Origin: Pukyongia sp.
GTDB lineage: Bacteria; Bacteroidota; Bacteroidia; Flavobacteriales; Flavobacteriaceae
DNA: 64,000 nucleotides
NCBI GenBank assembly: GCA_030148705.1
Contig: JASBSY010000014.1
Location: 1-64,000, forward strand
Direction: 5' to 3'
Positions 1 through 64,000 of this stretch are shown piece by piece (the stretch's first letter is position 1; the number at the start of each line of letters is the position of its first letter). The notes below the pieces were generated by a model. The model saw nothing but the letters and a program-made list of their open reading frames with translations, was not told the origin of the DNA and ran no database searches. Both the position numbers and the translations under genes were made by a program.

Positions 1-5
1 CCCAT

Positions 6-100
6 AACCACTTCTCGATACTTTCCTGCTCCGCAGGAACATCCGCCAGATTTATCACGTACTACGTGAGGCGGACAGGCTCGAAGTGACAGCTTCTGAC
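6..100. repeat. Palindromic composite repeat, copy 1
   Basis: This is copy 1 of a unit repeated at 543-649. It starts with a 17-nt arm (6-22) identical to 543-559. A hairpin follows with stem 23-29/33-39 and a 3-nt loop. It ends with a 60-nt block (41-100) identical to 590-649. That block holds nested inverted repeats, TCCGCC 42-47 with GGCGGA 70-75 and CACGTA 56-61 with TACGTG 63-68. The arms CACTTCtCGA (9-18) and TCGAAGTG (81-88) can also pair, so the whole unit can fold into a branched structure. It resembles REP-type extragenic repeats, but no family is assigned. Confidence 0.75.
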
Positions 101-120
101 CTTCTATTTACTCCTTCTTT

Positions 121-345
121 TTTGCATTGCCTAGAAAAGAAGCAAAAGCAAGGATTCCTTTTTGTAACTAACTTTCTTTTACTGGTCTAAAAGAAAGTTA
201 CAAAGAAAAGGACCTTTTTCTTTTTCAGAGGCATTTTCACTGCTGCTATCGCGCAATGAAACCGTATTTATTTTGCTAAATTCTCTACAGGGATTCGCGA
301 ATTCTTAACGCAAAATAAATACCTATGCTGGCTGAAAAAGGGGGA
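121..345. repeat. Hairpin-rich intergenic element, MITE-like
   Basis: This gene-free stretch holds two long perfect inverted repeats. The first is a 13-bp stem at 169-181/188-200 with a 6-nt loop. The second is a 13-bp stem at 264-276/310-322, whose 33-nt loop contains the palindrome ATTCGCGAAT. The flanks are rich in A/T tracts. No reading frame in it looks like protein. It may be a miniature inverted-repeat element or a decayed mobile fragment, but I cannot see target-site duplications and cannot name a family. Confidence 0.5.
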
Positions 346-392
346 TAATAGTGTATTCACGATTTTTATTACATCCAGTTTTGTCCATAAAA

Positions 393-540
393 CTTCTGAC
401 TTTAGGCTTCAGGCTTTTGACTTCACTCTTCACCACTTACTATTCACTACTCACCATTTTCTATTCACTATTCACCTTTCACTATTCACCTTTCACTATT
501 CACCATTCACTACTCACCACTCACTATTCGCTCTTCACGC
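393..540. repeat. Heptanucleotide tandem array with 29-nt leader
   Basis: Seventeen heptads run in perfect 7-nt phase from 422 to 540. The consensus is TTCACTA/TTCACCA, read as TAGTGAA/TGGTGAA on the other strand. They are preceded by a 29-nt leader (393-421) that recurs with 3 mismatches at 642-670, again directly before heptads. The period of 7 gives an open but meaningless reading frame across the array, so the long ORF here is not a gene. Units differ from each other by 1-2 bases, so this is a degenerate array and not a recent expansion. Confidence 0.8.
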
Positions 541-542
541 CC

Positions 543-649
543 AACCACTTCTCGATACTAATATGAAGTAGCTCCCGCACTTCATATTCATCCGCCAGAT
601 TTATCACGTACTACGTGAGGCGGACAGGCTCGAAGTGACAGCTTCTGAC
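543..649. repeat. Palindromic composite repeat, copy 2
   Basis: This is the second copy of the unit at 6-100. Both outer blocks are identical to copy 1 (543-559 and 590-649). The middle hairpin has a different, longer stem: 10 bp, 560-569 with 579-588, around a 9-nt loop. The loop keeps a CTCCCGC core, similar to the CTCCGC around the loop in copy 1. The stem sequence has therefore changed while pairing was kept. Confidence 0.75.
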
Positions 650-712
650 TTTAGGCTTCCGGCTTTAGTCTTCACTCTTTACCCTTCACCCTTCACTCTT
701 CACGCTTCACTG
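642..712. repeat. Short heptad array with leader, overlapping a stop codon
   Basis: The same 29-nt leader (642-670) is followed by six in-phase heptads (671-712) of the TTCACTC/TTCACCC type. The last heptad overlaps the stop codon of the minus-strand cupin gene (TCA at 707-709, read as TGA), so the array forms the end of that reading frame. Confidence 0.7.
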
Positions 713-1585
713 ACCTCCGGCTTCCCCTATCCCCAACTTCCGGTGGGTACGTTCGATCGCCTTTTGGTTCTTTCTGTCTATCCAGGCCTGCCCCTTGATC
801 CTGCGCATAAGGTTATCGTAATGCCGCATCACAAGCACATTGTACACTGCCTTCCCAAAATTCGCGGGATTGCGCGGCAATGCCCTCAGGCTCATAGAAA
901 ACCCGGGGGTGATGTAGCGCATATAATGCCAATATCCTTCAGGCATGTAAAGTACATGCCCGTGCTGTAGTTCCCCCGTATAGCCTTCAGCCATTTTTAA
1001 GGCCGGCCATTTGTCGTAATCGGGATCAGAGAAATCTATGTCCTCTCTTACGATCAGGGAGTGGGGTATTTTATAGAGGTAATCGTTCTGCTGCTGATCG
1101 AAGAGGATTATTTGCTTTTTGCCGTGAAAGTGAAAGTGAAAAATATTAGCCAGGTCAATGTCATAGTGCATAAAGGTATAACTGTTCTCCCCGCCAAAGA
1201 AAAGCATGGGTAAACCTTTCATAAGTTTCAGGCCAAAATCGGGCATGCTGTAATCCTTCTGAAGCTCGGGAATTTCCTTGAGCACATTCCATAAAAAGAT
1301 TCTATAACGGGTGGGCTCTTTCTTCAACAACTCAATGTACTCACGCATCTTCATTTTTGCATGAGGCTCATTGAAACCGTCTTTGTAGTCAACCGGACGA
1401 TCGTCGTATAATGGCACTTCCTTATCGCCCGCTACCTCGGCCATATAATCAAGGTTCCATTTGTCGATTGCAGGCCAGTCCTCGATGGCCTGTTCTATAA
1501 TAACAGGCTTCTGAGGCTTAAAATATCTTTTTAGAAAATCTTCCTTCGAAATTCTCTTTACCCTGTCGATCTGCTGTAAATTCAT
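707..1585 (-). CDS. Cupin-like (JmjC/cupin_8) protein
   Basis: This 292-residue protein has the fold signature of the JmjC/cupin_8 group of Fe(II)/2-oxoglutarate oxygenases. It has an H-x-D pair at His140 and Asp142 (MHYDID) and a distal His220 in GYWHYM, together the likely iron triad. An N-terminal segment with KPVIIEQAIEDWPA is typical of this family. Family members hydroxylate proteins or small molecules; the substrate here is unknown. There is no signal peptide, so it should be cytosolic. It stands alone, and its stop codon lies in the heptad repeat array at 671-712. The last ~30 residues are basic and divergent. Family assignment is firm, function is open. Confidence 0.8.
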   Translation of the reverse strand: MNLQQIDRVKRISKEDFLKRYFKPQKPVIIEQAIEDWPAIDKWNLDYMAEVAGDKEVPLYDDRPVDYKDGFNEPHAKMKMREYIELLKKEPTRYRIFLWNVLKEIPELQKDYSMPDFGLKLMKGLPMLFFGGENSYTFMHYDIDLANIFHFHFHGKKQIILFDQQQNDYLYKIPHSLIVREDIDFSDPDYDKWPALKMAEGYTGELQHGHVLYMPEGYWHYMRYITPGFSMSLRALPRNPANFGKAVYNVLVMRHYDNLMRRIKGQAWIDRKNQKAIERTHRKLGIGEAGGQ

Positions 1586-1635
1586 GCCGCTGAATAGTGA
1601 TGACTAAAATACAAAACTTAAAACGAATTCACATT

Positions 1636-1665
1636 GAAAAAGAAAGGCCGGACAAGCCGGCCTTT
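1636..1665 (-). terminator. Rho-independent terminator of the FN3 lipoprotein gene
   Basis: A 9-bp GC-rich stem (1643-1651/1657-1665, loop ACAAG) is followed on the minus strand by a T-rich tract. It lies 19 nt past the stop codon of the 1684-2316 gene. Confidence 0.75.
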
Positions 1666-1683
1666 ACAGTAAGAAATTAAATT

Positions 1684-2316
1684 TTAATTGGGATCTGTAG
1701 TCACTACCAGCTGCTCCGAATACTCACTCAAACCGTTCAGTCCGCAATTGGCCCGAACATAGAATTCGTAAGTTGTGGAAGGACTCAATCCGTCTATTAC
1801 AATACTGAAGTCGGAAGTGGCTACTTCGGTTCCTGTACCAACCTGGAAACCGCTAGGTCCGTATTCCACGACAAAAGCAGTTTCACCATTAGGCTGCCAG
1901 CCAAACTCGACCGTATTCGCAGTAACCTCTATAAGGAAAAGATCTGTTGGTGTGTTACACGGATTAACCGGTTCCAGTGTTGTAAATGTTACTGAATTGT
2001 AATTACTGAATCCATCCGAGCCGCAATTTGACCTTACATAGGCATCGTAAGTTGTGAGTTCCGTAAGGCCGTCGATAAACAGGCTCACTTGTGAGGTTTG
2101 CATTCTCGTACCGGTACCGATGTTAAATCCGCTTAGCCCATATTCGACCTCAAAAGCCGTTTCAGAGCCCGGATCCCACTCGATCTTGGCAGAATTAGGG
2201 CCAATGTTATTAGCCTCCACATCCGTGGGTTCAAAACAGAGGTCATTCCCATTGTCATCATTCTTGCAGGAAACAACTACCATTGCAAGTATGGCAAGTA
2301 ACATTAGTTTTTTCAT
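1684..2316 (-). CDS. Lipoprotein with two fibronectin type III-like domains
   Basis: This 210-residue protein begins with a lipoprotein signal peptide ending in VVVSC, with Cys17 as the lipidated residue, followed by KNDDN. After a short linker come two homologous ~85-residue modules (about 30-115 and 122-207). Both carry the pattern ETAF-VEYG-SGF-GTGT, and later TTY-x3-YVR-NCG, typical of Bacteroidota fibronectin type III domains. The two halves clearly arose by internal duplication. It probably sits on the outer membrane. No enzymatic motif is visible; a binding or adhesion role is inference. It has its own terminator and no obvious operon partner. Confidence 0.8.
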   Translation of the reverse strand: MKKLMLLAILAMVVVSCKNDDNGNDLCFEPTDVEANNIGPNSAKIEWDPGSETAFEVEYGLSGFNIGTGTRMQTSQVSLFIDGLTELTTYDAYVRSNCGSDGFSNYNSVTFTTLEPVNPCNTPTDLFLIEVTANTVEFGWQPNGETAFVVEYGPSGFQVGTGTEVATSDFSIVIDGLSPSTTYEFYVRANCGLNGLSEYSEQLVVTTDPN

Positions 2317-2391
2317 ATTGTAGTTATTCTGAATTATACCTAAGTTAAACGTTTTGGTAAATTAAAAATTGCACAAGGCCTTCCCGCCGGC

Positions 2392-3483
2392 TTACTGCAT
2401 CTTCGATTTGGCTTTTGCCTGTTCGTTGCGATCAATGGTATGCCCCGGTCGCGTCCACCTGGGTTTTTCACCTAGAGCACCGAACTGTGAGTCCTGCGCT
2501 TCAACGGTTTCAGGTTGCTGCTTTTTTACAAAGGGGGCCTGGGGTTGTAAACCTAGTAATTTAAACATTTCCATATCTTGGTTTACATCCGGGTTGGGCG
2601 TAGTTAAAAGTTTATCGCCCGCGAAAATGGAATTCGCCCCGGCAAAGAAACACATCGCCTGCCCTTCGCGACTCATTTCTGTCCTACCGGCCGACAAACG
2701 CACCTGGGTTTGAGGCATTACTATCCGTGTGGTAGCCACCATTCTAATCATATCCCAGATGCTCACAGGTTCCATATCCTCCATTGGAGTGCCCGGAACC
2801 GCCACCAAAGCGTTAATGGGAACCGACTCCGGCTGAGGATCCAGCGTAGCAAGAGCAACCAGCATCCCGGCCCTGTCGAATATACTTTCCCCCATTCCGA
2901 TTATTCCTCCACTGCATACAGTAACATTTGTCTTTCGCACGTTCTCGATAGTCTGCAGCCTGTCTTCAAAAGCCCTGGTAGAAATTACATCTTTATAATA
3001 ATCCTCAGAAGTATCCAGATTGTGGTTATAGGCGTATAATCCTGCTTCCGATAGCCGTTTCGCCTGATTTTCGGTGATCATCCCCAGGGTGCAACACACT
3101 TCCATGTCCAGCTTGTTGATGGTGCGAACCATTTCGAGTACCTGATCGAACTCTTCCCCATCCTTTACATTTCGCCATGCGGCACCCATACATACTCTCG
3201 AACTTCCGGAAGCCTTGGCCCTCAATGCCTGGGCCTTTACCTGCTGAACCGACATCAGGTCATTTCCTTCTATATCGGTATGGTAACGAGCGGCCTGCGG
3301 ACAATATCCACAATCTTCAGGGCAACCCCCGGTCTTTATCGATAGCAGAGTGGAAACCTGTACTTTGTTAGGGTCGTGGTGCTTTCTGTGAACAGTCGCT
3401 GCCTCGTACATCAGCTCCATTAAGGGTTTATTGTAAATCGCCAGGATCTCTTCCCGGGTCCAGTCGTGCTTTAATTTGGTCAT
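2392..3483 (-). CDS. bioB: Biotin synthase BioB
   Basis: Radical-SAM enzyme that inserts sulfur into dethiobiotin, the last step of biotin synthesis, in the cytosol. The [4Fe-4S] motif C-x3-C-x2-C is Cys54, Cys58, Cys61 (GGCPEDCGYCPQ). Ligands of the sacrificial [2Fe-2S] cluster are present: Cys98, Cys130, Cys190 and Arg262 in VRLSAGR. The length of 363 residues is slightly above the usual ~345 because of a C-terminal tail rich in Gln and Lys, which looks dispensable. It lies 32 nt downstream of the ketosynthase gene at 3516-4670 and is probably cotranscribed with it, separately from bioF-D-A because a plus-strand gene lies between. Confidence 0.97.
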   Translation of the reverse strand: MTKLKHDWTREEILAIYNKPLMELMYEAATVHRKHHDPNKVQVSTLLSIKTGGCPEDCGYCPQAARYHTDIEGNDLMSVQQVKAQALRAKASGSSRVCMGAAWRNVKDGEEFDQVLEMVRTINKLDMEVCCTLGMITENQAKRLSEAGLYAYNHNLDTSEDYYKDVISTRAFEDRLQTIENVRKTNVTVCSGGIIGMGESIFDRAGMLVALATLDPQPESVPINALVAVPGTPMEDMEPVSIWDMIRMVATTRIVMPQTQVRLSAGRTEMSREGQAMCFFAGANSIFAGDKLLTTPNPDVNQDMEMFKLLGLQPQAPFVKKQQPETVEAQDSQFGALGEKPRWTRPGHTIDRNEQAKAKSKMQ

Positions 3484-3515
3484 GTGCTAAAAATATATAA
3501 AAATTGAGTTTCTCC

Positions 3516-4670
3516 TCACGGATTTGAAATAATAATACTAACAGCATTTCCACCAAAACCTACCGCATTGACCATCACCGATTTCATCTCAGTAGGAAGA
3601 TGCCTGGCATTCGGGAAATAAGGGTTCTCGATAAATTTGTTATGCTTCAGCATTAACATCGCCATTTGCAGACTCATCATCCCCGAAGCCGCAAAAGTAT
3701 GTCCCAGCAACCACTTGTTCGATGTAAGCAATGGCAGCCCGTTTCCAAATATTGTGTCTATTGCCCTTTTTTCGGCAAGGTCGCCTTTTACCGTTCCCGG
3801 GGCATGCATGACAATACAATCTACGGTATCGAGTCCGGCCTTCTCCAGGGCCATTTTCATAGCCCGTTGAAAACAAAGCCCCGATTCGGATATAGAACTG
3901 CTGTGTTCCAGCTCTTCAGAAGCAAAACCATACCCCTTAATGACAGCTTGTGTTCGCTTGGTGATTCCACGCTCCAGTAAACATACGGCCGCAGCTTCGC
4001 CTAACACTATGCTGTTCCTGGTTTTTTCAAAACGCATGGATTCGCAGGCTAAATGATTCTCCGATTCACTGTACAACTTCATGGCTTTCATCTGTGCAAG
4101 GGTAAACGGAGTGAGGGCCGCTTCACTGCCACCGGCTATAAATGCATCGGCCATGTCGGCTTGCAACCAGGCAATTCCATTAATCATCGCGTGCAATGCC
4201 GTGGAACAGGTAACCGAATGCCCCATAGTAAACCCGGATATTTTTAAATGCTGAGCAACCCAGGATGAGATATTTCCCAGGGTAGTGGTGGGAGAGGTAT
4301 ACGCAGACACCCTGCCTGTATTTTCGAATTCCCTGTGATATTTTTCAAATAAAGTAGTGGCGCCTCGGGAAGAGCCAATATTAATACAAACTCTTTCCTT
4401 ATCCGTTACAAGCTTTTCTAAAGTGGACGAAGCCAGAATTGCCAGCAAGACGGTTCTGTCGAGATTCTTATATTTTGGTTGCTTACTTTCTAGATCCTCT
4501 AAATCTTTTTGTGCTTTTTCGGTGATTACAGAAACCCATTCATCCTTGCCGATACTTTCGAGCGTGGAAAACTGGGGCTTCCCACTTTGGTAGTTTTCAA
4601 GTATTACCGCTTCTGTGCTTCCAAGTGCGGAAACCGAACTGAATCCTGAAATCGTTATTGGTTGGTGCAA
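3516..4670 (-). CDS. FabF-like beta-ketoacyl synthase in the biotin cluster
   Basis: This 384-residue protein has the thiolase fold of condensing enzymes. The catalytic set of KAS I/II is intact: Cys155 in VTCSTALH, His289 in MHAPGT, Lys319, and His324 in GHTFAASG. It should condense acyl-ACP with malonyl-ACP. It is divergent from and shorter than a housekeeping FabF (~415). The only sensible start is a TTG codon at 4670; no ATG lies nearby. Placement directly before bioB suggests a role in making the pimeloyl precursor, since no bioC or bioW is seen here; this is inference. A -7-like box TATTTTTG lies at 4687-4694 upstream. Confidence 0.85.
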   Translation of the reverse strand: MHQPITISGFSSVSALGSTEAVILENYQSGKPQFSTLESIGKDEWVSVITEKAQKDLEDLESKQPKYKNLDRTVLLAILASSTLEKLVTDKERVCINIGSSRGATTLFEKYHREFENTGRVSAYTSPTTTLGNISSWVAQHLKISGFTMGHSVTCSTALHAMINGIAWLQADMADAFIAGGSEAALTPFTLAQMKAMKLYSESENHLACESMRFEKTRNSIVLGEAAAVCLLERGITKRTQAVIKGYGFASEELEHSSSISESGLCFQRAMKMALEKAGLDTVDCIVMHAPGTVKGDLAEKRAIDTIFGNGLPLLTSNKWLLGHTFAASGMMSLQMAMLMLKHNKFIENPYFPNARHLPTEMKSVMVNAVGFGGNAVSIIISNP

Positions 4671-4686
4671 TTTTCTTAATTTGTAA

Positions 4687-4694
4687 CAAAAATA
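4687..4694 (-). promoter_or_regulatory. Putative -7 element for ketosynthase-bioB
   Basis: TATTTTTG on the minus strand matches the Bacteroidota -7 consensus TAnnTTTG and lies 16 nt before the TTG start. No clear -33 TTTG is seen 19-21 nt upstream, so support is moderate. Confidence 0.4.
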
Positions 4695-4733
4695 AGTCTA
4701 ATAGCACTTTTAAGCGAGTAATAAATAAACAAA

Positions 4734-5165
4734 ATGGAAGGAGACATTCAACCTAAGAGCTGGTTTAACAGAAACTGGAAATGGGTCGTTCCCGTAGGTG
4801 GTTGTTCATTAATAATAATCGCAATTATCGTCTTTGCAGGTTCGTTGATCTGGGGCGTAAGCTCATTGATGTCAGACTCTCAGGCTTACAAAGATGCTAT
4901 GGTGAATGCGCGAAGCAATTCGGTGCTGGTGGACCGCATAGGGGAGCCAATTGAAACTCACGGAATGAGCTCGGGAAGTATTGATTATTCAAATGGCGTT
5001 GGTTCTGCCGACCTTCGCATTCCCATTGAAGGCCCGAAAGGCAAGGCAATCATTCTGGTTATAGGCAGCGGAACCGGTGAAAACTGGAAATACGAACTTA
5101 TGGAAGTTCATTTTGAAGAAAAGGACGAGGTGATCGATTTACTGGCGAAAACCTTTTTAGAGTAG
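4734..5165 (+). CDS. Coa1-like (cytochrome oxidase assembly factor 1 family) membrane protein
   Basis: This 143-residue protein has one membrane segment (about residues 17-44, VVPVGGCSLIIIAIIVFAG) followed by a soluble domain with the alpha-beta pattern of the Coa1/Tim21-like family. Relatives include mitochondrial cytochrome oxidase assembly factors, but bacterial members have no proven job. It lies on the plus strand inside the otherwise minus-strand biotin cluster. Its last 9 nt overlap the 3' end of bioA, and its start is 63 nt from the divergent ketosynthase start. Assignment is from overall pattern and is moderately sure. Confidence 0.6.
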   Translation: MEGDIQPKSWFNRNWKWVVPVGGCSLIIIAIIVFAGSLIWGVSSLMSDSQAYKDAMVNARSNSVLVDRIGEPIETHGMSSGSIDYSNGVGSADLRIPIEGPKGKAIILVIGSGTGENWKYELMEVHFEEKDEVIDLLAKTFLE

Positions 5166-6422
5166 CTCGAAAACCGAGCTAAGGGTTTCATAAACTTTTT
5201 CCAATTGCTTTTCTGAAATTATATATGGGGGAACAATATAAATTGTATTCCCAAGAGGGCGTAAATAAACCCCTTTGTTCATACAATGTTCAAACAGTTT
5301 ATCCCTGAGAGCTCCGTAACGTTCTGTTTCCGCCTTCAGATCGATGGCAAGGACAACCCCCAGTGTTCTGATCTCCATTATATGTTCATTATCCGAAAGT
5401 GTTCCTGCAAATTCCCGATGTGATTGGGAGATACGCCGGATGTTCTGCTGAATTTCTTCCGAAGCGAGCAAATCCAAGCCGGCAATAGCAGCAGCACAGG
5501 CCGGTGGGTTTGCGCTGTATGTATGCGCATGAAAAAATCCTTTAGAGGGATGTTCGTCCAGGAATGCCCCGAAAACTTCTTCAGTGCAACTTGTAATACC
5601 CATAGGCAACATTCCCGCTGTAAGCGCTTTGCTAAGGCAAATTATATCCGGTAAGGTTTTTACAAATTCTGAAGCAAAGTTCTTCCCGGTCTTGCCGAAA
5701 CCGGTCATCACCTCATCGGCAATACACAGTACATCCCGTGCCTTACAGAATTGTAATAGCTCATCCAGTGCAGTTGCGGAATACAGTTTCATTCCGGCCG
5801 CTCCCTGCAAAACCGGTTCGTATATGAATGCCGCGCAATCATTCGATGCGATGAATTTCTTTAACTGATCCAACACCAGCTCACTGCTGTCGTCCTGAGG
5901 GGGTGTTAAGCGCACCACCTTCAGAAAATGCTCTTCGAAGGGCCCGTTATACACCGATAATCCGGACACACTCATCGCCCCAAAGGTGTCCCCGTGAAAT
6001 CCGTTCTCCAATGCAATGATGGTATCGCGTTTCATACCCCGGTTACTGTGATACTGCAATGCCATTTTTATCGCAGCTTCCACGGCAGTCGAACCGTTGT
6101 CGTTAAAAAATATTTTCTTTTGGTTCTCGGGAAGTATCTGTAACAGTCGTTCCGACAATTGGATGGCCGGCTCATGTGTAAAGCCGGAAAAGACCACATG
6201 GTCCAATTGCTGCATCTGTCGGGTAACCGCCTCAATTACTACGGGATTACAATGCCCGTAAACAGCCGTATACCAGGAAGAGATAGCATCGATATACTCC
6301 TTACCATTTTCGTCGGTAAGTACTGCCCCTTTTGCCTTGACGATAGGGATCGCAGCTTTGGCAGTTTGGTGCTGGGTTAGGGGGTGCCATATATATCTTA
6401 AGTCTTTTTCCGACAGGCTCAT
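5157..6422 (-). CDS. bioA: Adenosylmethionine-8-amino-7-oxononanoate aminotransferase BioA
   Basis: PLP enzyme that transfers an amino group from S-adenosylmethionine to KAPA, giving DAPA. Its length, 421 residues, is normal. Landmarks are the N-terminal IWHPLTQ segment, the phosphate-binding NGSTAVEAAIKM (109-120), Asp236 in ADEVMTGFGKTG, and the Schiff-base Lys265 in LSKALTAG. It is the third gene of bioF-bioD-bioA, starting 7 nt after the bioD stop. Its 3' end overlaps the convergent Coa1-like gene by 9 nt. Confidence 0.97.
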   Translation of the reverse strand: MSLSEKDLRYIWHPLTQHQTAKAAIPIVKAKGAVLTDENGKEYIDAISSWYTAVYGHCNPVVIEAVTRQMQQLDHVVFSGFTHEPAIQLSERLLQILPENQKKIFFNDNGSTAVEAAIKMALQYHSNRGMKRDTIIALENGFHGDTFGAMSVSGLSVYNGPFEEHFLKVVRLTPPQDDSSELVLDQLKKFIASNDCAAFIYEPVLQGAAGMKLYSATALDELLQFCKARDVLCIADEVMTGFGKTGKNFASEFVKTLPDIICLSKALTAGMLPMGITSCTEEVFGAFLDEHPSKGFFHAHTYSANPPACAAAIAGLDLLASEEIQQNIRRISQSHREFAGTLSDNEHIMEIRTLGVVLAIDLKAETERYGALRDKLFEHCMNKGVYLRPLGNTIYIVPPYIISEKQLEKVYETLSSVFELL

Positions 6423-6429
6423 TGGTTAA

Positions 6430-7047
6430 CTATTTTAGATTATTTCTGAAGATTTCAGCGTATTCGGCAATGACGTGCCGATCAATATAGGGTTCTTCAT
6501 TGATGCGACCTATCACCCTGACTTTGCCCAACTGCTGAATGATCGATTCGGTAGATTCATGCCTATCCCCCACAAAGACAATTCCTTCCAGAGTAAGTTT
6601 TCGATGCCGTAACGCTTCGATGGATAATAAGGTGTGGTTAATACTTCCAAGGTAATGCCGCGAGACCAGGATTACCTTATCTTCCGGCTTTATGAGATCC
6701 AGCATGGTCTCCTTCGAATTCAAGGGCACCAGCAAGCCGCCGGCGCCTTCGATCACCAGATTGTTTTCTGTCTTTGGCCGCTTTATTTGTGTCGTCTTAA
6801 TGGTTAGCTTTTCCAGAGCTGCCGCAGCATGAGGACTCATGGCGTGCTTAAGCTGAAATGCAGGATCGTGAAATTTACTCCCCGGGTTTTGCACCAGCCT
6901 CCGAACTTTAATCGTATCCGAATTATCGAGGTCGCCTGCCTGAACGGGTTTCCAGTAATCGGCTGCAAGGGCTTCCGTAAGTGCGGCCGATACCACCGTT
7001 TTTCCCACTTCAGTGGAAATACCTGTTACAAAATAGGTTGTCTTCAT
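6430..7047 (-). CDS. bioD: Dethiobiotin synthetase BioD
   Basis: ATP-dependent carboxylase that closes the ureido ring of dethiobiotin from DAPA and CO2. Its P-loop is GISTEVGKT (9-17), followed by Lys33 in WKPVQAG and by EGAGGLLVPL (100-109). At 205 residues it is slightly shorter than E. coli BioD. Its ATG overlaps the bioF stop codon (shared bases at 7044-7047), implying translational coupling. The gene order F-D-A runs in near pathway order. Confidence 0.96.
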   Translation of the reverse strand: MKTTYFVTGISTEVGKTVVSAALTEALAADYWKPVQAGDLDNSDTIKVRRLVQNPGSKFHDPAFQLKHAMSPHAAAALEKLTIKTTQIKRPKTENNLVIEGAGGLLVPLNSKETMLDLIKPEDKVILVSRHYLGSINHTLLSIEALRHRKLTLEGIVFVGDRHESTESIIQQLGKVRVIGRINEEPYIDRHVIAEYAEIFRNNLK

Positions 7048-8186
7048 AATTTAAGCGTAGCCAGGTTTTTAATTAGCGATCTAATCTCATCTTCCGAATT
7101 AAAACTGTGGAGCGATATCCGCAATCGTTCGCTTCCTTTGGGAACCGTTGGTGAAAGGATTGGCCTTATATCGAATCCTGCTGTTGCCAGGTTCTCTGAA
7201 GCTGTCCTACAAGCCCTATTTTCACGAATAAGGAACGACTGCACCGGGGATCTACTATCCGGAATCGAAGCTTGCAGGCCGCCCTCCCCTGCGAGCGTCC
7301 TGAATAGATCTATATTGCTCTTGAGAGTCCGTATCGCTTCCTCTCCGTTGATCGAATCGATCAGCTGGCACGCCGCTCTTATCGTTGCCACCGAATGCGG
7401 TGAAAGTGCCGTGGTAAAGATCAGACTGCGTGCAAAATTACACAGATATTCCTTTAGTTTCTCGGGACCTAATACCGCTGCGCCATGGCAACCATGGGCT
7501 TTACCAAAAGTAATTATCCTGGCAAAAACCCCTAGTTCCAGATCCATTTCGGGTATAAGCCCGTGTTTTGTAAATCCGATGGCGTGGGCTTCATCCACAA
7601 TGAGCCTGGCTGAAGACTTCCCTGCCAATTCAACGAACTCGTGAAGGTTGGGCGAATCACCATCCATAGAGAAAACAGATTCGGTAACAATATAGCGTTC
7701 CCCTGTATGGGACTTCAGCTTGTTTAACTTCTCCGCCAGGTCTTGCAAATCGTTATGCCTGAACTTTACTGACTTTGCGCTGCTAAGTCGGATACCATCC
7801 CTAAGTGACGCATGGATAAACTCATCGTATATCACTACATCATCTCGTTGGGGCAAACAGCTCAGCAGCCCCAGGTTGGCATCAAAACCACTGTTAAAGA
7901 TCAATGCAGCTTCGGCTTTATGCAGGGCTGCGATGGTAGCTTCGGTGATCGTAAAAAGCGGATGATTCCCTGTAAGTAATCGCGAGCCGGTAGCTCCGGT
8001 CGTTCCGAAGTTGTACTCGGCTAATAATTCATCGATAAGCGGCTGTAGTTTGTTGGATCTGGCAAACCCGAGGTAATCATTGGAAGCGAAATCCGCCAGT
8101 CCGGAGATTACTTTCAACTCCCGGTACATCCCCTGTTGTCTTCTTGCTTCGAGTCTTTCCAGTAATTTTGGTGGGAATCGTTCCAT
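7044..8186 (-). CDS. bioF: 8-amino-7-oxononanoate synthase BioF
   Basis: PLP-dependent alpha-oxoamine synthase that condenses a pimeloyl thioester with alanine to KAPA, the first dedicated step of ring assembly. This 380-residue protein shows GATGSRLLTGNH (64-75), DEAHAIG (198-204) and the PLP lysine Lys229 in IITFGKAHG. It is the first gene of the bioF-D-A unit. A -7 element TATTTTTG lies only 4 nt before its ATG (8191-8198), so the mRNA may be leaderless. Confidence 0.96.
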   Translation of the reverse strand: MERFPPKLLERLEARRQQGMYRELKVISGLADFASNDYLGFARSNKLQPLIDELLAEYNFGTTGATGSRLLTGNHPLFTITEATIAALHKAEAALIFNSGFDANLGLLSCLPQRDDVVIYDEFIHASLRDGIRLSSAKSVKFRHNDLQDLAEKLNKLKSHTGERYIVTESVFSMDGDSPNLHEFVELAGKSSARLIVDEAHAIGFTKHGLIPEMDLELGVFARIITFGKAHGCHGAAVLGPEKLKEYLCNFARSLIFTTALSPHSVATIRAACQLIDSINGEEAIRTLKSNIDLFRTLAGEGGLQASIPDSRSPVQSFLIRENRACRTASENLATAGFDIRPILSPTVPKGSERLRISLHSFNSEDEIRSLIKNLATLKL

Positions 8187-8190
8187 ACTT

Positions 8191-8198
8191 CAAAAATA
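8191..8198 (-). promoter_or_regulatory. -7 promoter element abutting bioF
   Basis: TATTTTTG on the minus strand matches TAnnTTTG and is separated from the bioF ATG by only 4 nt (AAGT). Transcription from it would start at or next to the start codon. No convincing -33 TTTG is visible. Confidence 0.45.
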
Positions 8199-8326
8199 CG
8201 ATGCTGTTTCAGAAAATAGATGCCATTATCGCTCTTTCTTCCATCGATGTTGGGGTTTTCTAATTATTCCCCCGGCATCCTTTATAAAACAATAATTACA
8301 CAGTAATCGTGTTCTATTTTATAACT

Positions 8327-8653
8327 ATGAGAACAGTACAGCTATTCATTTCTGCTTTGCTTATCCTTGCACTTTACACAAGCTGTAAAAGTGATGATGA
8401 CGATCAAACAGATTCAACAGGGGTGATCACCCACACCGATCTGCGCGAGTGTGCGTGCTGCGGAGGTTACTGGATAAGGATCAGCAATGAACAATACCGC
8501 TTCCTCTTAGAAACGTTACCACCAAATGATCTCGATATCGCCAACAGGGAATTGCCGGTTACAGTATATATAAGCTGGAGGTTACTGGGCGAAAACGAAT
8601 CCTGCGGTCATATGCAGGAATTGATTGAGGTATTCTCAATCACGGAAAATTAA
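8327..8653 (+). CDS. Small cysteine-containing lipoprotein
   Basis: The chosen ATG at 8327 gives 108 residues starting MRTVQLFISALL, with a lipobox ending YTSC (Cys20). An ATG at 8309 would add six residues before the signal peptide and is less likely. After an acidic Asp-rich stretch comes ECACCGGYW, and a later lone Cys in NESCGHM. The closely set cysteines could bind metal or form disulfides in the envelope. I do not recognise a named family. It is convergent with atpD-atpC, and a shared hairpin lies between them. Confidence 0.75.
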   Translation: MRTVQLFISALLILALYTSCKSDDDDQTDSTGVITHTDLRECACCGGYWIRISNEQYRFLLETLPPNDLDIANRELPVTVYISWRLLGENESCGHMQELIEVFSITEN

Positions 8654-8680
8654 AAAGCGCCTTCCGGGTGGAAGGCGCTT
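8650..8680 (-). terminator. Terminator of atpD-atpC
   Basis: An 11-bp perfect stem (8655-8665/8670-8680, loop GGGT) is followed on the minus strand by a T tract (plus-strand A run at 8652-8656). It lies between convergent genes and may also stop the plus-strand lipoprotein gene, although the plus-side T tract is poor. Confidence 0.85.
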
Positions 8681-8705
8681 GTATTAGATAGATGTACACG
8701 CTTTG

Positions 8706-8984
8706 TTAATCTGCCAGTACAATCACTTTATTGTTGTTAAGCTCTACGGTTCCGCTGTTGATATCCATAGTCCATTTCCCGTCGCTATCTTTAGTGAAAC
8801 GCTTTTCATAGCCTTCGGCAATAGTGGGATTTCCTTTAAACTTTACTTTCCCCGGCCCGAGTAATGAAACGATGGCCGCGTGATTATTAAGCATCTGGAA
8901 AGGACCTTCCACTCCGGGAACAGTCACTGATTCGACCTCTCCCGATACTAAAGATGCCTCCGGTGTTACAATTTCTAAATACAT
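8706..8984 (-). CDS. atpC: ATP synthase F1 epsilon subunit, short form
   Basis: This 92-residue protein matches the N-terminal beta-sandwich of the F1 epsilon subunit (YLEIVTPEASLVSGEVESV, GVEGPFQMLNNHA). It couples the gamma subunit to the c-ring. Typical epsilon subunits have ~135 residues; the C-terminal two-helix domain that inhibits ATP hydrolysis is absent. It lies 42 nt behind atpD with a strong terminator after it. The other ATP synthase genes are not nearby. Confidence 0.93.
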   Translation of the reverse strand: MYLEIVTPEASLVSGEVESVTVPGVEGPFQMLNNHAAIVSLLGPGKVKFKGNPTIAEGYEKRFTKDSDGKWTMDINSGTVELNNNKVIVLAD

Positions 8985-9026
8985 GCTAATCTGATTTCAG
9001 TTGCGGTAACGCGTTTAAATGTTCAA

Positions 9027-10535
<1,509 letters not shown>

Positions 10536-10594
10536 CTAAAGGTTTATTTTTTAGTTATGTAGGGAAACAATTAGCACCCCGATTTTTAACGGTG

Positions 10595-10626
10595 CAAAGA
10601 TAGTTTTTTCTCTTCAAATTACGCAA
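10595..10626 (-). promoter_or_regulatory. Promoter of atpD-atpC
   Basis: On the minus strand, a -33 TTG (10624-10626) and a -7 TATCTTTG (10595-10602) are separated by 21 nt, matching the Bacteroidota consensus. The start point would be near 10588, giving a leader of about 55 nt. Confidence 0.65.
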
Positions 10627-10730
10627 TTGAAATAAGTAATTTTTTAGGGTTTACGCCTACCTCTGTTTCCGGCCCAGAATTTTTCTAAAACACGTTTAAA
10701 ATGTAAGTGCACCCTCCATATCTTCAAACA

Positions 10731-10762
10731 AAAAACCCTTCAGAAAAAATTCCTGAAGGGTT
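10731..10762 (-). terminator. Terminator of the TonB receptor-SGNH unit
   Basis: A 10-bp stem (10734-10743/10753-10762) has a 9-nt A/T-rich loop. On the minus strand it is followed by a T-rich tract. It lies 20 nt past the stop of the gene at 10783. Confidence 0.8.
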
Positions 10763-10782
10763 GCACTGATTAAAATTATAAG

Positions 10783-12285
10783 TTATTGGATTACTTCCGG
10801 ATAGAAGGTTGTAAAATCTCTTGCATTAAACAATTCACCTGCTGCCTCAAAGTTGGATCCGTAAGTCGCATCGATGGCCATCAACACCTGGTTGGCAACA
10901 AAGGCATAACCCCTGGCAGTAGGATGAACTCCGTCCAGAGAGAAAGCACCGCCGAACACCAGACTACCGTTAAGTTCAAATTCATCGAAGGGAATTCCAC
11001 TCTCGAAAACTTCCTGTAACAGGGAATTGGCATCGACAAAAGCAGCGCCATTCTGGGAAGCTGCTTGTTCGATAATGGCATTATAGGCATTTGTAGCCAC
11101 TGTCACTTCGCCAACTTCATCCACAGACAACACCCAGTTATCTTCCAATGGAACCGACACCCCATTGATCATGGTTGGGTCGTTGTTTACTAGCGAGCCT
11201 ATAAAAGAGGCCGCCGGTAAAACGATCAGGTCGTCTTCGGTAGACTGGCGGTAAGAAGGTAATCCAAGTCCGGAAAGATCGGTTAGATACTCATCTATCA
11301 TGACCACCGCATTCTGTCCTGCCATAAAATTAATGGTTCTGCGATCCACTTCTTCCTGTGTAAGCAGCCCGGCCCCAAGTGCTTGCTGCAATCCTCCGTT
11401 ATATAAGGCATATCCCGCATTCAGCTGGGCAGCAGTAGCTGCATCCAAAGGAACGGGATTGTAAGGCACTGTAGTAAAATAAGGAATGGTATACACATAA
11501 GGAATGTTTAGCACTACGCCCTGGGTACCATTTGCGGCAAGGGTTCCTATGATTGAGTTATAAACCACATTAAAAATACCCGGGTCCGTTATATCATTCG
11601 AACCGTAGGTGGTCGGGTCAGGGTTCCCGGTCTGATCTACTCCTGCACCTCCGGAGGTTGCATAACTCAATACGTCATTATTTCCTATCCACAGGCTGTA
11701 AAAGGTAGGGTTCTGGCTGGCCGCATCCTCCATAACTGAAGCATTGGGGTTGGATGCCATCCTTACAAAGTAGGGATTCGCCTGGCCCGTAGGAACTCCG
11801 GCAATATTACCATAACCGTTCGCCACCAGATGGAAACTCTTGGCGCCCGGCACACCCATATTATTATAAGGACCCGGCATGATGTTGGAAATCTCTGTAG
11901 TTGGCATCTGATCGATAACTTCCGGTCCGGCACCGTTAAAGAAAAGTCGCGGATTGAGAATCTGAACACCGCCTAAAAGTGCACCCCCGATATTATCGTT
12001 CATATACGGCTGGGTAAAGGAACCTCCCCCGGCCAATGCAAATTTTTGGGAAACAAGGTTTGGCATGGAGTTTTCCTGTCCGAGGATAAAAAGAGCCCCG
12101 TCTGTAAAACCTGCCGTAAGCGAATTCCCTACCGCGACAAAGGTTGAAAAATTAGCCGATCCGGCAGTAAGGGGAACAACCTGCTCCTCCTCCATTTCCG
12201 GTATAGAGTCATTCTCGCAGCTAACCACAAGGAACGATCCAAGGGCCAGCAGAATGAGAAATCGTGAGTTATATAAGTTTTTCAT
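10783..12285 (-). CDS. SGNH/GDSL hydrolase lipoprotein
   Basis: The ATG at 12285 is chosen because it gives a lipoprotein signal (SFLVVSC, Cys23) and lies 10 nt after the upstream stop; longer frames add an unlikely leader. The 500-residue protein shows SGNH blocks: block I GNSLTAG with Ser55, block III WIGNND (Asn202), and block V DGVHPTARGY with Asp451 and His454. These make it a likely esterase or lipase on the outer membrane. Members this long have large insertions between blocks. It follows a TonB-dependent receptor in one unit, so it may release acyl groups from a ligand the receptor imports; that link is inference. Confidence 0.88.
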   Translation of the reverse strand: MKNLYNSRFLILLALGSFLVVSCENDSIPEMEEEQVVPLTAGSANFSTFVAVGNSLTAGFTDGALFILGQENSMPNLVSQKFALAGGGSFTQPYMNDNIGGALLGGVQILNPRLFFNGAGPEVIDQMPTTEISNIMPGPYNNMGVPGAKSFHLVANGYGNIAGVPTGQANPYFVRMASNPNASVMEDAASQNPTFYSLWIGNNDVLSYATSGGAGVDQTGNPDPTTYGSNDITDPGIFNVVYNSIIGTLAANGTQGVVLNIPYVYTIPYFTTVPYNPVPLDAATAAQLNAGYALYNGGLQQALGAGLLTQEEVDRRTINFMAGQNAVVMIDEYLTDLSGLGLPSYRQSTEDDLIVLPAASFIGSLVNNDPTMINGVSVPLEDNWVLSVDEVGEVTVATNAYNAIIEQAASQNGAAFVDANSLLQEVFESGIPFDEFELNGSLVFGGAFSLDGVHPTARGYAFVANQVLMAIDATYGSNFEAAGELFNARDFTTFYPEVIQ

Positions 12286-12295
12286 AATAGTTTTT

Positions 12296-15055
12296 TTATA
12301 GATTATTGATGCTGATGGCAACATAGTATTGTGCTCCAATATATGGCGTACCAATTGCTGTAAAATATTCATCGTTCAGCAAGTTGGTCGCTCCCGCCTT
12401 CAACAGCGTTTTCCACTTTGGAATCTTGTAGTTGATCTGAGCATCTACAACACTATAGGCCGGTATAATTCCGTCGCCAAATCCTGCTTGCCAGAAATAT
12501 TCATCACTCCACCTGAAATTAGCCCCAATCCCAAAATTCGGGAAGAGGTCGGTATATCTGAAAGAAGCCTTTGCCTTGTGCATCGGGGTGTTGAAGTTGG
12601 TTCTGAAATCCGGATTGCCTTCCTGATCGAAGTCCTGTTCTGCATAGGTATAATTTGCACTCAGGTTGATATTCTTCATGATCCTGGTGCTTACCCCTAT
12701 AGAGCCCCCAAATGAGTTTACATCCACATCGGCGTTGGTATAGGTTTGATACACTTCAGTATCTCCGTTCTGAACTGCTTCGATAGACAGCGAATTATCA
12801 CCTACCGTACCGTAAAGTGGTACAATTACAAACTCGTTCGAGATGAAATTCTGGTATTGGCTGTAATATGCACTTGCGTCTATTATAAAGTTGAATATTT
12901 TTCCACGGTACCCAACTTCGAACACATCGGCCTCTTCCGGCTTAACAAGGTTAATATTGGCTTTTTGGAAGGTTCCGTCCTGTACCGAACTCACGGTAAA
13001 GGAATTCTCGTATGCAGCCCGGCCTGCAATGGTAGCTGTGTTCATCCCGGTAATATTCTGACCGTTTCCACTAAGCGGGAAGGTTCTAATATCTCTGTCC
13101 AGGTTGCTTGGGGCAGAACCTACCAATATCGCACGTCCGATGTCCAGACCGATAAACAAATCCTGGGTGGTCGGGTTTCTAAAGGCCGACTGGTAAGAGA
13201 CACGAAGGTTGTGATTACGATCAGCCCCGGCCGTATATCCTACCGACACCCTTGGTGTAAACTGTCCGTCGAACAATTCAGATTTATCGTAACGAACCGA
13301 TCCTGTTAACTTTAATCGGTCGTCGAGTAATTTTTTCTGAATCTGGGTATAGGCTCCCACTTCCGAGTAGGTAATGGGTCCATCGAGATCGGTAAAGATA
13401 GTTCCAGACGAATTCAGCCTGTACTTTCTGTAAGAACCACCAACCTGGATTTCGGCAATGTCGCTGGTAAGATGTGTAAAGTTGTAATTGGCATCGGCGT
13501 GATACAACTGGGTTTCATCCTGGAGTTTGGATCCGGAATTTACATCGGGATCGTTTTTAACTCTTTCTAATACTCTCTCGAATTCGGGAGTTCCGGGAAT
13601 CAATCGTCCCATCTCCGCAGTTTGTCTCGCTATGGCGTGAGCCTGGTCTGAATTTGCCCCGGCCAAGGTAGACTGGATATACGCTCCCGCATATTCCCCA
13701 AACCACTGGCTATCCGATTTCCAGGCGCGGTTTACATTTATACCTGATAAGCCGAGGTTATTAGAATCTCCGGCATTCTCGTCGGTAACATATCCGCGAA
13801 CAAAGAAATTGTCGTTTTTAACTTCAAGTTTGTGTTGCTGAAGGAAGAAATTCTTGATCTCATAACGCTGTCCTCCCTGGTAAATGGTAGTACCCACACC
13901 AACTTTTCCAACGTATATTACTTCAAAATCGTTTTCCCAGGGGCGATAATGTAATGCCGCATCGAACTTCACGCTTTCGGCGTTATAATCCGTAAGTTCC
14001 TCTTCGAGATAACCTGTCCTACTAACAATATCGTTTGGCAACAGGTTTTGAGAACCCGGGGGAATCAAGCCCATATTTGCCAGGGTCTGACCAACCCCTT
14101 TTATATTGGTAGCCACTTCATCTCCATAGACGTTTAAGCCGTTATAACCCGGATCTTCCCTGGTTCTGCCCGGCATCTCCACATCGGCGATACTGTTGGC
14201 AAACCAGTCTGTTCCATGCATGATGGCCAGGTTTACCTTACCCGCGAACTTAGGTGAAAAAGCGTGCGCAGCTCTTATTCCCATATCGTAGAATTCATTA
14301 TCTCCTGCAGCTTCCTGAGAAGTGATACCTCTTTTGTAGTAAGCACTAATACCCTGGTGGTCGAATGGATTCTTACTTGTCATAAATAAGATTCCGTTAA
14401 AGGCGTTTGCACCGTAAAGTGCAGATGATGCCCCGGGCAGTAATTCAATACTATTAACGTCCAGTTCCGTCATCCCGAGTAAGTTCCCAAGGACAAAGTT
14501 CAGGGCGGGAGAACTGTTGTCCATCCCATCGACCAGCTGTACAAATCGTTCGTTCGCAATGGTTGCAAACCCACGGGTGTTAACCGATTTAAAGGTTAAA
14601 CTACTGGTATTGATGTCGACTCCTTTTATTGCCTCGATTCCATCGTAGAAATCGGCACTTGGAGTATACTTGATGTCCTGAATATCGAATCGTTCGATGG
14701 TAACCGGGGATTCGAAAATACGTTCCGGGGTTCTGGATGCCGATATAACTACTTCATCCAATTGTGATCCTTCAACAAGAACGACGTTTAAAACCTGATT
14801 GTTGGAAGTTACCGAGACTGTTTGGGATGCAAATCCCACACTGGATATCTGCACATCGAAGGGTGGTGTCTGATCAACGGCAAGGGTAAAGTTACCGTCA
14901 AAATCTGTTGCCGTACCTGTCCCGGTGCCAACAACTATAACATTGGCTCCGAGAATGGGTACCGATGATTCATCGACCACCGTACCACTTATGTTGGTTT
15001 GTGCAAACGTGATTAGGGTAAAACACAAACAACCTAAGGTTAAAAATGCTTTCAT
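12296..15055 (-). CDS. TonB-dependent outer-membrane receptor
   Basis: This 919-residue protein has a signal peptide (about 1-18, ending LITFAQ). A carboxypeptidase-regulatory-like beta domain follows (about 20-105, ISGTVVDE and GTATDFDGNFTL), then a plug domain with ASRTPERIFESPV and NTRGFATIANERFVQLVDG. The rest is a 22-strand type barrel ending in an aromatic-rich strand. It takes up a large ligand across the outer membrane using TonB energy. The partner gene is an SGNH lipoprotein, not a SusD, so it is not a typical polysaccharide locus. The ligand is unknown. It is the first gene of its unit, with a 169-nt A/T-rich upstream region containing an ATTA tandem run near 15068-15082. Confidence 0.93.
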   Translation of the reverse strand: MKAFLTLGCLCFTLITFAQTNISGTVVDESSVPILGANVIVVGTGTGTATDFDGNFTLAVDQTPPFDVQISSVGFASQTVSVTSNNQVLNVVLVEGSQLDEVVISASRTPERIFESPVTIERFDIQDIKYTPSADFYDGIEAIKGVDINTSSLTFKSVNTRGFATIANERFVQLVDGMDNSSPALNFVLGNLLGMTELDVNSIELLPGASSALYGANAFNGILFMTSKNPFDHQGISAYYKRGITSQEAAGDNEFYDMGIRAAHAFSPKFAGKVNLAIMHGTDWFANSIADVEMPGRTREDPGYNGLNVYGDEVATNIKGVGQTLANMGLIPPGSQNLLPNDIVSRTGYLEEELTDYNAESVKFDAALHYRPWENDFEVIYVGKVGVGTTIYQGGQRYEIKNFFLQQHKLEVKNDNFFVRGYVTDENAGDSNNLGLSGINVNRAWKSDSQWFGEYAGAYIQSTLAGANSDQAHAIARQTAEMGRLIPGTPEFERVLERVKNDPDVNSGSKLQDETQLYHADANYNFTHLTSDIAEIQVGGSYRKYRLNSSGTIFTDLDGPITYSEVGAYTQIQKKLLDDRLKLTGSVRYDKSELFDGQFTPRVSVGYTAGADRNHNLRVSYQSAFRNPTTQDLFIGLDIGRAILVGSAPSNLDRDIRTFPLSGNGQNITGMNTATIAGRAAYENSFTVSSVQDGTFQKANINLVKPEEADVFEVGYRGKIFNFIIDASAYYSQYQNFISNEFVIVPLYGTVGDNSLSIEAVQNGDTEVYQTYTNADVDVNSFGGSIGVSTRIMKNINLSANYTYAEQDFDQEGNPDFRTNFNTPMHKAKASFRYTDLFPNFGIGANFRWSDEYFWQAGFGDGIIPAYSVVDAQINYKIPKWKTLLKAGATNLLNDEYFTAIGTPYIGAQYYVAISINNL

Positions 15056-15224
15056 ATTTTGATTTGATTAATTAATTAATTAGGCTAAATATATATATTA
15101 TTTTAGCAAAGCTTTAAGAATAATGGGCTTTTTTTAAAATCTTAATAGCAACTGTATCAGAGCAATAAGTATTTTAATTTATTATTCATGCATAACATAT
15201 TCATTTCTAAAAAGTTAACTGAGA

Positions 15225-16121
15225 TTATGTGAGCGACTCACAAAAACCGCGAATTTTATTTTTAAAAAGTTTCAGCACTTTTTTCATTGTTTCGTCCTCC
15301 CGATTTAGCTTCCGGCCGTCGATTTCGATTACGGGAGTGAGTTCTCCCATGGTTCCGGTAGCAAAAACTCCATCGGCATTTATAAACTGTGACAAGGAAA
15401 GATCGGCCTCCTGCACTGTTATACCATTGGAGGTGCAAATTTCAATAACCGTAGACCGCGTAATTCCCGGCAAACAGGCATGAGCAAAGGGAGTATAAAG
15501 TATTCCGTCTTTAACCAAAAAAAGGTTGCTGCCATTTAATTCTGCAACAAAACCTCTTTCATCCAGCATCAAACCGGCATCCTTCCCCGCTATATTGGCC
15601 TGTATCTTGGCGAGAATGTTGTTTAGAAGATTATTGTGATGAATTTTACTATCGAGAAATTGAGGTCCGTTTCTTCGCTGACTGCTGCTAATAACCTTAA
15701 TACCGGAACTATTGTCGTATACCAGTGGTTTCCATTCGGCCAGAACTATTAGGCAGGATCCGGACTGATTCAATCTGGGATCCATGCCACTGGTGATCTT
15801 TTCACCGCGAGTAAGGGTTAACCTGATATGTACATCGTCGTCCATCCCATTGGCTTCAAGGGTCTCCCGGATGGCATTTTTTATAAATTTCTTAGAAGGG
15901 ATGTCATCGAAGGCAAGAGTATGTGCAGATTCCTTTAGTCGGTTGAGATGCTTTTCCAGGCAGACAACCCCCTCCGGGTACACGCGCAACCCTTCCCACA
16001 CAGCATCTCCGCCCTGGACAGCACTGTCGAAAACCGAGATTTTTGCATCCTCTCTGGAGAACAAGCGGTCCTTAATAAATACTTTAATCGAGCGATTACG
16101 CTCATCGAAACGCTGTAGCAT
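15225..16121 (-). CDS. Class IV PLP aminotransferase (BCAT/D-amino acid type)
   Basis: This 298-residue cytosolic enzyme has the fold-type IV pattern: the N-terminal DSAVQGGDAVWEGLRVY, the PLP lysine Lys159 in LDSKIHHNN, and the cofactor-binding ELNGSNLFLV (194-203) followed by LPGITR. Family members act on branched-chain amino acids, D-alanine or aminodeoxychorismate; the substrate cannot be set from sequence. The gene starts 2 nt after a sulfotransferase-like gene and must be cotranscribed with it. Confidence 0.88.
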   Translation of the reverse strand: MLQRFDERNRSIKVFIKDRLFSREDAKISVFDSAVQGGDAVWEGLRVYPEGVVCLEKHLNRLKESAHTLAFDDIPSKKFIKNAIRETLEANGMDDDVHIRLTLTRGEKITSGMDPRLNQSGSCLIVLAEWKPLVYDNSSGIKVISSSQRRNGPQFLDSKIHHNNLLNNILAKIQANIAGKDAGLMLDERGFVAELNGSNLFLVKDGILYTPFAHACLPGITRSTVIEICTSNGITVQEADLSLSQFINADGVFATGTMGELTPVIEIDGRKLNREDETMKKVLKLFKNKIRGFCESLT

Positions 16122-16123
16122 AT

Positions 16124-16846
16124 TTAATGGTTTTTAATTGTGAATTGCTGAAGTTGTTCATAAAAAGGCAATGCTTCATCAAGCAAAGGCTTTAGATGAA
16201 CCGGAACTTGGGCTTCTGTTTTTCGCTGAAGTTGAAAGCCGGAGGTTTTGTGAACATTCGCATACCAGTGTGGCGCCCAGATTCCATCCTGTGGAATACC
16301 GCCCTTCTTCCATTTCAACATACGAGAAGAAAATGAGATATCCAGCCTTGCACATAATTCTATCAGGTAACGCTCCGGATCAACCATCAGTTCGTCGCTG
16401 TCTATCACAACAGCATGTTGGCCGTTACTTTTTAAATACTCCCATAATTGGACGGCTTTCTTGAGCCCGATATCGTTTATAGTGGGGTTGGGAATTACTT
16501 TCGAAAAGGAAGCGATCAGCCCGGCAGGATGACGAACGAGAATAACATTGGACCAATTCAGAATAAAATCGGGGGAAGCGTCCAGGTAGTGATGTGCCAT
16601 TCCCTTGACAAAGATATTTACATCCCGGGCTTTTTCATTTATAGTCTTGATGACCTGAAATTTATCGGTTTCCATGGTACGGACTATCTCATCGTGAGAT
16701 GGATGCACTATGTCCAAATCGGTATTTGCCAGGTAATGCCCATAGAAAGGTTCATCTAAAACATCGAAATCGTCCCTGCTCGCAAAGGAATACATGAGAG
16801 CTGTTGATATATTACGAGGGCCTGAAATAAGATTGATCACTTTCAC
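16124..16846 (-). CDS. Sulfotransferase-like P-loop protein
   Basis: This 240-residue protein starts at a GTG (16846). The GTG is needed because the P-loop-like ISGPRNISTAL (7-17) lies before the first ATG. The later ILVRHPAGLIASFS holds Arg105 and Ser113 in the spacing that binds the 3'-phosphate of PAPS in sulfotransferases. A conserved WAPHWY stretch lies near the C-terminus. The acceptor is unknown, and it might bind a nucleotide without transferring sulfate. The tight pairing with an aminotransferase gene (2 nt) suggests joint function; plant proteins of the BCAT-like type are thought to fuse similar parts. Confidence 0.7.
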   Translation of the reverse strand: MKVINLISGPRNISTALMYSFASRDDFDVLDEPFYGHYLANTDLDIVHPSHDEIVRTMETDKFQVIKTINEKARDVNIFVKGMAHHYLDASPDFILNWSNVILVRHPAGLIASFSKVIPNPTINDIGLKKAVQLWEYLKSNGQHAVVIDSDELMVDPERYLIELCARLDISFSSRMLKWKKGGIPQDGIWAPHWYANVHKTSGFQLQRKTEAQVPVHLKPLLDEALPFYEQLQQFTIKNH

Positions 16847-16915
16847 CCCTTAAAGTTATAGAAAAGAATTTCTCGGGAATAAAGCCCTGCCCTATTTTTC
16901 AAAATGGAGAAACTA

Positions 16916-16946
16916 AAGCAGCAGATAATAAATGCAGTGGCTGCTT
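16916..16946 (-). terminator. Possible weak terminator of glmS
   Basis: A 7-bp stem AAGCAGC/GCTGCTT (16916-16922/16940-16946) overlaps the glmS stop codon and has a 17-nt loop. The following T tract is poor, so this is uncertain. Confidence 0.3.
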
Positions 16947-18792
16947 ACTCTACAGTAACAGATTTAGCTAAATTTCTCGGCTGATCCACATTCCTGCCCA
17001 GCATAACGGCAATGTGGTAGGACAACAGCTGAAGCGGGATGGTGGTTACCAACGGACTTAAGGTTTCCGGGGTTTTCGGTACTTCCATGATATAATCTGC
17101 CAATTGCTTTACCGTGGTATCCCCTTCGGTAACAACGGCAATGATAACCCCTTGCCTTGCCCTGATCTCTTCGATATTACTAACCACCTTCTCATAGTGA
17201 TTGCTGTTCACCGCAATCACCACAACAGGCATTTGTTCATCGATAAGTGCAATTGGACCGTGTTTCATTTCGGCAGCAGGATAACCTTCGGCGTGGATGT
17301 AAGAGATCTCTTTAAGTTTTAATGCCCCTTCAAGGGCAACTGGGAAATTGTAACCCCGACCCAGGTACAGGAAGTTCTTCGCATTCTTAAAAACCTCGGC
17401 AATCTCCATGATCTTATCGTCGCTCTTCAGCGCTTCTTCCACATGTGCCGGGATTTGCTCCAACTCGCGAAGGTGTAACATAAAATCGCGTTGGGAAATT
17501 GTTCCCTTCTCCTTTGCAATCCGCAAGGCCATCATGGTAAGCACGGTAACCTGAGTGGTGAAGGCCTTGGTAGAAGCCACCCCTATTTCAGGGCCGGCGT
17601 GGGTATAGGTGCCGCTGTGCGTTTCCCTTGAAATTGTTGAACCCACCACATTACAAACCCCGTAAACGAATGCACCGTGTTGCTTGGCAAGTTTAATTGC
17701 GGCCAGGGTATCGGCAGTCTCACCACTTTGCGAGATCGCTATCACCACATCCTTTTCGCTGATAATGGGGTTTCTGTACCTGAATTCGGAAGCGTATTCC
17801 ACTTCTACGGGGATGCGGGTAAGGTCTTCGAAGATATATTCGGCCACCAGCCCGGCATGCCAGGAGGTTCCGCAGGCCACAATTATAATTCGATTGGCGT
17901 TGATGAATTTTCCAATATGGTCCTCTAGTCCGCCGAGTTTTACAATCCCCTGGTCGGCTAGTAGCCTTCCACGATAAGTGTCTTTTATTACTGAAGGTTG
18001 TTCGAAGATCTCCTTTAACATAAAGTGATCATAACCGCCTTTTTCTATCTGTTCCAGGTTTAGCTGAAGTTCCTGTATATATGGATCCACCAGCATATCG
18101 CCTTTTATCTTTCTAACTTTTACTTCCCTGCCCAGGCGGATAATAGCCATTTCCTCATCTTCGAGGTAGATGGCATTGTTGGTGAATTCGATAAACGGTG
18201 AAGCGTCACTGGCTACGAAGAATTCGTCCTCCCCTATACCTATTGCAAGCGGGCTACCCAGTTTCGCGACGACGATTTCGTCCGGTTTATTTCTGTCGAA
18301 CAGGGCAATGGCGTATGCACCGACAACCTGGTTCAATGCTATCTGAACAGCTTTGCCCAGTTTAACGTTCTCTACCTTTTGAACTTCCTCGATCAGGTTT
18401 ACCAGGACTTCTGTGTCCGTGTCAGACTTGAATTTATATCCCCTGTTCTCAAGCTCCTTTTTTATGGAGGCGTAGTTTTCAATGATTCCGTTATGGATGA
18501 TCACGAGGTTTCCACTGTTTGAATAATGAGGATGAGAGTTAATATCGTTAGGCACTCCATGCGTGGCCCATCGTGTATGACCGATCCCTAATTTTCCGTC
18601 GGTCTTTATTTCTGCTTCAACCCTGGCTTCGAGATCGGAGACTTTTCCTTTGGTTTTGGCCAGTTGTATGCCCGTACCATCATAAAGTGCAATTCCGGCA
18701 CTGTCATATCCGCGGTATTCAAGGCGTTTTAGCCCATTCATTATAATAGGGTACGCCTCTCTCTTACCAATATAACCAACTATGCCACACAT
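16945..18792 (-). CDS. glmS: Glutamine-fructose-6-phosphate aminotransferase GlmS
   Basis: This 615-residue enzyme makes glucosamine-6-phosphate for peptidoglycan and lipid A. The N-terminal Ntn-type glutaminase starts at Cys2 (MCGIVGYIG) and includes RWATHG. Two SIS sugar-isomerase domains follow, with ISQSGETADT. It ends with the conserved LAKSVTVE. Length is normal. It is the last gene of a unit after the half glycogen-synthase and DUF4270 genes; it starts 12 nt after the DUF4270 stop. No ribozyme-like leader is visible. Confidence 0.98.
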   Translation of the reverse strand: MCGIVGYIGKREAYPIIMNGLKRLEYRGYDSAGIALYDGTGIQLAKTKGKVSDLEARVEAEIKTDGKLGIGHTRWATHGVPNDINSHPHYSNSGNLVIIHNGIIENYASIKKELENRGYKFKSDTDTEVLVNLIEEVQKVENVKLGKAVQIALNQVVGAYAIALFDRNKPDEIVVAKLGSPLAIGIGEDEFFVASDASPFIEFTNNAIYLEDEEMAIIRLGREVKVRKIKGDMLVDPYIQELQLNLEQIEKGGYDHFMLKEIFEQPSVIKDTYRGRLLADQGIVKLGGLEDHIGKFINANRIIIVACGTSWHAGLVAEYIFEDLTRIPVEVEYASEFRYRNPIISEKDVVIAISQSGETADTLAAIKLAKQHGAFVYGVCNVVGSTISRETHSGTYTHAGPEIGVASTKAFTTQVTVLTMMALRIAKEKGTISQRDFMLHLRELEQIPAHVEEALKSDDKIMEIAEVFKNAKNFLYLGRGYNFPVALEGALKLKEISYIHAEGYPAAEMKHGPIALIDEQMPVVVIAVNSNHYEKVVSNIEEIRARQGVIIAVVTEGDTTVKQLADYIMEVPKTPETLSPLVTTIPLQLLSYHIAVMLGRNVDQPRNLAKSVTVE

Positions 18793-18804
18793 ATTTGTTC
18801 TACT

Positions 18805-20358
18805 TTACTCGGGTTTCGTATAATAAATCTGAAGTTTCAACCGCTTATTGCTGGTTGTATTATTACCGTAAAGTACGGTTCCTTCCGGACTTACAATACT
18901 GGCAGCAGGAACTTTTTCGATTCCGGGCGCCTGAATGTTTTCTGTATCCTGAAAATCGGTTTCGAGTACATTTTGAGATACCATGATTCCCAGGGGTACA
19001 TTTGTCGAATCTTTATTGATCAAATTACTAATGTGATTGGTAATTCTCAATTTATAGTAATCCCCGCTCTCATCACTGCCTCGTTCCAACCGACCGAGGT
19101 GTACGTTTAGCGCATCCACGGGATCCAGGTTGGAGGTAATATCCATATTGTAATCTGCCAGAAGCAGGCTGTTTTTAATGTCGTAGATAATAAGTCGCTC
19201 AGGCTCTTTAGCCCCGGGTGTTACCTTGTTCTTATCGACATAGAGTATAAGATTTGCTTCGTTGATGATCCATTCCTCCTCCCGAAGGTCTTCCAATTGA
19301 TCGGCTACCCCGTTGTCATCAAGATCGGGACCAAAAAGCTCAACTATGGAAATAATTCCGTCGCCACCACGCACGTATAAGGTTTCCTCACCTTCAACCG
19401 TATTTGGGTTAAACAAGGCCTGGGCCACGGAAGGGGTTAATGCGTTTTTATAGGTATTCACACTAATAGCGTCGAAGGACATCCCAAACTCCTTGTCGAA
19501 TCGTTCAATCGTATCGTTTGTGGTTCCGTTAAAGTTTGATGGACTGGTCTGGAAAGTGTAATATATCTTTACGCTGGCATCTTCAAGGTCCATCATAAAC
19601 AGGGTTCCGTCTTCGGTCATGGATTCCACCTGGAAATAAAGCCCCCTGAAATAATCCCTGAAGTTGTTGTTGTTGAGCAGGGCCACAGACCCTCCCTGGT
19701 CGATTATCTTCCTCTCAAAGAAATCGATTGGCAATTTAGCTCGTAACCCCGGAATAAGAGAGATGGTATCGTTAATTTTAATGGCTTCGTCACTGGCTTC
19801 GAAATCTTCAATGGTATGGATGAGTTCGCCAAGAAAACCTTCAAAGAGTTGCCCCTGGTTTGTGTAGTATTTCTGAAGTTCCTCGAAACCGGTATTAGGA
19901 TCGAAATCTCTTAGAAAGTAGTTCGATTCGTAGATTTTAATATTTATAGGCTGGTTGCCGTACACCGAGTCCAGTTCGTAGCCAACCACTTCGCTGTTTT
20001 CAAGGATTTGTTCACTGAAGAAGGGGATATAGAGCACCACACTGTCGATTCGGGGGGCAATCCCAAAATCGGGATCACTTACATCCATGGTTAACTGACT
20101 GAGGAAATTTACCGACATCTTTCCGTAAACGGGGTCGTTGTAAACGCCCATCTGAAATACCGGCAGGGCATTCGATTGTAAAGGAACAAGCTTTCTGCTA
20201 TACGCCAGTACCGATAGACTATCGGTGAATTCGGAAGAAAAATTCTCGTCTCCAATGATATTGGCTCCAATAGTATTGAAATCTTCTTCACAGGATGCAA
20301 AAGCAGTCACTAATGCCAGAATTACCAGTAACTTCGGTAAAATATTCTTGATATTCAT
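18805..20358 (-). CDS. DUF4270 family lipoprotein
   Basis: This 517-residue protein has a lipoprotein signal ending AFASC (Cys23), followed by EEDFNTIG and IIGDENF, typical of the DUF4270 family. It is a beta-rich envelope protein of unknown function found in Bacteroidota. The sequence contains NDPVYGKMSVNFLSQL and near the C-terminus SPEGTVLYGNNT, both usual in the family. It lies between the half glycogen-synthase gene (19 nt before) and glmS (12 nt after), so it is expressed with sugar-metabolism genes. Confidence 0.85.
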   Translation of the reverse strand: MNIKNILPKLLVILALVTAFASCEEDFNTIGANIIGDENFSSEFTDSLSVLAYSRKLVPLQSNALPVFQMGVYNDPVYGKMSVNFLSQLTMDVSDPDFGIAPRIDSVVLYIPFFSEQILENSEVVGYELDSVYGNQPINIKIYESNYFLRDFDPNTGFEELQKYYTNQGQLFEGFLGELIHTIEDFEASDEAIKINDTISLIPGLRAKLPIDFFERKIIDQGGSVALLNNNNFRDYFRGLYFQVESMTEDGTLFMMDLEDASVKIYYTFQTSPSNFNGTTNDTIERFDKEFGMSFDAISVNTYKNALTPSVAQALFNPNTVEGEETLYVRGGDGIISIVELFGPDLDDNGVADQLEDLREEEWIINEANLILYVDKNKVTPGAKEPERLIIYDIKNSLLLADYNMDITSNLDPVDALNVHLGRLERGSDESGDYYKLRITNHISNLINKDSTNVPLGIMVSQNVLETDFQDTENIQAPGIEKVPAASIVSPEGTVLYGNNTTSNKRLKLQIYYTKPE

Positions 20359-20377
20359 ATAAATTATTGAGGTGTAA

Positions 20378-21190
20378 TTATCCTAAAACTTGAGACTGGT
20401 AAAAATCGAGATATGCAGTTTCAATGTCTTCAATTTTGTGAAACTTTAATACGGGTTTCTCTATTCCTTCGATATACTTCTGAAGCTCGGAGGGCAACTC
20501 CTCGGAACCAATGATAACAGCATCCGAATTGTCGATAGCTATCTTCATCATGTTCTCATAGGTTGGTTCTTTCAGAAGGGCTACACGCTCTTCTGCTATC
20601 CCGTCGAACTTGATCTTTTCCATTACATTATCTTGTAACGTTCCATTGAAGCCATGATTGTATACGGAGGTAACTATCTTACTATTTTCAAACAAGGGTT
20701 CGTTCTCGTAATAATTCTGAAGGTAGAGAGGCAAAAAGGAAGCAAGCCAGCCGTGTACGTGAATAATATCGGGCGACCAGTTTAATTTCTTCACTGTTTC
20801 AATAACTCCTTTGGCAAAGAAAATCGCTCTTTCGTCGTTGTCTGCAAAGTAATTCCCATCCTCGTCAGCGTAGGTGGCTTTTCTTTTGAAATAATCTTCA
20901 TTATCTATAAAATACACCTGCATACGCTCTTTGGGGATGGAAGCAACCTTTATAATGAGGGGCATATCCAGGTCGTTGATGGTGAGGTTCATACCCGAAA
21001 GCCTGATTACCTCGTGAAGCTGGTGTCTGCGCTCATTGATGTTGCCGTAGCGAGGCATAAAAATCCTGATCTGCCCGTTGTTGTTGTTGACTATTCGAGG
21101 GACTTCGAACGACATGGAGGAAATCTCGGTCTCCGGCAAATAGGGTATTACTTCGGAAGACACATACAAGACCCTTTTATCTTTCATCAT
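20378..21190 (-). CDS. Half glycogen/starch synthase (GT5 N-terminal domain only)
   Basis: This 270-residue protein matches only the N-terminal catalytic lobe of GT5 glycogen synthases: KRVLYVSSEVIPYLPE at the start, and DIIHVHGWLASFLPLYL (141-157) at the place of the usual H-x-H-D-W segment. The C-terminal GT-B lobe that binds the sugar nucleotide is missing altogether. The K-x-G-G-L motif normally at about residue 15-20 is replaced by ETEISS. It is therefore unlikely to be a normal glycogen synthase and could be regulatory or act with a partner. It leads the unit with DUF4270 and glmS, divergent from panC. Confidence 0.8.
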   Translation of the reverse strand: MMKDKRVLYVSSEVIPYLPETEISSMSFEVPRIVNNNNGQIRIFMPRYGNINERRHQLHEVIRLSGMNLTINDLDMPLIIKVASIPKERMQVYFIDNEDYFKRKATYADEDGNYFADNDERAIFFAKGVIETVKKLNWSPDIIHVHGWLASFLPLYLQNYYENEPLFENSKIVTSVYNHGFNGTLQDNVMEKIKFDGIAEERVALLKEPTYENMMKIAIDNSDAVIIGSEELPSELQKYIEGIEKPVLKFHKIEDIETAYLDFYQSQVLG

Positions 21191-21319
21191 TTACTATGGT
21201 ATTTAGAATCGATTTCGTTGCTTTCAGATGCACCGTATCTAAAGTTTCGATCACTTATGATAACGGTAACGGTATTTCCTGGAAAAACGCCAATTTTTTG
21301 TTGACGTTCTTAAAACACG

Positions 21320-21327
21320 CAAAATTA
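21320..21327 (-). promoter_or_regulatory. Putative -7 element for the GT5-DUF4270-glmS unit
   Basis: TAATTTTG on the minus strand fits TAnnTTTG and would give a leader of about 125 nt. No clear -33 box is seen. The 195-nt region it lies in also serves the divergent panC gene. Confidence 0.35.
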
Positions 21328-21385
21328 CGAAATTTTATGAAGATTGGCGTCAATATATTAATTTTACTGGCTGTAATTTGATTCT

Positions 21386-22234
21386 ATGATCGTCGTTACC
21401 GATAAAAAATCCCTCGCATCCCAACTATTTTCTCAGCGGCAGAATGATAAAAAAATTGGTTTCGTGCCCACCATGGGTGCACTGCACCGGGGGCACCTTG
21501 CTTTGGTTAACCGGGCACTCAAAGAAAACGACATCGTAGTTGTAAGCATTTATGTGAATCCCACCCAGTTCGACAACCAGACCGACCTTCAGAAATACCC
21601 CCGCATCCTCCAGTCTGACAAAGCCCTGTTGGAAGGCCTAAACGGAAATATCCTGCTATATACTCCTAATAATGAGGATATATACGGCGAAGAAGTGCGT
21701 TCCGAAGCTTTCAATTTCAGTGAGCTGGAGCGTAAGATGGAAGGCAAATATCGCAAGGGCCACTTTGATGGAGTCGCGACCGTGGTTTCAAAACTTTTCG
21801 AGATTGTAAAACCCCATCGTGCTTATTTCGGTGAAAAGGACTTTCAGCAGCTACTTATCATTAAAGAATTAGTGCGAATGAAAAACCTTCCGGTTGAGAT
21901 CATTGGGTGCCCAATTGTCAGGGAAGAAAACGGACTGGCAATGAGTTCAAGAAATAAACGATTAACTCCCGAACAGCTGGAAAAAGCAACAATAATCCAT
22001 CAAACCCTGTCTGATGTACGAGAAAAGTTCGAATCGCATACCATCCCTGCCCTAAATGAGATGGTAAGGGAACGGTTTTTGCAAGAACCATCTCTGGAAC
22101 TGGAATATTTCCAGATTGCCGAGGCTTCAACCCTGGAAGAAGCTAAACAGAATAAGGCGGACGATCAATACAGGGCTTTTATAGCAGCCTATTGTGGCGA
22201 GGTTCGTTTAATAGATAATATGGCATTAAATTAA
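21386..22234 (+). CDS. panC: Pantothenate synthetase PanC
   Basis: Joins pantoate and beta-alanine with ATP, the last step of vitamin B5 synthesis. This 282-residue protein shows the nucleotidyl-transferase HIGH-like motif in PTMGALHRGHLAL (28-40), GEKDFQQL, and the later GLAMSSRNKRL of the KMSKS type. It precedes panD by 12 nt, so the two supply and use beta-alanine together. The upstream sequence TAATTTG lies 5 nt from the ATG and is one T short of a -7 box. Confidence 0.97.
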   Translation: MIVVTDKKSLASQLFSQRQNDKKIGFVPTMGALHRGHLALVNRALKENDIVVVSIYVNPTQFDNQTDLQKYPRILQSDKALLEGLNGNILLYTPNNEDIYGEEVRSEAFNFSELERKMEGKYRKGHFDGVATVVSKLFEIVKPHRAYFGEKDFQQLLIIKELVRMKNLPVEIIGCPIVREENGLAMSSRNKRLTPEQLEKATIIHQTLSDVREKFESHTIPALNEMVRERFLQEPSLELEYFQIAEASTLEEAKQNKADDQYRAFIAAYCGEVRLIDNMALN

Positions 22235-22242
22235 TATCTTTG
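22235..22242 (+). promoter_or_regulatory. -7-like element between panC and panD
   Basis: TATCTTTG matches TAnnTTTG. It begins at the base after the panC stop codon and ends 4 nt before the panD ATG. It may give a second, leaderless panD transcript. No -33 box is obvious. Confidence 0.4.
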
Positions 22243-22246
22243 CGCC

Positions 22247-22597
22247 ATGCAAATACATGTAGTAAAATCGAAGATTCACAGAGTTAAGGTAACCGGAGCG
22301 GATCTTAATTATATAGGCAGCATCACCATCGATGAAGATCTGATGGATGCGGCTAACATTATTGAAGGAGAAAAAGTCCAGATTGTAGACAATAACAACG
22401 GGGAGCGATTTGAAACCTATGCCATTCCCGGCCCCAGAGGCAGCGGTGAAATTACTCTGAACGGCGCTGCCGCACGCAGGGTTGCACCGGGCGATGTGTT
22501 AATACTTATCACCTATGCGATCATGAGCCCGGAGGAAGCAAAAGACTTCAAACCGGCGATGGTCTTCCCGAACGAAGAGAACAACCTACTCACTTAA
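22247..22597 (+). CDS. panD: Aspartate 1-decarboxylase PanD
   Basis: Makes beta-alanine from aspartate using a pyruvoyl group formed by self-cleavage. This 116-residue proenzyme has the cleavage site Gly24-Ser25 within YIGSITID, and the family segment [17 protein letters not shown]. It lies between panC and a membrane protein gene. PanC uses its product directly. Confidence 0.97.
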
Positions 22598-22598
22598 G

Positions 22599-23582
22599 GT
22601 GAACAGATCCATATCAAAATTCTTACAGATCGCCATTCCTCTTGGCCTGGGAATCTTCCTGATATGGTATATCTATAAAAAGTTCACCCCGGAGCAACTC
22701 GAACTGATGTATTTTCATTTCGAGAATGCAAACTACTGGATCGTGGGCCTCTCTGTTCTTTTAAGTGTATTAAGCCACATTTTGCGAGCCTATCGCTGGA
22801 ATTTTATGCTGGAACCCTTGGGATACCATCCCAAGCTGGCCAATAACTTTATGGCCGTTTCCATAGCCTATCTGATGAATATCTTTATCCCAAAAAGCGG
22901 CGAAGTCTCCAGAGCGGTAGTACTGGCGAAATACGAAAAGGTTCCGTTCGACAAAGGCTTCGGTACTATTATCACCGAACGCGTTATAGATCTCGTACTG
23001 CTACTGATGTTTACCGCCCTCGCACTTTTCCTGCAATTCGATCTGCTCTATACCTATATTACCGATTTAATCCCGGTACGCAAGATCATCCTCATAATTT
23101 CAGGCCTCATCCTGCTCACCCTTGTTTTTTTAGTGTTTCTGAGGTATTCAAAAAGCGCTGTTGCCGGCAAGCTTAATAACTTTATAAGCGGTCTTAAGGA
23201 CGGATTGTTCAGTATCCTGAAGATGAAAAGGAAGATGGGTTTTATTATACTTAGTCTGTTGATTTGGGCCTTATACGTATTGTCGTTCTACACGGCTACC
23301 TATGCCCTGGAGGAAACCGCAGCCATTTCCATGGGAACGGTAATTATCACTTTTGTGGTGGGGAGCTTTACATTCGCCTTTACCAACAGTGGTTTTGGTT
23401 CCTACCCGGCGGCTATCATGGGCATTCTCCTGGTTTTCGGCATCGCTAAAGAGGTAGGGTTTGCCTTCGGCTGGATAGTGTGGAGTTCGAATATCGCTGC
23501 CCTGCTTTTCTTCGGAAGCCTTTCCCTGATGCTACTGCCGGTGTATAACCGAAATTACGAAGGCAGCCGTGTAACAGATTAA
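22599..23582 (+). CDS. Flippase-like membrane protein (LPG_synthase_TM/UPF0104)
   Basis: This 327-residue protein has about eight membrane segments and the lysylphosphatidylglycerol synthase transmembrane family pattern (HILRAYRWNFMLEPLG, FIPKSGEVSRA, TIITERVIDLVLLL). Such proteins, without the aminoacyl-transferase domain, are thought to move lipids. It starts at a GTG 1 nt after the panD stop, so it is translated from the panCD mRNA. A link to pantothenate is not evident. Confidence 0.82.
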   Translation: MNRSISKFLQIAIPLGLGIFLIWYIYKKFTPEQLELMYFHFENANYWIVGLSVLLSVLSHILRAYRWNFMLEPLGYHPKLANNFMAVSIAYLMNIFIPKSGEVSRAVVLAKYEKVPFDKGFGTIITERVIDLVLLLMFTALALFLQFDLLYTYITDLIPVRKIILIISGLILLTLVFLVFLRYSKSAVAGKLNNFISGLKDGLFSILKMKRKMGFIILSLLIWALYVLSFYTATYALEETAAISMGTVIITFVVGSFTFAFTNSGFGSYPAAIMGILLVFGIAKEVGFAFGWIVWSSNIAALLFFGSLSLMLLPVYNRNYEGSRVTD

Positions 23583-23583
23583 A

Positions 23584-23730
23584 GGAGCCAATTCCAGACC
23601 TAACGGAACGGGAACTAAAGTCGATTTCAGTGGTTTCGAGCAAGGGTCAATGAGTGATAATGGCCTTGTTCAGAACTCATTTGGCACTTATGATGCAGCA
23701 GCGTATCAGCGACAGTTGAATGGGAATTAA
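23584..23730 (+). pseudogene. Possible short coding remnant
   Basis: After the flippase stop, one frame stays open to a TAA at 23728-23730 and reads like protein (GANSRPNGTGTKVDF, then NSFGTYDAAAYQRQLNGN). No upstream start exists except an internal ATG that would give 26 residues. I do not recognise the family. It may be the tail of a lost gene or chance. Confidence 0.25.
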
Positions 23731-23778
23731 GACAACTTGTTCCACCAATTTCTAATTACAGTGGGTTACTATCCGCTA

Positions 23779-23807
23779 TTGCGCGTTTATAAATTTTATT
23801 ATCTTTC
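23779..23807 (+). promoter_or_regulatory. Promoter of the alpha/beta-fold gene
   Basis: TTG at 23779-23781, an 18-nt spacer and TATCTTTC at 23800-23807 approximate the Bacteroidota promoter. The start codon follows 22 nt later. This supports the ATG at 23830 over the earlier in-frame ATG at 23737. Confidence 0.5.
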
Positions 23808-23829
23808 GGAACCAATAATTCCTACATCC

Positions 23830-24984
23830 ATGAAGCAACTGCTTAGTTTAGTTTGTATCTGCTGCATCAGCATACTGTCCACCGCCCAATCGAAGATTAT
23901 TTACGAGGAATTCACCTCCTATAAATTAGACGAATCCCGGCGTTTAAAGATCCAGTTACCCAGGGACTACGAAACCAATACCGAAAAGGTATACCCTATC
24001 GTGATCGTCCTCGATGCAAACTACCTCTTCGAGCCCGTTGCCGGAAATGTGGATTACTTCAGTTACTGGGAAGACATGCCCGAATCCATAGTGGTGGGTA
24101 TCATGCAGGGTGACAGTCGCTACGACGACGGGGCCTACGACGATACCAACTTTATGCCGGCCGACCAGGGAGCTGATTTTTTCGAATTTATTGGCCTGGA
24201 ACTTATTCCTTATATCGACAACAATTACCGGACTGCTAAATTCATAATCGCGGTAGGGCATGACTTTACGGCCAACTTCATAAACTATTACCTCTTTAAG
24301 GATCCGCCGTTATTCAACGGTTATATCAACCTCAGCCCGGACCTGGCGCCCCGAATGGATGAGCGATTACCTCAACGCATCCCAAATATACCTTCCAAGG
24401 TATTCTATTATCTCGCAACCGGGACAGACGATATTAAGGATCTTATGGAAATTTCACTGGCACTTCACAAGTCGCTCGAACCCCTCAAGTCGGACAATTT
24501 TGCCTATTACTTCGACAATTTTGAAGGCGCCACCCACTATTCGCTTGTGGCGAGGGCTATTCCTTCGGCCATGGAGAAAATCTTTTCAGTTTACAGGCCC
24601 ATCAGTAAGCAGGAATTCGAAGATGTACTTATGAAACTGGAAACCCCTATCCACCAGTACCTGCTCGATAAATACAAGACCATAGAGGACTTGTTCGGAC
24701 TTACAAACCCAATCCGGGTAAACGACTTTATCGCGACGGCTACCGCTTCAGAAAAAAAGAAACAGTGGGAATCACTCCGCGAGATAGGGACCCTGGCAAA
24801 ACGGCAGTATCCCGATACGGTATTGGGCGATTATTACCTGGCCCGCTATTACGAAGAAACCGGCGAACCCAAAAAGGCTATGCGTACTTACCAGGGGGCG
24901 TTCGATAAGGAAGAGGTGGATTTTATCACCATAGACCTCATGCTGGACAAGGCCGATAAAATAAAAGAGGATTTTGGTTATTAA
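23830..24984 (+). CDS. Esterase-D-fold secreted protein lacking the nucleophile Ser
   Basis: The ATG at 23830 gives 384 residues with a signal peptide ending ILSTAQ (about residue 20). The first ~250 residues fit the esterase D alpha/beta-hydrolase fold: YPIVIVLDANYLF, then the elbow position reads AVGHDFTANF where active enzymes have G-x-S-x-G. Asp145 thus replaces the nucleophile Ser. The later His236 in GATHYSLV is kept. A C-terminal helical part (DYYLARYYEETGEPKKAM) looks like a TPR. It may be a non-catalytic binding protein, or use Asp as nucleophile as some hydrolases do. Its own promoter lies upstream. Confidence 0.75.
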   Translation: MKQLLSLVCICCISILSTAQSKIIYEEFTSYKLDESRRLKIQLPRDYETNTEKVYPIVIVLDANYLFEPVAGNVDYFSYWEDMPESIVVGIMQGDSRYDDGAYDDTNFMPADQGADFFEFIGLELIPYIDNNYRTAKFIIAVGHDFTANFINYYLFKDPPLFNGYINLSPDLAPRMDERLPQRIPNIPSKVFYYLATGTDDIKDLMEISLALHKSLEPLKSDNFAYYFDNFEGATHYSLVARAIPSAMEKIFSVYRPISKQEFEDVLMKLETPIHQYLLDKYKTIEDLFGLTNPIRVNDFIATATASEKKKQWESLREIGTLAKRQYPDTVLGDYYLARYYEETGEPKKAMRTYQGAFDKEEVDFITIDLMLDKADKIKEDFGY

Positions 24985-25073
24985 ATGATTTTCCGGGTAT
25001 TTCTGAAGTAGAAAAGCATTACCGCCTTTCACCCGCAATTAAGTTGAAATATTCCTATTTTAGCTGAATAAAT

Positions 25074-26438
25074 ATGTCCAAGACCAAAACCACCTTTTTT
25101 TGTCAGAATTGCGGCAGCCAGTATTCCAAATGGCAGGGCCAGTGTACCTCCTGTAAAGAATGGAATACCATTGCCGAAGAAATTGTACGTAAGGAGAAAA
25201 AACCTTCCTGGCAGCAAACCGAAAGCTCGTTGGCCAAACACATTCCGAAACCGCAGCAGATCAATGAGATCACCGCCGGTTCGGAACAACGTATCGATAC
25301 TCGTAACAAGGAGGTAAACCGTGTTCTCGGAGGTGGCCTGGTGGCCGGTTCCTTAAGCCTCTTAGGTGGTGAACCGGGAATAGGTAAAAGTACGCTGATG
25401 CTGCAAATGGCACTGGAATTGCCTCTAAAAACACTTTATATTTCGGGAGAAGAAAGTGCTCAGCAAATAAAAATGCGAGCCGAACGAATCCATCCGGGAA
25501 AGAGCAACTGTTATATCTTAACTGAAACAAATACCCAGAATATCTTCAGGCAGATATCGGAAATTAATCCTGATATTGTGGTTGCCGACTCCATCCAGAC
25601 CTTACATTCAGATTATATCGACAGCAGCGCGGGCAGTATTTCCCAGATACGGGAATGTGCTTCGGAACTCATCAAATTTGCAAAAGAGACCAACACCCCC
25701 GTTATCCTCATAGGCCATATTACCAAAGACGGAAATATTGCCGGGCCAAAGATCCTGGAACATATGGTAGATACCGTATTGCAATTTGAAGGCGACCGAG
25801 ATCATGTATATCGCATCTTAAGAGCGAACAAGAACCGTTTTGGAAGTACTAACGAACTTGGGATCTTTGAAATGCATGGGGGCGGCCTTCGGCAAGTCGA
25901 TAATCCATCAGACATCCTTATTTCCAAAAACGAGGAAGCCTTAAGCGGTACTGCTATTGCTGCCACGCTTGAGGGATTGAGACCCTTAATGATCGAAATA
26001 CAGGCTCTGGTGAGCACGGCCGTTTACGGAACTCCACAGCGATCGGCAACGGGCTTTAATGCAAAACGCCTGAACATGCTGCTTGCCGTCCTGGAAAAAC
26101 GGGCGGGTTTTAAACTGGGTGCCAAAGATGTGTTTCTCAATATTACCGGGGGTATCTCGGTAGACGATCCGGCTATCGACCTTGCGGTAGCGGCAGCAGT
26201 GCTCTCTTCCAATGTGGATATCCCAATAGATAAATCCCTGTGTTTTGCCGCCGAGATAGGATTGGCGGGAGAGGTTCGACCCGTTCCCAGGATCGAACAG
26301 CGGATTCTTGAAGCCGAGAAACTGGGCTTTGGTTCTATCGTGATTTCGAAGTATTGTAAACTTCCCAAGGAGTCGTACGCAATACAAATAATCAGGGTTG
26401 CCAAGGTACACGATGTGGTAAAGCATCTTTTTGGCTAA
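25074..26438 (+). CDS. radA: DNA repair protein RadA (Sms)
   Basis: Branch-migration ATPase in homologous recombination, 454 residues, cytosolic. An N-terminal zinc finger has Cys10, Cys13, Cys24 and Cys27. The RecA-like core has the Walker A GEPGIGKST (99-107) and the RadA-specific KNRFG motif in ANKNRFGST. The C-terminal Lon-protease-like domain (from TGFNAKRLNMLLAVLEKRAG) is complete. It stands alone and ends 12 nt from the convergent aldo/keto reductase gene. Confidence 0.97.
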   Translation: MSKTKTTFFCQNCGSQYSKWQGQCTSCKEWNTIAEEIVRKEKKPSWQQTESSLAKHIPKPQQINEITAGSEQRIDTRNKEVNRVLGGGLVAGSLSLLGGEPGIGKSTLMLQMALELPLKTLYISGEESAQQIKMRAERIHPGKSNCYILTETNTQNIFRQISEINPDIVVADSIQTLHSDYIDSSAGSISQIRECASELIKFAKETNTPVILIGHITKDGNIAGPKILEHMVDTVLQFEGDRDHVYRILRANKNRFGSTNELGIFEMHGGGLRQVDNPSDILISKNEEALSGTAIAATLEGLRPLMIEIQALVSTAVYGTPQRSATGFNAKRLNMLLAVLEKRAGFKLGAKDVFLNITGGISVDDPAIDLAVAAAVLSSNVDIPIDKSLCFAAEIGLAGEVRPVPRIEQRILEAEKLGFGSIVISKYCKLPKESYAIQIIRVAKVHDVVKHLFG

Positions 26439-26450
26439 TCCGTGATCTGG

Positions 26451-27488
26451 TCAGGGGGCCGGATTTGGCATCCGGGCGTGAATTCGGTCTATTTCTTTTA
26501 ACACTTCAGCAGAAAGTTCAATATCAATACTTCCGATGTTCTCAGACAGTTGCTCCAGGTTTGTGGCTCCAATGATATTCGCAGTCACGAAATCCTGCTG
26601 ATTAACAAAGGCCAGTGCAAGTTGTGCAAGGCTTAACCCGTATCGTTCGGCTAATTCGGCATATGCTGCCGTAGCATTTTCGGATATATCACTGCTATAC
26701 CGGTTGTAGCTGGGAAATAATGTCACCCTTGAATTGGCCGGCCTGGCTCCGTTGAGAAACTTCCCGCTTAATACACCAAATGCAAGAGGTGAGTAGGCCA
26801 GGTAACCAATCTCTTCCATCATAAGAACTTCTTTAAGCGCGATCTCATCCCTTCGCTGCAACAAATTATAAGAATTCTGTACTGAAACCATTTTCAACTT
26901 TCCCTTTCGGTGTTCCTCCATATATCGCATCAAACCAAAAGGCGTTTCATTGCTCACGCCTATATACCGCACTTTTCCCTGCTCCACAAGTTGACTTAAT
27001 CGGTCGAGTATCTCGCCCAGATTGTCCTCCCAGGATTCATTCTTTGTGTGATCGTAATCGCGTTTACCGAAGATGTTAACACTTCGCTCAGGCCAATGTA
27101 ACTGGTACAGATCGATATAATCGGTTTTAAGCCTTCTGAGACTGTTGTGCAGGGCATCTTCCAGCGATTCCATACTAAAATCCAATTTCTCACGAATATG
27201 CTTAAACCCTCTTGAAGGTCCCACTATCTTTGTGGCCAGTACAATCCGATCCCGCATTCCGGAACGATCTAACCAGCTTCCAATATATGACTCTGTTAAT
27301 CCCTGGGTTTTCTTTGAAGCAGGAATCGCATACATTTCGGCGGTATCAATAAAATTTACTCCCTCGTCAATTGCATAATCCAGCTGATCGTGAGCATCTT
27401 GTTCTGTGTTCTGTTCTCCCCAGGTCATGGAACCCAGGCAAATCCGGCTGACTTCAAGATCGGTATTTGGAAGGGTGGTATACTTCAT
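26451..27488 (-). CDS. Aldo/keto reductase
   Basis: This 345-residue (beta/alpha)8 NADPH enzyme has the full catalytic tetrad: Asp48, Tyr53, Lys87 and His131 (FIDTAEMY, LATK, YQLHWPER). It is close to the Tas/YghZ-like group. The substrate cannot be told. It is the last gene of the xth-ompA-reductase unit, 34 nt after the OmpA gene. Confidence 0.92.
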   Translation of the reverse strand: MKYTTLPNTDLEVSRICLGSMTWGEQNTEQDAHDQLDYAIDEGVNFIDTAEMYAIPASKKTQGLTESYIGSWLDRSGMRDRIVLATKIVGPSRGFKHIREKLDFSMESLEDALHNSLRRLKTDYIDLYQLHWPERSVNIFGKRDYDHTKNESWEDNLGEILDRLSQLVEQGKVRYIGVSNETPFGLMRYMEEHRKGKLKMVSVQNSYNLLQRRDEIALKEVLMMEEIGYLAYSPLAFGVLSGKFLNGARPANSRVTLFPSYNRYSSDISENATAAYAELAERYGLSLAQLALAFVNQQDFVTANIIGATNLEQLSENIGSIDIELSAEVLKEIDRIHARMPNPAP

Positions 27489-27522
27489 AGGTTGTGCGAA
27501 GATACTAAGTTCTCAGCGGCCG

Positions 27523-28476
27523 TTAAATATCATTCAGTAACCTGGAGATCTCATCCAGCTTGGGTGTGAGGATAACTTCTATGCGTCGATTCTTCGATCT
27601 TCCCTCGGAAGTGGTGTTCACATCTACAGGGGCGTACTCTCCTCTTCCCGCGGCTGTGAGGTTCTCCTTGGGAATTCCTTGATTCTGGGTTAGAATAGCG
27701 ACGATGGCGGTAGCACGCTTGGTTGATAGATCCCAGTTATCCTTGATATTACCACTTCCGCCGTAAGGCACATTATCCGTATGCCCTTCTATCAATACAG
27801 CGATCTCCTTATTCTCGGCTAGTACCCTTCCAAGCTGTTCAACTGCTTCTCTCCCCCTGCTGTTAACAGCCCAGCTTCCACTGTCGAAAAGCAATTTGTT
27901 CTCCATGGAAACATACACCTTCCCGTCACGCTGCTCAACAGTTAAACCGTTCCCTTCAAAATTCACAAGAGCGGCCGAGATGGCATCTTTCAGAGCCCGC
28001 ATTTTTGCATCCTTGGCTGCTATGATCCCTTCCAGTTCGTCCACCCGCTGCGATCTTTCAGACAATTGCCTTTGAAGTTGTTTCAAGCGCGCTTCTTCGG
28101 CTGCCAGGGCCCGTTCCTTCTTTTCTAACTCTTCGAGCAAACGGCGGTTGCGTTCCAGGTTTTCAACCAGAGCCGTCGAGCTATTCGCTTCCAGGGCATC
28201 GTATGAATTCTGAAGCCGTTCCAGGTTGTTCTCAACGGCCGAGAGTTCCATTTTTAATCGGCTGTTTTCTGCCTGGAGTTCATCTATTTCCTTCCTAAGT
28301 TTAGCCACCGAGTATATTTCGGCATTATTCCCCTTTGCGTCCAGCTGTGCCATCAGGGCTTCATTTTCCGTTTTAAGAGCGTCGTAACGCGACTGCAGAT
28401 CCTCGTAGATCTTTGAAGAAACGCAGGAAGTGCTAAAGGTAATCAGTACAATTCCGAAGAAAATTTTATAAGTCAT
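27523..28476 (-). CDS. OmpA-family lipoprotein with coiled coil
   Basis: This 317-residue protein has a lipoprotein signal ending TFSTSC (Cys18). Residues about 22-165 form a long coiled coil rich in Glu, Leu and Lys. An OmpA C-terminal peptidoglycan-binding domain follows (about 190-305). Its two key residues, Asp234 in EGHTDNVPYGG and Arg254 in DLSTKRA, are present. It should tether the outer membrane to the cell wall. It starts 18 nt after the xth stop; the link with DNA repair is probably only positional. Confidence 0.9.
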   Translation of the reverse strand: MTYKIFFGIVLITFSTSCVSSKIYEDLQSRYDALKTENEALMAQLDAKGNNAEIYSVAKLRKEIDELQAENSRLKMELSAVENNLERLQNSYDALEANSSTALVENLERNRRLLEELEKKERALAAEEARLKQLQRQLSERSQRVDELEGIIAAKDAKMRALKDAISAALVNFEGNGLTVEQRDGKVYVSMENKLLFDSGSWAVNSRGREAVEQLGRVLAENKEIAVLIEGHTDNVPYGGSGNIKDNWDLSTKRATAIVAILTQNQGIPKENLTAAGRGEYAPVDVNTTSEGRSKNRRIEVILTPKLDEISRLLNDI

Positions 28477-28494
28477 AATTTAAGATTTGGGTTA

Positions 28495-29259
28495 TTAAAT
28501 TGCGAGTTCTACCAGGTGAGGGCAGTGATCGCTGTGATGCGCATTGGGTAATATAACGGCGCGTCGCATCTTTTCTTGCAAAGGATTTGCCACCATATTA
28601 TAATCTATCCGCCATCCCTTGTTGTTGGCACGAGCATTCGCCCTGTAGCTCCACCAGGTATAATGGTGAGGTTCCTTGTTGAAGTGACGGAAGGAATCAA
28701 TAAACCCGCTATCTATGAATTCACCCAGCCATTTTCGTTCTACGGGCAGGAAACCCGAAACATTCTTATTTCTTACCGGATCGTGAATATCGATGGGCTG
28801 ATGACAAATATTGTAATCGCCGCAAATAACCAGGTTGGGGGTTTCTTCTTTTAATTCGTTCACATATTCCTGAAAATCGGCCATGTACATAAGTTTGTGG
28901 TCCAGCCTGGCAATATTGGTACCGCTGGGCAGGTACAGGCTCATAATCGAAATTCCGTCGTAATCGACCCTCAAGTTACGCCCTTCGTCATCCATATAAT
29001 CGATCCCGGTACCGTAAAAAACATTGTCCGGCTGCCTTTTACAGAAGATCGCCACCCCGCTGTACCCTTTTTTCTTAGCGCTATACCAGTAATGATAGGG
29101 ATAGCCGGCTGCTTCTATAGCGGCCCAATCTACCTGGTCTCTTTCTGCCTTGGTTTCCTGAACACAGAACACATCGGGATCTGCAGCCTGCAGCCAATCC
29201 AATAATCCCTTTCTCATGGCGGCGCGAATACCGTTCACATTATACGATATAATCTTCAT
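28495..29259 (-). CDS. xth: Exodeoxyribonuclease III
   Basis: AP endonuclease/3'-5' exonuclease of the EEP family for base-excision repair. The ATG at 29259 gives 254 residues beginning MKIISYNVNGIRAA; a longer frame adds 37 residues with no homology and is rejected. The catalytic Glu35 (CVQETKAERD), GDYNICH and the final SDHCPHLVEL with its His are intact. It is the first gene of a three-gene unit. Confidence 0.95.
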   Translation of the reverse strand: MKIISYNVNGIRAAMRKGLLDWLQAADPDVFCVQETKAERDQVDWAAIEAAGYPYHYWYSAKKKGYSGVAIFCKRQPDNVFYGTGIDYMDDEGRNLRVDYDGISIMSLYLPSGTNIARLDHKLMYMADFQEYVNELKEETPNLVICGDYNICHQPIDIHDPVRNKNVSGFLPVERKWLGEFIDSGFIDSFRHFNKEPHHYTWWSYRANARANNKGWRIDYNMVANPLQEKMRRAVILPNAHHSDHCPHLVELAI

Positions 29260-29406
29260 TGGTGATTTACTTTTGTCGAGCCGGAAACTACCCGAATGCT
29301 TAGAAAGCACTAAAGTAAATAACATCGTATTTTTACCCCAGTTTCTGCCCCAAAGGTTTTCAAAAAACAATCAACAAAATAAAAAGCCCCGGGCAAAGTT
29401 TAATAG

Positions 29407-32400
29407 ATGATGAAGAAATTCCTGTTTGTGCTAATTTTCTCGATAACCGCAGCAGGTTATGCACAGGATATTTCTACCAATTACAAATCTAAACGGGCAG
29501 CTATCAGCGACACTATCCGCATCGACTCGGTAGCCATTAACCCGGCCCGCTTCGAAGTGTTTCTAAAAAGCGGCAAACAGTTGGATTCAACGGACTATAC
29601 CATCGATTTCAACAGCAGTCTGCTGATTCTTTCAGAAGAACTAAAGCAAGAGCAAGATAGTATTGTAATAAACTATCTCCGTTATCCGGACTACCTTACA
29701 AAGGATTATTATGTCTTCGATGCCTCCAGAATCCTAAAGAACAACGGAGATATCGACAGGCTGTATGCGCTTCAACAGCAAGGTGACAAACGTCCTTTTA
29801 CCCCCTTTGAAGGCCTGAACACAGTAGGTAGCATATCCAGGGGTGTTACAGTGGGAAACAACCAGAATGCCGTTGTAAACAGTGAACTCGATCTGCAGAT
29901 CACGGGAAAACTAAGCGATAATGTGTCAATCAGAGCGTCTATACAGGATGCAAATATCCCTTCACAGGAAGGAGGTTACTCCCAAAGCCTGGATGAATTC
30001 GACCAGATCTTTATCGAACTCTACAGCGATAACTGGAACATAAGAGCCGGGGATATAGATTTGGCAAACAACAGCAGTTATTTCGGACGCTTCACTAAAA
30101 AAGTACAGGGGATTTCCCTGGGAGGCACGTTAAATCACGACGACGGATCGAAGACCAGCGCCTATGCTTCCGGTGCACTTGTTAGAGGCGTGTTCCAACG
30201 CAGTCAGTTCACGGGACAGGAAGGTAACCAGGGTCCGTATAAGTTAGTTGGCCCAAACGGGGAGTTATTCATTTTAATAGTTTCAGGAAGTGAGCGGGTA
30301 TATGTTAATGGCCTCCTGTTGAATCGCGGTGAGAATGCAGATTATGTGATCGATTACAACGCCGGCGAGATTAAATTCAATCCTACTTTCCCTATTACCG
30401 CCAATATGCGAATTGTCGTTGAGTACCAGTTCACCGACCGCAATTATTCCCGTTTTATTGGCTATGGCGGGGGAAATTACAGCAGTGAGAAACTCGATTT
30501 AGGCGTATATCTTTATACAGAGAACGATGCCAGGAATCAGCCCCTGCAACAAAATCTGTCAGAAGAGCAGGTAGCCATCCTGCAGGCAGCAGGTGACGAT
30601 ATAAGTGCCATGACCGCACCTTCCGCCGTGCCGGATGAGTTTTCGGAAAATAAGATCCTCTATAAAAAAGAAATGGTTTTGGGGGTTGAAGTGTTCGTGT
30701 ATTCAAACAACCCGGAGGACGAACTTTTCAACGTTCGCTTTAGCTTTGTTGGAGCCAACCAGGGAAATTATGTGCTTAGCAACCAAAGTGCAATTAACCG
30801 TATCTACGAATATATTCCACCCTTAAACGGGGTACCACAGGGAGAATTCGAACCCGTGGTTCGCTTGAATGCCCCCGAAAAACTGCAGCTTGGAGGTGTG
30901 AACGGAAGTTATCACCCCACCGAAAAGACCAGGCTGGATTTCGAACTAGCCGCCAGTAACAACGACCTCAACCTATTTTCCGATCTTGACGATGGTGATA
31001 ATGACGGATTCGCAGCCCGGTTGGCCGGTAAGCAAACCGTGTATACCAGCAGTGATACACTTCGAGTTAACGCATTTGGATCGCTCGATTATGTGAACCG
31101 GGATTTTAGGACCATCGAAAGACTCTATAACATCGAATTCAGCCGGGACTGGAACCTGATCGACCCGGAAGGCGACCAGCGGTTTCTTATCAGCGGCCTG
31201 GAAGTTACGAAACCGGAGTTAGGAATAGCCAGCTATGAATTTCAGAATTTGAATTATTCGGAGAATTTCTCCGGAACAAGACATGTGCTCAACGCTGCCT
31301 TAAAACCGGGGAAATTGCGTTTGCTAACTTCCGGAAGTTATTTGCAGAGCGAAAGCGACTCCCTGGATTCGAAGTTCCTTCGATCCTTTACCAATGCTAT
31401 CTATGATCTCAATAAAAAATGGATCGGGGCAAAGATCAATACGGAGGACAACCAAATTCGGAATATTTCAGGCGATAGTCTCAATCCCGTAAGTCAGCGC
31501 TATACGTCTTATGAAGGGTATGTTGGACTGGGGGACAGTACAAAGGTCTTTGTGGAAACCGGTTATCAGTACCGGGTAAATGACAGCGTTCGAAATTCCG
31601 TGCTGACAAAAGTGAATACTTCGAATACCTATTATGTAAAATCCAGGCTTATTAGCAATGATCGCTCTCAATTGATGCTCTATGCCAATTACCGGGACCT
31701 TAAGGATGAAGAGGGAGGCGATGATGATGAAGGTTCCCTTACCTCTCGAATAATATACAACCAGCAACTGCTTAAAGGCGGTATTCGATGGAATACCGTG
31801 CTGGAATCGAATAGCGGGGTAATCCCCCAACAGGAATTCACCTATTTGCAGGTGGAACCCGGGCAGGGGGTTTATACCTGGAAGGATTATAATGAAAACG
31901 GCATCCAGGAACTTGATGAATTTGAAGTTGCCCAGTACCAGGATGAAGCAGAGTATATCAGGGTACTGCTTCCCAACCAGGTCTTTATCAGGATAAGGGA
32001 AAATAAGTTCAGCCAGTTACTTACCCTCGACCCCAAGTCCTGGTCGGATTCTGAAGGCATCAGAAAATTCCTCTCCATGTTCTACAACCAGGCATCCTAT
32101 CTTATAAACAGAAAAAACCGCCGACAAAAAAACGATTTCAACATTAATCCGTTCAAAGACGGTGGGGATGACGAGCTCGGGCTTTCTTCGAATTTCAGAA
32201 ACGTACTGTTCTTCAACCGGGGGAAACAGCATTTTACTACAAGTTATTCGTATATCACCACTTCATCGAGCAATTTATTGTCGGTAGGGCTTCAGAAGAA
32301 TACTATTGAAAGTCACCAGCTGAATTTCAATCATAAGTTCTGGACGAACTGGCTGCTGACATTAAAAGGAAGTGTGGGGATGAACACGAGTACTTCAGAA

Positions 32401-32826
32401 AACTTTCCGTCGAGAAATTATGAGATAGACAGTTATGAAACCGGGCCCAGAATCTCCTATCTTCTTAATAGGCAAGCGCGGTTGGATTTGTTCTACCAAT
32501 TCGCAAATGAGGAGAACCTCTTAGGGGATATGGAGCAACTAAGACAGCAAAAAACAGGGGTGAGTTTCTCCTATAACAACGTGCAGAAAGTGTCGGTCAC
32601 AGCCGAATTCAATTATATCGATAACGATTTTACCGGCAGTGCTTTTTCACCTGTCGCCTACCAGATGCTTGAAGGCTTACAACCGGACACAAACTTTACC
32701 TGGAGTTTGTTATTTCAGAAAAAGATAACCCAATTCCTCGATGCCAACCTTTCATATTTTGGTCGAAAGAGTGAAAATTCGAAGACCATTCATACCGGCA
32801 GTATTCAGCTCAGGGCATATTTCTAA
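29407..32826 (+). CDS. Very large outer-membrane beta-barrel protein of unknown function
   Basis: This 1139-residue protein has a signal peptide (about 1-20, ending AAGYAQ). Its long body is made of alternating amphipathic strands, and it ends in the aromatic RAYF typical of outer-membrane barrels. N-terminal landmarks are LNTVGSISRGVTVGNNQN and RAGDIDLANNSSYFGRFTKK. A mid-protein EF-hand-like loop DYNENGIQELDEFE (Asp and Asn ligand spacing) may bind calcium. The style recalls SprA-type gliding or secretion proteins, but it is much shorter. No function is known to me. It is divergent from xth and ends at a hairpin shared with a T9SS gene. Confidence 0.75.
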   Translation: MMKKFLFVLIFSITAAGYAQDISTNYKSKRAAISDTIRIDSVAINPARFEVFLKSGKQLDSTDYTIDFNSSLLILSEELKQEQDSIVINYLRYPDYLTKDYYVFDASRILKNNGDIDRLYALQQQGDKRPFTPFEGLNTVGSISRGVTVGNNQNAVVNSELDLQITGKLSDNVSIRASIQDANIPSQEGGYSQSLDEFDQIFIELYSDNWNIRAGDIDLANNSSYFGRFTKKVQGISLGGTLNHDDGSKTSAYASGALVRGVFQRSQFTGQEGNQGPYKLVGPNGELFILIVSGSERVYVNGLLLNRGENADYVIDYNAGEIKFNPTFPITANMRIVVEYQFTDRNYSRFIGYGGGNYSSEKLDLGVYLYTENDARNQPLQQNLSEEQVAILQAAGDDISAMTAPSAVPDEFSENKILYKKEMVLGVEVFVYSNNPEDELFNVRFSFVGANQGNYVLSNQSAINRIYEYIPPLNGVPQGEFEPVVRLNAPEKLQLGGVNGSYHPTEKTRLDFELAASNNDLNLFSDLDDGDNDGFAARLAGKQTVYTSSDTLRVNAFGSLDYVNRDFRTIERLYNIEFSRDWNLIDPEGDQRFLISGLEVTKPELGIASYEFQNLNYSENFSGTRHVLNAALKPGKLRLLTSGSYLQSESDSLDSKFLRSFTNAIYDLNKKWIGAKINTEDNQIRNISGDSLNPVSQRYTSYEGYVGLGDSTKVFVETGYQYRVNDSVRNSVLTKVNTSNTYYVKSRLISNDRSQLMLYANYRDLKDEEGGDDDEGSLTSRIIYNQQLLKGGIRWNTVLESNSGVIPQQEFTYLQVEPGQGVYTWKDYNENGIQELDEFEVAQYQDEAEYIRVLLPNQVFIRIRENKFSQLLTLDPKSWSDSEGIRKFLSMFYNQASYLINRKNRRQKNDFNINPFKDGGDDELGLSSNFRNVLFFNRGKQHFTTSYSYITTSSSNLLSVGLQKNTIESHQLNFNHKFWTNWLLTLKGSVGMNTSTSENFPSRNYEIDSYETGPRISYLLNRQARLDLFYQFANEENLLGDMEQLRQQKTGVSFSYNNVQKVSVTAEFNYIDNDFTGSAFSPVAYQMLEGLQPDTNFTWSLLFQKKITQFLDANLSYFGRKSENSKTIHTGSIQLRAYF

Positions 32827-32827
32827 C

Positions 32828-32862
32828 CAAAAAAAAACGCCCTTCGAAAAGGGCGTTCTTTA
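32828..32862. terminator. Bidirectional terminator
   Basis: A stem AACGCCCTT/AAGGGCGTT (32836-32844/32849-32857) has a 4-nt loop CGAA. A tracts precede it and a short T tract follows, so it can end both the plus gene at 29407 and the minus gene at 32878. Confidence 0.85.
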
Positions 32863-32877
32863 CAACTAAGGAGTGAG

Positions 32878-35502
32878 TTAATTCACTATTATTTTAGTGT
32901 TCTTAAAGGCGTTCGAGCTTCGATCTCCTACCTGGATGAAATACACTCCTGAAGAAGCGTAAGACATATCCAGGTTGTACACATAACGATCCCCCTCCTT
33001 TTCCAGGTTGTTAAACGCAAGCGTCTGACCTAACTGGTTGTATACTCTGATAGAAGCTACCCCGTCGAAAGGAGTAAGCAGCGTAATCTCGAATTGTTTG
33101 TTAGGCTTTGTAACCACGATTAGTTCAGAATTTGGTAATTCGATGTTATTTACACCGAGCGTACCAATATTGGCTGTATAGTCTTCGGTTTCTCCGTACT
33201 GAGTAGTTTCGCAAGGATCTGATGGTACCGGAGCATCCCAGTTGGATTTAGCACGCATTCTGTGCTCTCCCATAGTGGCGTTTGCCGCAACAGTCAGGTC
33301 GAAGGTTTCAGTATAACTTCCAGCTCCCTGTCCGGGTGCAATGATATGGTTGTCGACTACCAATTCGTCAGTAGTGAATGTTCCGTCATCGTTGTAATCG
33401 ATCCAAACAGACACATACTGGTCTCCGTATCCTGTAGTTACGGTAAGATCGTAGGTAGTTCCGGGTTCAAGATTTGCTACAAGGTTAGTGAAATCGGCAT
33501 ATCCTTCACAGCCTGATGCGTTGTTGATCTCTTCAAGAGAGAAAAGCTGGAATCCGTCCCCGAAAGAACAATCGGCAGAAGGCATACAATAAAGTAATCC
33601 ATTCACCACAGTCTTCATGGTGCTGTCGTTGTTGGTATTCGAATCACCGCCTAAATTGGTCTGTGCTTCTATAAGGTACTCCCCGGGAGCAGAAAGGTCT
33701 GCAGTTTGGGCAAAAGTGTATTGTTCAACCGTTCCGGCTGCAATGGTCCCGCTGTAATTCTCAACTACTGCCGGTCCTCCGTCTATGGAATACTGAACTT
33801 CAGGATTTGTAATATCATTACTTCCGAAGTTTCTTATGGAGATCACGATATCTTCAGCAGCTCCCAGAATCCCGTTAACCGGTGCATCGATACTAACTGC
33901 TCCGATATCATTGGGCTGTGGAGGTGTAAGCTGGAAGGCTCCAACTACATCTTTTCTACCACTGTTCATATACTCATTGATAAACCAGAACGTAGTATCA
34001 TCCGATGGATCGATATCGATCTTACTGTAGTCTCCGTATCGCAAGCCTGGAATGTTCTGGTTACCTGCAGCGATCAATTCTTCAACCACGGTCATGGTTC
34101 CAAGCGGATCCCCGTCGAAACGACCGGTATAATAAGAACTAACGCGCCTGTCGGTTGGATTTGGGGTAGTTGGTCCGGCCATAGATGTATAGCCCATCCC
34201 GATATTTCCATTTCCATCCATGATCAGGCTGGCATGCCATGCGTGACGGCCCTCAGGAGCGGTATATGTTCCTTCCTGGTAAAGTGTCCAGGGAGTGTTA
34301 TCAGCGGGCTGACGAAACTCGAACCAACGAACACCTGCCAGTTCCCCGGCTGTTGCATCGGTGTCTACCACGAAATTGAATACGGCAGAGTTATGAGTAC
34401 CGAATCTTCTGAATTGCGCCTGGTTCATGATGGTTGCTTGTAACGCATCGATTGCGATTCCACCGCCCGGCTGCGTGAGGTTTGAAAAACTTCCACCGTC
34501 GAAAACTGAAATAAACGCGGTAGTTGGGAATTGTGTAGCGGCAGAGATCGTAGAGTTACCGGGAGTAACCCAGTCTACGTCCACTGTCCACATCTTAATA
34601 TGGTCGTTTGCCACCCCTGACCATGCATCATCCTGGAGGTACACGATTGGCGCACCACCGGCGGCCGGCATGTCACTGTCACTTACGTTAAAGGCCTGAG
34701 GGCTGTAAAATCCACTGGTAACGATTCCCGGAAGGTTAAACCCAAGAATCTGTGCTCCCGGGTTACCTGCAAGCATTTGGTCTCTTTCCAGAGCCCACAC
34801 CTTGTTGGCAGATCCGGTGTTATCGGTCATATAGTAACCATCACTCCAGACAGATAGTTTCTGGTAGTCGTTAATAGAGTTGATGTTATAAACATACCAT
34901 CCGTCGTTGATCGGGTCGGGTCCGTCTGAAACAGCGATCTGTGCGCCACCTCCAAGAAAAGAAACAACCCATCTGTCGGCTGCACTGTCGTAAGAAACAG
35001 TAAGGTCACAGCATCCTCCTGATGGGAAGATTGCCGGGTTTGGAGAAGTTTGACCAAGTAATTGGTTTCCATTCTTATCGTAAATGGTAAAGCCGGTGTT
35101 AAACACCACAAACACGTGGTTTGGACCCACGGCAAGCGAAGGGTCAGTTGGTTGTGAATTAGACGAGGCTGCATCGAAAACCAGAATTGGAGGCGCAACT
35201 CGAACTGATGCCGTCGCGGGATCAGGGTTGGCAGCTAACAGATCTACTGTCTGCTGGTCTTTTCCGATGATGACCTGGTTTCCCAGGGATCTTTTATCGC
35301 GTGCTTCGCCGGAAGAATTAACAGCCGGTACCAACTCGCTCATTCTAGTGGCAATTGGTGGAACGTATTCCATGGAACTCACTGTACCAATATAGTTTAC
35401 AGGAGTTTCAACATTTGGGGTTTCTGCATCGTTTGTCTGACTAAAGCCGGTAAAGGCAAATACCAGGAAAGCGAGACTTAATGCGTAGTTTTTTAATCTC
35501 AT
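32878..35502 (-). CDS. T9SS-exported surface protein with GEVED domain
   Basis: This 874-residue protein has a signal peptide (ending FTGFSQ, about residue 22). A large beta-propeller-like region follows with PSLAVGPNHVFVVFNT. Next comes a CARDB-like segment (IGAVSIDAPVNG, ISIRNFGSNDITNP), a GEVED domain (about 660-785, with VWIDYNDDG and QYGETEDY), and a C-terminal T9SS type A sorting domain from about 800 (IRVYNQLGQTL, SSGVYFIQVGD). It should be secreted and anchored on the surface. It is a paralogue of 36196-38388, which has the same N-terminal and CARDB parts but no GEVED domain. Confidence 0.85.
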   Translation of the reverse strand: MRLKNYALSLAFLVFAFTGFSQTNDAETPNVETPVNYIGTVSSMEYVPPIATRMSELVPAVNSSGEARDKRSLGNQVIIGKDQQTVDLLAANPDPATASVRVAPPILVFDAASSNSQPTDPSLAVGPNHVFVVFNTGFTIYDKNGNQLLGQTSPNPAIFPSGGCCDLTVSYDSAADRWVVSFLGGGAQIAVSDGPDPINDGWYVYNINSINDYQKLSVWSDGYYMTDNTGSANKVWALERDQMLAGNPGAQILGFNLPGIVTSGFYSPQAFNVSDSDMPAAGGAPIVYLQDDAWSGVANDHIKMWTVDVDWVTPGNSTISAATQFPTTAFISVFDGGSFSNLTQPGGGIAIDALQATIMNQAQFRRFGTHNSAVFNFVVDTDATAGELAGVRWFEFRQPADNTPWTLYQEGTYTAPEGRHAWHASLIMDGNGNIGMGYTSMAGPTTPNPTDRRVSSYYTGRFDGDPLGTMTVVEELIAAGNQNIPGLRYGDYSKIDIDPSDDTTFWFINEYMNSGRKDVVGAFQLTPPQPNDIGAVSIDAPVNGILGAAEDIVISIRNFGSNDITNPEVQYSIDGGPAVVENYSGTIAAGTVEQYTFAQTADLSAPGEYLIEAQTNLGGDSNTNNDSTMKTVVNGLLYCMPSADCSFGDGFQLFSLEEINNASGCEGYADFTNLVANLEPGTTYDLTVTTGYGDQYVSVWIDYNDDGTFTTDELVVDNHIIAPGQGAGSYTETFDLTVAANATMGEHRMRAKSNWDAPVPSDPCETTQYGETEDYTANIGTLGVNNIELPNSELIVVTKPNKQFEITLLTPFDGVASIRVYNQLGQTLAFNNLEKEGDRYVYNLDMSYASSGVYFIQVGDRSSNAFKNTKIIVN

Positions 35503-35755
35503 GGTGAATTGATTTTTATTTAGAAAATTTTAAGATTTAAAAATAACACCTCAATTCGAGAATCCATAATATATTTACCAGAAAATAAATGCAGCTAAAT
35601 CACTGTTTATCAGTGTTTTCATTGAATTAATCCTATTAAACAAATAGGGTTTTCCTCAAAATCGCGGCAATTTAATTCCCTAAACCTTTCTTAAAAACTT
35701 TTGCAAAGGCACATAATTTGTACCTTAACATTACAAAAACACTAAAAACTGAATT

Positions 35756-36127
35756 ATGACGATTACAAATACAATTTTCTCGATATTTACCCTGTTCGCG
35801 ATTTCCTGTTCCTCAACCGGAAAAACTGTAAACGAAAATGCTAAAAGTGACGATGTGGCGGTATTAGACTCAAGTGATAAATCCATGATGGAGGCCGGCT
35901 TCCTCAAAGGGACCGTTATATATTCTGAAAAGGAAGGAGACTGCCCGTATACTATCGATCTAGAGAGCGAGGATTATAATTATTTACTCGACCCAATCAA
36001 CCTTGAGGAAAAATACAAAAAAGACGGAGCTTCCGTGTGGGTGAAATTCGGGGGACTGAGAATGGCCAACAGATGTGTAAAGGCCAACCCTGTAAGCATT
36101 ACGGAAATCCGGATGCATAAGGAATAG
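35756..36127 (+). CDS. Small lipoprotein
   Basis: This 123-residue protein has a lipoprotein signal ending LFAISC (Cys18). The mature part is one small beta-rich domain (about 48-123) with KGTVIYSEKEGDCPYTI, DPINLEEKYKKDGASVW and a second Cys in MANRCVKANP. I read it as an OB-fold-like domain of unknown role. It sits between two minus-strand T9SS genes on the opposite strand, with its own terminator. Confidence 0.75.
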   Translation: MTITNTIFSIFTLFAISCSSTGKTVNENAKSDDVAVLDSSDKSMMEAGFLKGTVIYSEKEGDCPYTIDLESEDYNYLLDPINLEEKYKKDGASVWVKFGGLRMANRCVKANPVSITEIRMHKE

Positions 36128-36145
36128 ATGATAATACTACAAAAT

Positions 36146-36174
36146 AAAAAAGAGGAGCCGGGCTCCTCTTTTTT
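36146..36174. terminator. Bidirectional terminator
   Basis: A stem AGAGGAG/CTCCTCT (36151-36157/36163-36169) with loop CCGGG is flanked by an A run on the left and a T run on the right. It fits both the plus lipoprotein gene and the convergent T9SS gene. Confidence 0.85.
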
Positions 36175-36195
36175 ATTTATAATTAATTGAATCCT

Positions 36196-38388
36196 CTATT
36201 TAACGATGATCCGTTCAGAAAGGGATTTATTTCCGCGCTCGTCTCCGAACTTCACGATATATACTCCTGCAGCAGCATAAGACATATCGAGATTGTACTC
36301 GTAGCGGTCGCCTTTTTTATGCAAATTATTAAACGCCACAATCTGACCTAAGGTGTTGTAAACCGTAATGGACGCAATTCCGTCGAATGCGGTTACCAGG
36401 TAAATATCAAATTGATTTTTGGGGTTGGATACAACCACCAATTCCGAATTCTCGAGATCTACTTCATCCACGCCTAAAATAGTATTAGTGACTGTTTTAG
36501 TGGCTGTGTCGTTATTGGTATTCGAATCACCTGCAAGCAATGTTTTCGCTTCTATCGCATAATCAATGGGGTCCGACATATCTGCCTGAGTTGAGAAGGT
36601 AAACGATTCGTTCGTGCCAGCTGCGATAGTACCTGAATAATTCTCAATTACCGGTGGTCCACCATTGATTCGATACTGAACAGGAGGATTTGTTATATTA
36701 TTACTTCCGAAGTTACGTATGGTAATGGTAATATCTTCATTCGCTCCCAAAACACCGGTATTAGGTTCATCTATAGAAAGCGCTCCGATGTCGTTGGCAG
36801 GTGGAGGTCCTAAAATAAACTGCCCCACGATATCGCGCCTGTTCGATGCAAAATACTCAGATACGAACCAGAAGGATTCGTCAACCGGGTCTACCGATAT
36901 CTGCGAATAGTCCGCATAACGAACACTGTTGCTGTTCCCTGTACTCTGTCCGATCAATTGCTCGGCTACGGTCATCACACCCGGCGGGTCTGTAGAGAGT
37001 CTTCCGGTATATCGAATAGAGACACTTTCTGAAGAGCTCATTGCCGTATAACCCATCCCGATGTCGCCGGAAGAGTTCATAGCCATACTGGCATTCCATG
37101 CATGCTTACCTCCTGTTGGAGAAGTATAGGTTCCTTCCTGGAAGATAGTCCATGGCAACCCGTCTGCTGCTTGTCTTAGTTCGAACCAACGAACTCCTGC
37201 TAGCTCACCGGCTGTAGGGTCTGTATCGACCACAAAGTTGAAGACAGCCGAGTTATGGGTTCCAAATCGCCTGTAATTGGCCTGGTTTGCAATGAGTGCC
37301 TGCAAGGCGTCTATGTCCGGACCGCTGGGCTGATCGAGGTTGGAAAAACTTCCACCGTCGAAAACCGATAGGAACGGGGTTTGGGTGTTTATCTCCTGTG
37401 GGGCAGACATGGATGAGTTCCCCGGAGTCACCCAATCGATAGTGGCACTCCAAACTTTAACGTGATCCACGGAAACCCCGCTATACGAATCGTCCTGTAA
37501 ATAAACTATAGGTGCAGGCGTTCCTGCCGGAGCAAGAGCACTTCCTGTTGTAGTGTGAAAGGCCTGTGGCCCGTAAAACCCGCCAATTGGACTAACCATT
37601 CCCGGTAGGGGAAGTGCTACCATCTGAGAGGTATTCCCCTGCAGCATTTCGTTTCGTTCGATGGCAAACACCCGGTTTGTACCCTGAATGTTAGCTGTTA
37701 CCATATAGGTGTCGGCCCACACAGAGAATTTTGTATAATCCGGGAAATTTCCCGTTCCAAACGCGGTGTATACGTACCAACCGTCATTCACCGGATCGGG
37801 CCCCTGGCAAACCGCAACGTTAAAGCCGTTCGGTGAAAAATCGAATTCTGTGATCACAAAACGATCTGCATTCGAATCGTAGAAGATAATAGGATCTCCC
37901 GCATTGTTCCCGGGGAAGAGTGACCCCAGAGAGGCTGCCGGTGTTAACGGGTTACCCGATTTATCGAATATCCTGAAGGCAGTATTCCAGGCTGCAACGT
38001 AGTGATTAGGTCCAACCGCCCCGGTTGGGTCGGAAGGAGTTGCCGTATTGGTCGTAGTTTCAAAAGTTTGAAGCGGAGGGCTGTTAAGTCTTAAAGGTGT
38101 ATTGTCCTGCAGCACTTTCAGCGGGTCGATATCTCCGGGTTTTGGATAGCCTTTTCCTGGAATCACAACTCCCCTCACACTTTTCCTGGGAGCTCCCATC
38201 TTCTGGGAATCGTCTTCTGCCGGAACAAATGTTCCGTTCTGTAACTGTTCTGCTATACTAGGTACAATTACAGGTCCTTGTAATACCGAGACACTAATTG
38301 GTCCCGCTGCTTCCTGCGCCCATACGCATCCCGAGAAGAACAATGCCAGGATAGTTAGAAACACAGGTGGGTAGTTTTTTAGTTTCAT
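36196..38388 (-). CDS. T9SS-exported surface protein, paralogue
   Basis: The ATG at 38388 is chosen because it starts a signal peptide (MKLKNYPPVFLTILALF to WAQ); eight residues before it are unlikely. The 730-residue protein shares with its neighbour at 32878 the propeller-like domain (PTGAVGPNHYVAAWNTAF, VYLQDDSYSGVSVDH), the CARDB-like segment (IGALSIDEPNTGVLGA) and a C-terminal type A sorting signal ending LSERIIVK. It lacks the GEVED domain. The two genes are an old duplication. Confidence 0.85.
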   Translation of the reverse strand: MKLKNYPPVFLTILALFFSGCVWAQEAAGPISVSVLQGPVIVPSIAEQLQNGTFVPAEDDSQKMGAPRKSVRGVVIPGKGYPKPGDIDPLKVLQDNTPLRLNSPPLQTFETTTNTATPSDPTGAVGPNHYVAAWNTAFRIFDKSGNPLTPAASLGSLFPGNNAGDPIIFYDSNADRFVITEFDFSPNGFNVAVCQGPDPVNDGWYVYTAFGTGNFPDYTKFSVWADTYMVTANIQGTNRVFAIERNEMLQGNTSQMVALPLPGMVSPIGGFYGPQAFHTTTGSALAPAGTPAPIVYLQDDSYSGVSVDHVKVWSATIDWVTPGNSSMSAPQEINTQTPFLSVFDGGSFSNLDQPSGPDIDALQALIANQANYRRFGTHNSAVFNFVVDTDPTAGELAGVRWFELRQAADGLPWTIFQEGTYTSPTGGKHAWNASMAMNSSGDIGMGYTAMSSSESVSIRYTGRLSTDPPGVMTVAEQLIGQSTGNSNSVRYADYSQISVDPVDESFWFVSEYFASNRRDIVGQFILGPPPANDIGALSIDEPNTGVLGANEDITITIRNFGSNNITNPPVQYRINGGPPVIENYSGTIAAGTNESFTFSTQADMSDPIDYAIEAKTLLAGDSNTNNDTATKTVTNTILGVDEVDLENSELVVVSNPKNQFDIYLVTAFDGIASITVYNTLGQIVAFNNLHKKGDRYEYNLDMSYAAAGVYIVKFGDERGNKSLSERIIVK

Positions 38389-38451
38389 TCTGAAATTTTT
38401 TAGGTTAATCATATTAAGTCTTTAAAAGTAATGATAACCAAATTATTAGGG

Positions 38452-38478
38452 AAATAAAAAAGCCTCAATTTGAGGCTT
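38452..38478 (-). terminator. Terminator of glyS
   Basis: A stem AAGCCTC/GAGGCTT (38460-38466/38472-38478) is followed on the minus strand by a T-rich tract. It lies 23 nt past the glyS stop. Confidence 0.8.
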
Positions 38479-38501
38479 AAAAAGTTAAAAATTAACAGAG
38501 A

Positions 38502-40037
38502 CTATGAAAGCCAGTCCCCGTAAGCAATACTGTTCCGAAGGATTTTATCGATGGATTCTATAGACACTCTGTCCTGTTCCATACTGTCCCGGTGACGTAC
38601 GGTTACCGTACCGTCTTCTTTGGTTTGGTGATCCACGGTAATGCAATAAGGTGTTCCTGCAGCATCCTGTCGCCTGTAGCGACGCCCCACTGCATCCTTC
38701 TCGTCGTACACCACATTATAATCGAATTTTAACCTGTCGATAATCTCCCCGGCAATTTCCGGTAAGCCATCCTTTTTTACCAATGGCAGAACCGCTGCCT
38801 TAACAGGTGCCAGGATAGCGGGTAAACTCAATACCGTACGACTGCTTCCATCTTCCAGAGTTTCATCCTTAAGCGAATTACTCAATACCGCCAGGAACAT
38901 TCTGTCCAGGCCAATAGAGGTTTCTACCACATAAGGAACATAATTCTCATTCAGTTCGGGATCGAAGAACTGCAGTTTTTTACCCGAGTATTTCTCGTGC
39001 GCCTTAAGGTCGAAATCGGTCCTGGAATGAATTCCTTCCAGCTCCTTAAAGCCGAATGGGAAGTTGAATTCGATATCGGCTGCGGCATTTGCGTAATGCG
39101 CAAGTTTCTCATGATCGTGGAACCTGTAGTTCTCTTCTCCCAACCCCAGAGAAAGGTGCCAGTTTAAACGGGTCTCTTTCCAGTATTCGTACCATTTCAT
39201 CTCTTCTCCCGGCCGAACAAAGAACTGCATCTCCATTTGTTCGAACTCTCTCATCCTGAAAATAAACTGTCGAGCCACGATCTCATTGCGGAAAGCCTTC
39301 CCGGTTTGTGCGATCCCGAAAGGTATCTTCATCCTCCCGCTTTTCTGAACATTCAGAAAATTTACAAATATTCCCTGTGCTGTTTCCGGCCGTAAATACA
39401 GATCCATGGCACTGTCTGCAGATGCTCCAAGCTTGGTGCCGAACATTAAGTTGAACTGCCTGACCTCTGTCCAGTTCCTGCTGCCGGTATCGGGGTCGGC
39501 TATCTCCAATTCTTCAATGAGTTTCTTTATATCCTGCAGGTCTTCATTTTCCAGCGATCGGGCCATCCGTGTTAAAGCCTCGTTCTTTTGTTCGAGATAG
39601 CGAACCACTCTGGGATTTGTAGTTATGAATTGCTGTTCGTCGAAAGAATCGCCAAATCGTTTCCTGGCCTTTTCAATTTCCTTATCTGCTTTCTGCTGAA
39701 GTTTTTCAGCATAATCCTCTATGAGCACATCGGCTCGAAAGCGCTTTTTGGAGTCTTTGTTGTCGATAAGCGGATCGTTGAAAGCATCGACATGGCCGGA
39801 GGCCTTCCAGGTAGTAGGATGCATAAGTATGGCCGAGTCCAGCCCGACGATGTTCTGGTGCATATGCACCATGCTGCGCCACCAGTATTCCCTGATATTC
39901 TTCTTTAATTCCACTCCCTGCTGTCCGTAATCGTAAACAGCACTCAGCCCGTCGTAAATTTCACTGGATCCGAAAATATACCCATACTCCTTGGCATGGG
40001 ATATCACTTTTTTAAACTGGTCGTCGTTATTTGCCAT
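38502..40037 (-). CDS. glyS: Glycyl-tRNA synthetase, dimeric (eukaryote/archaeal-like) type
   Basis: Class II synthetase that charges tRNA-Gly, 511 residues from the ATG at 40037 (MANNDDQFKK). A TTG/ATG-type extension to 40070 would run into the upstream terminator stem and is rejected. The motif-2 region FRNEIVARQFIF and the motif-3 GLDRMFLAVL are present, as is RPETAQGIFVNF. A C-terminal anticodon-binding domain follows. It is the alpha2 form, so no separate beta-subunit gene is needed. Confidence 0.96.
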   Translation of the reverse strand: MANNDDQFKKVISHAKEYGYIFGSSEIYDGLSAVYDYGQQGVELKKNIREYWWRSMVHMHQNIVGLDSAILMHPTTWKASGHVDAFNDPLIDNKDSKKRFRADVLIEDYAEKLQQKADKEIEKARKRFGDSFDEQQFITTNPRVVRYLEQKNEALTRMARSLENEDLQDIKKLIEELEIADPDTGSRNWTEVRQFNLMFGTKLGASADSAMDLYLRPETAQGIFVNFLNVQKSGRMKIPFGIAQTGKAFRNEIVARQFIFRMREFEQMEMQFFVRPGEEMKWYEYWKETRLNWHLSLGLGEENYRFHDHEKLAHYANAAADIEFNFPFGFKELEGIHSRTDFDLKAHEKYSGKKLQFFDPELNENYVPYVVETSIGLDRMFLAVLSNSLKDETLEDGSSRTVLSLPAILAPVKAAVLPLVKKDGLPEIAGEIIDRLKFDYNVVYDEKDAVGRRYRRQDAAGTPYCITVDHQTKEDGTVTVRHRDSMEQDRVSIESIDKILRNSIAYGDWLS

Positions 40038-40041
40038 AGCG

Positions 40042-40049
40042 CAAAAATA
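40042..40049 (-). promoter_or_regulatory. -7 element of glyS next to the start codon
   Basis: TATTTTTG on the minus strand matches TAnnTTTG and ends 4 nt before the glyS ATG. It lies in the T tract of the upstream gene's terminator, so promoter and terminator overlap. No clear -33 box is seen. Confidence 0.45.
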
Positions 40050-40078
40050 AAAAAACCGCTGCGATAACATCGCAGCGG
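40043..40078 (-). terminator. Terminator of the coiled-coil membrane protein gene
   Basis: A perfect 10-bp stem (40056-40065/40069-40078, loop AAC) is followed on the minus strand by a T tract (plus A run 40051-40055, and more A beyond). It lies 23 nt past the stop at 40102. Confidence 0.9.
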
Positions 40079-40101
40079 CTTCACTTTTCTAACTATATTT
40101 T

Positions 40102-40983
40102 TTACTTCAGTTCCATGGAAGTTGAAGCGATCTGATTTGGTCCGTCGTACACATTGATAATGTATCGTCCCTCGATTAGATCATCGTCCATTGCATCAAC
40201 CAGGACACAAACGTCCAGCTCTTCGTTCTCATAGAACACCTTGGTCGTCTCACTGTAGTTTAAGGTACCTGTCTCAAATTGCATAACAGCCTTTTTACCA
40301 AGTAAGTTATTTCTCGGATTTATTACCTGTACGTAAAGCAATCGGTCTCCTTTTGAAGCGATGGTGTTTGGCGTAAGGGTGAAACACGCCCGAACTTTAT
40401 CGGCACGGCTTGAACGTCTGGTATCGACGATCTTACCATTACTTCTCACAATTACGGCTTCACCTCTAAGGTCCACAGCCTTCACTACAGATCCTTTTTT
40501 AATGGTTTCAGCCATGGCTGTATTTTGCTCGCTAACCGAATCCACTACCTTAATGGTTTCGCTCAGCACCATATTGGTACTGTCCCGTTCCATTGCCAGC
40601 ATTTGGTTTGCCGCGATCAAACTATCAGCTCTTTTGAACAGCAATTTGCGTTCGTCTTTTAAGCGCGCGATTTCAGATCTGAAACGCTGAATTAAATCGC
40701 GATTTGCCTCGGCATCCTTTACGGAGTCCAGTAAAATCTCGATTCGCTCTCGCGCAGCGAGTAAATCCTTGTCCTTAAGTTCATTATCTTTAATTACTTC
40801 ATCGTAATTAGCGATAAGATCTTCCAGTTCATCTTCGATGTCAGACTTTTGTTGTTCTAGTCCCGATACCGTATTTTTACTGTCGTTGTACAAGGTGATT
40901 GTGTAAACTGCTAGTGCAATTAAAAGCACAGAGAGAATACCTATCAGTACCTTGAATTTTGCACTGTTGTTTTCAGTAGTCAT
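40102..40983 (-). CDS. Single-pass membrane protein with long coiled coil
   Basis: This 293-residue protein has a short N-terminal cytosolic stretch, a membrane segment (about 12-30), and a coiled coil of about 130 residues (33-165, rich in Glu, Lys and Leu heptads). A C-terminal beta domain (about 170-293) follows, with DLRGEAVIVRSNGK and EGRYIINVYDGP. The C-terminal part probably faces the periplasm. I do not recognise a named family beyond Flavobacteria hypotheticals. A -7-like TACATTTG at 41010-41017 lies 26 nt upstream, and a strong terminator follows. Confidence 0.75.
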   Translation of the reverse strand: MTTENNSAKFKVLIGILSVLLIALAVYTITLYNDSKNTVSGLEQQKSDIEDELEDLIANYDEVIKDNELKDKDLLAARERIEILLDSVKDAEANRDLIQRFRSEIARLKDERKLLFKRADSLIAANQMLAMERDSTNMVLSETIKVVDSVSEQNTAMAETIKKGSVVKAVDLRGEAVIVRSNGKIVDTRRSSRADKVRACFTLTPNTIASKGDRLLYVQVINPRNNLLGKKAVMQFETGTLNYSETTKVFYENEELDVCVLVDAMDDDLIEGRYIINVYDGPNQIASTSMELK

Positions 40984-41009
40984 AATTAGGGTTGTTAAGA
41001 TTTAAGAAA

Positions 41010-41017
41010 CAAATGTA
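41010..41017 (-). promoter_or_regulatory. -7 element of the coiled-coil gene
   Basis: TACATTTG on the minus strand is a full match to TAnnTTTG, 26 nt before the ATG. The -33 position has no TTTG, so it is a partial promoter match. Confidence 0.4.
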
Positions 41018-41068
41018 CTAAGGCAGAGCACACTGAGTTGTTTATGAAATGGTAAAAATCCTTAAAAT

Positions 41069-41731
41069 ATGTTAAATCTTTTGTTTCCAGCGGTTTGTAA
41101 CGGCTGTTCAGAGCAATTGCAATCTTTTGAAAATGTGCTTTGTACGCAATGTCGCCAGCATATTCCGCTTAGTTGTTTCCACCGAAGTGGGGACGAAAGC
41201 ATGAAAAACATCTTTTATGGCAGAATTCCGGTGCAGGCAGCCACTTCACTCTTCAGGTTTCAAAAAAAAGGAATTACCCAGCAACTGCTCCACAATCTGA
41301 AATACCGCGGACAAAAACAGATAAGTGATTTCCTCGGAAAATGGCTGGGTGCAGAGCTTTCTGAGCTTGCAGAATATAAAAATATCGACCTTGTTATCCC
41401 GGTGCCCCTGCACAAAAAAAAGATGAGAAGGCGGGGATACAACCAGGTCTCCGGCTTCGGCAGAGAAATCGCAACCGCACTGGGCGTGCCTTTCAGGGAG
41501 GATGTGCTGGTAAAAGTTTCGAAAACAAACTCACAGGTGTTTAAAACCCGCTTGTCACGCTATGGCTCCGAAAAGATATTTCAGATAACTTCAACAGAAC
41601 CACTTGAGAACAAGCATGTCTTGCTGGTGGACGACATAGTCACTACGGGTGCTACGCTCGAAAATTGTGCGAATCAAATCCTGGCGGCCAAAGACTGCCG
41701 ACTAAGTTTTGCGACGATGGCTGTCGCTTAA
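41069..41731 (+). CDS. ComF-family phosphoribosyltransferase
   Basis: This 220-residue protein has an N-terminal zinc ribbon (Cys10, Cys13, Cys25, Cys28) and a type I phosphoribosyltransferase domain with the PRPP motif VDDIVTTGAT (187-196). ComF proteins take part in DNA uptake in competent bacteria, and GntX is a relative. The job in this organism is not proven. It has the normal length and a clean ATG. Confidence 0.92.
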   Translation: MLNLLFPAVCNGCSEQLQSFENVLCTQCRQHIPLSCFHRSGDESMKNIFYGRIPVQAATSLFRFQKKGITQQLLHNLKYRGQKQISDFLGKWLGAELSELAEYKNIDLVIPVPLHKKKMRRRGYNQVSGFGREIATALGVPFREDVLVKVSKTNSQVFKTRLSRYGSEKIFQITSTEPLENKHVLLVDDIVTTGATLENCANQILAAKDCRLSFATMAVA

Positions 41732-41741
41732 AAACTTTAGC

Positions 41742-41749
41742 TATTTTTG
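41742..41749 (+). promoter_or_regulatory. -7 element next to the Big_5 lipoprotein start
   Basis: TATTTTTG matches TAnnTTTG and is followed by 5 nt and the ATG at 41755. It lies 10 nt past the comF stop. No -33 TTTG is seen at the right distance. Confidence 0.4.
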
Positions 41750-41754
41750 TTCTC

Positions 41755-43359
41755 ATGAAACAGCGCCTGTACCTTGTACCTGTAATCCTTATAAGTATAT
41801 TGTTCATGGCGAATTGTGCCAAAAAAGGAACCCCGTCCGGGGGGCCGCTCGACAGCATTCCCCCGGTAATCGTTCGCAGCATCCCGGAAAACTATACAAC
41901 TAATTTCGAAGGGGACGAAATAAGGATCTATTTCGATGAGTATATCAAGCTGAAAGACCTTCAGAAAAACCTCATCATTTCACCACCGCTAAAGTATAGC
42001 CCGGTAATCACTCCTATCAGCACATCGAAGATGCTCAAGATAAAAATCCTCGATACGCTTCAGGAAAACACCACCTATTCCTTCAATTTCGGTAAAAGTA
42101 TCGTTGATAATAATCAGGAGAACGAGTTCGAATATTTTAAATATGTCTTTTCAACCGGAAGTTATATCGACAGTCTTAAAGTATCCGGCCGGGTCTTTGA
42201 CGCCGAGCTGCCGGTAGCCGAATTTCCTGTTACCGTGCTTATGTATGAAGTGAATGAGCTTTTCCGGGACAGCCTGGTCTATACTCAGAAACCCATGTAT
42301 ATTGCTGCTACCAGAGACAGTTCCAATACCTTCGAAATTACAAACGTAAAAGAGGGGAAATACCTGCTGCTTGCCCTGAAGGAACCAAGTAATGATTATA
42401 CCTTTCAGCCAAAAACAGATAAAATTGGATTCACCGAAGGGTTTGTAGATCTCCCTACCGATTCCACTTATTCCATCACACTTTTTAAGGAAACAGCTGA
42501 ATATACCATTGGCCGCCCGGCACAGCTTAGCAAATATCACATCGTTTTCGGTTATGAAGGAGAGGTCCAAGAATTTGACATTACACCCCTCACTTCTACA
42601 CCGGACGGTTTTGAATCCATGCAATTTCGAGACGTAGTGAAGGACAGCCTCCATTATTGGTTCAAGCCTGAAGTAACAGCCGATTCCCTGCTGTTTCTGG
42701 TGCGAAACGCCCATAGGACAGATACCGTGGAAGTGCGTATGAAAAACCTTTACCCGGATTCATTAACTGTGGCTGCCTACAGGTCGGGGACAATGATTCC
42801 TACCGATACCTTAATGCTTAGAAGCAGCACCCCCTTAATACGAATTGAAGATTCTGCAATAAAAGTAATCGACCGGGATTCTGTGGAAATAGCGTTCAGC
42901 ACCCGCATCAATCCTCTGAATAATCTGGCTGAGATAATCTTCAGAAAAGAAGAAGATCAGCGGTATACCGTAAATATGCTTCCCGGGACGTTTACCGATT
43001 TTTACGAGGCTAAAAGCGATTCACTGCAGTATGTGGTGCAGACAAATGCTACTTCCGACTACGGAACTCTTAACCTCAGCCTGAGAAATGTAGACTCCTA
43101 TCCCCTGATTGTGGAACTGCTCACCGACCGCTATAAAGTGGCCGACAGCAAGTACAAGTCCGATCCCTCCCCCGTTTATTTTGAATATATAAAGCCCGGA
43201 AATTATTTTATCAGAATCATTTTCGATGCGAATGAAAACGGGCGCTGGGATACGGGGAAATTCCTGGAAAGAACCAAACCCGAACGCATAGTTTATTTTC
43301 CGGTTAAACTGGAAGTGCGTGCCAACTGGAGTCTTAACGAAACCTTTACGCTAGACTAA
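41755..43359 (+). CDS. Lipoprotein with Ig-like (Big_5) domain
   Basis: The ATG at 41755 starts a lipoprotein signal (MKQRLYLVP to FMANC, Cys21); the longer frame from 41665 overlaps comF. The 534-residue protein has a Big_5 Ig-like domain at about 35-130 (PPVIVRSIPEN, YFDEYIKLKD, TTYSFNFG), then further beta-rich parts and a C-terminal segment GNYFIRIIFDANENGRWDTG. Such proteins are common surface lipoproteins in Flavobacteria; the role is unknown. Its 3' end overlaps the convergent omega-amidase gene by 14 nt. Confidence 0.85.
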   Translation: MKQRLYLVPVILISILFMANCAKKGTPSGGPLDSIPPVIVRSIPENYTTNFEGDEIRIYFDEYIKLKDLQKNLIISPPLKYSPVITPISTSKMLKIKILDTLQENTTYSFNFGKSIVDNNQENEFEYFKYVFSTGSYIDSLKVSGRVFDAELPVAEFPVTVLMYEVNELFRDSLVYTQKPMYIAATRDSSNTFEITNVKEGKYLLLALKEPSNDYTFQPKTDKIGFTEGFVDLPTDSTYSITLFKETAEYTIGRPAQLSKYHIVFGYEGEVQEFDITPLTSTPDGFESMQFRDVVKDSLHYWFKPEVTADSLLFLVRNAHRTDTVEVRMKNLYPDSLTVAAYRSGTMIPTDTLMLRSSTPLIRIEDSAIKVIDRDSVEIAFSTRINPLNNLAEIIFRKEEDQRYTVNMLPGTFTDFYEAKSDSLQYVVQTNATSDYGTLNLSLRNVDSYPLIVELLTDRYKVADSKYKSDPSPVYFEYIKPGNYFIRIIFDANENGRWDTGKFLERTKPERIVYFPVKLEVRANWSLNETFTLD

Positions 43360-44125
43360 AGCGATCCCTGTCTGAAAGAAATTGCAGCTTTTTTCGGGTC
43401 TGGAAGAGATGTTTGCTGTCTAATTCTATGGTTTCCGTGAACTCTGCTTCAGAATTTGCCCTGGATACCTTTTTTCCAAGCACATCGAATGCTGCCGAAT
43501 GCCCGATGTATCCATGCCCGTTCCCGTCAACACCTGTTCGGTTTACTCCAATACAATAACACATATTCTCTATAGCCCTGGCCTGAAGCAGGACATCCCA
43601 GGCGGTAATCCGTTTTTCGGGCCAGTTGGCTACGAATAACAGCAGGTCGTAATCTTCAGTGTTTCTCGCCCAAACCGGGAATCGCAGGTCGTAACAAATC
43701 AGCGGACAGATTTTCCAACCGTGATAGTTTACCAAAAGCTTGTCGGAACCCGAAGTATACACCTTGTGTTCTCCTGCCAGGGTAAAGGTGTGTTTTTTAT
43801 CGTACACATCATAGCTTCTGTCGGGCAGAACAAAGAACAAACGATTGTAATACTGGCCGTTTTCTTCAATTATAACCGACCCTGTAATAGCAGATTCCAG
43901 GGTTTCGGCATGATCCTGCATCCACTTCAGGGTAGGGCCGTCGTTGGGTTCGGCCAGGGAAGCGGCATTCATGGTAAATCCGGTTGTAAACATCTCCGGA
44001 AGTATCACCAGGTCTGTAGCTCCGGAAATCGCATTCAGCTTTTTTGTAAACAATTGTCTGTTGGCTTCGGGATCTTCCCAAATTAGTTCCGATTGAATTA
44101 TAGTGACTGAAAGGTTCTTCTTCAT
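43346..44125 (-). CDS. Omega-amidase-like nitrilase (YafV group)
   Basis: The ATG at 44125 gives 259 residues; the longer frame overlaps the ankyrin gene. The nitrilase triad is Glu44 (ILPEMFTTGF), Lys110 (YDKKHTF) and Cys144 (PLICYDLRFP). The sequence around Cys144 and the length fit the omega-amidase group, which hydrolyses 2-oxoglutaramate and 2-oxosuccinamate. The gene is 1 nt behind an ankyrin gene, and an aminotransferase of the methionine/glutamine type lies upstream of that, so the pair could form a glutamine transaminase-omega-amidase pathway. Confidence 0.85.
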   Translation of the reverse strand: MKKNLSVTIIQSELIWEDPEANRQLFTKKLNAISGATDLVILPEMFTTGFTMNAASLAEPNDGPTLKWMQDHAETLESAITGSVIIEENGQYYNRLFFVLPDRSYDVYDKKHTFTLAGEHKVYTSGSDKLLVNYHGWKICPLICYDLRFPVWARNTEDYDLLLFVANWPEKRITAWDVLLQARAIENMCYCIGVNRTGVDGNGHGYIGHSAAFDVLGKKVSRANSEAEFTETIELDSKHLFQTRKKLQFLSDRDRFSLA

Positions 44126-44126
44126 A

Positions 44127-44594
44127 TTAAGATTCCAGAAATTGAACAACATCCTGTTTAACCTGCATTTTCGCATGATCCAGCGCCGTATTTCCCCTGT
44201 CATCCTTAATAGTTGTTTTGGCACCGCAGTTCACCAGTAATTTCACTATGTCTAATCGTCCGAAGGTAGCGGCATAGATCAGGGCAGTTGCGCCGTTGAA
44301 ATTGGTTACATTCACATCGGCTCCATGCTCAATAAGCAGGGCTGCGATATTCTTGTATCCCTTAAAGCACACTCCCATTAAGGCAGTATTGCCCGATCCA
44401 TCCTGTGCGTCGAGATTCTGAGGATATTGCAGAATGGCTTCGGTAATATCTTCGAAACCAAAATAACTGGCCAGAAGCAAGGGGGTATACCCCCGGGCAT
44501 CTTTAGATTCCACCCAATGAGGGTGCTTTTTCAGCAGGGTATCAACACCCGCATAATCGTTATTCCTTATCGCACTAAACAGATTGAAGCTCAT
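44127..44594 (-). CDS. Ankyrin repeat protein
   Basis: This 155-residue cytosolic protein is made of four to five ankyrin repeats, each with the G-x-T-P/A-L and LL-x-x-G-A-D-V-N pattern (GYTPLLLASYFG, NTALMGVCFKG, ALIYAATFGR, NTALDHAKMQ). It has no enzymatic domain and probably binds a protein partner. It lies between the omega-amidase and aminotransferase genes in one unit. It may be a regulator of one of them, but that is inference. Confidence 0.9.
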   Translation of the reverse strand: MSFNLFSAIRNNDYAGVDTLLKKHPHWVESKDARGYTPLLLASYFGFEDITEAILQYPQNLDAQDGSGNTALMGVCFKGYKNIAALLIEHGADVNVTNFNGATALIYAATFGRLDIVKLLVNCGAKTTIKDDRGNTALDHAKMQVKQDVVQFLES

Positions 44595-44677
44595 ACCCCA
44601 GGGAATTAATACAGTTTCCTGTAAAGATACAATTCAGCTTTTTATACGGCAAGGGCAAAGCAACCGTAATTTGCCCA

Positions 44678-45814
44678 TTAAATAGCATTTAGAACAGCCG
44701 CTGCCGATTCCAGGGTTTGCTGAGTCTTGGCGAAGCAAACCCGTATCTGTTTAAAATCTTCCCTGTCTTTGTTGAAAACGGAGGTGGGTATGGTTGCAAG
44801 CCCGTGCTCTTTTGTAAGCCTGTTGGCGAATTCCGTGTCCGGTTCATCGGATATTTCGGAATAATCCAGCAGCTGGAAATACGTTCCTTCAGACGGATTT
44901 GCTCTAAACCTCGAATTGGAAATAAGACTTAAGAACACATCCCTTTTTTGCTGATAAAAGTTACTCAGGCTGAGATATTTATCCGCATCTTTCAAATAGA
45001 CGGCAAGGGCCTTTTGTACAGGGTGATTCACACAAAAGACATTGTACTGATGAATTTTCCTGAATTCGGTCATCATCTTTTCGGGCGCAACACAATAACC
45101 CATTTTCCAGCCGGTATTGTGAAAGGTTTTTCCAAAGGAGGCGGTTATAAAACTTCGGGCAGCCAGCTCGGCGAACCTCGACGCACTTTGATGTTGCAGG
45201 CCTTCAAAGATTATATGCTCGTAAACCTCATCACTCAGTACCAGAAGGTCATGACGAACGACCAAACGCTGTAATTCTTCCATATCTTCTTTGCTGAATA
45301 CAGCCCCGCTGGGATTATGTGGGGAATTAATAATTATAAGCCTGGTTTTTGAAGTAATAGCTTCCGAAACCTCCTTCCAGTCGGGCCGGTATTCAGGAGG
45401 TCTTAACTGAATTGCCCTGGTTCTACCTCCGAACAGTTTTACCGTAGGCTCATAACAGTCGTAAGCCGGGGTGAAAATAATTACTTCGTCCCCGGGCTGA
45501 ACTATGGCCGACAGGGCCACAAAAATGGCCTGGGTAGCCCCGGCAGTGATCGTTATTTCGGAATTAGCATCATAGTTTTTGCCGTGAAGCAGCTGGATTT
45601 TATGTGCAATCTGTTCTCGCAATTTCTGGTCTCCCGGCATAGGTGCGTATTGATTATAACCCGCCTGCATAGCGTCTGCTACCAGTTCTATCAGGTAGGG
45701 ATCACTGTCGAAATCGGGGAAGCCCTGGGACAGGTTGATGGCATTGTACTCGCCCGCCAATTTGCTCATTATGCTGAATATCGAAGTCTGCTGCTGTGGT
45801 AGTTTTGAAATCAT
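44678..45814 (-). CDS. Class I aminotransferase (methionine/glutamine type, YbdL-like)
   Basis: The ATG at 45814 gives 378 residues; six earlier in-frame residues are unlikely. The sequence has GFPDFDSDPY (31-40), NSPHNPSG (163-170), DEVYEHIIF and the PLP lysine Lys229 in ASFGKTFHNTGWKMGY. It resembles YbdL/kynurenine transaminase enzymes, which use methionine, phenylalanine or glutamine as amino donor. Its place near an omega-amidase fits glutamine transaminase K activity. The gap to the ankyrin gene is 83 nt. Confidence 0.88.
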   Translation of the reverse strand: MISKLPQQQTSIFSIMSKLAGEYNAINLSQGFPDFDSDPYLIELVADAMQAGYNQYAPMPGDQKLREQIAHKIQLLHGKNYDANSEITITAGATQAIFVALSAIVQPGDEVIIFTPAYDCYEPTVKLFGGRTRAIQLRPPEYRPDWKEVSEAITSKTRLIIINSPHNPSGAVFSKEDMEELQRLVVRHDLLVLSDEVYEHIIFEGLQHQSASRFAELAARSFITASFGKTFHNTGWKMGYCVAPEKMMTEFRKIHQYNVFCVNHPVQKALAVYLKDADKYLSLSNFYQQKRDVFLSLISNSRFRANPSEGTYFQLLDYSEISDEPDTEFANRLTKEHGLATIPTSVFNKDREDFKQIRVCFAKTQQTLESAAAVLNAI

Positions 45815-45917
45815 CCTTAAAAATACCACCATTCAATTGAATATACCAAGAGACAAGTTTTTTCTTGCATATTTCTGAAAATGTGTATATTGCTATCCCC
45901 AAATTTTGATTGAACGA

Positions 45918-48158
45918 ATGAAAAGCGCGTATCTGTACCTGCTTCTTTTGCTTTTCGTGGTCCCCGCTATTGCCCAGGAGGCCTCGGATATGGCCGAATT
46001 GGAAGAACAAAAATATTTGTTCAATTCCTATAAGGCGGCTTCCGACAAATACTACAACGAAGGAAATTACAAAAAATCACTGGAATCCAATATCGAAATG
46101 CTGAAGATAGCATTGAAGATAAATGACCCGTATTACAAACATATAGGCTACAGATTCCTGGCTTACGATTATCTCGCTATTGAGGATACACTGGCCGCCA
46201 GAGAAAATTTTGCTAAATCGGAAAAATACGCCCTCGAAGCCAAAAACGATACCGCCACGGCCTATATGTATATGGATCTCGCTAATTTGTATTCAACCCT
46301 GGATTACGATTACAAGAAAGCGATGGACAACCACAATAAATCGGTATCCCTCCTAAATAAGATCAAAGATTCAGTAAACCTGGCCAAAGCACATTACAAT
46401 ATTGTACTTACGGCCTTCGAGGCCAAGGAATACAATCTTGGATACGCACATCTTCTCCGGGCAAAACGGCTGAATAAATTCTATAACCACAAAGCATACG
46501 ATGTAGGGCTGGCAAGCCTCACAGGAGAGTATTACTATTACAAGGAGAATTACGAATTATCCGAAAAATACCTCCGAATGGCCATCGAAGCTGCCCTTAA
46601 GGACAGTCTATTTGTGGAACTGGAAGAGTCGTATTCCTTATTGAGTGAAAGCCTTTTTATGCAGGCCAAATACGAAGAAGCCTTCGAAGCCCGTGATGCC
46701 TACGAAATGTACAGTACAAAAAACCTAAAAAGTACCATCTTTCCGGAAACCGACGAGATGTCTGCGAAATTCCAGGTGGAGGAATACCGAAAAGATATCC
46801 AGGCTGCGGAAACCGAAAACTACCTGCAGGGACAGATAGTGAAGAACAAAAGTAAGCTAAACACAGTACTGATCATCGTTTCCATTTGTATCTCCTTCCT
46901 TTTGTTAGTGCTGTTCTTCGCCTTCAGGAAACGTAAAGAACTGGTAGCCGAACTGCAGATTAAAAACTCGGAATACCTTCTGGCTAAGGAAGAGACCGAA
47001 CGGCTGTCGAAAGCCAAACGCGATTTCTTCTCCACCGTTAGCCATGAATTGCGTACGCCACTTTACGGGGTAATAGGGTTGAGTACACTGCTTTTAGAAG
47101 ACGAATCGCTTAAAACACATACCAAGGACTTAAAATCCCTGAAATTCTCGGCCGATTACCTGCTTGCCCTTATCAATGATGTACTGCATATCAATAAGAT
47201 AGAATCGAATACAGTGGAAGACGAAAAGGCATATTTTAATATCCGTGAACTTATCAGGACTATTGTTACATCTTTCGAGTATATGCGAATTCAGAACAAC
47301 AATACATTTCATGTGGAAATCGAGAAGGATATTCCTGAACTTATTCGGGGTAATTCGGTGAGACTTTCACAAATACTGATGAACCTGATCGGGAACGCCT
47401 GCAAATTCACTGAAAGGGGAAATATCTTTGTAATCGCCAGCCTGAAACAGCTCAATGATAAAGAGGCAACCATAACGTTCTCTATTCGCGATACAGGAAT
47501 CGGGATTGCCAAGGCCAAGCAAGAATCCATATTCGAAGAATTTGCACAGGGCGGCTCCCTTAACTACAACTATCAGGGCAGTGGCCTGGGTCTGCCAATT
47601 GTTAAGAAACTGCTGGCTTTGTCAAATTCAGAAATTAAACTGGAAAGTGAAATCGGGCAGGGCACATCGCTTAGTTTCGACCTGAAGTACGAAATAATGA
47701 ACACTGCCCATATAGAGGAAAAGCCTGAAATCCTGGACACCAAAGCACTAAAAGACAAAAAGATTCTGATCGTAGAAGACAACCGAATCAATCAAACCGT
47801 CACCCGAAAGATCCTGGAACGTGAAGGCGTTGTGTGCGATATAGCCGAGAACGGACTAATTGCACTCAACAAGGTAAAGGTCTACGACTACCATCTTATC
47901 CTGATGGATATAAATATGCCTGTTAAGAATGGATTGGATGCCACCAGAGAAATTCGTGAATTCAACAAAGATATTCCCATCCTGGCGTTAACGGCAGTGG
48001 AGGTGGACGAAATGCGCTTTAAAATCCACGATTCCGGAATGAATGATATTATCGTGAAGCCTTATGATATCAGTATATTCACCCAAACGATCCTTAAACA
48101 TCTCAGCGGAACGGCCTCCGAAGAAAAGCCGGATATTTCCAAACTAAAAGCCATTTAA
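45918..48158 (+). CDS. Hybrid sensor histidine kinase with periplasmic TPR domain
   Basis: The ATG at 45918 is chosen over a TTG at 45906; it starts a signal peptide (MKSAYLYLLLLL to AIAQ). The 746-residue protein has a TPR-like helical sensor (about 25-290), a membrane segment (about 316-336), HisKA with His376 in STVSHELRTPL, HATPase_c (NLIGNACKF, DTGIGI, GSGLGLPIV) and a receiver domain with Asp664 in ILMDINMPVKNG. It should sense an envelope signal and relay phosphate. No separate regulator gene is adjacent. It is convergent with sdhB, 5 nt apart. Confidence 0.92.
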   Translation: MKSAYLYLLLLLFVVPAIAQEASDMAELEEQKYLFNSYKAASDKYYNEGNYKKSLESNIEMLKIALKINDPYYKHIGYRFLAYDYLAIEDTLAARENFAKSEKYALEAKNDTATAYMYMDLANLYSTLDYDYKKAMDNHNKSVSLLNKIKDSVNLAKAHYNIVLTAFEAKEYNLGYAHLLRAKRLNKFYNHKAYDVGLASLTGEYYYYKENYELSEKYLRMAIEAALKDSLFVELEESYSLLSESLFMQAKYEEAFEARDAYEMYSTKNLKSTIFPETDEMSAKFQVEEYRKDIQAAETENYLQGQIVKNKSKLNTVLIIVSICISFLLLVLFFAFRKRKELVAELQIKNSEYLLAKEETERLSKAKRDFFSTVSHELRTPLYGVIGLSTLLLEDESLKTHTKDLKSLKFSADYLLALINDVLHINKIESNTVEDEKAYFNIRELIRTIVTSFEYMRIQNNNTFHVEIEKDIPELIRGNSVRLSQILMNLIGNACKFTERGNIFVIASLKQLNDKEATITFSIRDTGIGIAKAKQESIFEEFAQGGSLNYNYQGSGLGLPIVKKLLALSNSEIKLESEIGQGTSLSFDLKYEIMNTAHIEEKPEILDTKALKDKKILIVEDNRINQTVTRKILEREGVVCDIAENGLIALNKVKVYDYHLILMDINMPVKNGLDATREIREFNKDIPILALTAVEVDEMRFKIHDSGMNDIIVKPYDISIFTQTILKHLSGTASEEKPDISKLKAI

Positions 48159-48163
48159 TCTAC

Positions 48164-48910
48164 TTAGCCTTTCAGGCTGGCACCGAGATATTCCCTGTTC
48201 ATCCGTGCAATATTCTCTAGTGAGATCCCTTTAGGGCACTCAATTTCGCAGGCACCGGTATTGGAACAGTTTCCAAACCCTTCCTTGTCCATTTGCTCTA
48301 CCATGTTCAAAACACGGCGAGTCGCTTCAACTCTACCCTGTGGCAATAAGGCAAACTGACTCACCTTTGCCGCGGTGAACAACATGGCGCTGGCATTCTT
48401 GCAGGCAGCCACGCAAGCCCCGCAACCTATACAGGTGGCAGCGTTAAATGACTCATCTGCATCTTCCTTCTCAACCGGAATAGCATTGGCATCGATAGTG
48501 TTTCCCGACGTATTCACCGAAATATAACCTCCCGCCTGCTGAATCCTGTCGAAAGAAGACCTGTCTACCATAAGATCCTTAATCACCGGAAATGCCTTCG
48601 CTCTAAAAGGCTCGATAATGATCGTATCTCCATCGTTGAATTTTCTCATATGCAACTGGCAGGTGGTAATCAATCTGTCCGGGCCATGAGGCTCCCCGTT
48701 TATCTGCAAGGAACAGCTTCCGCAAATACCTTCCCTGCAATCGTGGTCGAACACCACCGGTTCCTCGCCTTTATCTATGAGTTCAGTATTTAACACATCC
48801 AGCATTTCGAGGAATGACATATCGCCATCAATTCCATCGATAGGATAGGTGTGTATTCCTCCCTTGGATTCTGCGTCCTTCTGACGCCATATTTTTAGAG
48901 TGAGCTTCAT
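48164..48910 (-). CDS. sdhB: Succinate dehydrogenase iron-sulfur subunit SdhB
   Basis: Electron-transfer subunit of complex II, 248 residues. The [2Fe-2S] ligands are Cys58, Cys63, Cys66 and Cys84. The [4Fe-4S] and [3Fe-4S] ligands come from [11 protein letters not shown] (Cys160, 163, 166, 170) and from Cys215, Cys221 and Cys225 ([14 protein letters not shown]). It is the last gene of sdhC-A-B, 11 nt after sdhA. Confidence 0.97.
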
Positions 48911-48921
48911 AGCAGTTTCTA

Positions 48922-50925
48922 TTATTTATACGATCTGGTTTTCACCTGAATGTTCTCGTAGGATAGTTCTTCTTTGTGTAGTACAGCCGTGCCGGGATCC
49001 CCGGTATATTCCCAGGCAGCCACGTACATAAAATTCTCATCATCCCGCATGGCCTCGCCTTCCTGGGTCTGATATTCTTCCCTGAAATGACCCCCGCAGG
49101 ATTCATTTCGGTGTAAGGCATCTTTTGCGAACAACTCACCCAGTTCCAGGAAATCGGCTACCCGCATCGCTTTTTCCAACTCCGGGTTTACCTCTTCATT
49201 TGTTCCGGGAACACGAACATCTCTCCAGAAATCCTCTCGCAGGGCACGAATTTCGGTTATGGCTTGCTGTAATCCCTGTGCATTTCTCGACATCCCCACA
49301 TTGTTCCACATGATCTTTCCTAACTTCTTATGGAAGTAATCCACAGATTTAGTTCCCTTATTATTGATAAGACGATCCAACTGACCGCGAACATTTTTTT
49401 CGGCCTCATCAAACTCCGGCAGATTGGTATCTATCGGCCCGGTTCTGATATCGTTGGAAAGGTAATCCCCAATGGTATATGGCAATACGAAATAACCATC
49501 TGCCAATCCCTGCATCAGGGCCGATGCCCCAAGACGGTTGGCGCCGTGATCGCTGAAGTTCGCTTCCCCGGCACAGTAACATCCCGGGATGGTGGTTTGA
49601 AGGTTATAATCTACCCAGACCCCTCCCATGGTATAATGTACCGCAGGATAGATCATCATAGGCGTATTGTACGGGTTGGCATCCACGATCTTTTCATACA
49701 TCTGGAAGAGGTTACCGTACTTGTTCTCTATCACTTTTTCGCCCAGCTCCCGAATTTTTTCTGCTGAAGGGTTCTCGATTTTCTCTACGGCCGCGGCTTC
49801 TTTCCCATAACGCTCAATGGCCGAAGCAAAGTCTAGGAAGACGGCTTCTCCTGTCTTGTTCACGCCATAGCCTGCGTCGCATCGCTCTTTTGCTGCCCTG
49901 GAAGCAACATCGCGGGGTACGAGGTTCCCGAAGGATGGGTATCGTCTTTCCAGGTAATAGTCTCTCTCGTCTTCCGATAAATCGACAGGCTTCTTTTTGC
50001 CGGTTCTGATGGCTTCGGCATCCTCCTTACTTTTCGGAACCCAAATTCGGCCATCGTTCCGCAAGGATTCAGACATCAGGGTTAATTTAGACTGGTGGTC
50101 GCCCGAAACGGGGATACAGGTGGGGTGTATCTGGGTATAACACGGATTGGCAAAATAGGCCCCGCGCTTATGAATCTTCCAGGAAGCGGTTACATTACTT
50201 CCCATGGCATTGGTGGAAAGATAGAACACATTTCCGTATCCTCCCGATGCAATTATCACGGCATGGGCAGAATGTCGTTCCAACTCGCCTGTTACCATGT
50301 CGCGGGCTATAATCCCTCTTGCTTTTCCATCTACGATCACCAGGTCCAGCATTTCATGCCTGTTATACGCCTTTATCTTCCCCCGGTTTATCTGACGGTT
50401 CATGGCGGCATAGGCCCCAAGCAACAATTGCTGTCCGGTCTGACCCTTTGCATAAAACGTCCTTGAAACCAGCACACCCCCAAAAGAGCGGTTGTCCAAA
50501 AGTCCGCCGTACTCTCTCGCAAAAGGAACTCCCTGGGCTACGCACTGGTCGATAATATTAGCTGACACTTCTGCAAGACGGTACACGTTGGCCTCCCTCG
50601 AGCGGTAGTCGCCTCCCTTAATCGTATCGTAAAATAGTCGATAGGTAGAATCCCCGTCTCCCTGGTAATTCTTTGCTGCATTGATCCCACCCTGTGCGGC
50701 TATGGAGTGCGCCCGCCTCGGGGAATCCTGGTAACAGAATGTCTTTACATTATAACCCAATTCCGCCAGCGAAGCCGCTGCGCTTCCTCCCGCAAGACCG
50801 GTACCCACTACGATGACATCGATATTCCGCTTGTTGGCGGGATTAACAAGATCGATCTCGTTCTTGTGGTTCGTCCACTTTTCACTTAAAGGTCCTGAAG
50901 GGGTTTTGGATGCTAATTTCGACAT
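48922..50925 (-). CDS. sdhA: Succinate dehydrogenase flavoprotein subunit SdhA
   Basis: Flavoprotein that oxidises succinate to fumarate in the TCA cycle and respiration, 667 residues, longer than the ~590 of E. coli but normal for Bacteroidota. It has the FAD Rossmann motif [10 protein letters not shown] (41-50) and the covalent-FAD His73 in AHSIAAQGG. It lies between sdhC (12 nt before) and sdhB. Confidence 0.97.
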
Positions 50926-50937
50926 AGGATAGATGCT

Positions 50938-51603
50938 TTAAGGAAGAATTTGATTAAAATGATGATATAGGGCAATAAAGATAAAACCAAGGGGAATAAA
51001 GATCGCATAAAACTTAGTGAAACCAATCAGGGCCTTTGAATATTTATTGTTAAACCCTATACTCTGAAAGGAGGAGGCGAACCCATGCCACAGATGGAAC
51101 ATCAGTAGTATAAAGGCAAGTACATACAGGATTACCCTTACATGACTTTCGAATTTATGAACCAGTTCTTCGTAATAGCGGGTTGGCGCTTCCGGGTTGG
51201 ATTCTATATACTTATAAACCATCTCGGGCACCCAGAAATCGTAAAAATGCAGCCCGAGGAAGGCGAGTATCACCAATCCTGAAATGATCATATTTCGCGA
51301 TGCCCAGGTTGAGTTTGTGTTCCCTTTAAAGGAAACATAATTCACGGCACGGGCTTTTCTGTTCTGTACTTCAAGGATGACCCCCATTACAAAATGAAAC
51401 ACCACTCCGATTATTAATATGGGCTGCAGCAGAAACTGCACCAGGCCATTGGTTCCCATAAAGTGCGACCAGGAATTGAAGGTTTCCGGCGATACTACTG
51501 AAGAGAAATTAATGACAAAATGCTGTCCGAGAAAAAAAACAAGAAACAGACCTGAAAGTGCCATGGCGACTTTGCGGCCAATAGAGGAAGAATTTAATCC
51601 CAT
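50938..51603 (-). CDS. sdhC: Succinate dehydrogenase cytochrome b subunit SdhC
   Basis: The ATG at 51603 gives 221 residues; the longer frame contains the promoter. Five membrane segments (about 13-33, 55-77, 105-125, 155-177, 195-215) match the single-subunit di-heme cytochrome b of B-type complex II. Candidate heme ligands are His28, His70, His119 and His170. It anchors SdhA and SdhB and passes electrons to menaquinone. It leads the operon from the promoter at 51636-51667. Confidence 0.95.
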   Translation of the reverse strand: MGLNSSSIGRKVAMALSGLFLVFFLGQHFVINFSSVVSPETFNSWSHFMGTNGLVQFLLQPILIIGVVFHFVMGVILEVQNRKARAVNYVSFKGNTNSTWASRNMIISGLVILAFLGLHFYDFWVPEMVYKYIESNPEAPTRYYEELVHKFESHVRVILYVLAFILLMFHLWHGFASSFQSIGFNNKYSKALIGFTKFYAIFIPLGFIFIALYHHFNQILP

Positions 51604-51635
51604 TACGGTTCTTTTATCGTGAAAGTTTGGAATAA

Positions 51636-51667
51636 CAAAAATACGGTTCAAATAAGGTATTCACAAA
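51636..51667 (-). promoter_or_regulatory. Promoter of sdhCAB
   Basis: On the minus strand, TTTG (51664-51667), a 20-nt spacer and TATTTTTG (51636-51643) match the Bacteroidota consensus exactly. Transcription would start near 51630, giving a leader of about 27 nt. This is one of the clearest promoters in the window. Confidence 0.8.
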
Positions 51668-51731
51668 TGTGCCGGGCAATTATTCCGAAAATTTTAAAAA
51701 AGATTACATTTTAAATCGATTATTGTTTAAA

Positions 51732-51764
51732 TTTGATTGAACCGATTCAATTTAATTAACTTTA
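51732..51764 (+). promoter_or_regulatory. Putative promoter of the T9SS gene at 51777
   Basis: TTTG (51732-51735, reading ATTTG), a 21-nt spacer and TAACTTTA (51757-51764, one mismatch) form a near match. Within the spacer lies the dyad ATTGAA-CCGA-TTCAAT (51736-51751), a possible operator. Confidence 0.4.
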
Positions 51765-51776
51765 AAACAAACAATC

Positions 51777-52817
51777 ATGAAGAAATTTACCTTTTGCCTG
51801 ACATTGTTCTTCTGCCTATTTCTGACAGTGAACATGTCTGCTCAAAGCGCCGACGTGGAGACTGAAGTTACCACCGAAGTGGCTCCGAAAATTAATTCGG
51901 TAGTTCCGGTAACCGGAACCGAATTTCACGGAACACGAGGAGCACTAATCTATGACAACGGTCCATTTTTTAATGTTCCCGGAAGTCCGAATATCAGCCT
52001 TCTTGAAGATCAGACCTTAGGGATGAACACCCTTGGAAATAACGTGAACATAGGACAAACTTTTAGTCTTGCCGACGATGTGACACTTACCTCAGACTAC
52101 GAAGTGGATGCGATCGACCTGTATTGTTACCAGACAAATGCACCAAACACATCGACAGTTGCCGCTGTTTATCTTCAAGTTTGGGACGGCGACCCATCCG
52201 ATCCGGGAAGTACGGTTATCTGGGGTGATCTTTCAACAGATCTTCTTGACAACACTTTCTGGCCTGACACTTACAGACATTCAGAATCAAATCCAGGAAC
52301 TGCCAGAGCCATCTTCCAGTCTACGGCAAATACAACCGGTCTTACACTTTCTGCCGGTACGTATTGGTTGGAGTGGACGTTTATGGGTGATCCGGCGTTC
52401 TCCGGACCTTGGGGACCTCCAATCGCAATTCTAGGACAAGGAACCACAGGTAACGCCATGCAATATGATGGTGCTGCCTGGACTCCTCTTGCAGACTCAG
52501 GTACAGGCGACCTAATGGGAGCTCCTTTCCAAATGTACGGAACTGAGATCCTTGGCGTGAATGACGTTGCTTTAGACAAAGCTTTAACCTTATTCCCTAA
52601 CCCGGCTCAAAGTGAAGTTACGATTTCAAATAACTCGGAACTTTCTCTTGTTAAAGCTGAAATCTATAACATTCAGGGAAGATTGATGCAAACTGTGGAT
52701 CTTTCTTCTATGGGACAGCAGGAAACCATCAACGTATCCTCGTATTCTGCCGGTGTTTACCTGGTGAACATCGAAGGACAGAACGGAAGTGTTACCAAGC
52801 GTTTCGTAAAAAGATAA
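51777..52817 (+). CDS. T9SS type A exported protein
   Basis: This 346-residue protein has a signal peptide (ending VNMSAQ, about residue 23) and a beta-rich body with YLQVWDGDPSDPGSTVIWG, resembling a carbohydrate- or ligand-binding jelly-roll domain. The C-terminal sorting domain starts at LTLFPNPAQSEV and ends with TKRFVKR. It should be secreted and attached by the T9SS. Function is unknown. It is divergent from sdhC and is followed by a strong terminator. Confidence 0.85.
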   Translation: MKKFTFCLTLFFCLFLTVNMSAQSADVETEVTTEVAPKINSVVPVTGTEFHGTRGALIYDNGPFFNVPGSPNISLLEDQTLGMNTLGNNVNIGQTFSLADDVTLTSDYEVDAIDLYCYQTNAPNTSTVAAVYLQVWDGDPSDPGSTVIWGDLSTDLLDNTFWPDTYRHSESNPGTARAIFQSTANTTGLTLSAGTYWLEWTFMGDPAFSGPWGPPIAILGQGTTGNAMQYDGAAWTPLADSGTGDLMGAPFQMYGTEILGVNDVALDKALTLFPNPAQSEVTISNNSELSLVKAEIYNIQGRLMQTVDLSSMGQQETINVSSYSAGVYLVNIEGQNGSVTKRFVKR

Positions 52818-52833
52818 GCTAACTGCCAAAACG

Positions 52834-52864
52834 AAAAAACCCGATGCGAACCATCGGGTTTTTT
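52834..52864. terminator. Bidirectional terminator
   Basis: A 13-bp stem including the A and T runs (52834-52846/52852-52864, loop CGAAC) lies between the plus T9SS gene and the convergent Asp-box gene. It is a strong signal on both strands. Confidence 0.9.
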
Positions 52865-52883
52865 TATTCCGTTAAACGATGAT

Positions 52884-55727
52884 TTATTTAACCACCAGTT
52901 CGACGCTGCCTTTCTTTCCTCCTACTTCCAAATCCACCGTATAAATTCCGTGGGGTAAATAAAACACTTCATTACCTGCTTTGTTCAATTCCACACCCTG
53001 CTTTTTCAAGGCCTTAACCCCCGATTCTGAAACGGACAGGTCGTAAGCTATATGATTGATTCCCTTTACCACCTCCGTTTTAATCTCATTCAGCTTAAGT
53101 CCGTCCTCATTAAAAATTGATACAGTAGCCTTTCCATTCACAGGACTGTAAAACTGGATTTCTGTCTCGGGAGTAAAAGGATCGAACCACGGACTAAAGC
53201 TCTGCCCCCATCGTCGGGAGTGATTCACCGGTTTAAGTTCAGCCGCAACTATTTCGTTCATATTGTCTGAACTCATTTGCTGCAAAACTTCAGTATCTGC
53301 CAGGTAGAAAGACCGACCGTGGGTTCCCAAAATCAGGTCGCTTTCCCGCTCTTGAATCACCAGGTCGTGAACTGCCACGTTAGGCAATCCCTCAGCAAAC
53401 GGATGCCAGTTGCCGCCTCGATCGAAACTCACCCAGGCTCCGTTGTCGGTCCCGAGGTAAAGTACATTCTCATTCTTAGGATCCTCCTTGATGACATTAA
53501 CCGGTGATGTCGGCAGATTCGCTGCAATCCCTCTCCAGGAATTACCGTAATTCTCACTCACGTAAACATAGGGTTTGAAATCATCCCAGCGGTAGCCGTT
53601 CAGCGTTACATAAACGCGTTCTTTCTTGTGTTCGGAAGCAATTACCCGACTTACCCACAGATCGGCCGGAAAATTGGTCGAGAGATCTGTCCAGTTGGCA
53701 CCGGCACTTTGGGTGACATACACTTTACCATCGTCACTTCCGGTATAGATTAATCCGAACTGAAAAGGCGATTCACTTATGGAAGTAAGCGTCCCGTACG
53801 CCACATTTCCGGGTTTCCCACCTTTGGTAAGATCGCCGGAGATCGCTTCCCAATCATCACCCTTGTTCATGCTCCGCATTAGTTTGTTACCTCCCAGGTA
53901 CAGTATGTCCTGGTTATGAGGGCTCAACAAAATTGGGGTCTGCCAGTTAAAGCGATAGGGGTTATCTCCCAACTCGTGCTTGGGTTGGATATAAGTTTGC
54001 TCGTTATTAGCCAGGTTCAGTCTGAAGTAATTCCCGAACTGAAAACCGGTGTAAACAATATTGCTGTTCCTGTTGTCGATCTGGATTTGCATTCCATCGC
54101 CACCCATGATCGATTTATAAGGGTTCTCTCCACTCTGATGCCAGCTGAAATCCATTTCCGCATCGTGGGCACCCTTCCACACCCCATTGTCCTGCAATCC
54201 TCCGTAAACATTGTAGGGTTTCTCATTGTCGACGTTAACAGTATAGAACTGCCCAACGGCCGGTGCGTTGTTCTTTATCCAGGAAGCTCCGTCGTCGTAG
54301 GTTATATTCACACCTCCGTCGTTTCCATCGATGAGATGCCCGGGCATGGCCGGGTTGATCCACAGGGCATGATGATCTGCGTGTACGTTTTCCGCACTAA
54401 TGCTTTCAAAAGTCTTACCCCCGTCGGAAGATTTCAGGATGGGTACCCCATAAATGTAAATCTTGTTTCCGTTTGATGGGTCTACATGGATCTTTCCGAA
54501 GTAATACCCATAAGAAAAATAGATGCCGTCCAGGTAGCCGTCGTGGGTTTTACTCCAACTCTTACCTCCATCGGTACTTTTATAGACTTCTGCACCAATA
54601 ACCGGGGTGTCAAAGAGCAGCGTATTCGCATCTTCCAGATAACGGGCCAGATCCACCGGTTTTACGGTACCGCTTCGCACCATATTCTTCACGTTTTCGG
54701 CCTTATACTTCTCCTGAAAGCCGTTTTGTCTGAGATAATTCTCGAGTTTCTTGTCATCCAAATCCAGCAGTTCCCGGGCTGTCATAGTCTTAAAATCATC
54801 TTTCTGAAGCATATCCCCGGAATCCTCATCTTTCTTATCCTCTTCCCTTCTGAACTGGTTATCGTGTATGGCATATACCGTATTGGCATCGACTACGGCC
54901 AGCCCGATACGTCCAACGCCATCCCCGGTGGGGAATCCGCTGCCGGGCACTGAAACCTTAGTCCAGGTATTTCCTGCATCTGTGCTTTTATAAATCGCAC
55001 TGCCTTCCCCGCTGCCGGTAAAATTCCAGGCCTTGCGATCCTTTTCCCATGAGGATGCATAGATAAGGTTGAAGTTATTTGGATCGGCATCCATTTCGAT
55101 GACCCCGCTGCGATCGTTCACAAACAGGGTTTTATTCCAGCTTTTTCCGCCGTCAACGGTTTTAAAAACCCCTCTTTCAGCGTTATTGGAGTACAAATGC
55201 CCTACGGCGCTAACAACTAGTTCATTACTGTTATTGGGATTAACGAGGATCTTACTGATGTGATGCGAATCTGCAAGTCCGAGATTTTCCCAGGTCTTTC
55301 CGCCGTCAGAAGATTTCAGCAATCCAATCCCGGCATAAGACGAACGTGAAGAATTCACTTCCCCGGTTCCTACCCAAATGGTGCCGGTTTTCCAGTCTAC
55401 CGCCAGGCTTCCCACGTTTTGCGTAGGGCTGGAATCCAGTACGGGTTCGAAGGTAGTCCCGTTGTTCCTGGTGTACCACACCCCACCACTGGCATAGCCC
55501 ACGTAGAATTCGGAAGGGCGAACGGGGTTTACGGCAAGGTCGACTACCCTTCCGCTCATGATGGTGGGTCCAATACTTTCAAATGGCAACTTTCTTACTA
55601 TGGAGCTTTCGGTTAATTGTTGTTTTTGCCGAATTCCGTTTAGCACTTCAGTAGCTGAAGTTGCCCCCGGCTGGCCCAGGCTATAAAAGGAGATAAATAG
55701 CACTGCCAGGAATAATACTCTTTTCAT
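52884..55727 (-). CDS. Secreted Asp-box/BNR propeller protein
   Basis: This 947-residue protein has a signal peptide (ending YSLGQ). It contains many Asp-box turns of the S-x-D-G-G-x-T-W type (SSDGGKTWE, STDAGNTWT, STDGGKSWS, SSDGGKTFE), which mark VPS10/sortilin-like ten-bladed propellers. A helical insertion with EEDKKDEDSG sits within the first half, and a C-terminal beta domain ends GSVELVVK. No T9SS sorting motif FPNP is seen. Relatives are called glycosyl hydrolase or photosystem-like proteins, but no catalytic motif is clear. Confidence 0.85.
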   Translation of the reverse strand: MKRVLFLAVLFISFYSLGQPGATSATEVLNGIRQKQQLTESSIVRKLPFESIGPTIMSGRVVDLAVNPVRPSEFYVGYASGGVWYTRNNGTTFEPVLDSSPTQNVGSLAVDWKTGTIWVGTGEVNSSRSSYAGIGLLKSSDGGKTWENLGLADSHHISKILVNPNNSNELVVSAVGHLYSNNAERGVFKTVDGGKSWNKTLFVNDRSGVIEMDADPNNFNLIYASSWEKDRKAWNFTGSGEGSAIYKSTDAGNTWTKVSVPGSGFPTGDGVGRIGLAVVDANTVYAIHDNQFRREEDKKDEDSGDMLQKDDFKTMTARELLDLDDKKLENYLRQNGFQEKYKAENVKNMVRSGTVKPVDLARYLEDANTLLFDTPVIGAEVYKSTDGGKSWSKTHDGYLDGIYFSYGYYFGKIHVDPSNGNKIYIYGVPILKSSDGGKTFESISAENVHADHHALWINPAMPGHLIDGNDGGVNITYDDGASWIKNNAPAVGQFYTVNVDNEKPYNVYGGLQDNGVWKGAHDAEMDFSWHQSGENPYKSIMGGDGMQIQIDNRNSNIVYTGFQFGNYFRLNLANNEQTYIQPKHELGDNPYRFNWQTPILLSPHNQDILYLGGNKLMRSMNKGDDWEAISGDLTKGGKPGNVAYGTLTSISESPFQFGLIYTGSDDGKVYVTQSAGANWTDLSTNFPADLWVSRVIASEHKKERVYVTLNGYRWDDFKPYVYVSENYGNSWRGIAANLPTSPVNVIKEDPKNENVLYLGTDNGAWVSFDRGGNWHPFAEGLPNVAVHDLVIQERESDLILGTHGRSFYLADTEVLQQMSSDNMNEIVAAELKPVNHSRRWGQSFSPWFDPFTPETEIQFYSPVNGKATVSIFNEDGLKLNEIKTEVVKGINHIAYDLSVSESGVKALKKQGVELNKAGNEVFYLPHGIYTVDLEVGGKKGSVELVVK

Positions 55728-55860
55728 GTTGATAGTTATTTAGCTTCTGAAAGTACTGAAGTCTAGGGCGAGAACAAAATTTTTCTGAAAAGTTTTCCCG
55801 AATTTGATATAGTTTCAGCACGGCAATCCATATAAATTTTATCGGCATTGCTATTTCTTG

Positions 55861-55868
55861 TAATTTTG
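55861..55868 (+). promoter_or_regulatory. -7 element of pepP
   Basis: TAATTTTG matches TAnnTTTG and lies 20 nt before the pepP ATG. The -33 region reads TTTTA and is weak. Confidence 0.4.
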
Positions 55869-55888
55869 GAAAAACTTAAAATTATCTC

Positions 55889-57181
55889 ATGAAATATCAT
55901 CAGGTTGACAATTCCCTATATATAAAAAACAGAAAGAATTTTATGGCGCAGATGCGCGAAAGCAGCATTGCCGTTTTTAACAGCAACGACATTTATCCGG
56001 TTAGTGCGGACTCTACCATGCCATTTCAACAACACAGGGATATATTATACCTCTCAGGGGTTGATCAGGAGGAAAGTATATTGTTGCTTTTTCCCGATTC
56101 GGTAGAAGAGAAACACAAAGAAGTGTTGTTTGTTAGAGAGACCAACGACCATATCGCGGTATGGGAAGGTGCCAAACTCACCAAGGAAAAGGCTACGGAA
56201 GTAAGTGGTATCAAGACCGTTTACTGGCTTTCCGACTTCGATAAAATATTCTTTGAACTGATGACTCAGGCCGATACGATCTATTTTAATACGAACGAAC
56301 ACTATCGGCAGTCGGTTGAAACAGAGACAAGGGAGCAACGCTTTATAAAAGATACCAAGGCGAAATTTCCCGCCCACAGCTGGGCCAAGAGCAACCCCAT
56401 TCTTCAAAGGTTGCGGTCTGTAAAAGACCCTATCGAGATCGAACTGATGCAACAGGCCTGCGATATAACCGAAAAGGGCTTTCGCCGCGTCCTGGATTTT
56501 GTAAAACCGGGAGTCTGGGAGTACGAGATAGAGGCCGAGCTAATGCACGAATTTCTCAGGAATCGGTCTACGGGCTTTGCCTATACTCCTATTATTGCCA
56601 GCGGTCGTAATGCCAACGTGTTGCACTATATCGAAAACAACCAGAAGTGTAAAGAAGGTGAACTTATACTAATGGACGTAGGTGCCGAGTATGCCAAATA
56701 CAGCAGTGATATGTCCCGAACCATCCCGGTGAGCGGGAAATTCACCAGCAGGCAGCGTCAGGTTTACAATGCCGTAAACAAGGTAAAGGAGGAAGCTACA
56801 AAAATGCTGGTTCCCGGAACACTTTGGAAGGAATACCACGTAGAGGTAGGAAAACTGATGACTTCCGAACTGATGAAACTGGGGTTGCTGGACAAGCAGG
56901 ATGTTCAGAATGAAAACCCGGAGTGGCCGGCGTACAAGAAATACTTTATGCACGGGACCAGCCATCATATCGGGCTGGACACTCACGATTACGGAATATT
57001 GTGGGAACCCATGAAACCAAATATGGTATTCACCGTGGAACCCGGAATTTATATCCCCGAAGAGGGCTTCGGAATCCGTCTGGAAGACGATGTAGTGGTA
57101 CAGGAGTCGGGCGAACCGTTTAATCTTATGAGGAATATCCCGATAGACCCGGATGAAATTGAAGAACTGATGAACGCTTAG
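55889..57181 (+). CDS. pepP: Xaa-Pro aminopeptidase (M24B)
   Basis: Metallopeptidase that removes N-terminal residues before proline, 430 residues. It has an N-terminal creatinase-like domain and a pita-bread domain with metal ligands Asp263 and Asp274 (MDVGAEYAKYSSDMSR), His359 (HGTSHHIG), Glu384 (VEPGIY) and Glu399 (RLEDDVVV). There is no signal peptide. It ends 2 nt before the convergent brnQ stop. Confidence 0.95.
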   Translation: MKYHQVDNSLYIKNRKNFMAQMRESSIAVFNSNDIYPVSADSTMPFQQHRDILYLSGVDQEESILLLFPDSVEEKHKEVLFVRETNDHIAVWEGAKLTKEKATEVSGIKTVYWLSDFDKIFFELMTQADTIYFNTNEHYRQSVETETREQRFIKDTKAKFPAHSWAKSNPILQRLRSVKDPIEIELMQQACDITEKGFRRVLDFVKPGVWEYEIEAELMHEFLRNRSTGFAYTPIIASGRNANVLHYIENNQKCKEGELILMDVGAEYAKYSSDMSRTIPVSGKFTSRQRQVYNAVNKVKEEATKMLVPGTLWKEYHVEVGKLMTSELMKLGLLDKQDVQNENPEWPAYKKYFMHGTSHHIGLDTHDYGILWEPMKPNMVFTVEPGIYIPEEGFGIRLEDDVVVQESGEPFNLMRNIPIDPDEIEELMNA

Positions 57182-57183
57182 TT

Positions 57184-58482
57184 TTACAGTGGTCTTTTTT
57201 TGAAAAGCCTAAAATGTTCAATTAGCCTTGCTATCATAAATCCAATTAACGTTGGAAGCACCCAACCCATTCCTTTATCTGAAAATGGTATTGCCTCTTT
57301 GATCACTTCTAAGAATGGCTCGGAGATTAGCCTGAAAGGCAGGGTTTCCAGAAAATCCGGTATACTGAAAACTATGGCTGTCACGATCACTACTCTGTAC
57401 GTAAGCTGGGTTCGGTATGATTCGGGCAGAACACTTAACAGGATGAGGGTGATGGTAACGGGATAGATGATCATCAAGGCCGGCACGGCGATCTCTATAA
57501 TATATCCCACAGCGTTCTGGCCTACAAGGATCCCGATCAGGCATCCCGCCACCGCCGTAATTATATAGGCCTTTTGAGAACCGGCAAAAAGTCCCTTAAC
57601 AAAATCGGCCGTTCCGGTTACCACCCCTACTGCCGTAGTAAAACAGGCCAGGGCAACAAGCACGGCAAGAAAGGCAGTGCCAATATTCCCGAGGGTGTTC
57701 GTGCTTAAGAGGCCTAGTAACTCAGTTCTGTGTTCCACTACTGTTTCTCCGCTGTAAGTAGCGCCCACTGCAATAAGTCCGGTGTAAATTACGAACAATC
57801 CCAAACCGGCGAAGAAGCCCGATTTAGCGATCATCCGGCGTTTTTCAGCATAGCTGTAAACCCCCTGCAGCGCAAAAGAGATAACGATCACTCCTCCCAC
57901 CACCACTCCGCCTATGGCGTCGAAGGTCTGGTATCCTTCTATTATTCCCGCCGTAAAGGAATTGTCGAAAATTGAACTACCACTAACATCGGATTCAGAA
58001 AAAAGGCCTAGCAGGATAATTGCCAGTAGGATAAATATTATCAAAGGGGTAAGATATTTTCCTATCAGTTCCAGAAGCCTGCTTCGGTTTAGCACAAAGA
58101 CCAGCACCAGGGCGAAATAGATGATGCTCAATCCCAGGGAGGACAGTTCGAAATAAGGCTTGATTGCCATTTCATAGGCCACCGAAGCTGTCCTTGGAGA
58201 AGGAAGGGAAATCGAAATAGCATAAATCATTATACTGTATACAAGGGCAAAAGCAGGAGACACCTTATTGGCAAAGTCGAGCATGGTCCCCTGAAGCCTG
58301 GCATGCCCGTATATAGCAACGATGGGAATGATCACAGCCGAAACAGCAAAACCCAAACTCACCCAGAACCAGCTTTCCCCGGCATTATACCCGAGAAACG
58401 GAGGCAATATCAAATTGCCGGCTCCAAAAAACAGTGAGAAAAGCGCAAAGGCGGTAACAACAATTTGTTTACTGGGTGACAT
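57184..58482 (-). CDS. brnQ: Branched-chain amino acid transporter BrnQ
   Basis: The ATG at 58482 gives 432 residues; the longer frame overlaps the divergent hydrolase gene. It has about twelve membrane segments of the LIVCS family, with FALFSLFFGAGNLILPPFLG at the N-terminus. It takes up leucine, isoleucine and valine with sodium or protons. Start-to-start distance to the divergent hydrolase gene is only 30 nt, so their promoters must overlap coding sequence. Confidence 0.92.
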   Translation of the reverse strand: MSPSKQIVVTAFALFSLFFGAGNLILPPFLGYNAGESWFWVSLGFAVSAVIIPIVAIYGHARLQGTMLDFANKVSPAFALVYSIMIYAISISLPSPRTASVAYEMAIKPYFELSSLGLSIIYFALVLVFVLNRSRLLELIGKYLTPLIIFILLAIILLGLFSESDVSGSSIFDNSFTAGIIEGYQTFDAIGGVVVGGVIVISFALQGVYSYAEKRRMIAKSGFFAGLGLFVIYTGLIAVGATYSGETVVEHRTELLGLLSTNTLGNIGTAFLAVLVALACFTTAVGVVTGTADFVKGLFAGSQKAYIITAVAGCLIGILVGQNAVGYIIEIAVPALMIIYPVTITLILLSVLPESYRTQLTYRVVIVTAIVFSIPDFLETLPFRLISEPFLEVIKEAIPFSDKGMGWVLPTLIGFMIARLIEHFRLFKKRPL

Positions 58483-58495
58483 TAACGGATATTTG
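58464..58495 (+). promoter_or_regulatory. Putative promoter of the alpha/beta hydrolase, overlapping brnQ
   Basis: TTTG (58464-58467), a 20-nt spacer and GATATTTG (58488-58495, one mismatch) form a near match. The -33 box lies in the first codons of the opposite-strand brnQ. Confidence 0.4.
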
Positions 58496-58512
58496 CCGGT
58501 GAAGATAGAAAA

Positions 58513-59289
58513 ATGATTTTTCAGTATAACACTGCCAACATTTATTATGAATGCCACGGATCGGGCCCGGCTGTTGTGCTGTTGCATGGCTTCCTTGAGA
58601 GCTCCACCATGTGGAAAAGGCTGATTCCCGAACTTTCAGCCCGCCATACCGTTATCGTACCCGACCTGCCCGGACATGGCCAAAGTGAGGTGTTGGGCGA
58701 GGTTCATAGCATGGAAGACATGGCAAAAATGTTGAATGCCCTGCTCGATAATTTACAGATTCCTTCAGCCGCCTTTATAGGCCATTCTATGGGAGGTTAT
58801 GTGCTGCTCGCATTTGCGGAATTATTCAGTGAAAAAGCAAAGAGTGTTTTGCTACTGAATTCCACCTCCGAAGCCGATTCAGAAGAAAGAAAAAGAAACA
58901 GGGAACGTGCGCTAAGACTTATTCCCAAGAATCCGGATATTTTTATCAAGGCTGCCATCACCAGTCTCTTTGCCGAAACCGGTACGGAGAATTATAAAGA
59001 CGACATAGTACAACTACAGCAGGAAGCACTTGGTTTTCCCACTGAAGGTATAATGGCTATGATCCGGGGAATGAAAGACCGAACAGACCGCACATCCGTT
59101 TTAAAAACTTATTCGGGGAAGAAAGTTATGGTCTGCGGCGACAAGGACCCGCTTATACCACTTTCGGAATCACAGAATATTGCAAAAAAGACTAAAACCA
59201 AACTAAAAGTTGTGGATGCCGGGCATATGATTTTAATAGAAAATTGGGATGAATTTCTTAAAATTGTGCCTTTCGTCGATTTTATATAG
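58513..59289 (+). CDS. Alpha/beta hydrolase
   Basis: This 258-residue cytosolic protein has the hydrolase fold with HGFLESSTMW, the nucleophile elbow GHSMGGY (Ser92), Asp212 in GDKDPLIP and His238 in DAGHMIL, all three catalytic residues intact. Its size is similar to BioH-type carboxylesterases, and no bioH or bioG is seen in the biotin cluster, so a pimeloyl-ester role is possible but unproven. It is divergent from brnQ. Confidence 0.9.
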   Translation: MIFQYNTANIYYECHGSGPAVVLLHGFLESSTMWKRLIPELSARHTVIVPDLPGHGQSEVLGEVHSMEDMAKMLNALLDNLQIPSAAFIGHSMGGYVLLAFAELFSEKAKSVLLLNSTSEADSEERKRNRERALRLIPKNPDIFIKAAITSLFAETGTENYKDDIVQLQQEALGFPTEGIMAMIRGMKDRTDRTSVLKTYSGKKVMVCGDKDPLIPLSESQNIAKKTKTKLKVVDAGHMILIENWDEFLKIVPFVDFI

Positions 59290-59349
59290 CCTTTTGTCGA
59301 TTATTTGAAAATAATTTTTATCTTAGGCTAAACATTCAAACCAACTACT

Positions 59350-59595
59350 ATGCATTCTTCCCCAAAAAAGCATTTTACGCTATCGACTATCGTCTGTGTG
59401 ACCATGGGTCACGATTACATTATTACCAGGAAAGTTACTAATCACATAAACGAATACAGGTGTTCGCATTGCGGCAGAGAAGTGGCCGAAAACGATAAAG
59501 GCTATCTTGAACCGCTAACACAAAAGATTAGAAATGCCAATTCAAGTCTGGCCGTGTTCTTTCAGAAAAAATGCAATAGGGTTACTGCCGCATGA
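59350..59595 (+). CDS. Small zinc-knuckle protein
   Basis: This 81-residue basic protein has a candidate metal site, Cys16 and His21 (VCVTMGHDY) with Cys38 and Cys41 (YRCSHCGRE). The spacing fits a treble-clef or zinc-ribbon fold like that of small DUF1660-type proteins. There is no signal peptide. Function is unknown. It has a clear ATG and is convergent with thiL. Confidence 0.65.
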   Translation: MHSSPKKHFTLSTIVCVTMGHDYIITRKVTNHINEYRCSHCGREVAENDKGYLEPLTQKIRNANSSLAVFFQKKCNRVTAA

Positions 59596-59622
59596 ACTTT
59601 TTAAATTATGCCTAAGTTGGGT

Positions 59623-60675
59623 CTATTCATCCTGAAGTGCATTCCATCCCCTGGCAATAAGTGGGATTTTAGTATTGGCCCGTGTAATCAGATTAGTTCC
59701 TTCGCTTTCTCCCGTAATATGCCCGATTACCGATAAATGAGGGTTGCCTTTGATCTTTGGAAAATCCTGTTGTCCGATGGTAAAGAGCAGTTCGTAATCC
59801 TCTCCCCCGCTTAACGCAATGGTCGTACTGTCCAGGTTAAATTCCTCGCAAGTTGTTATTACCTGAGGATCCAACGGGATCTTATCTTCGTATAAATTAC
59901 AGCCAACCTTCGAATTCTTACACAAATGGAGTATCTCGGAAGAGAGTCCGTCGCTTATATCGATCATGGCTGTGGGAACCACCCCCAGTTCAGAAAGTAA
60001 TTCCGGAATGTCCTTTCTGGCTTCCGGTTTCAGTTGTCGTTCTACCAGGTATGAATAGGGCTCCAGGTCCGGTTGCGCCTGCGGATTAACCTCAAACACC
60101 TTCTTTTCCCTCTCTAGAACCTGTAATCCGAGGTAAGCTGCCCCCAGATCGCCGCTTACCACCAAAAGATCGTTCTCCTTTGCACCGGCCCGGTACGTAA
60201 TCTTATCTTCGGCTGCCACCCCTATTGCGGTTATGCTAATCACCAAGCCCGTGGTTGAAGAAGTTGTATCTCCTCCAATTACATCCACGTTGTAGAGTTT
60301 AGCGGCCGTTTCAATTCCGGCATATAATTCTTCCACAGCTTCAAGCGGAAACCTGTTGGAAAGTGCAATAGAAACAGTAATCTGCCTGGCAGTCGCATTC
60401 ATTGCATACACATCTGAAAGATTTACTATAACAGCCTTATACCCTAAATGCTTTAAGGGCATATAACTTAGATCGAAATGCACTCCTTCCAACAACATAT
60501 CAGTGGTAACCACCTGCTGAAGGTTTTCTTCATTTCCAATCACCGCAGCATCGTCGCCCACCCCTTTAATAGTAGAAGGGTGATTTATCCTGAAATTCCC
60601 GGTGAGCCTGTCGATGAGGCCGAATTCTCCCAGTTTAGAGATTGGGGTAAGTTCTTTATTCTGATCTTCAAACAT
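59623..60675 (-). CDS. thiL: Thiamine-monophosphate kinase ThiL
   Basis: Phosphorylates thiamine monophosphate to the active diphosphate, last step of vitamin B1 synthesis. The ATG at 60675 gives 350 residues; a TTG two codons earlier is not needed. The PurM-like signature GDDAAV (40-45), TDMLLEGVHF (58-67) and GGDTTSS (134-140) is intact. A -7 box TATTTTTG lies at 60695-60702. The other thi genes are not nearby. Confidence 0.96.
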   Translation of the reverse strand: MFEDQNKELTPISKLGEFGLIDRLTGNFRINHPSTIKGVGDDAAVIGNEENLQQVVTTDMLLEGVHFDLSYMPLKHLGYKAVIVNLSDVYAMNATARQITVSIALSNRFPLEAVEELYAGIETAAKLYNVDVIGGDTTSSTTGLVISITAIGVAAEDKITYRAGAKENDLLVVSGDLGAAYLGLQVLEREKKVFEVNPQAQPDLEPYSYLVERQLKPEARKDIPELLSELGVVPTAMIDISDGLSSEILHLCKNSKVGCNLYEDKIPLDPQVITTCEEFNLDSTTIALSGGEDYELLFTIGQQDFPKIKGNPHLSVIGHITGESEGTNLITRANTKIPLIARGWNALQDE

Positions 60676-60694
60676 CTGCAATAAATTTTCGCTG

Positions 60695-60702
60695 CAAAAA
60701 TA
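60695..60702 (-). promoter_or_regulatory. -7 element of thiL
   Basis: TATTTTTG on the minus strand matches TAnnTTTG and lies 19 nt before the ATG. The -33 region has no TTTG. No TPP riboswitch is apparent. Confidence 0.4.
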
Positions 60703-61049
60703 CTGCTTAGAAAGCGACTACACCCGGATTTTTGATTTTTTTATACTATTCTACACTTCGGCTGTTTTTACCACCCTGAAGTCTTCATTTATAAAAACCG
60801 AGAAACTAATTGCAAAAAAATCGCTGCGGCGGAAATTAATCCACTCGCCGGCACTAATTTTTTGAAATTGGATTCTTCACTCAATGGCCTGAAAATAACA
60901 CAGCCACATTTCATGGGGTCTAAGGCGTATATCCCTACTTTTCCGCTAGGAATTTATAATAAAGCCATACGAATCGCGAATCGTTAAACTCATCGGCTGC
61001 TTTTCGGACAAATTAAGCCAAAAGCCCTGATATTTAACAGCTACTCGCT
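60703..61049. other. Gene-free A/T-rich stretch
   Basis: This is the bulk of the 518-nt gap between thiL and the choice-of-anchor-B gene. No ORF with coding character, no RNA gene and no strong hairpin is seen. Its right end leads into the promoter at 61050-61079. Confidence 0.6.
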
Positions 61050-61079
61050 TGTTCTTATTACATTATTTTCTATTTTTGA
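61050..61079 (+). promoter_or_regulatory. Promoter of the choice-of-anchor-B gene
   Basis: TTG (61050-61052), a 19-nt spacer and TATTTTTG (61072-61079) match the Bacteroidota consensus. The start point near 61085 leaves a leader of about 109 nt, unusually long here. Confidence 0.65.
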
Positions 61080-61193
61080 AGGCCTTTTATGCAATTTTTG
61101 AAAAATATTCAACATTACGGATGTTTCATTGAAAAATCCTGAAACATTCGCCTGAAAATGCTTTCTTCGAATTAATCCTAATTAAAGCTAAAA

Positions 61194-63110
61194 ATGAAAA
61201 ACTTATTACTCCCCATCCTACTTGTGTTTTCAACATCGGTATTCGCCCAGACCCCATGTTCGGGTGGAACGGCAGGACCATATCCATGTGATGGATACAC
61301 GCTTCAATCGAATATAGACTTATCCACTCTGAACGCCGGAGGCGGTAACGACTCCTGGGGTTGGACAGATCCATCCAACGGAAATGAATACGCACTTATC
61401 GGATTAAACAACGGTACGGCCTTTATTGACATTTCAGACCCCGTAAACCCGGTTTACCTGGGAAAACTTCCCACTCAGACTTCGAACAGCAGCTGGAGAG
61501 ACATCAAGGTTTACAACAATTATGCGTTTATTGTTAGTGAGGCCAACGGCCACGGAATGCAGGTCTTCGACCTAACCAGGCTGAGAAACGTAAACAATCC
61601 TCCCGAGACCTTCACTACGGATGCACATTACAGTGGCTTCGGAAGCGCACACAACATTGTTATTAACGAAGAAAGCGGTTATGCCTACGGCGTTGGAACC
61701 AATTCCTATAACGGCGGGCCACATTTTGTCAATATCCAGAACCCGCTGAATCCCGTAGGAGAAGGGGGTTATTCTATGGATAATTACAGTCACGACGCTC
61801 AGGTAGTGACCTACTGTGGTCCCGATAACGATTACATAGGGAGAGAAATCCTGATAGGAAGCAACGAAAATGAAGTAGTGATCGTCGATATTACAAATAA
61901 GGCCAATCCACAGGGAATTGCCACTCTCTCATATACCAACGTAGGTTATACCCACCAGGGATGGTTTACCGAAGACCAGCGATTCTTTCTAGTGGGAGAC
62001 GAATTGGACGAATCTAATATCGGCTTTAACACCCGAACCATCATCTTCGATTTCGAAGATCTGGACAACCCGCAATTTCATTTCGAATATTTCGGACCAA
62101 CCCCGGCGATCGACCACAATGGTTACGTAAAAGGAAACAAGTATTACATTGCCAACTACCGCGCAGGGATGCGTGTTATCGATATTACAGATATCGAAAA
62201 CGGCAATATAGTGGAAGAAGGATCATTCGACACCTATCCTACTAATAACAATACCAATTTCAGTGGTGCCTGGAATGTATACCCATATTTTGAAAGCGGT
62301 AATATCGTGATCAGTGATATGAACAGAGGTTTCTTCCTGGTAAGAGCTCAGAACACCGACACTGTGAAGCCTACAGCAGTGTGCACGGATATTACCGTGG
62401 CTCTAAATCCCGATGGGCAAGCGACCATAGAGGCTTCAGATCTGGATAACGGTTCCTTCGATAACAGCGGAACAGTATATTTTAATATTTGCGACGATAC
62501 CTTCGACTGTAGTGACCTTGGAGCAAACAGTATACAACTGGAAGTGTACGATGCCTTTGGAAATAAGGATTATTGTACTGCCACCGTAACTGTAATAGAC
62601 GATTTGGATCCTACGGTAAGTTGTCCCGCAAACAGCACAGCCGGGTACGATACCGGCGAGAATTATTACACAGTCCCGGATTATGTAGCCAACGGCGATG
62701 TCACCGCCCAGGACAATTGCGCTTTAGGGCTCACTATAACCCAGGATCCTACACCCGGGACCCAGTTGACCATGGGAACCTATACCATCGAATTTGAAGC
62801 TGAAGACGCCAGCGGAAACACAAATAGCTGCTCCTTCGAACTTACCGTGGTCGAGATACTTTCAACATCCGACCAGGAATTCGAGACAGGGCTTGTTTTA
62901 TTCCCGAACCCGGTTTCAGAAACACTAAATATAGTTTCGCGTACGCTGCCAATAGAACGCATCGTGCTTACAGATATATTGGGGCAGACTATTTTCTCGG
63001 AAGAGTACGGCGCTACCGGAGAAGTAACGGTCAATATGGCGAACCTGGCAAAGGGAATTTACTTTGTTAATGTAAATGAAGCCGTCACAAAAAAAATAAT
63101 TAAAAACTAA
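61194..63110 (+). CDS. Choice-of-anchor B family T9SS protein
   Basis: This 638-residue protein has a signal peptide (ending SVFAQ). An LVIVP-type propeller domain follows (about 25-390), with DSWGWTDPSNGNEYAL, FIDISDPVNPVYLGKLP, HGMQVFDLTRLRNV and SNENEVVIVDITNK, typical of the choice-of-anchor B family. Then come HYR-like Ig repeats (about 395-555) and a T9SS type A sorting domain from LVLFPNPVSETLNI. It is a secreted surface protein of unknown function. It lies 53 nt before a tandem paralogue. Confidence 0.9.
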   Translation: MKNLLLPILLVFSTSVFAQTPCSGGTAGPYPCDGYTLQSNIDLSTLNAGGGNDSWGWTDPSNGNEYALIGLNNGTAFIDISDPVNPVYLGKLPTQTSNSSWRDIKVYNNYAFIVSEANGHGMQVFDLTRLRNVNNPPETFTTDAHYSGFGSAHNIVINEESGYAYGVGTNSYNGGPHFVNIQNPLNPVGEGGYSMDNYSHDAQVVTYCGPDNDYIGREILIGSNENEVVIVDITNKANPQGIATLSYTNVGYTHQGWFTEDQRFFLVGDELDESNIGFNTRTIIFDFEDLDNPQFHFEYFGPTPAIDHNGYVKGNKYYIANYRAGMRVIDITDIENGNIVEEGSFDTYPTNNNTNFSGAWNVYPYFESGNIVISDMNRGFFLVRAQNTDTVKPTAVCTDITVALNPDGQATIEASDLDNGSFDNSGTVYFNICDDTFDCSDLGANSIQLEVYDAFGNKDYCTATVTVIDDLDPTVSCPANSTAGYDTGENYYTVPDYVANGDVTAQDNCALGLTITQDPTPGTQLTMGTYTIEFEAEDASGNTNSCSFELTVVEILSTSDQEFETGLVLFPNPVSETLNIVSRTLPIERIVLTDILGQTIFSEEYGATGEVTVNMANLAKGIYFVNVNEAVTKKIIKN

Positions 63111-63115
63111 TTCCG

Positions 63116-63141
63116 AAAAACGACCTCCAGGGGTCGTTTTT
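63116..63141 (+). terminator. Terminator between the tandem paralogues
   Basis: A stem AAAAACGACC/GGTCGTTTTT (63116-63125/63132-63141) with a 6-nt loop is followed by more T. It should end the first gene, so the second needs its own start or read-through. Confidence 0.85.
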
Positions 63142-63163
63142 TGTTTGTTTTAAACACTTTACT

Positions 63164-64000
63164 ATGAAAAATTTATTACCGGTATGGTTTCTCTTGTTTT
63201 CTGTAGGCGTGTTTTCCCAAGTACCCTGCGTGAATGGAACAGCCGCCGGTTTCCCCTGCAACGGTTATGATCTTCAATCGCAGATACCACTGTCGACAAT
63301 GAGCTCCACCCGTGCAAACGACAGCTGGGGTTGGACCGATCCGCAAGACGGCAAGGAATACGCCATTGTATGCCTGATAGAAGGAACTGCCTTTATCGAT
63401 ATCTCCGATCCGGTGAACCCGATATATCTGGGTAAACTGCCTAGCCAGGGAGGTTCTAGCACCTGGAGAGATGCTAAAACCTACGATAATCACGTCTTTG
63501 TAGTAAGCGAAGATTCAGGCCATGGGATGCAGGTTTTCGATCTTACAAGACTTCGGAATGTCACCAACCCGCCGGAAACTTTTACAAACGATGCGCATTT
63601 TAGCGGTTTTGGCGGTGCCCACAACATTGTTATCAACGAAGAGACAGGCTTTGCCTACGCCGTGGGAACCTCATCTTTTAGCGGAGGCGCATATTTTGTC
63701 GATATTCAGGATCCTGTAAATCCCGTGGCAGCGGGAGGATATTCGGTCGACGGCTATACTCACGACGCCCAGGTAGTGATTTACAACGGACCCGATACCG
63801 ACTATAGCGGCAGGGAGATCATGGTGGCAAGCAATGAGAACGAATTGGTGATAGTTGACGTTACAGATAAAGGAAATCCTGTGGCCATTTCAGATGTTGC
63901 GTATCCCAACGTATCCTATACACACCAGGGATGGTTTTCGGAAGATCAGCGATACTTCCTGTTAGGTGATGAAACTGATGAGATCAATTTCGGCTTCGAC
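63164..64000 (+). CDS. Choice-of-anchor B family protein, second copy (cut by window end)
   Basis: An ATG at 63164 opens a frame of 279 codons that runs to the window end without a stop. It has a signal peptide (MKNLLPVWFLLFSVGVFSQ) and matches the first copy block for block: NDSWGWTDPQDGKEYA, FIDISDPVNPIYLGKLP, HGMQVFDLTRLRNVTNPP, SNENELVIVDVTDKG. Whether it keeps the HYR and sorting domains is beyond the window. The pair is a clear tandem duplication with substantial divergence. Confidence 0.9.
   Translation, partial: MKNLLPVWFLLFSVGVFSQVPCVNGTAAGFPCNGYDLQSQIPLSTMSSTRANDSWGWTDPQDGKEYAIVCLIEGTAFIDISDPVNPIYLGKLPSQGGSSTWRDAKTYDNHVFVVSEDSGHGMQVFDLTRLRNVTNPPETFTNDAHFSGFGGAHNIVINEETGFAYAVGTSSFSGGAYFVDIQDPVNPVAAGGYSVDGYTHDAQVVIYNGPDTDYSGREIMVASNENELVIVDVTDKGNPVAISDVAYPNVSYTHQGWFSEDQRYFLLGDETDEINFGFD

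Follow-up and report, generated by a model that had tools for sequence, protein, structure and literature searches.

A conserved gene pair of a PAPS-type sulfotransferase and a lysine-less class IV aminotransferase-fold protein in Bacteroidota, with a putative joint function

In a 64,000-nucleotide stretch of DNA from Pukyongia sp. (Flavobacteriaceae; contig JASBSY010000014.1, hereafter the window), a gene for a PAPS-type sulfotransferase (ST) is followed by a gene for a protein that has the class IV aminotransferase fold and has lost the catalytic lysine that defines it (AT-like; Table 1). The two probably form a joint module, in which the ST would be active and its partner would be something other than an ordinary transaminase. 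Co-inheritance, usual adjacency, loss of the lysine from a protein that keeps its fold and a largely intact cofactor pocket, and the presence of PAPS-making genes are established at the sequence level, and the same kind of comparison strongly supports a shared function of the pair inside the Bacteroidota. This adds a conserved two-gene module made of a sulfotransferase and an aminotransferase fold without its defining lysine, in which two separate lysine-less clades are paired with one ST family in opposite gene orders. Because the partner is built in and the cofactor is PAPS, the role of a lysine-less PLP-fold protein becomes directly testable.

Table 1. Features of the gene pair and its surroundings in the window.
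Feature	Position	Strand	Description
ST gene (Sulfotransfer_5, PAPS-type)	16124-16846	minus	ORF, 240 aa, GTG start
AT-like gene (class IV aminotransferase fold, without catalytic lysine)	15225-16121	minus	ORF, 298 aa, ATG start
Gap from ST stop to AT-like start	16122-16123	minus	2 nt; AT-like downstream of ST
ST residues 8-15, SGPRNIST	16802-16825	minus	S8, P10, R11, N12, S14 and T15 at least 90% conserved in 55 aligned STs
ST residues R105-S113, RHPAGLIAS	16508-16534	minus	R105, P107 and S113 invariant in 55 aligned STs
His161 codon of AT-like	15639-15641	minus	Aligned by HMMER with the K of IKSLNY (5mqz) and with N174 (7z79)
Lys159 codon of AT-like	15645-15647	minus	Two residues before the lost lysine; K in 102/102 H-types among the matches listed
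glmS-like gene	16945-18792	minus	Upstream of the pair
Spacing between pair and glmS-like gene	16847-16944		98 nt

The original prediction described a PAPS-type P-loop protein and a class IV aminotransferase 2 nt apart. Both open reading frames are indeed there, and they score 168.6 bits against PF19798 Sulfotransfer_5 (gathering cut-off 23.2) and 173 bits against PF01063 Aminotran_4 (cut-off 28.5), respectively. The GTG start of the window ST stands at the residue where most of its aligned relatives start, in their case with Met. The ORF family of the glmS-like neighbour is found in 21 loci but in only 8 of the 69 locus groups of the ORF clustering described below, and we therefore regard this neighbour as local synteny. 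A scan for promoters and terminators gave five promoter-like sites against 5.3 expected, which is chance level, and no terminator-like site.

The AlphaFold2 model of the ST (mean pLDDT 96.0) has as its top structural match the ST of CurM (4gbm; Z 14.7, rmsd 3.4, 211 aligned), followed by an olefin synthase (Z 14.5) and human TPST1 (Z 14.1). The 50 structural matches listed are sulfotransferases by title save Teg12 and Teg14, which we take to be sulfotransferases too, and the protein thus has the sulfotransferase fold. In a profile search only the CurM and olefin-synthase STs gave E < 0.001. These best profile and structural matches (4gbm, 4gox) are domains of polyketide synthases with 16-20% identity, whereas the window ST is a stand-alone protein. 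Both PAPS-site motifs are present with their key columns at least 90% conserved across 55 sequences: SGPRNIST, which we take to be the 5'-phosphosulfate-binding loop, and RHPAGLIAS (RHPxxxxxS), presumably the 3'-phosphate-binding motif. In four genomes of family f66 (G357, G369, G408, G432) the ST profile match is split into about residues 3-76 and 79-237, as if these STs carried an insert near residue 77.

The genome of the window has CysD, CysC and CysQ genes together, and with these PAPS-making genes the host is predicted to make PAPS. At E<=1e-3, PF01507 matches this genome only at the CysD gene, so no PAPS reductase was detected. PF13469 matches the same genome six times, with two of the matches sharing a frame, so the window ST is not the sole likely user of PAPS; PF13469 sulfotransferase-family genes (G000 contig C12 37435-39898; L170) are found some 10 kb away from CysD, CysC and CysQ. 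Across a draw of 247 Bacteroidota genomes, an APS kinase (E<=1e-30) was found in 34 of 35 genomes with an ST, G176 being the exception, versus 55 of 212 others. A search of plasmids with the ST returned five records, four from Streptomyces and one from Dolichospermum. On the Dolichospermum plasmid (L158) the next annotated gene after the ST relative is cysC, and no aminotransferase is annotated in the 12.8-kb stretch; on one Streptomyces plasmid (L159) a Sulfotransfer_5 relative, likewise lacking the AT-like partner, lies in an NRPS region near cysC and cysD. This last region also holds a penicillin-acylase-family gene, and another Streptomyces plasmid (L157) has a Sulfotransfer_5 relative within an NRPS region.

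A PAPS:2-aminoacrylate C-sulfotransferase is a long-proposed activity. By such a C-sulfonation the pair could make a sulfonate, for example cysteate, from PLP-bound aminoacrylate and PAPS, and perhaps feed sulfonate osmolytes, which we consider improbable. The PAPS-making genes and the lack of a detected PAPS reductase in the genome of the window would fit it, but nothing links the pair directly to a sulfonate. Also in its favour is a table in PMC10040529, a study of Alphaproteobacteria that reports 113 clusters above 0.8 for salt tolerance; there an 'Aminotransferase class IV' cluster and a 'Sulfotransferase' cluster, both at 0.81, stand one after the other. As this table gives names only and concerns six strains, a link between its clusters and the window pair is only suggestive.

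Of special interest is the AT-like protein. Its AlphaFold2 model (mean pLDDT 87.7) has its lowest confidence in residues 31-40 and 151-160 (block pLDDT 59 and 67), beside the site of the lost lysine, and it matches solved branched-chain aminotransferases (BCATs) with Z over 30, so the fold is retained. The nearest solved structures are 9j32 and 7z79 (Z 32.8 and 32.6, rmsd 2.3, 289 aligned, 35% identity). The latter is an aminotransferase-like protein of Variovorax paradoxus that, like the window protein, lacks the catalytic lysine, although it has Asn174 in that column where the window protein has His161; 9j32 is its N174K mutant. Our literature search found no publication on the 7z79 protein. 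To place the catalytic-lysine column, a HMMER profile built from eight AT-like relatives was aligned to the solved structures. The Schiff-base lysine is absent from the family position of the window protein, where His161 stands instead, and the Tyr of the 5mqz motif IKSLNY is Leu165. IlvE-type BCATs (5mqz, 5e25, 1i1k) have the fold, the phosphate cup, R46 and E194 in common with the AT-like protein but differ in having the Schiff-base lysine and the Tyr.

Because the catalytic lysine is absent, 'aminotransferase' names a fold here and makes no claim about activity; the label given in the original prediction stands for fold and PF01063 profile and fails at the residue on which transamination depends. 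The protein also scores below the cut-off of every NCBIfam family listed, the best score being NF006185 (235.2 versus 363), and it misses the IlvE model TIGR01122 (207.6 versus 245.55 bits). Three other PF01063 proteins are encoded in the same genome, each of them read with the lysine. On these three grounds, the lost lysine, the missed cut-offs and the lysine-bearing proteins elsewhere in the genome, we reject ordinary branched-chain amino acid transamination as the likely role.

We then compared 126 distinct relatives, drawn from the best 80 of 586 loci in genome contigs plus further genomes and plasmids; proteins with the same sequence count as one, and many of the remainder are closely related. 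Among these matches the lost-lysine column holds His in 102 (H-types), Asn in 22 (N-types) and Lys in two. All 102 H-types listed keep R46 and E194 and the phosphate cup (G219, I/V220 and T/S221, each 102/102). The N-types listed retain R46 and the GIT/VT cup and have lost the PLP N1 glutamate, E194 being T in 21 of 22 and S in the other. Some partners of the ST therefore do not depend on normal PLP chemistry. Two columns near the lost lysine also vary among the matches listed: column 159 is R in 21 N-types and K in one, and S and G, with no basic residue, in the two lysine-containing relatives, and column 165 is K in 21 of 22 N-types.

These residues bear on two other readings of the partner. 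It may be a pseudo-enzyme, a non-catalytic lysine-less subunit that binds a ligand and either presents the substrate to the ST or regulates it. The loss of the catalytic lysine in both clades, that of the N1 glutamate in the N-types listed, and the tight co-occurrence with the ST would all be expected of such a subunit, yet the retention of R46, E194 and the GIT cup in the H-types, with an invariant His161 and Lys159 in addition, goes beyond what a scaffold should require; we see this reading as possible but somewhat unlikely. Alternatively, the partner could still be a transaminase whose Schiff base has moved to another lysine, K159 in H-types and the one at column 165 in N-types. Although both lysines are nearly constant in their types among the matches listed (102/102 and 21/22), the relocated lysine would have to differ between the types, with Arg at column 159 in 21 of 22 N-types, and we know of no fold-type IV enzyme with a Schiff-base lysine shifted in this way. 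We judge it quite unlikely.

In a tree of 45 AT-like rows, H- and N-types are sister clades (support 99/99 for H+N, 100/100 for N, 94/95 for H), and the window protein belongs to the H clade. The lysine types fall outside H+N, a placement to be read with caution because long branches meet at them. The tree was built without 7z79 itself, whose assignment as an N-type comes from the HMMER alignment. In a tree of 34 STs, those of N-type partners form one clade (99/97) and those of H-type partners do not make up one separate side; as it was rooted at midpoint, this tree does not give the order of the partner states. Read most simply, these phylogenies show a single ST family that joined up with one or the other lysine-less partner, the gene order being opposite in the two cases, so the two partners would do equivalent work and neither would need the lysine. 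Purifying selection acts on the ST and AT-like genes alike, with dN/dS of 0.02-0.10 in six of eight close pairs, the other two being saturated.

The linkage of the two genes was examined in 395 Bacteroidota genomes, with an AT-like search at E<=1e-40 (64 genomes) and an ST profile at E<=1e-10 (54 genomes). Both genes were found in 53 genomes, the AT-like gene only in 11, an ST fragment only in one, and neither in 330; a smaller draw of 247, all of them from within this set, gave 34, 6, 1 and 206. The genomes in these counts are related, and Fisher values overstate their independence. Adjacent homologues, a search for which had been proposed, proved to be the rule: in 50 of the 53 genomes with both genes, no more than 300 nt lies between them on the same strand, with the order ST-AT in 24 and AT-ST in 26. 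That the two are chance or hitch-hiking neighbours with unrelated functions is extremely improbable, and we reject it in the Bacteroidota; three genomes do have the genes apart (994 nt in G275, 330 kb in G287, different contigs in G259), but the other 50 have them adjacent in both orders and even the separated copies remain in the same genome.

Similar linkage was seen at the level of loci. Among the first 60 AT-like relatives, 11 genomes have the ST, always adjoining the AT-like gene, and 86 of the 90 loci listed (the best 80 of 586 included) have it nearby on the same strand. In these sequences lysine loss tracks linkage to the ST: among the matches listed, the ST is upstream in 94 of 102 distinct H-types, downstream in 18 of 22 distinct N-types and nearby in neither of the two lysine types. 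The gap is at most 20 nt in 63 of the 94 listed H-type loci with an upstream ST, including 11 overlaps.

The 11 genomes with only the AT-like gene comprise two with lysine types (G182, G194), one with an N-type (G239) and eight of family f43. In the latter the relative is 55-62% identical to the window protein and no ST was found anywhere in the genome. Three f43 loci (L110, L111, L114) were read and all are H-type; the other five genomes (G349, G381, G388, G412, G416) are known by search alone, and in G349 the match spans just 132 residues. Since the f43 genomes and the N-type genome carry no ST, the AT-like partner can persist alone. The f43 proteins that were read have DPKIHH in place of DSKIHH. 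The only genome with an ST match and no AT-like gene has a match of 67 residues (G165:C2:970144-970344), possibly a decayed copy.

We found no third partner. When the ORFs of 100 loci were clustered, the AT family was present in 67 of the 69 locus groups and the ST family in 57, while the most frequent family after these reached 9; the clustering omitted eighteen loci used in other analyses, and L006-L015 and the short genome-search loci were not used. The next families (starch-synthase-like, glmS-like and ATP synthase beta-like) reflect local synteny of the relatives of the window, and a larger operon was rejected, as all families after AT and ST are in at most 9 of 69 groups. Fused homologues, also sought at the suggestion of the original prediction, were not found among the AT-like open frames of the 64 genomes. 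These frames are 302-438 aa long, with one 138-aa fragment, and are therefore too short for an ST-AT fusion. Two apparent fusions were rejected: in L092 a gap of -909 comes from reading through one in-frame stop, the real gap being 3 nt, and in G369 a 538-aa ST frame is out of frame with the AT-like gene. The shared, undescribed pathway that had been proposed thus gains support within the Bacteroidota from co-occurrence, adjacency in two orders and the absence of any other widely conserved neighbour, but ordinary transamination is not the activity to be expected of it.

How might such a module work? With PAPS as donor, the ST would sulfonate a small molecule resembling a hydroxy acid or an amino acid. 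Either before or after this sulfation, the same molecule would be acted on by the H-type partner, which would hold PLP or PMP with no covalent bond to a lysine and would do something other than ordinary transamination. One could imagine His161 as an acid/base on a cofactor-bound intermediate, and the sulfate as the leaving group of an elimination, a replacement or a ring closure. The nucleotide-sugar 3-dehydratases ColD, E1 and SpnQ are a published example of a lysine-to-histidine change in an aminotransferase relative. They belong to fold type I, and the AT-like protein, with its class IV profile and fold, is not a member of their family. According to PMC8987622, their catalytic lysine is replaced by a histidine that serves as both base and acid with a PMP cofactor. 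They resemble the AT-like protein in this Lys to His change at the catalytic position among aminotransferase relatives, but they differ from the window pair in aminotransferase family, in their sugar substrates and in having no sulfotransferase.

By analogy with ColD, the sulfate might be expelled with His161 as acid/base, a tentative proposal that we rate as unlikely. In its full and equally speculative form, the pair would be a fold-type IV counterpart of ColD: the ST would sulfate the hydroxyl of an amino or keto acid and the AT-like protein would expel the sulfate through His161 to form a new bond or ring, with plant 'BCAT-like' proteins possibly doing likewise in one chain. CurM and the olefin-synthase STs carry out leaving-group chemistry. 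Because tyrosylprotein sulfotransferases score nearly as well (Z 14.1 versus 14.7), the likeness to CurM says little about a leaving group.

Plant branched-chain-amino-acid aminotransferase-like proteins may, as the original prediction proposed, carry a P-loop ST-like part and an aminotransferase part in one chain, whereas the window ST and AT-like protein are separate ORFs. If the plant proteins are the fused form of the module, widely annotated plant gene names may claim an activity that these proteins do not possess. Our literature search found no description of such an ST/AT-like pair, its one trace being the table in PMC10040529, and no paper for At5g27410 or At3g05190. The one indirect hint of a fused form comes from sea cucumber, where PMC6770049 names a 'branched-chain-amino-acid aminotransferase-like protein 1' in which a residue is numbered K746, more than the length of an aminotransferase part by itself. 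That study, PMC4783884 and PMC12518340 list a BCAT-like protein by name only. PF19798 was used in PMC12506393 to gather plant sulfotransferases, in a main text free of the words 'aminotransferase' and 'branched-chain', and PMC11625862 simply lists the family.

Our whole-genome searches covered the Bacteroidota, the phylum of the window. Outside it, the pair is also present at two loci from Ignavibacteria (labelled Ignavibacteriota), with 2 nt between the genes in L087 and 2180 nt in L070. Among 37 pattern matches in viruses there was no relative of the pair. A search of plasmids with the AT-like protein gave 67 records at E<=1e-20, nine of which were read: six are N-type (L096, L097, L166-L169) and three are lysine-type (L163-L165). 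No ST was found on the six N-type plasmids. The Pseudomonadota plasmid N-types have amino-acid ABC transporters beside them in L096, L097 and L168, and TRAP transporter genes in L167 and L169.
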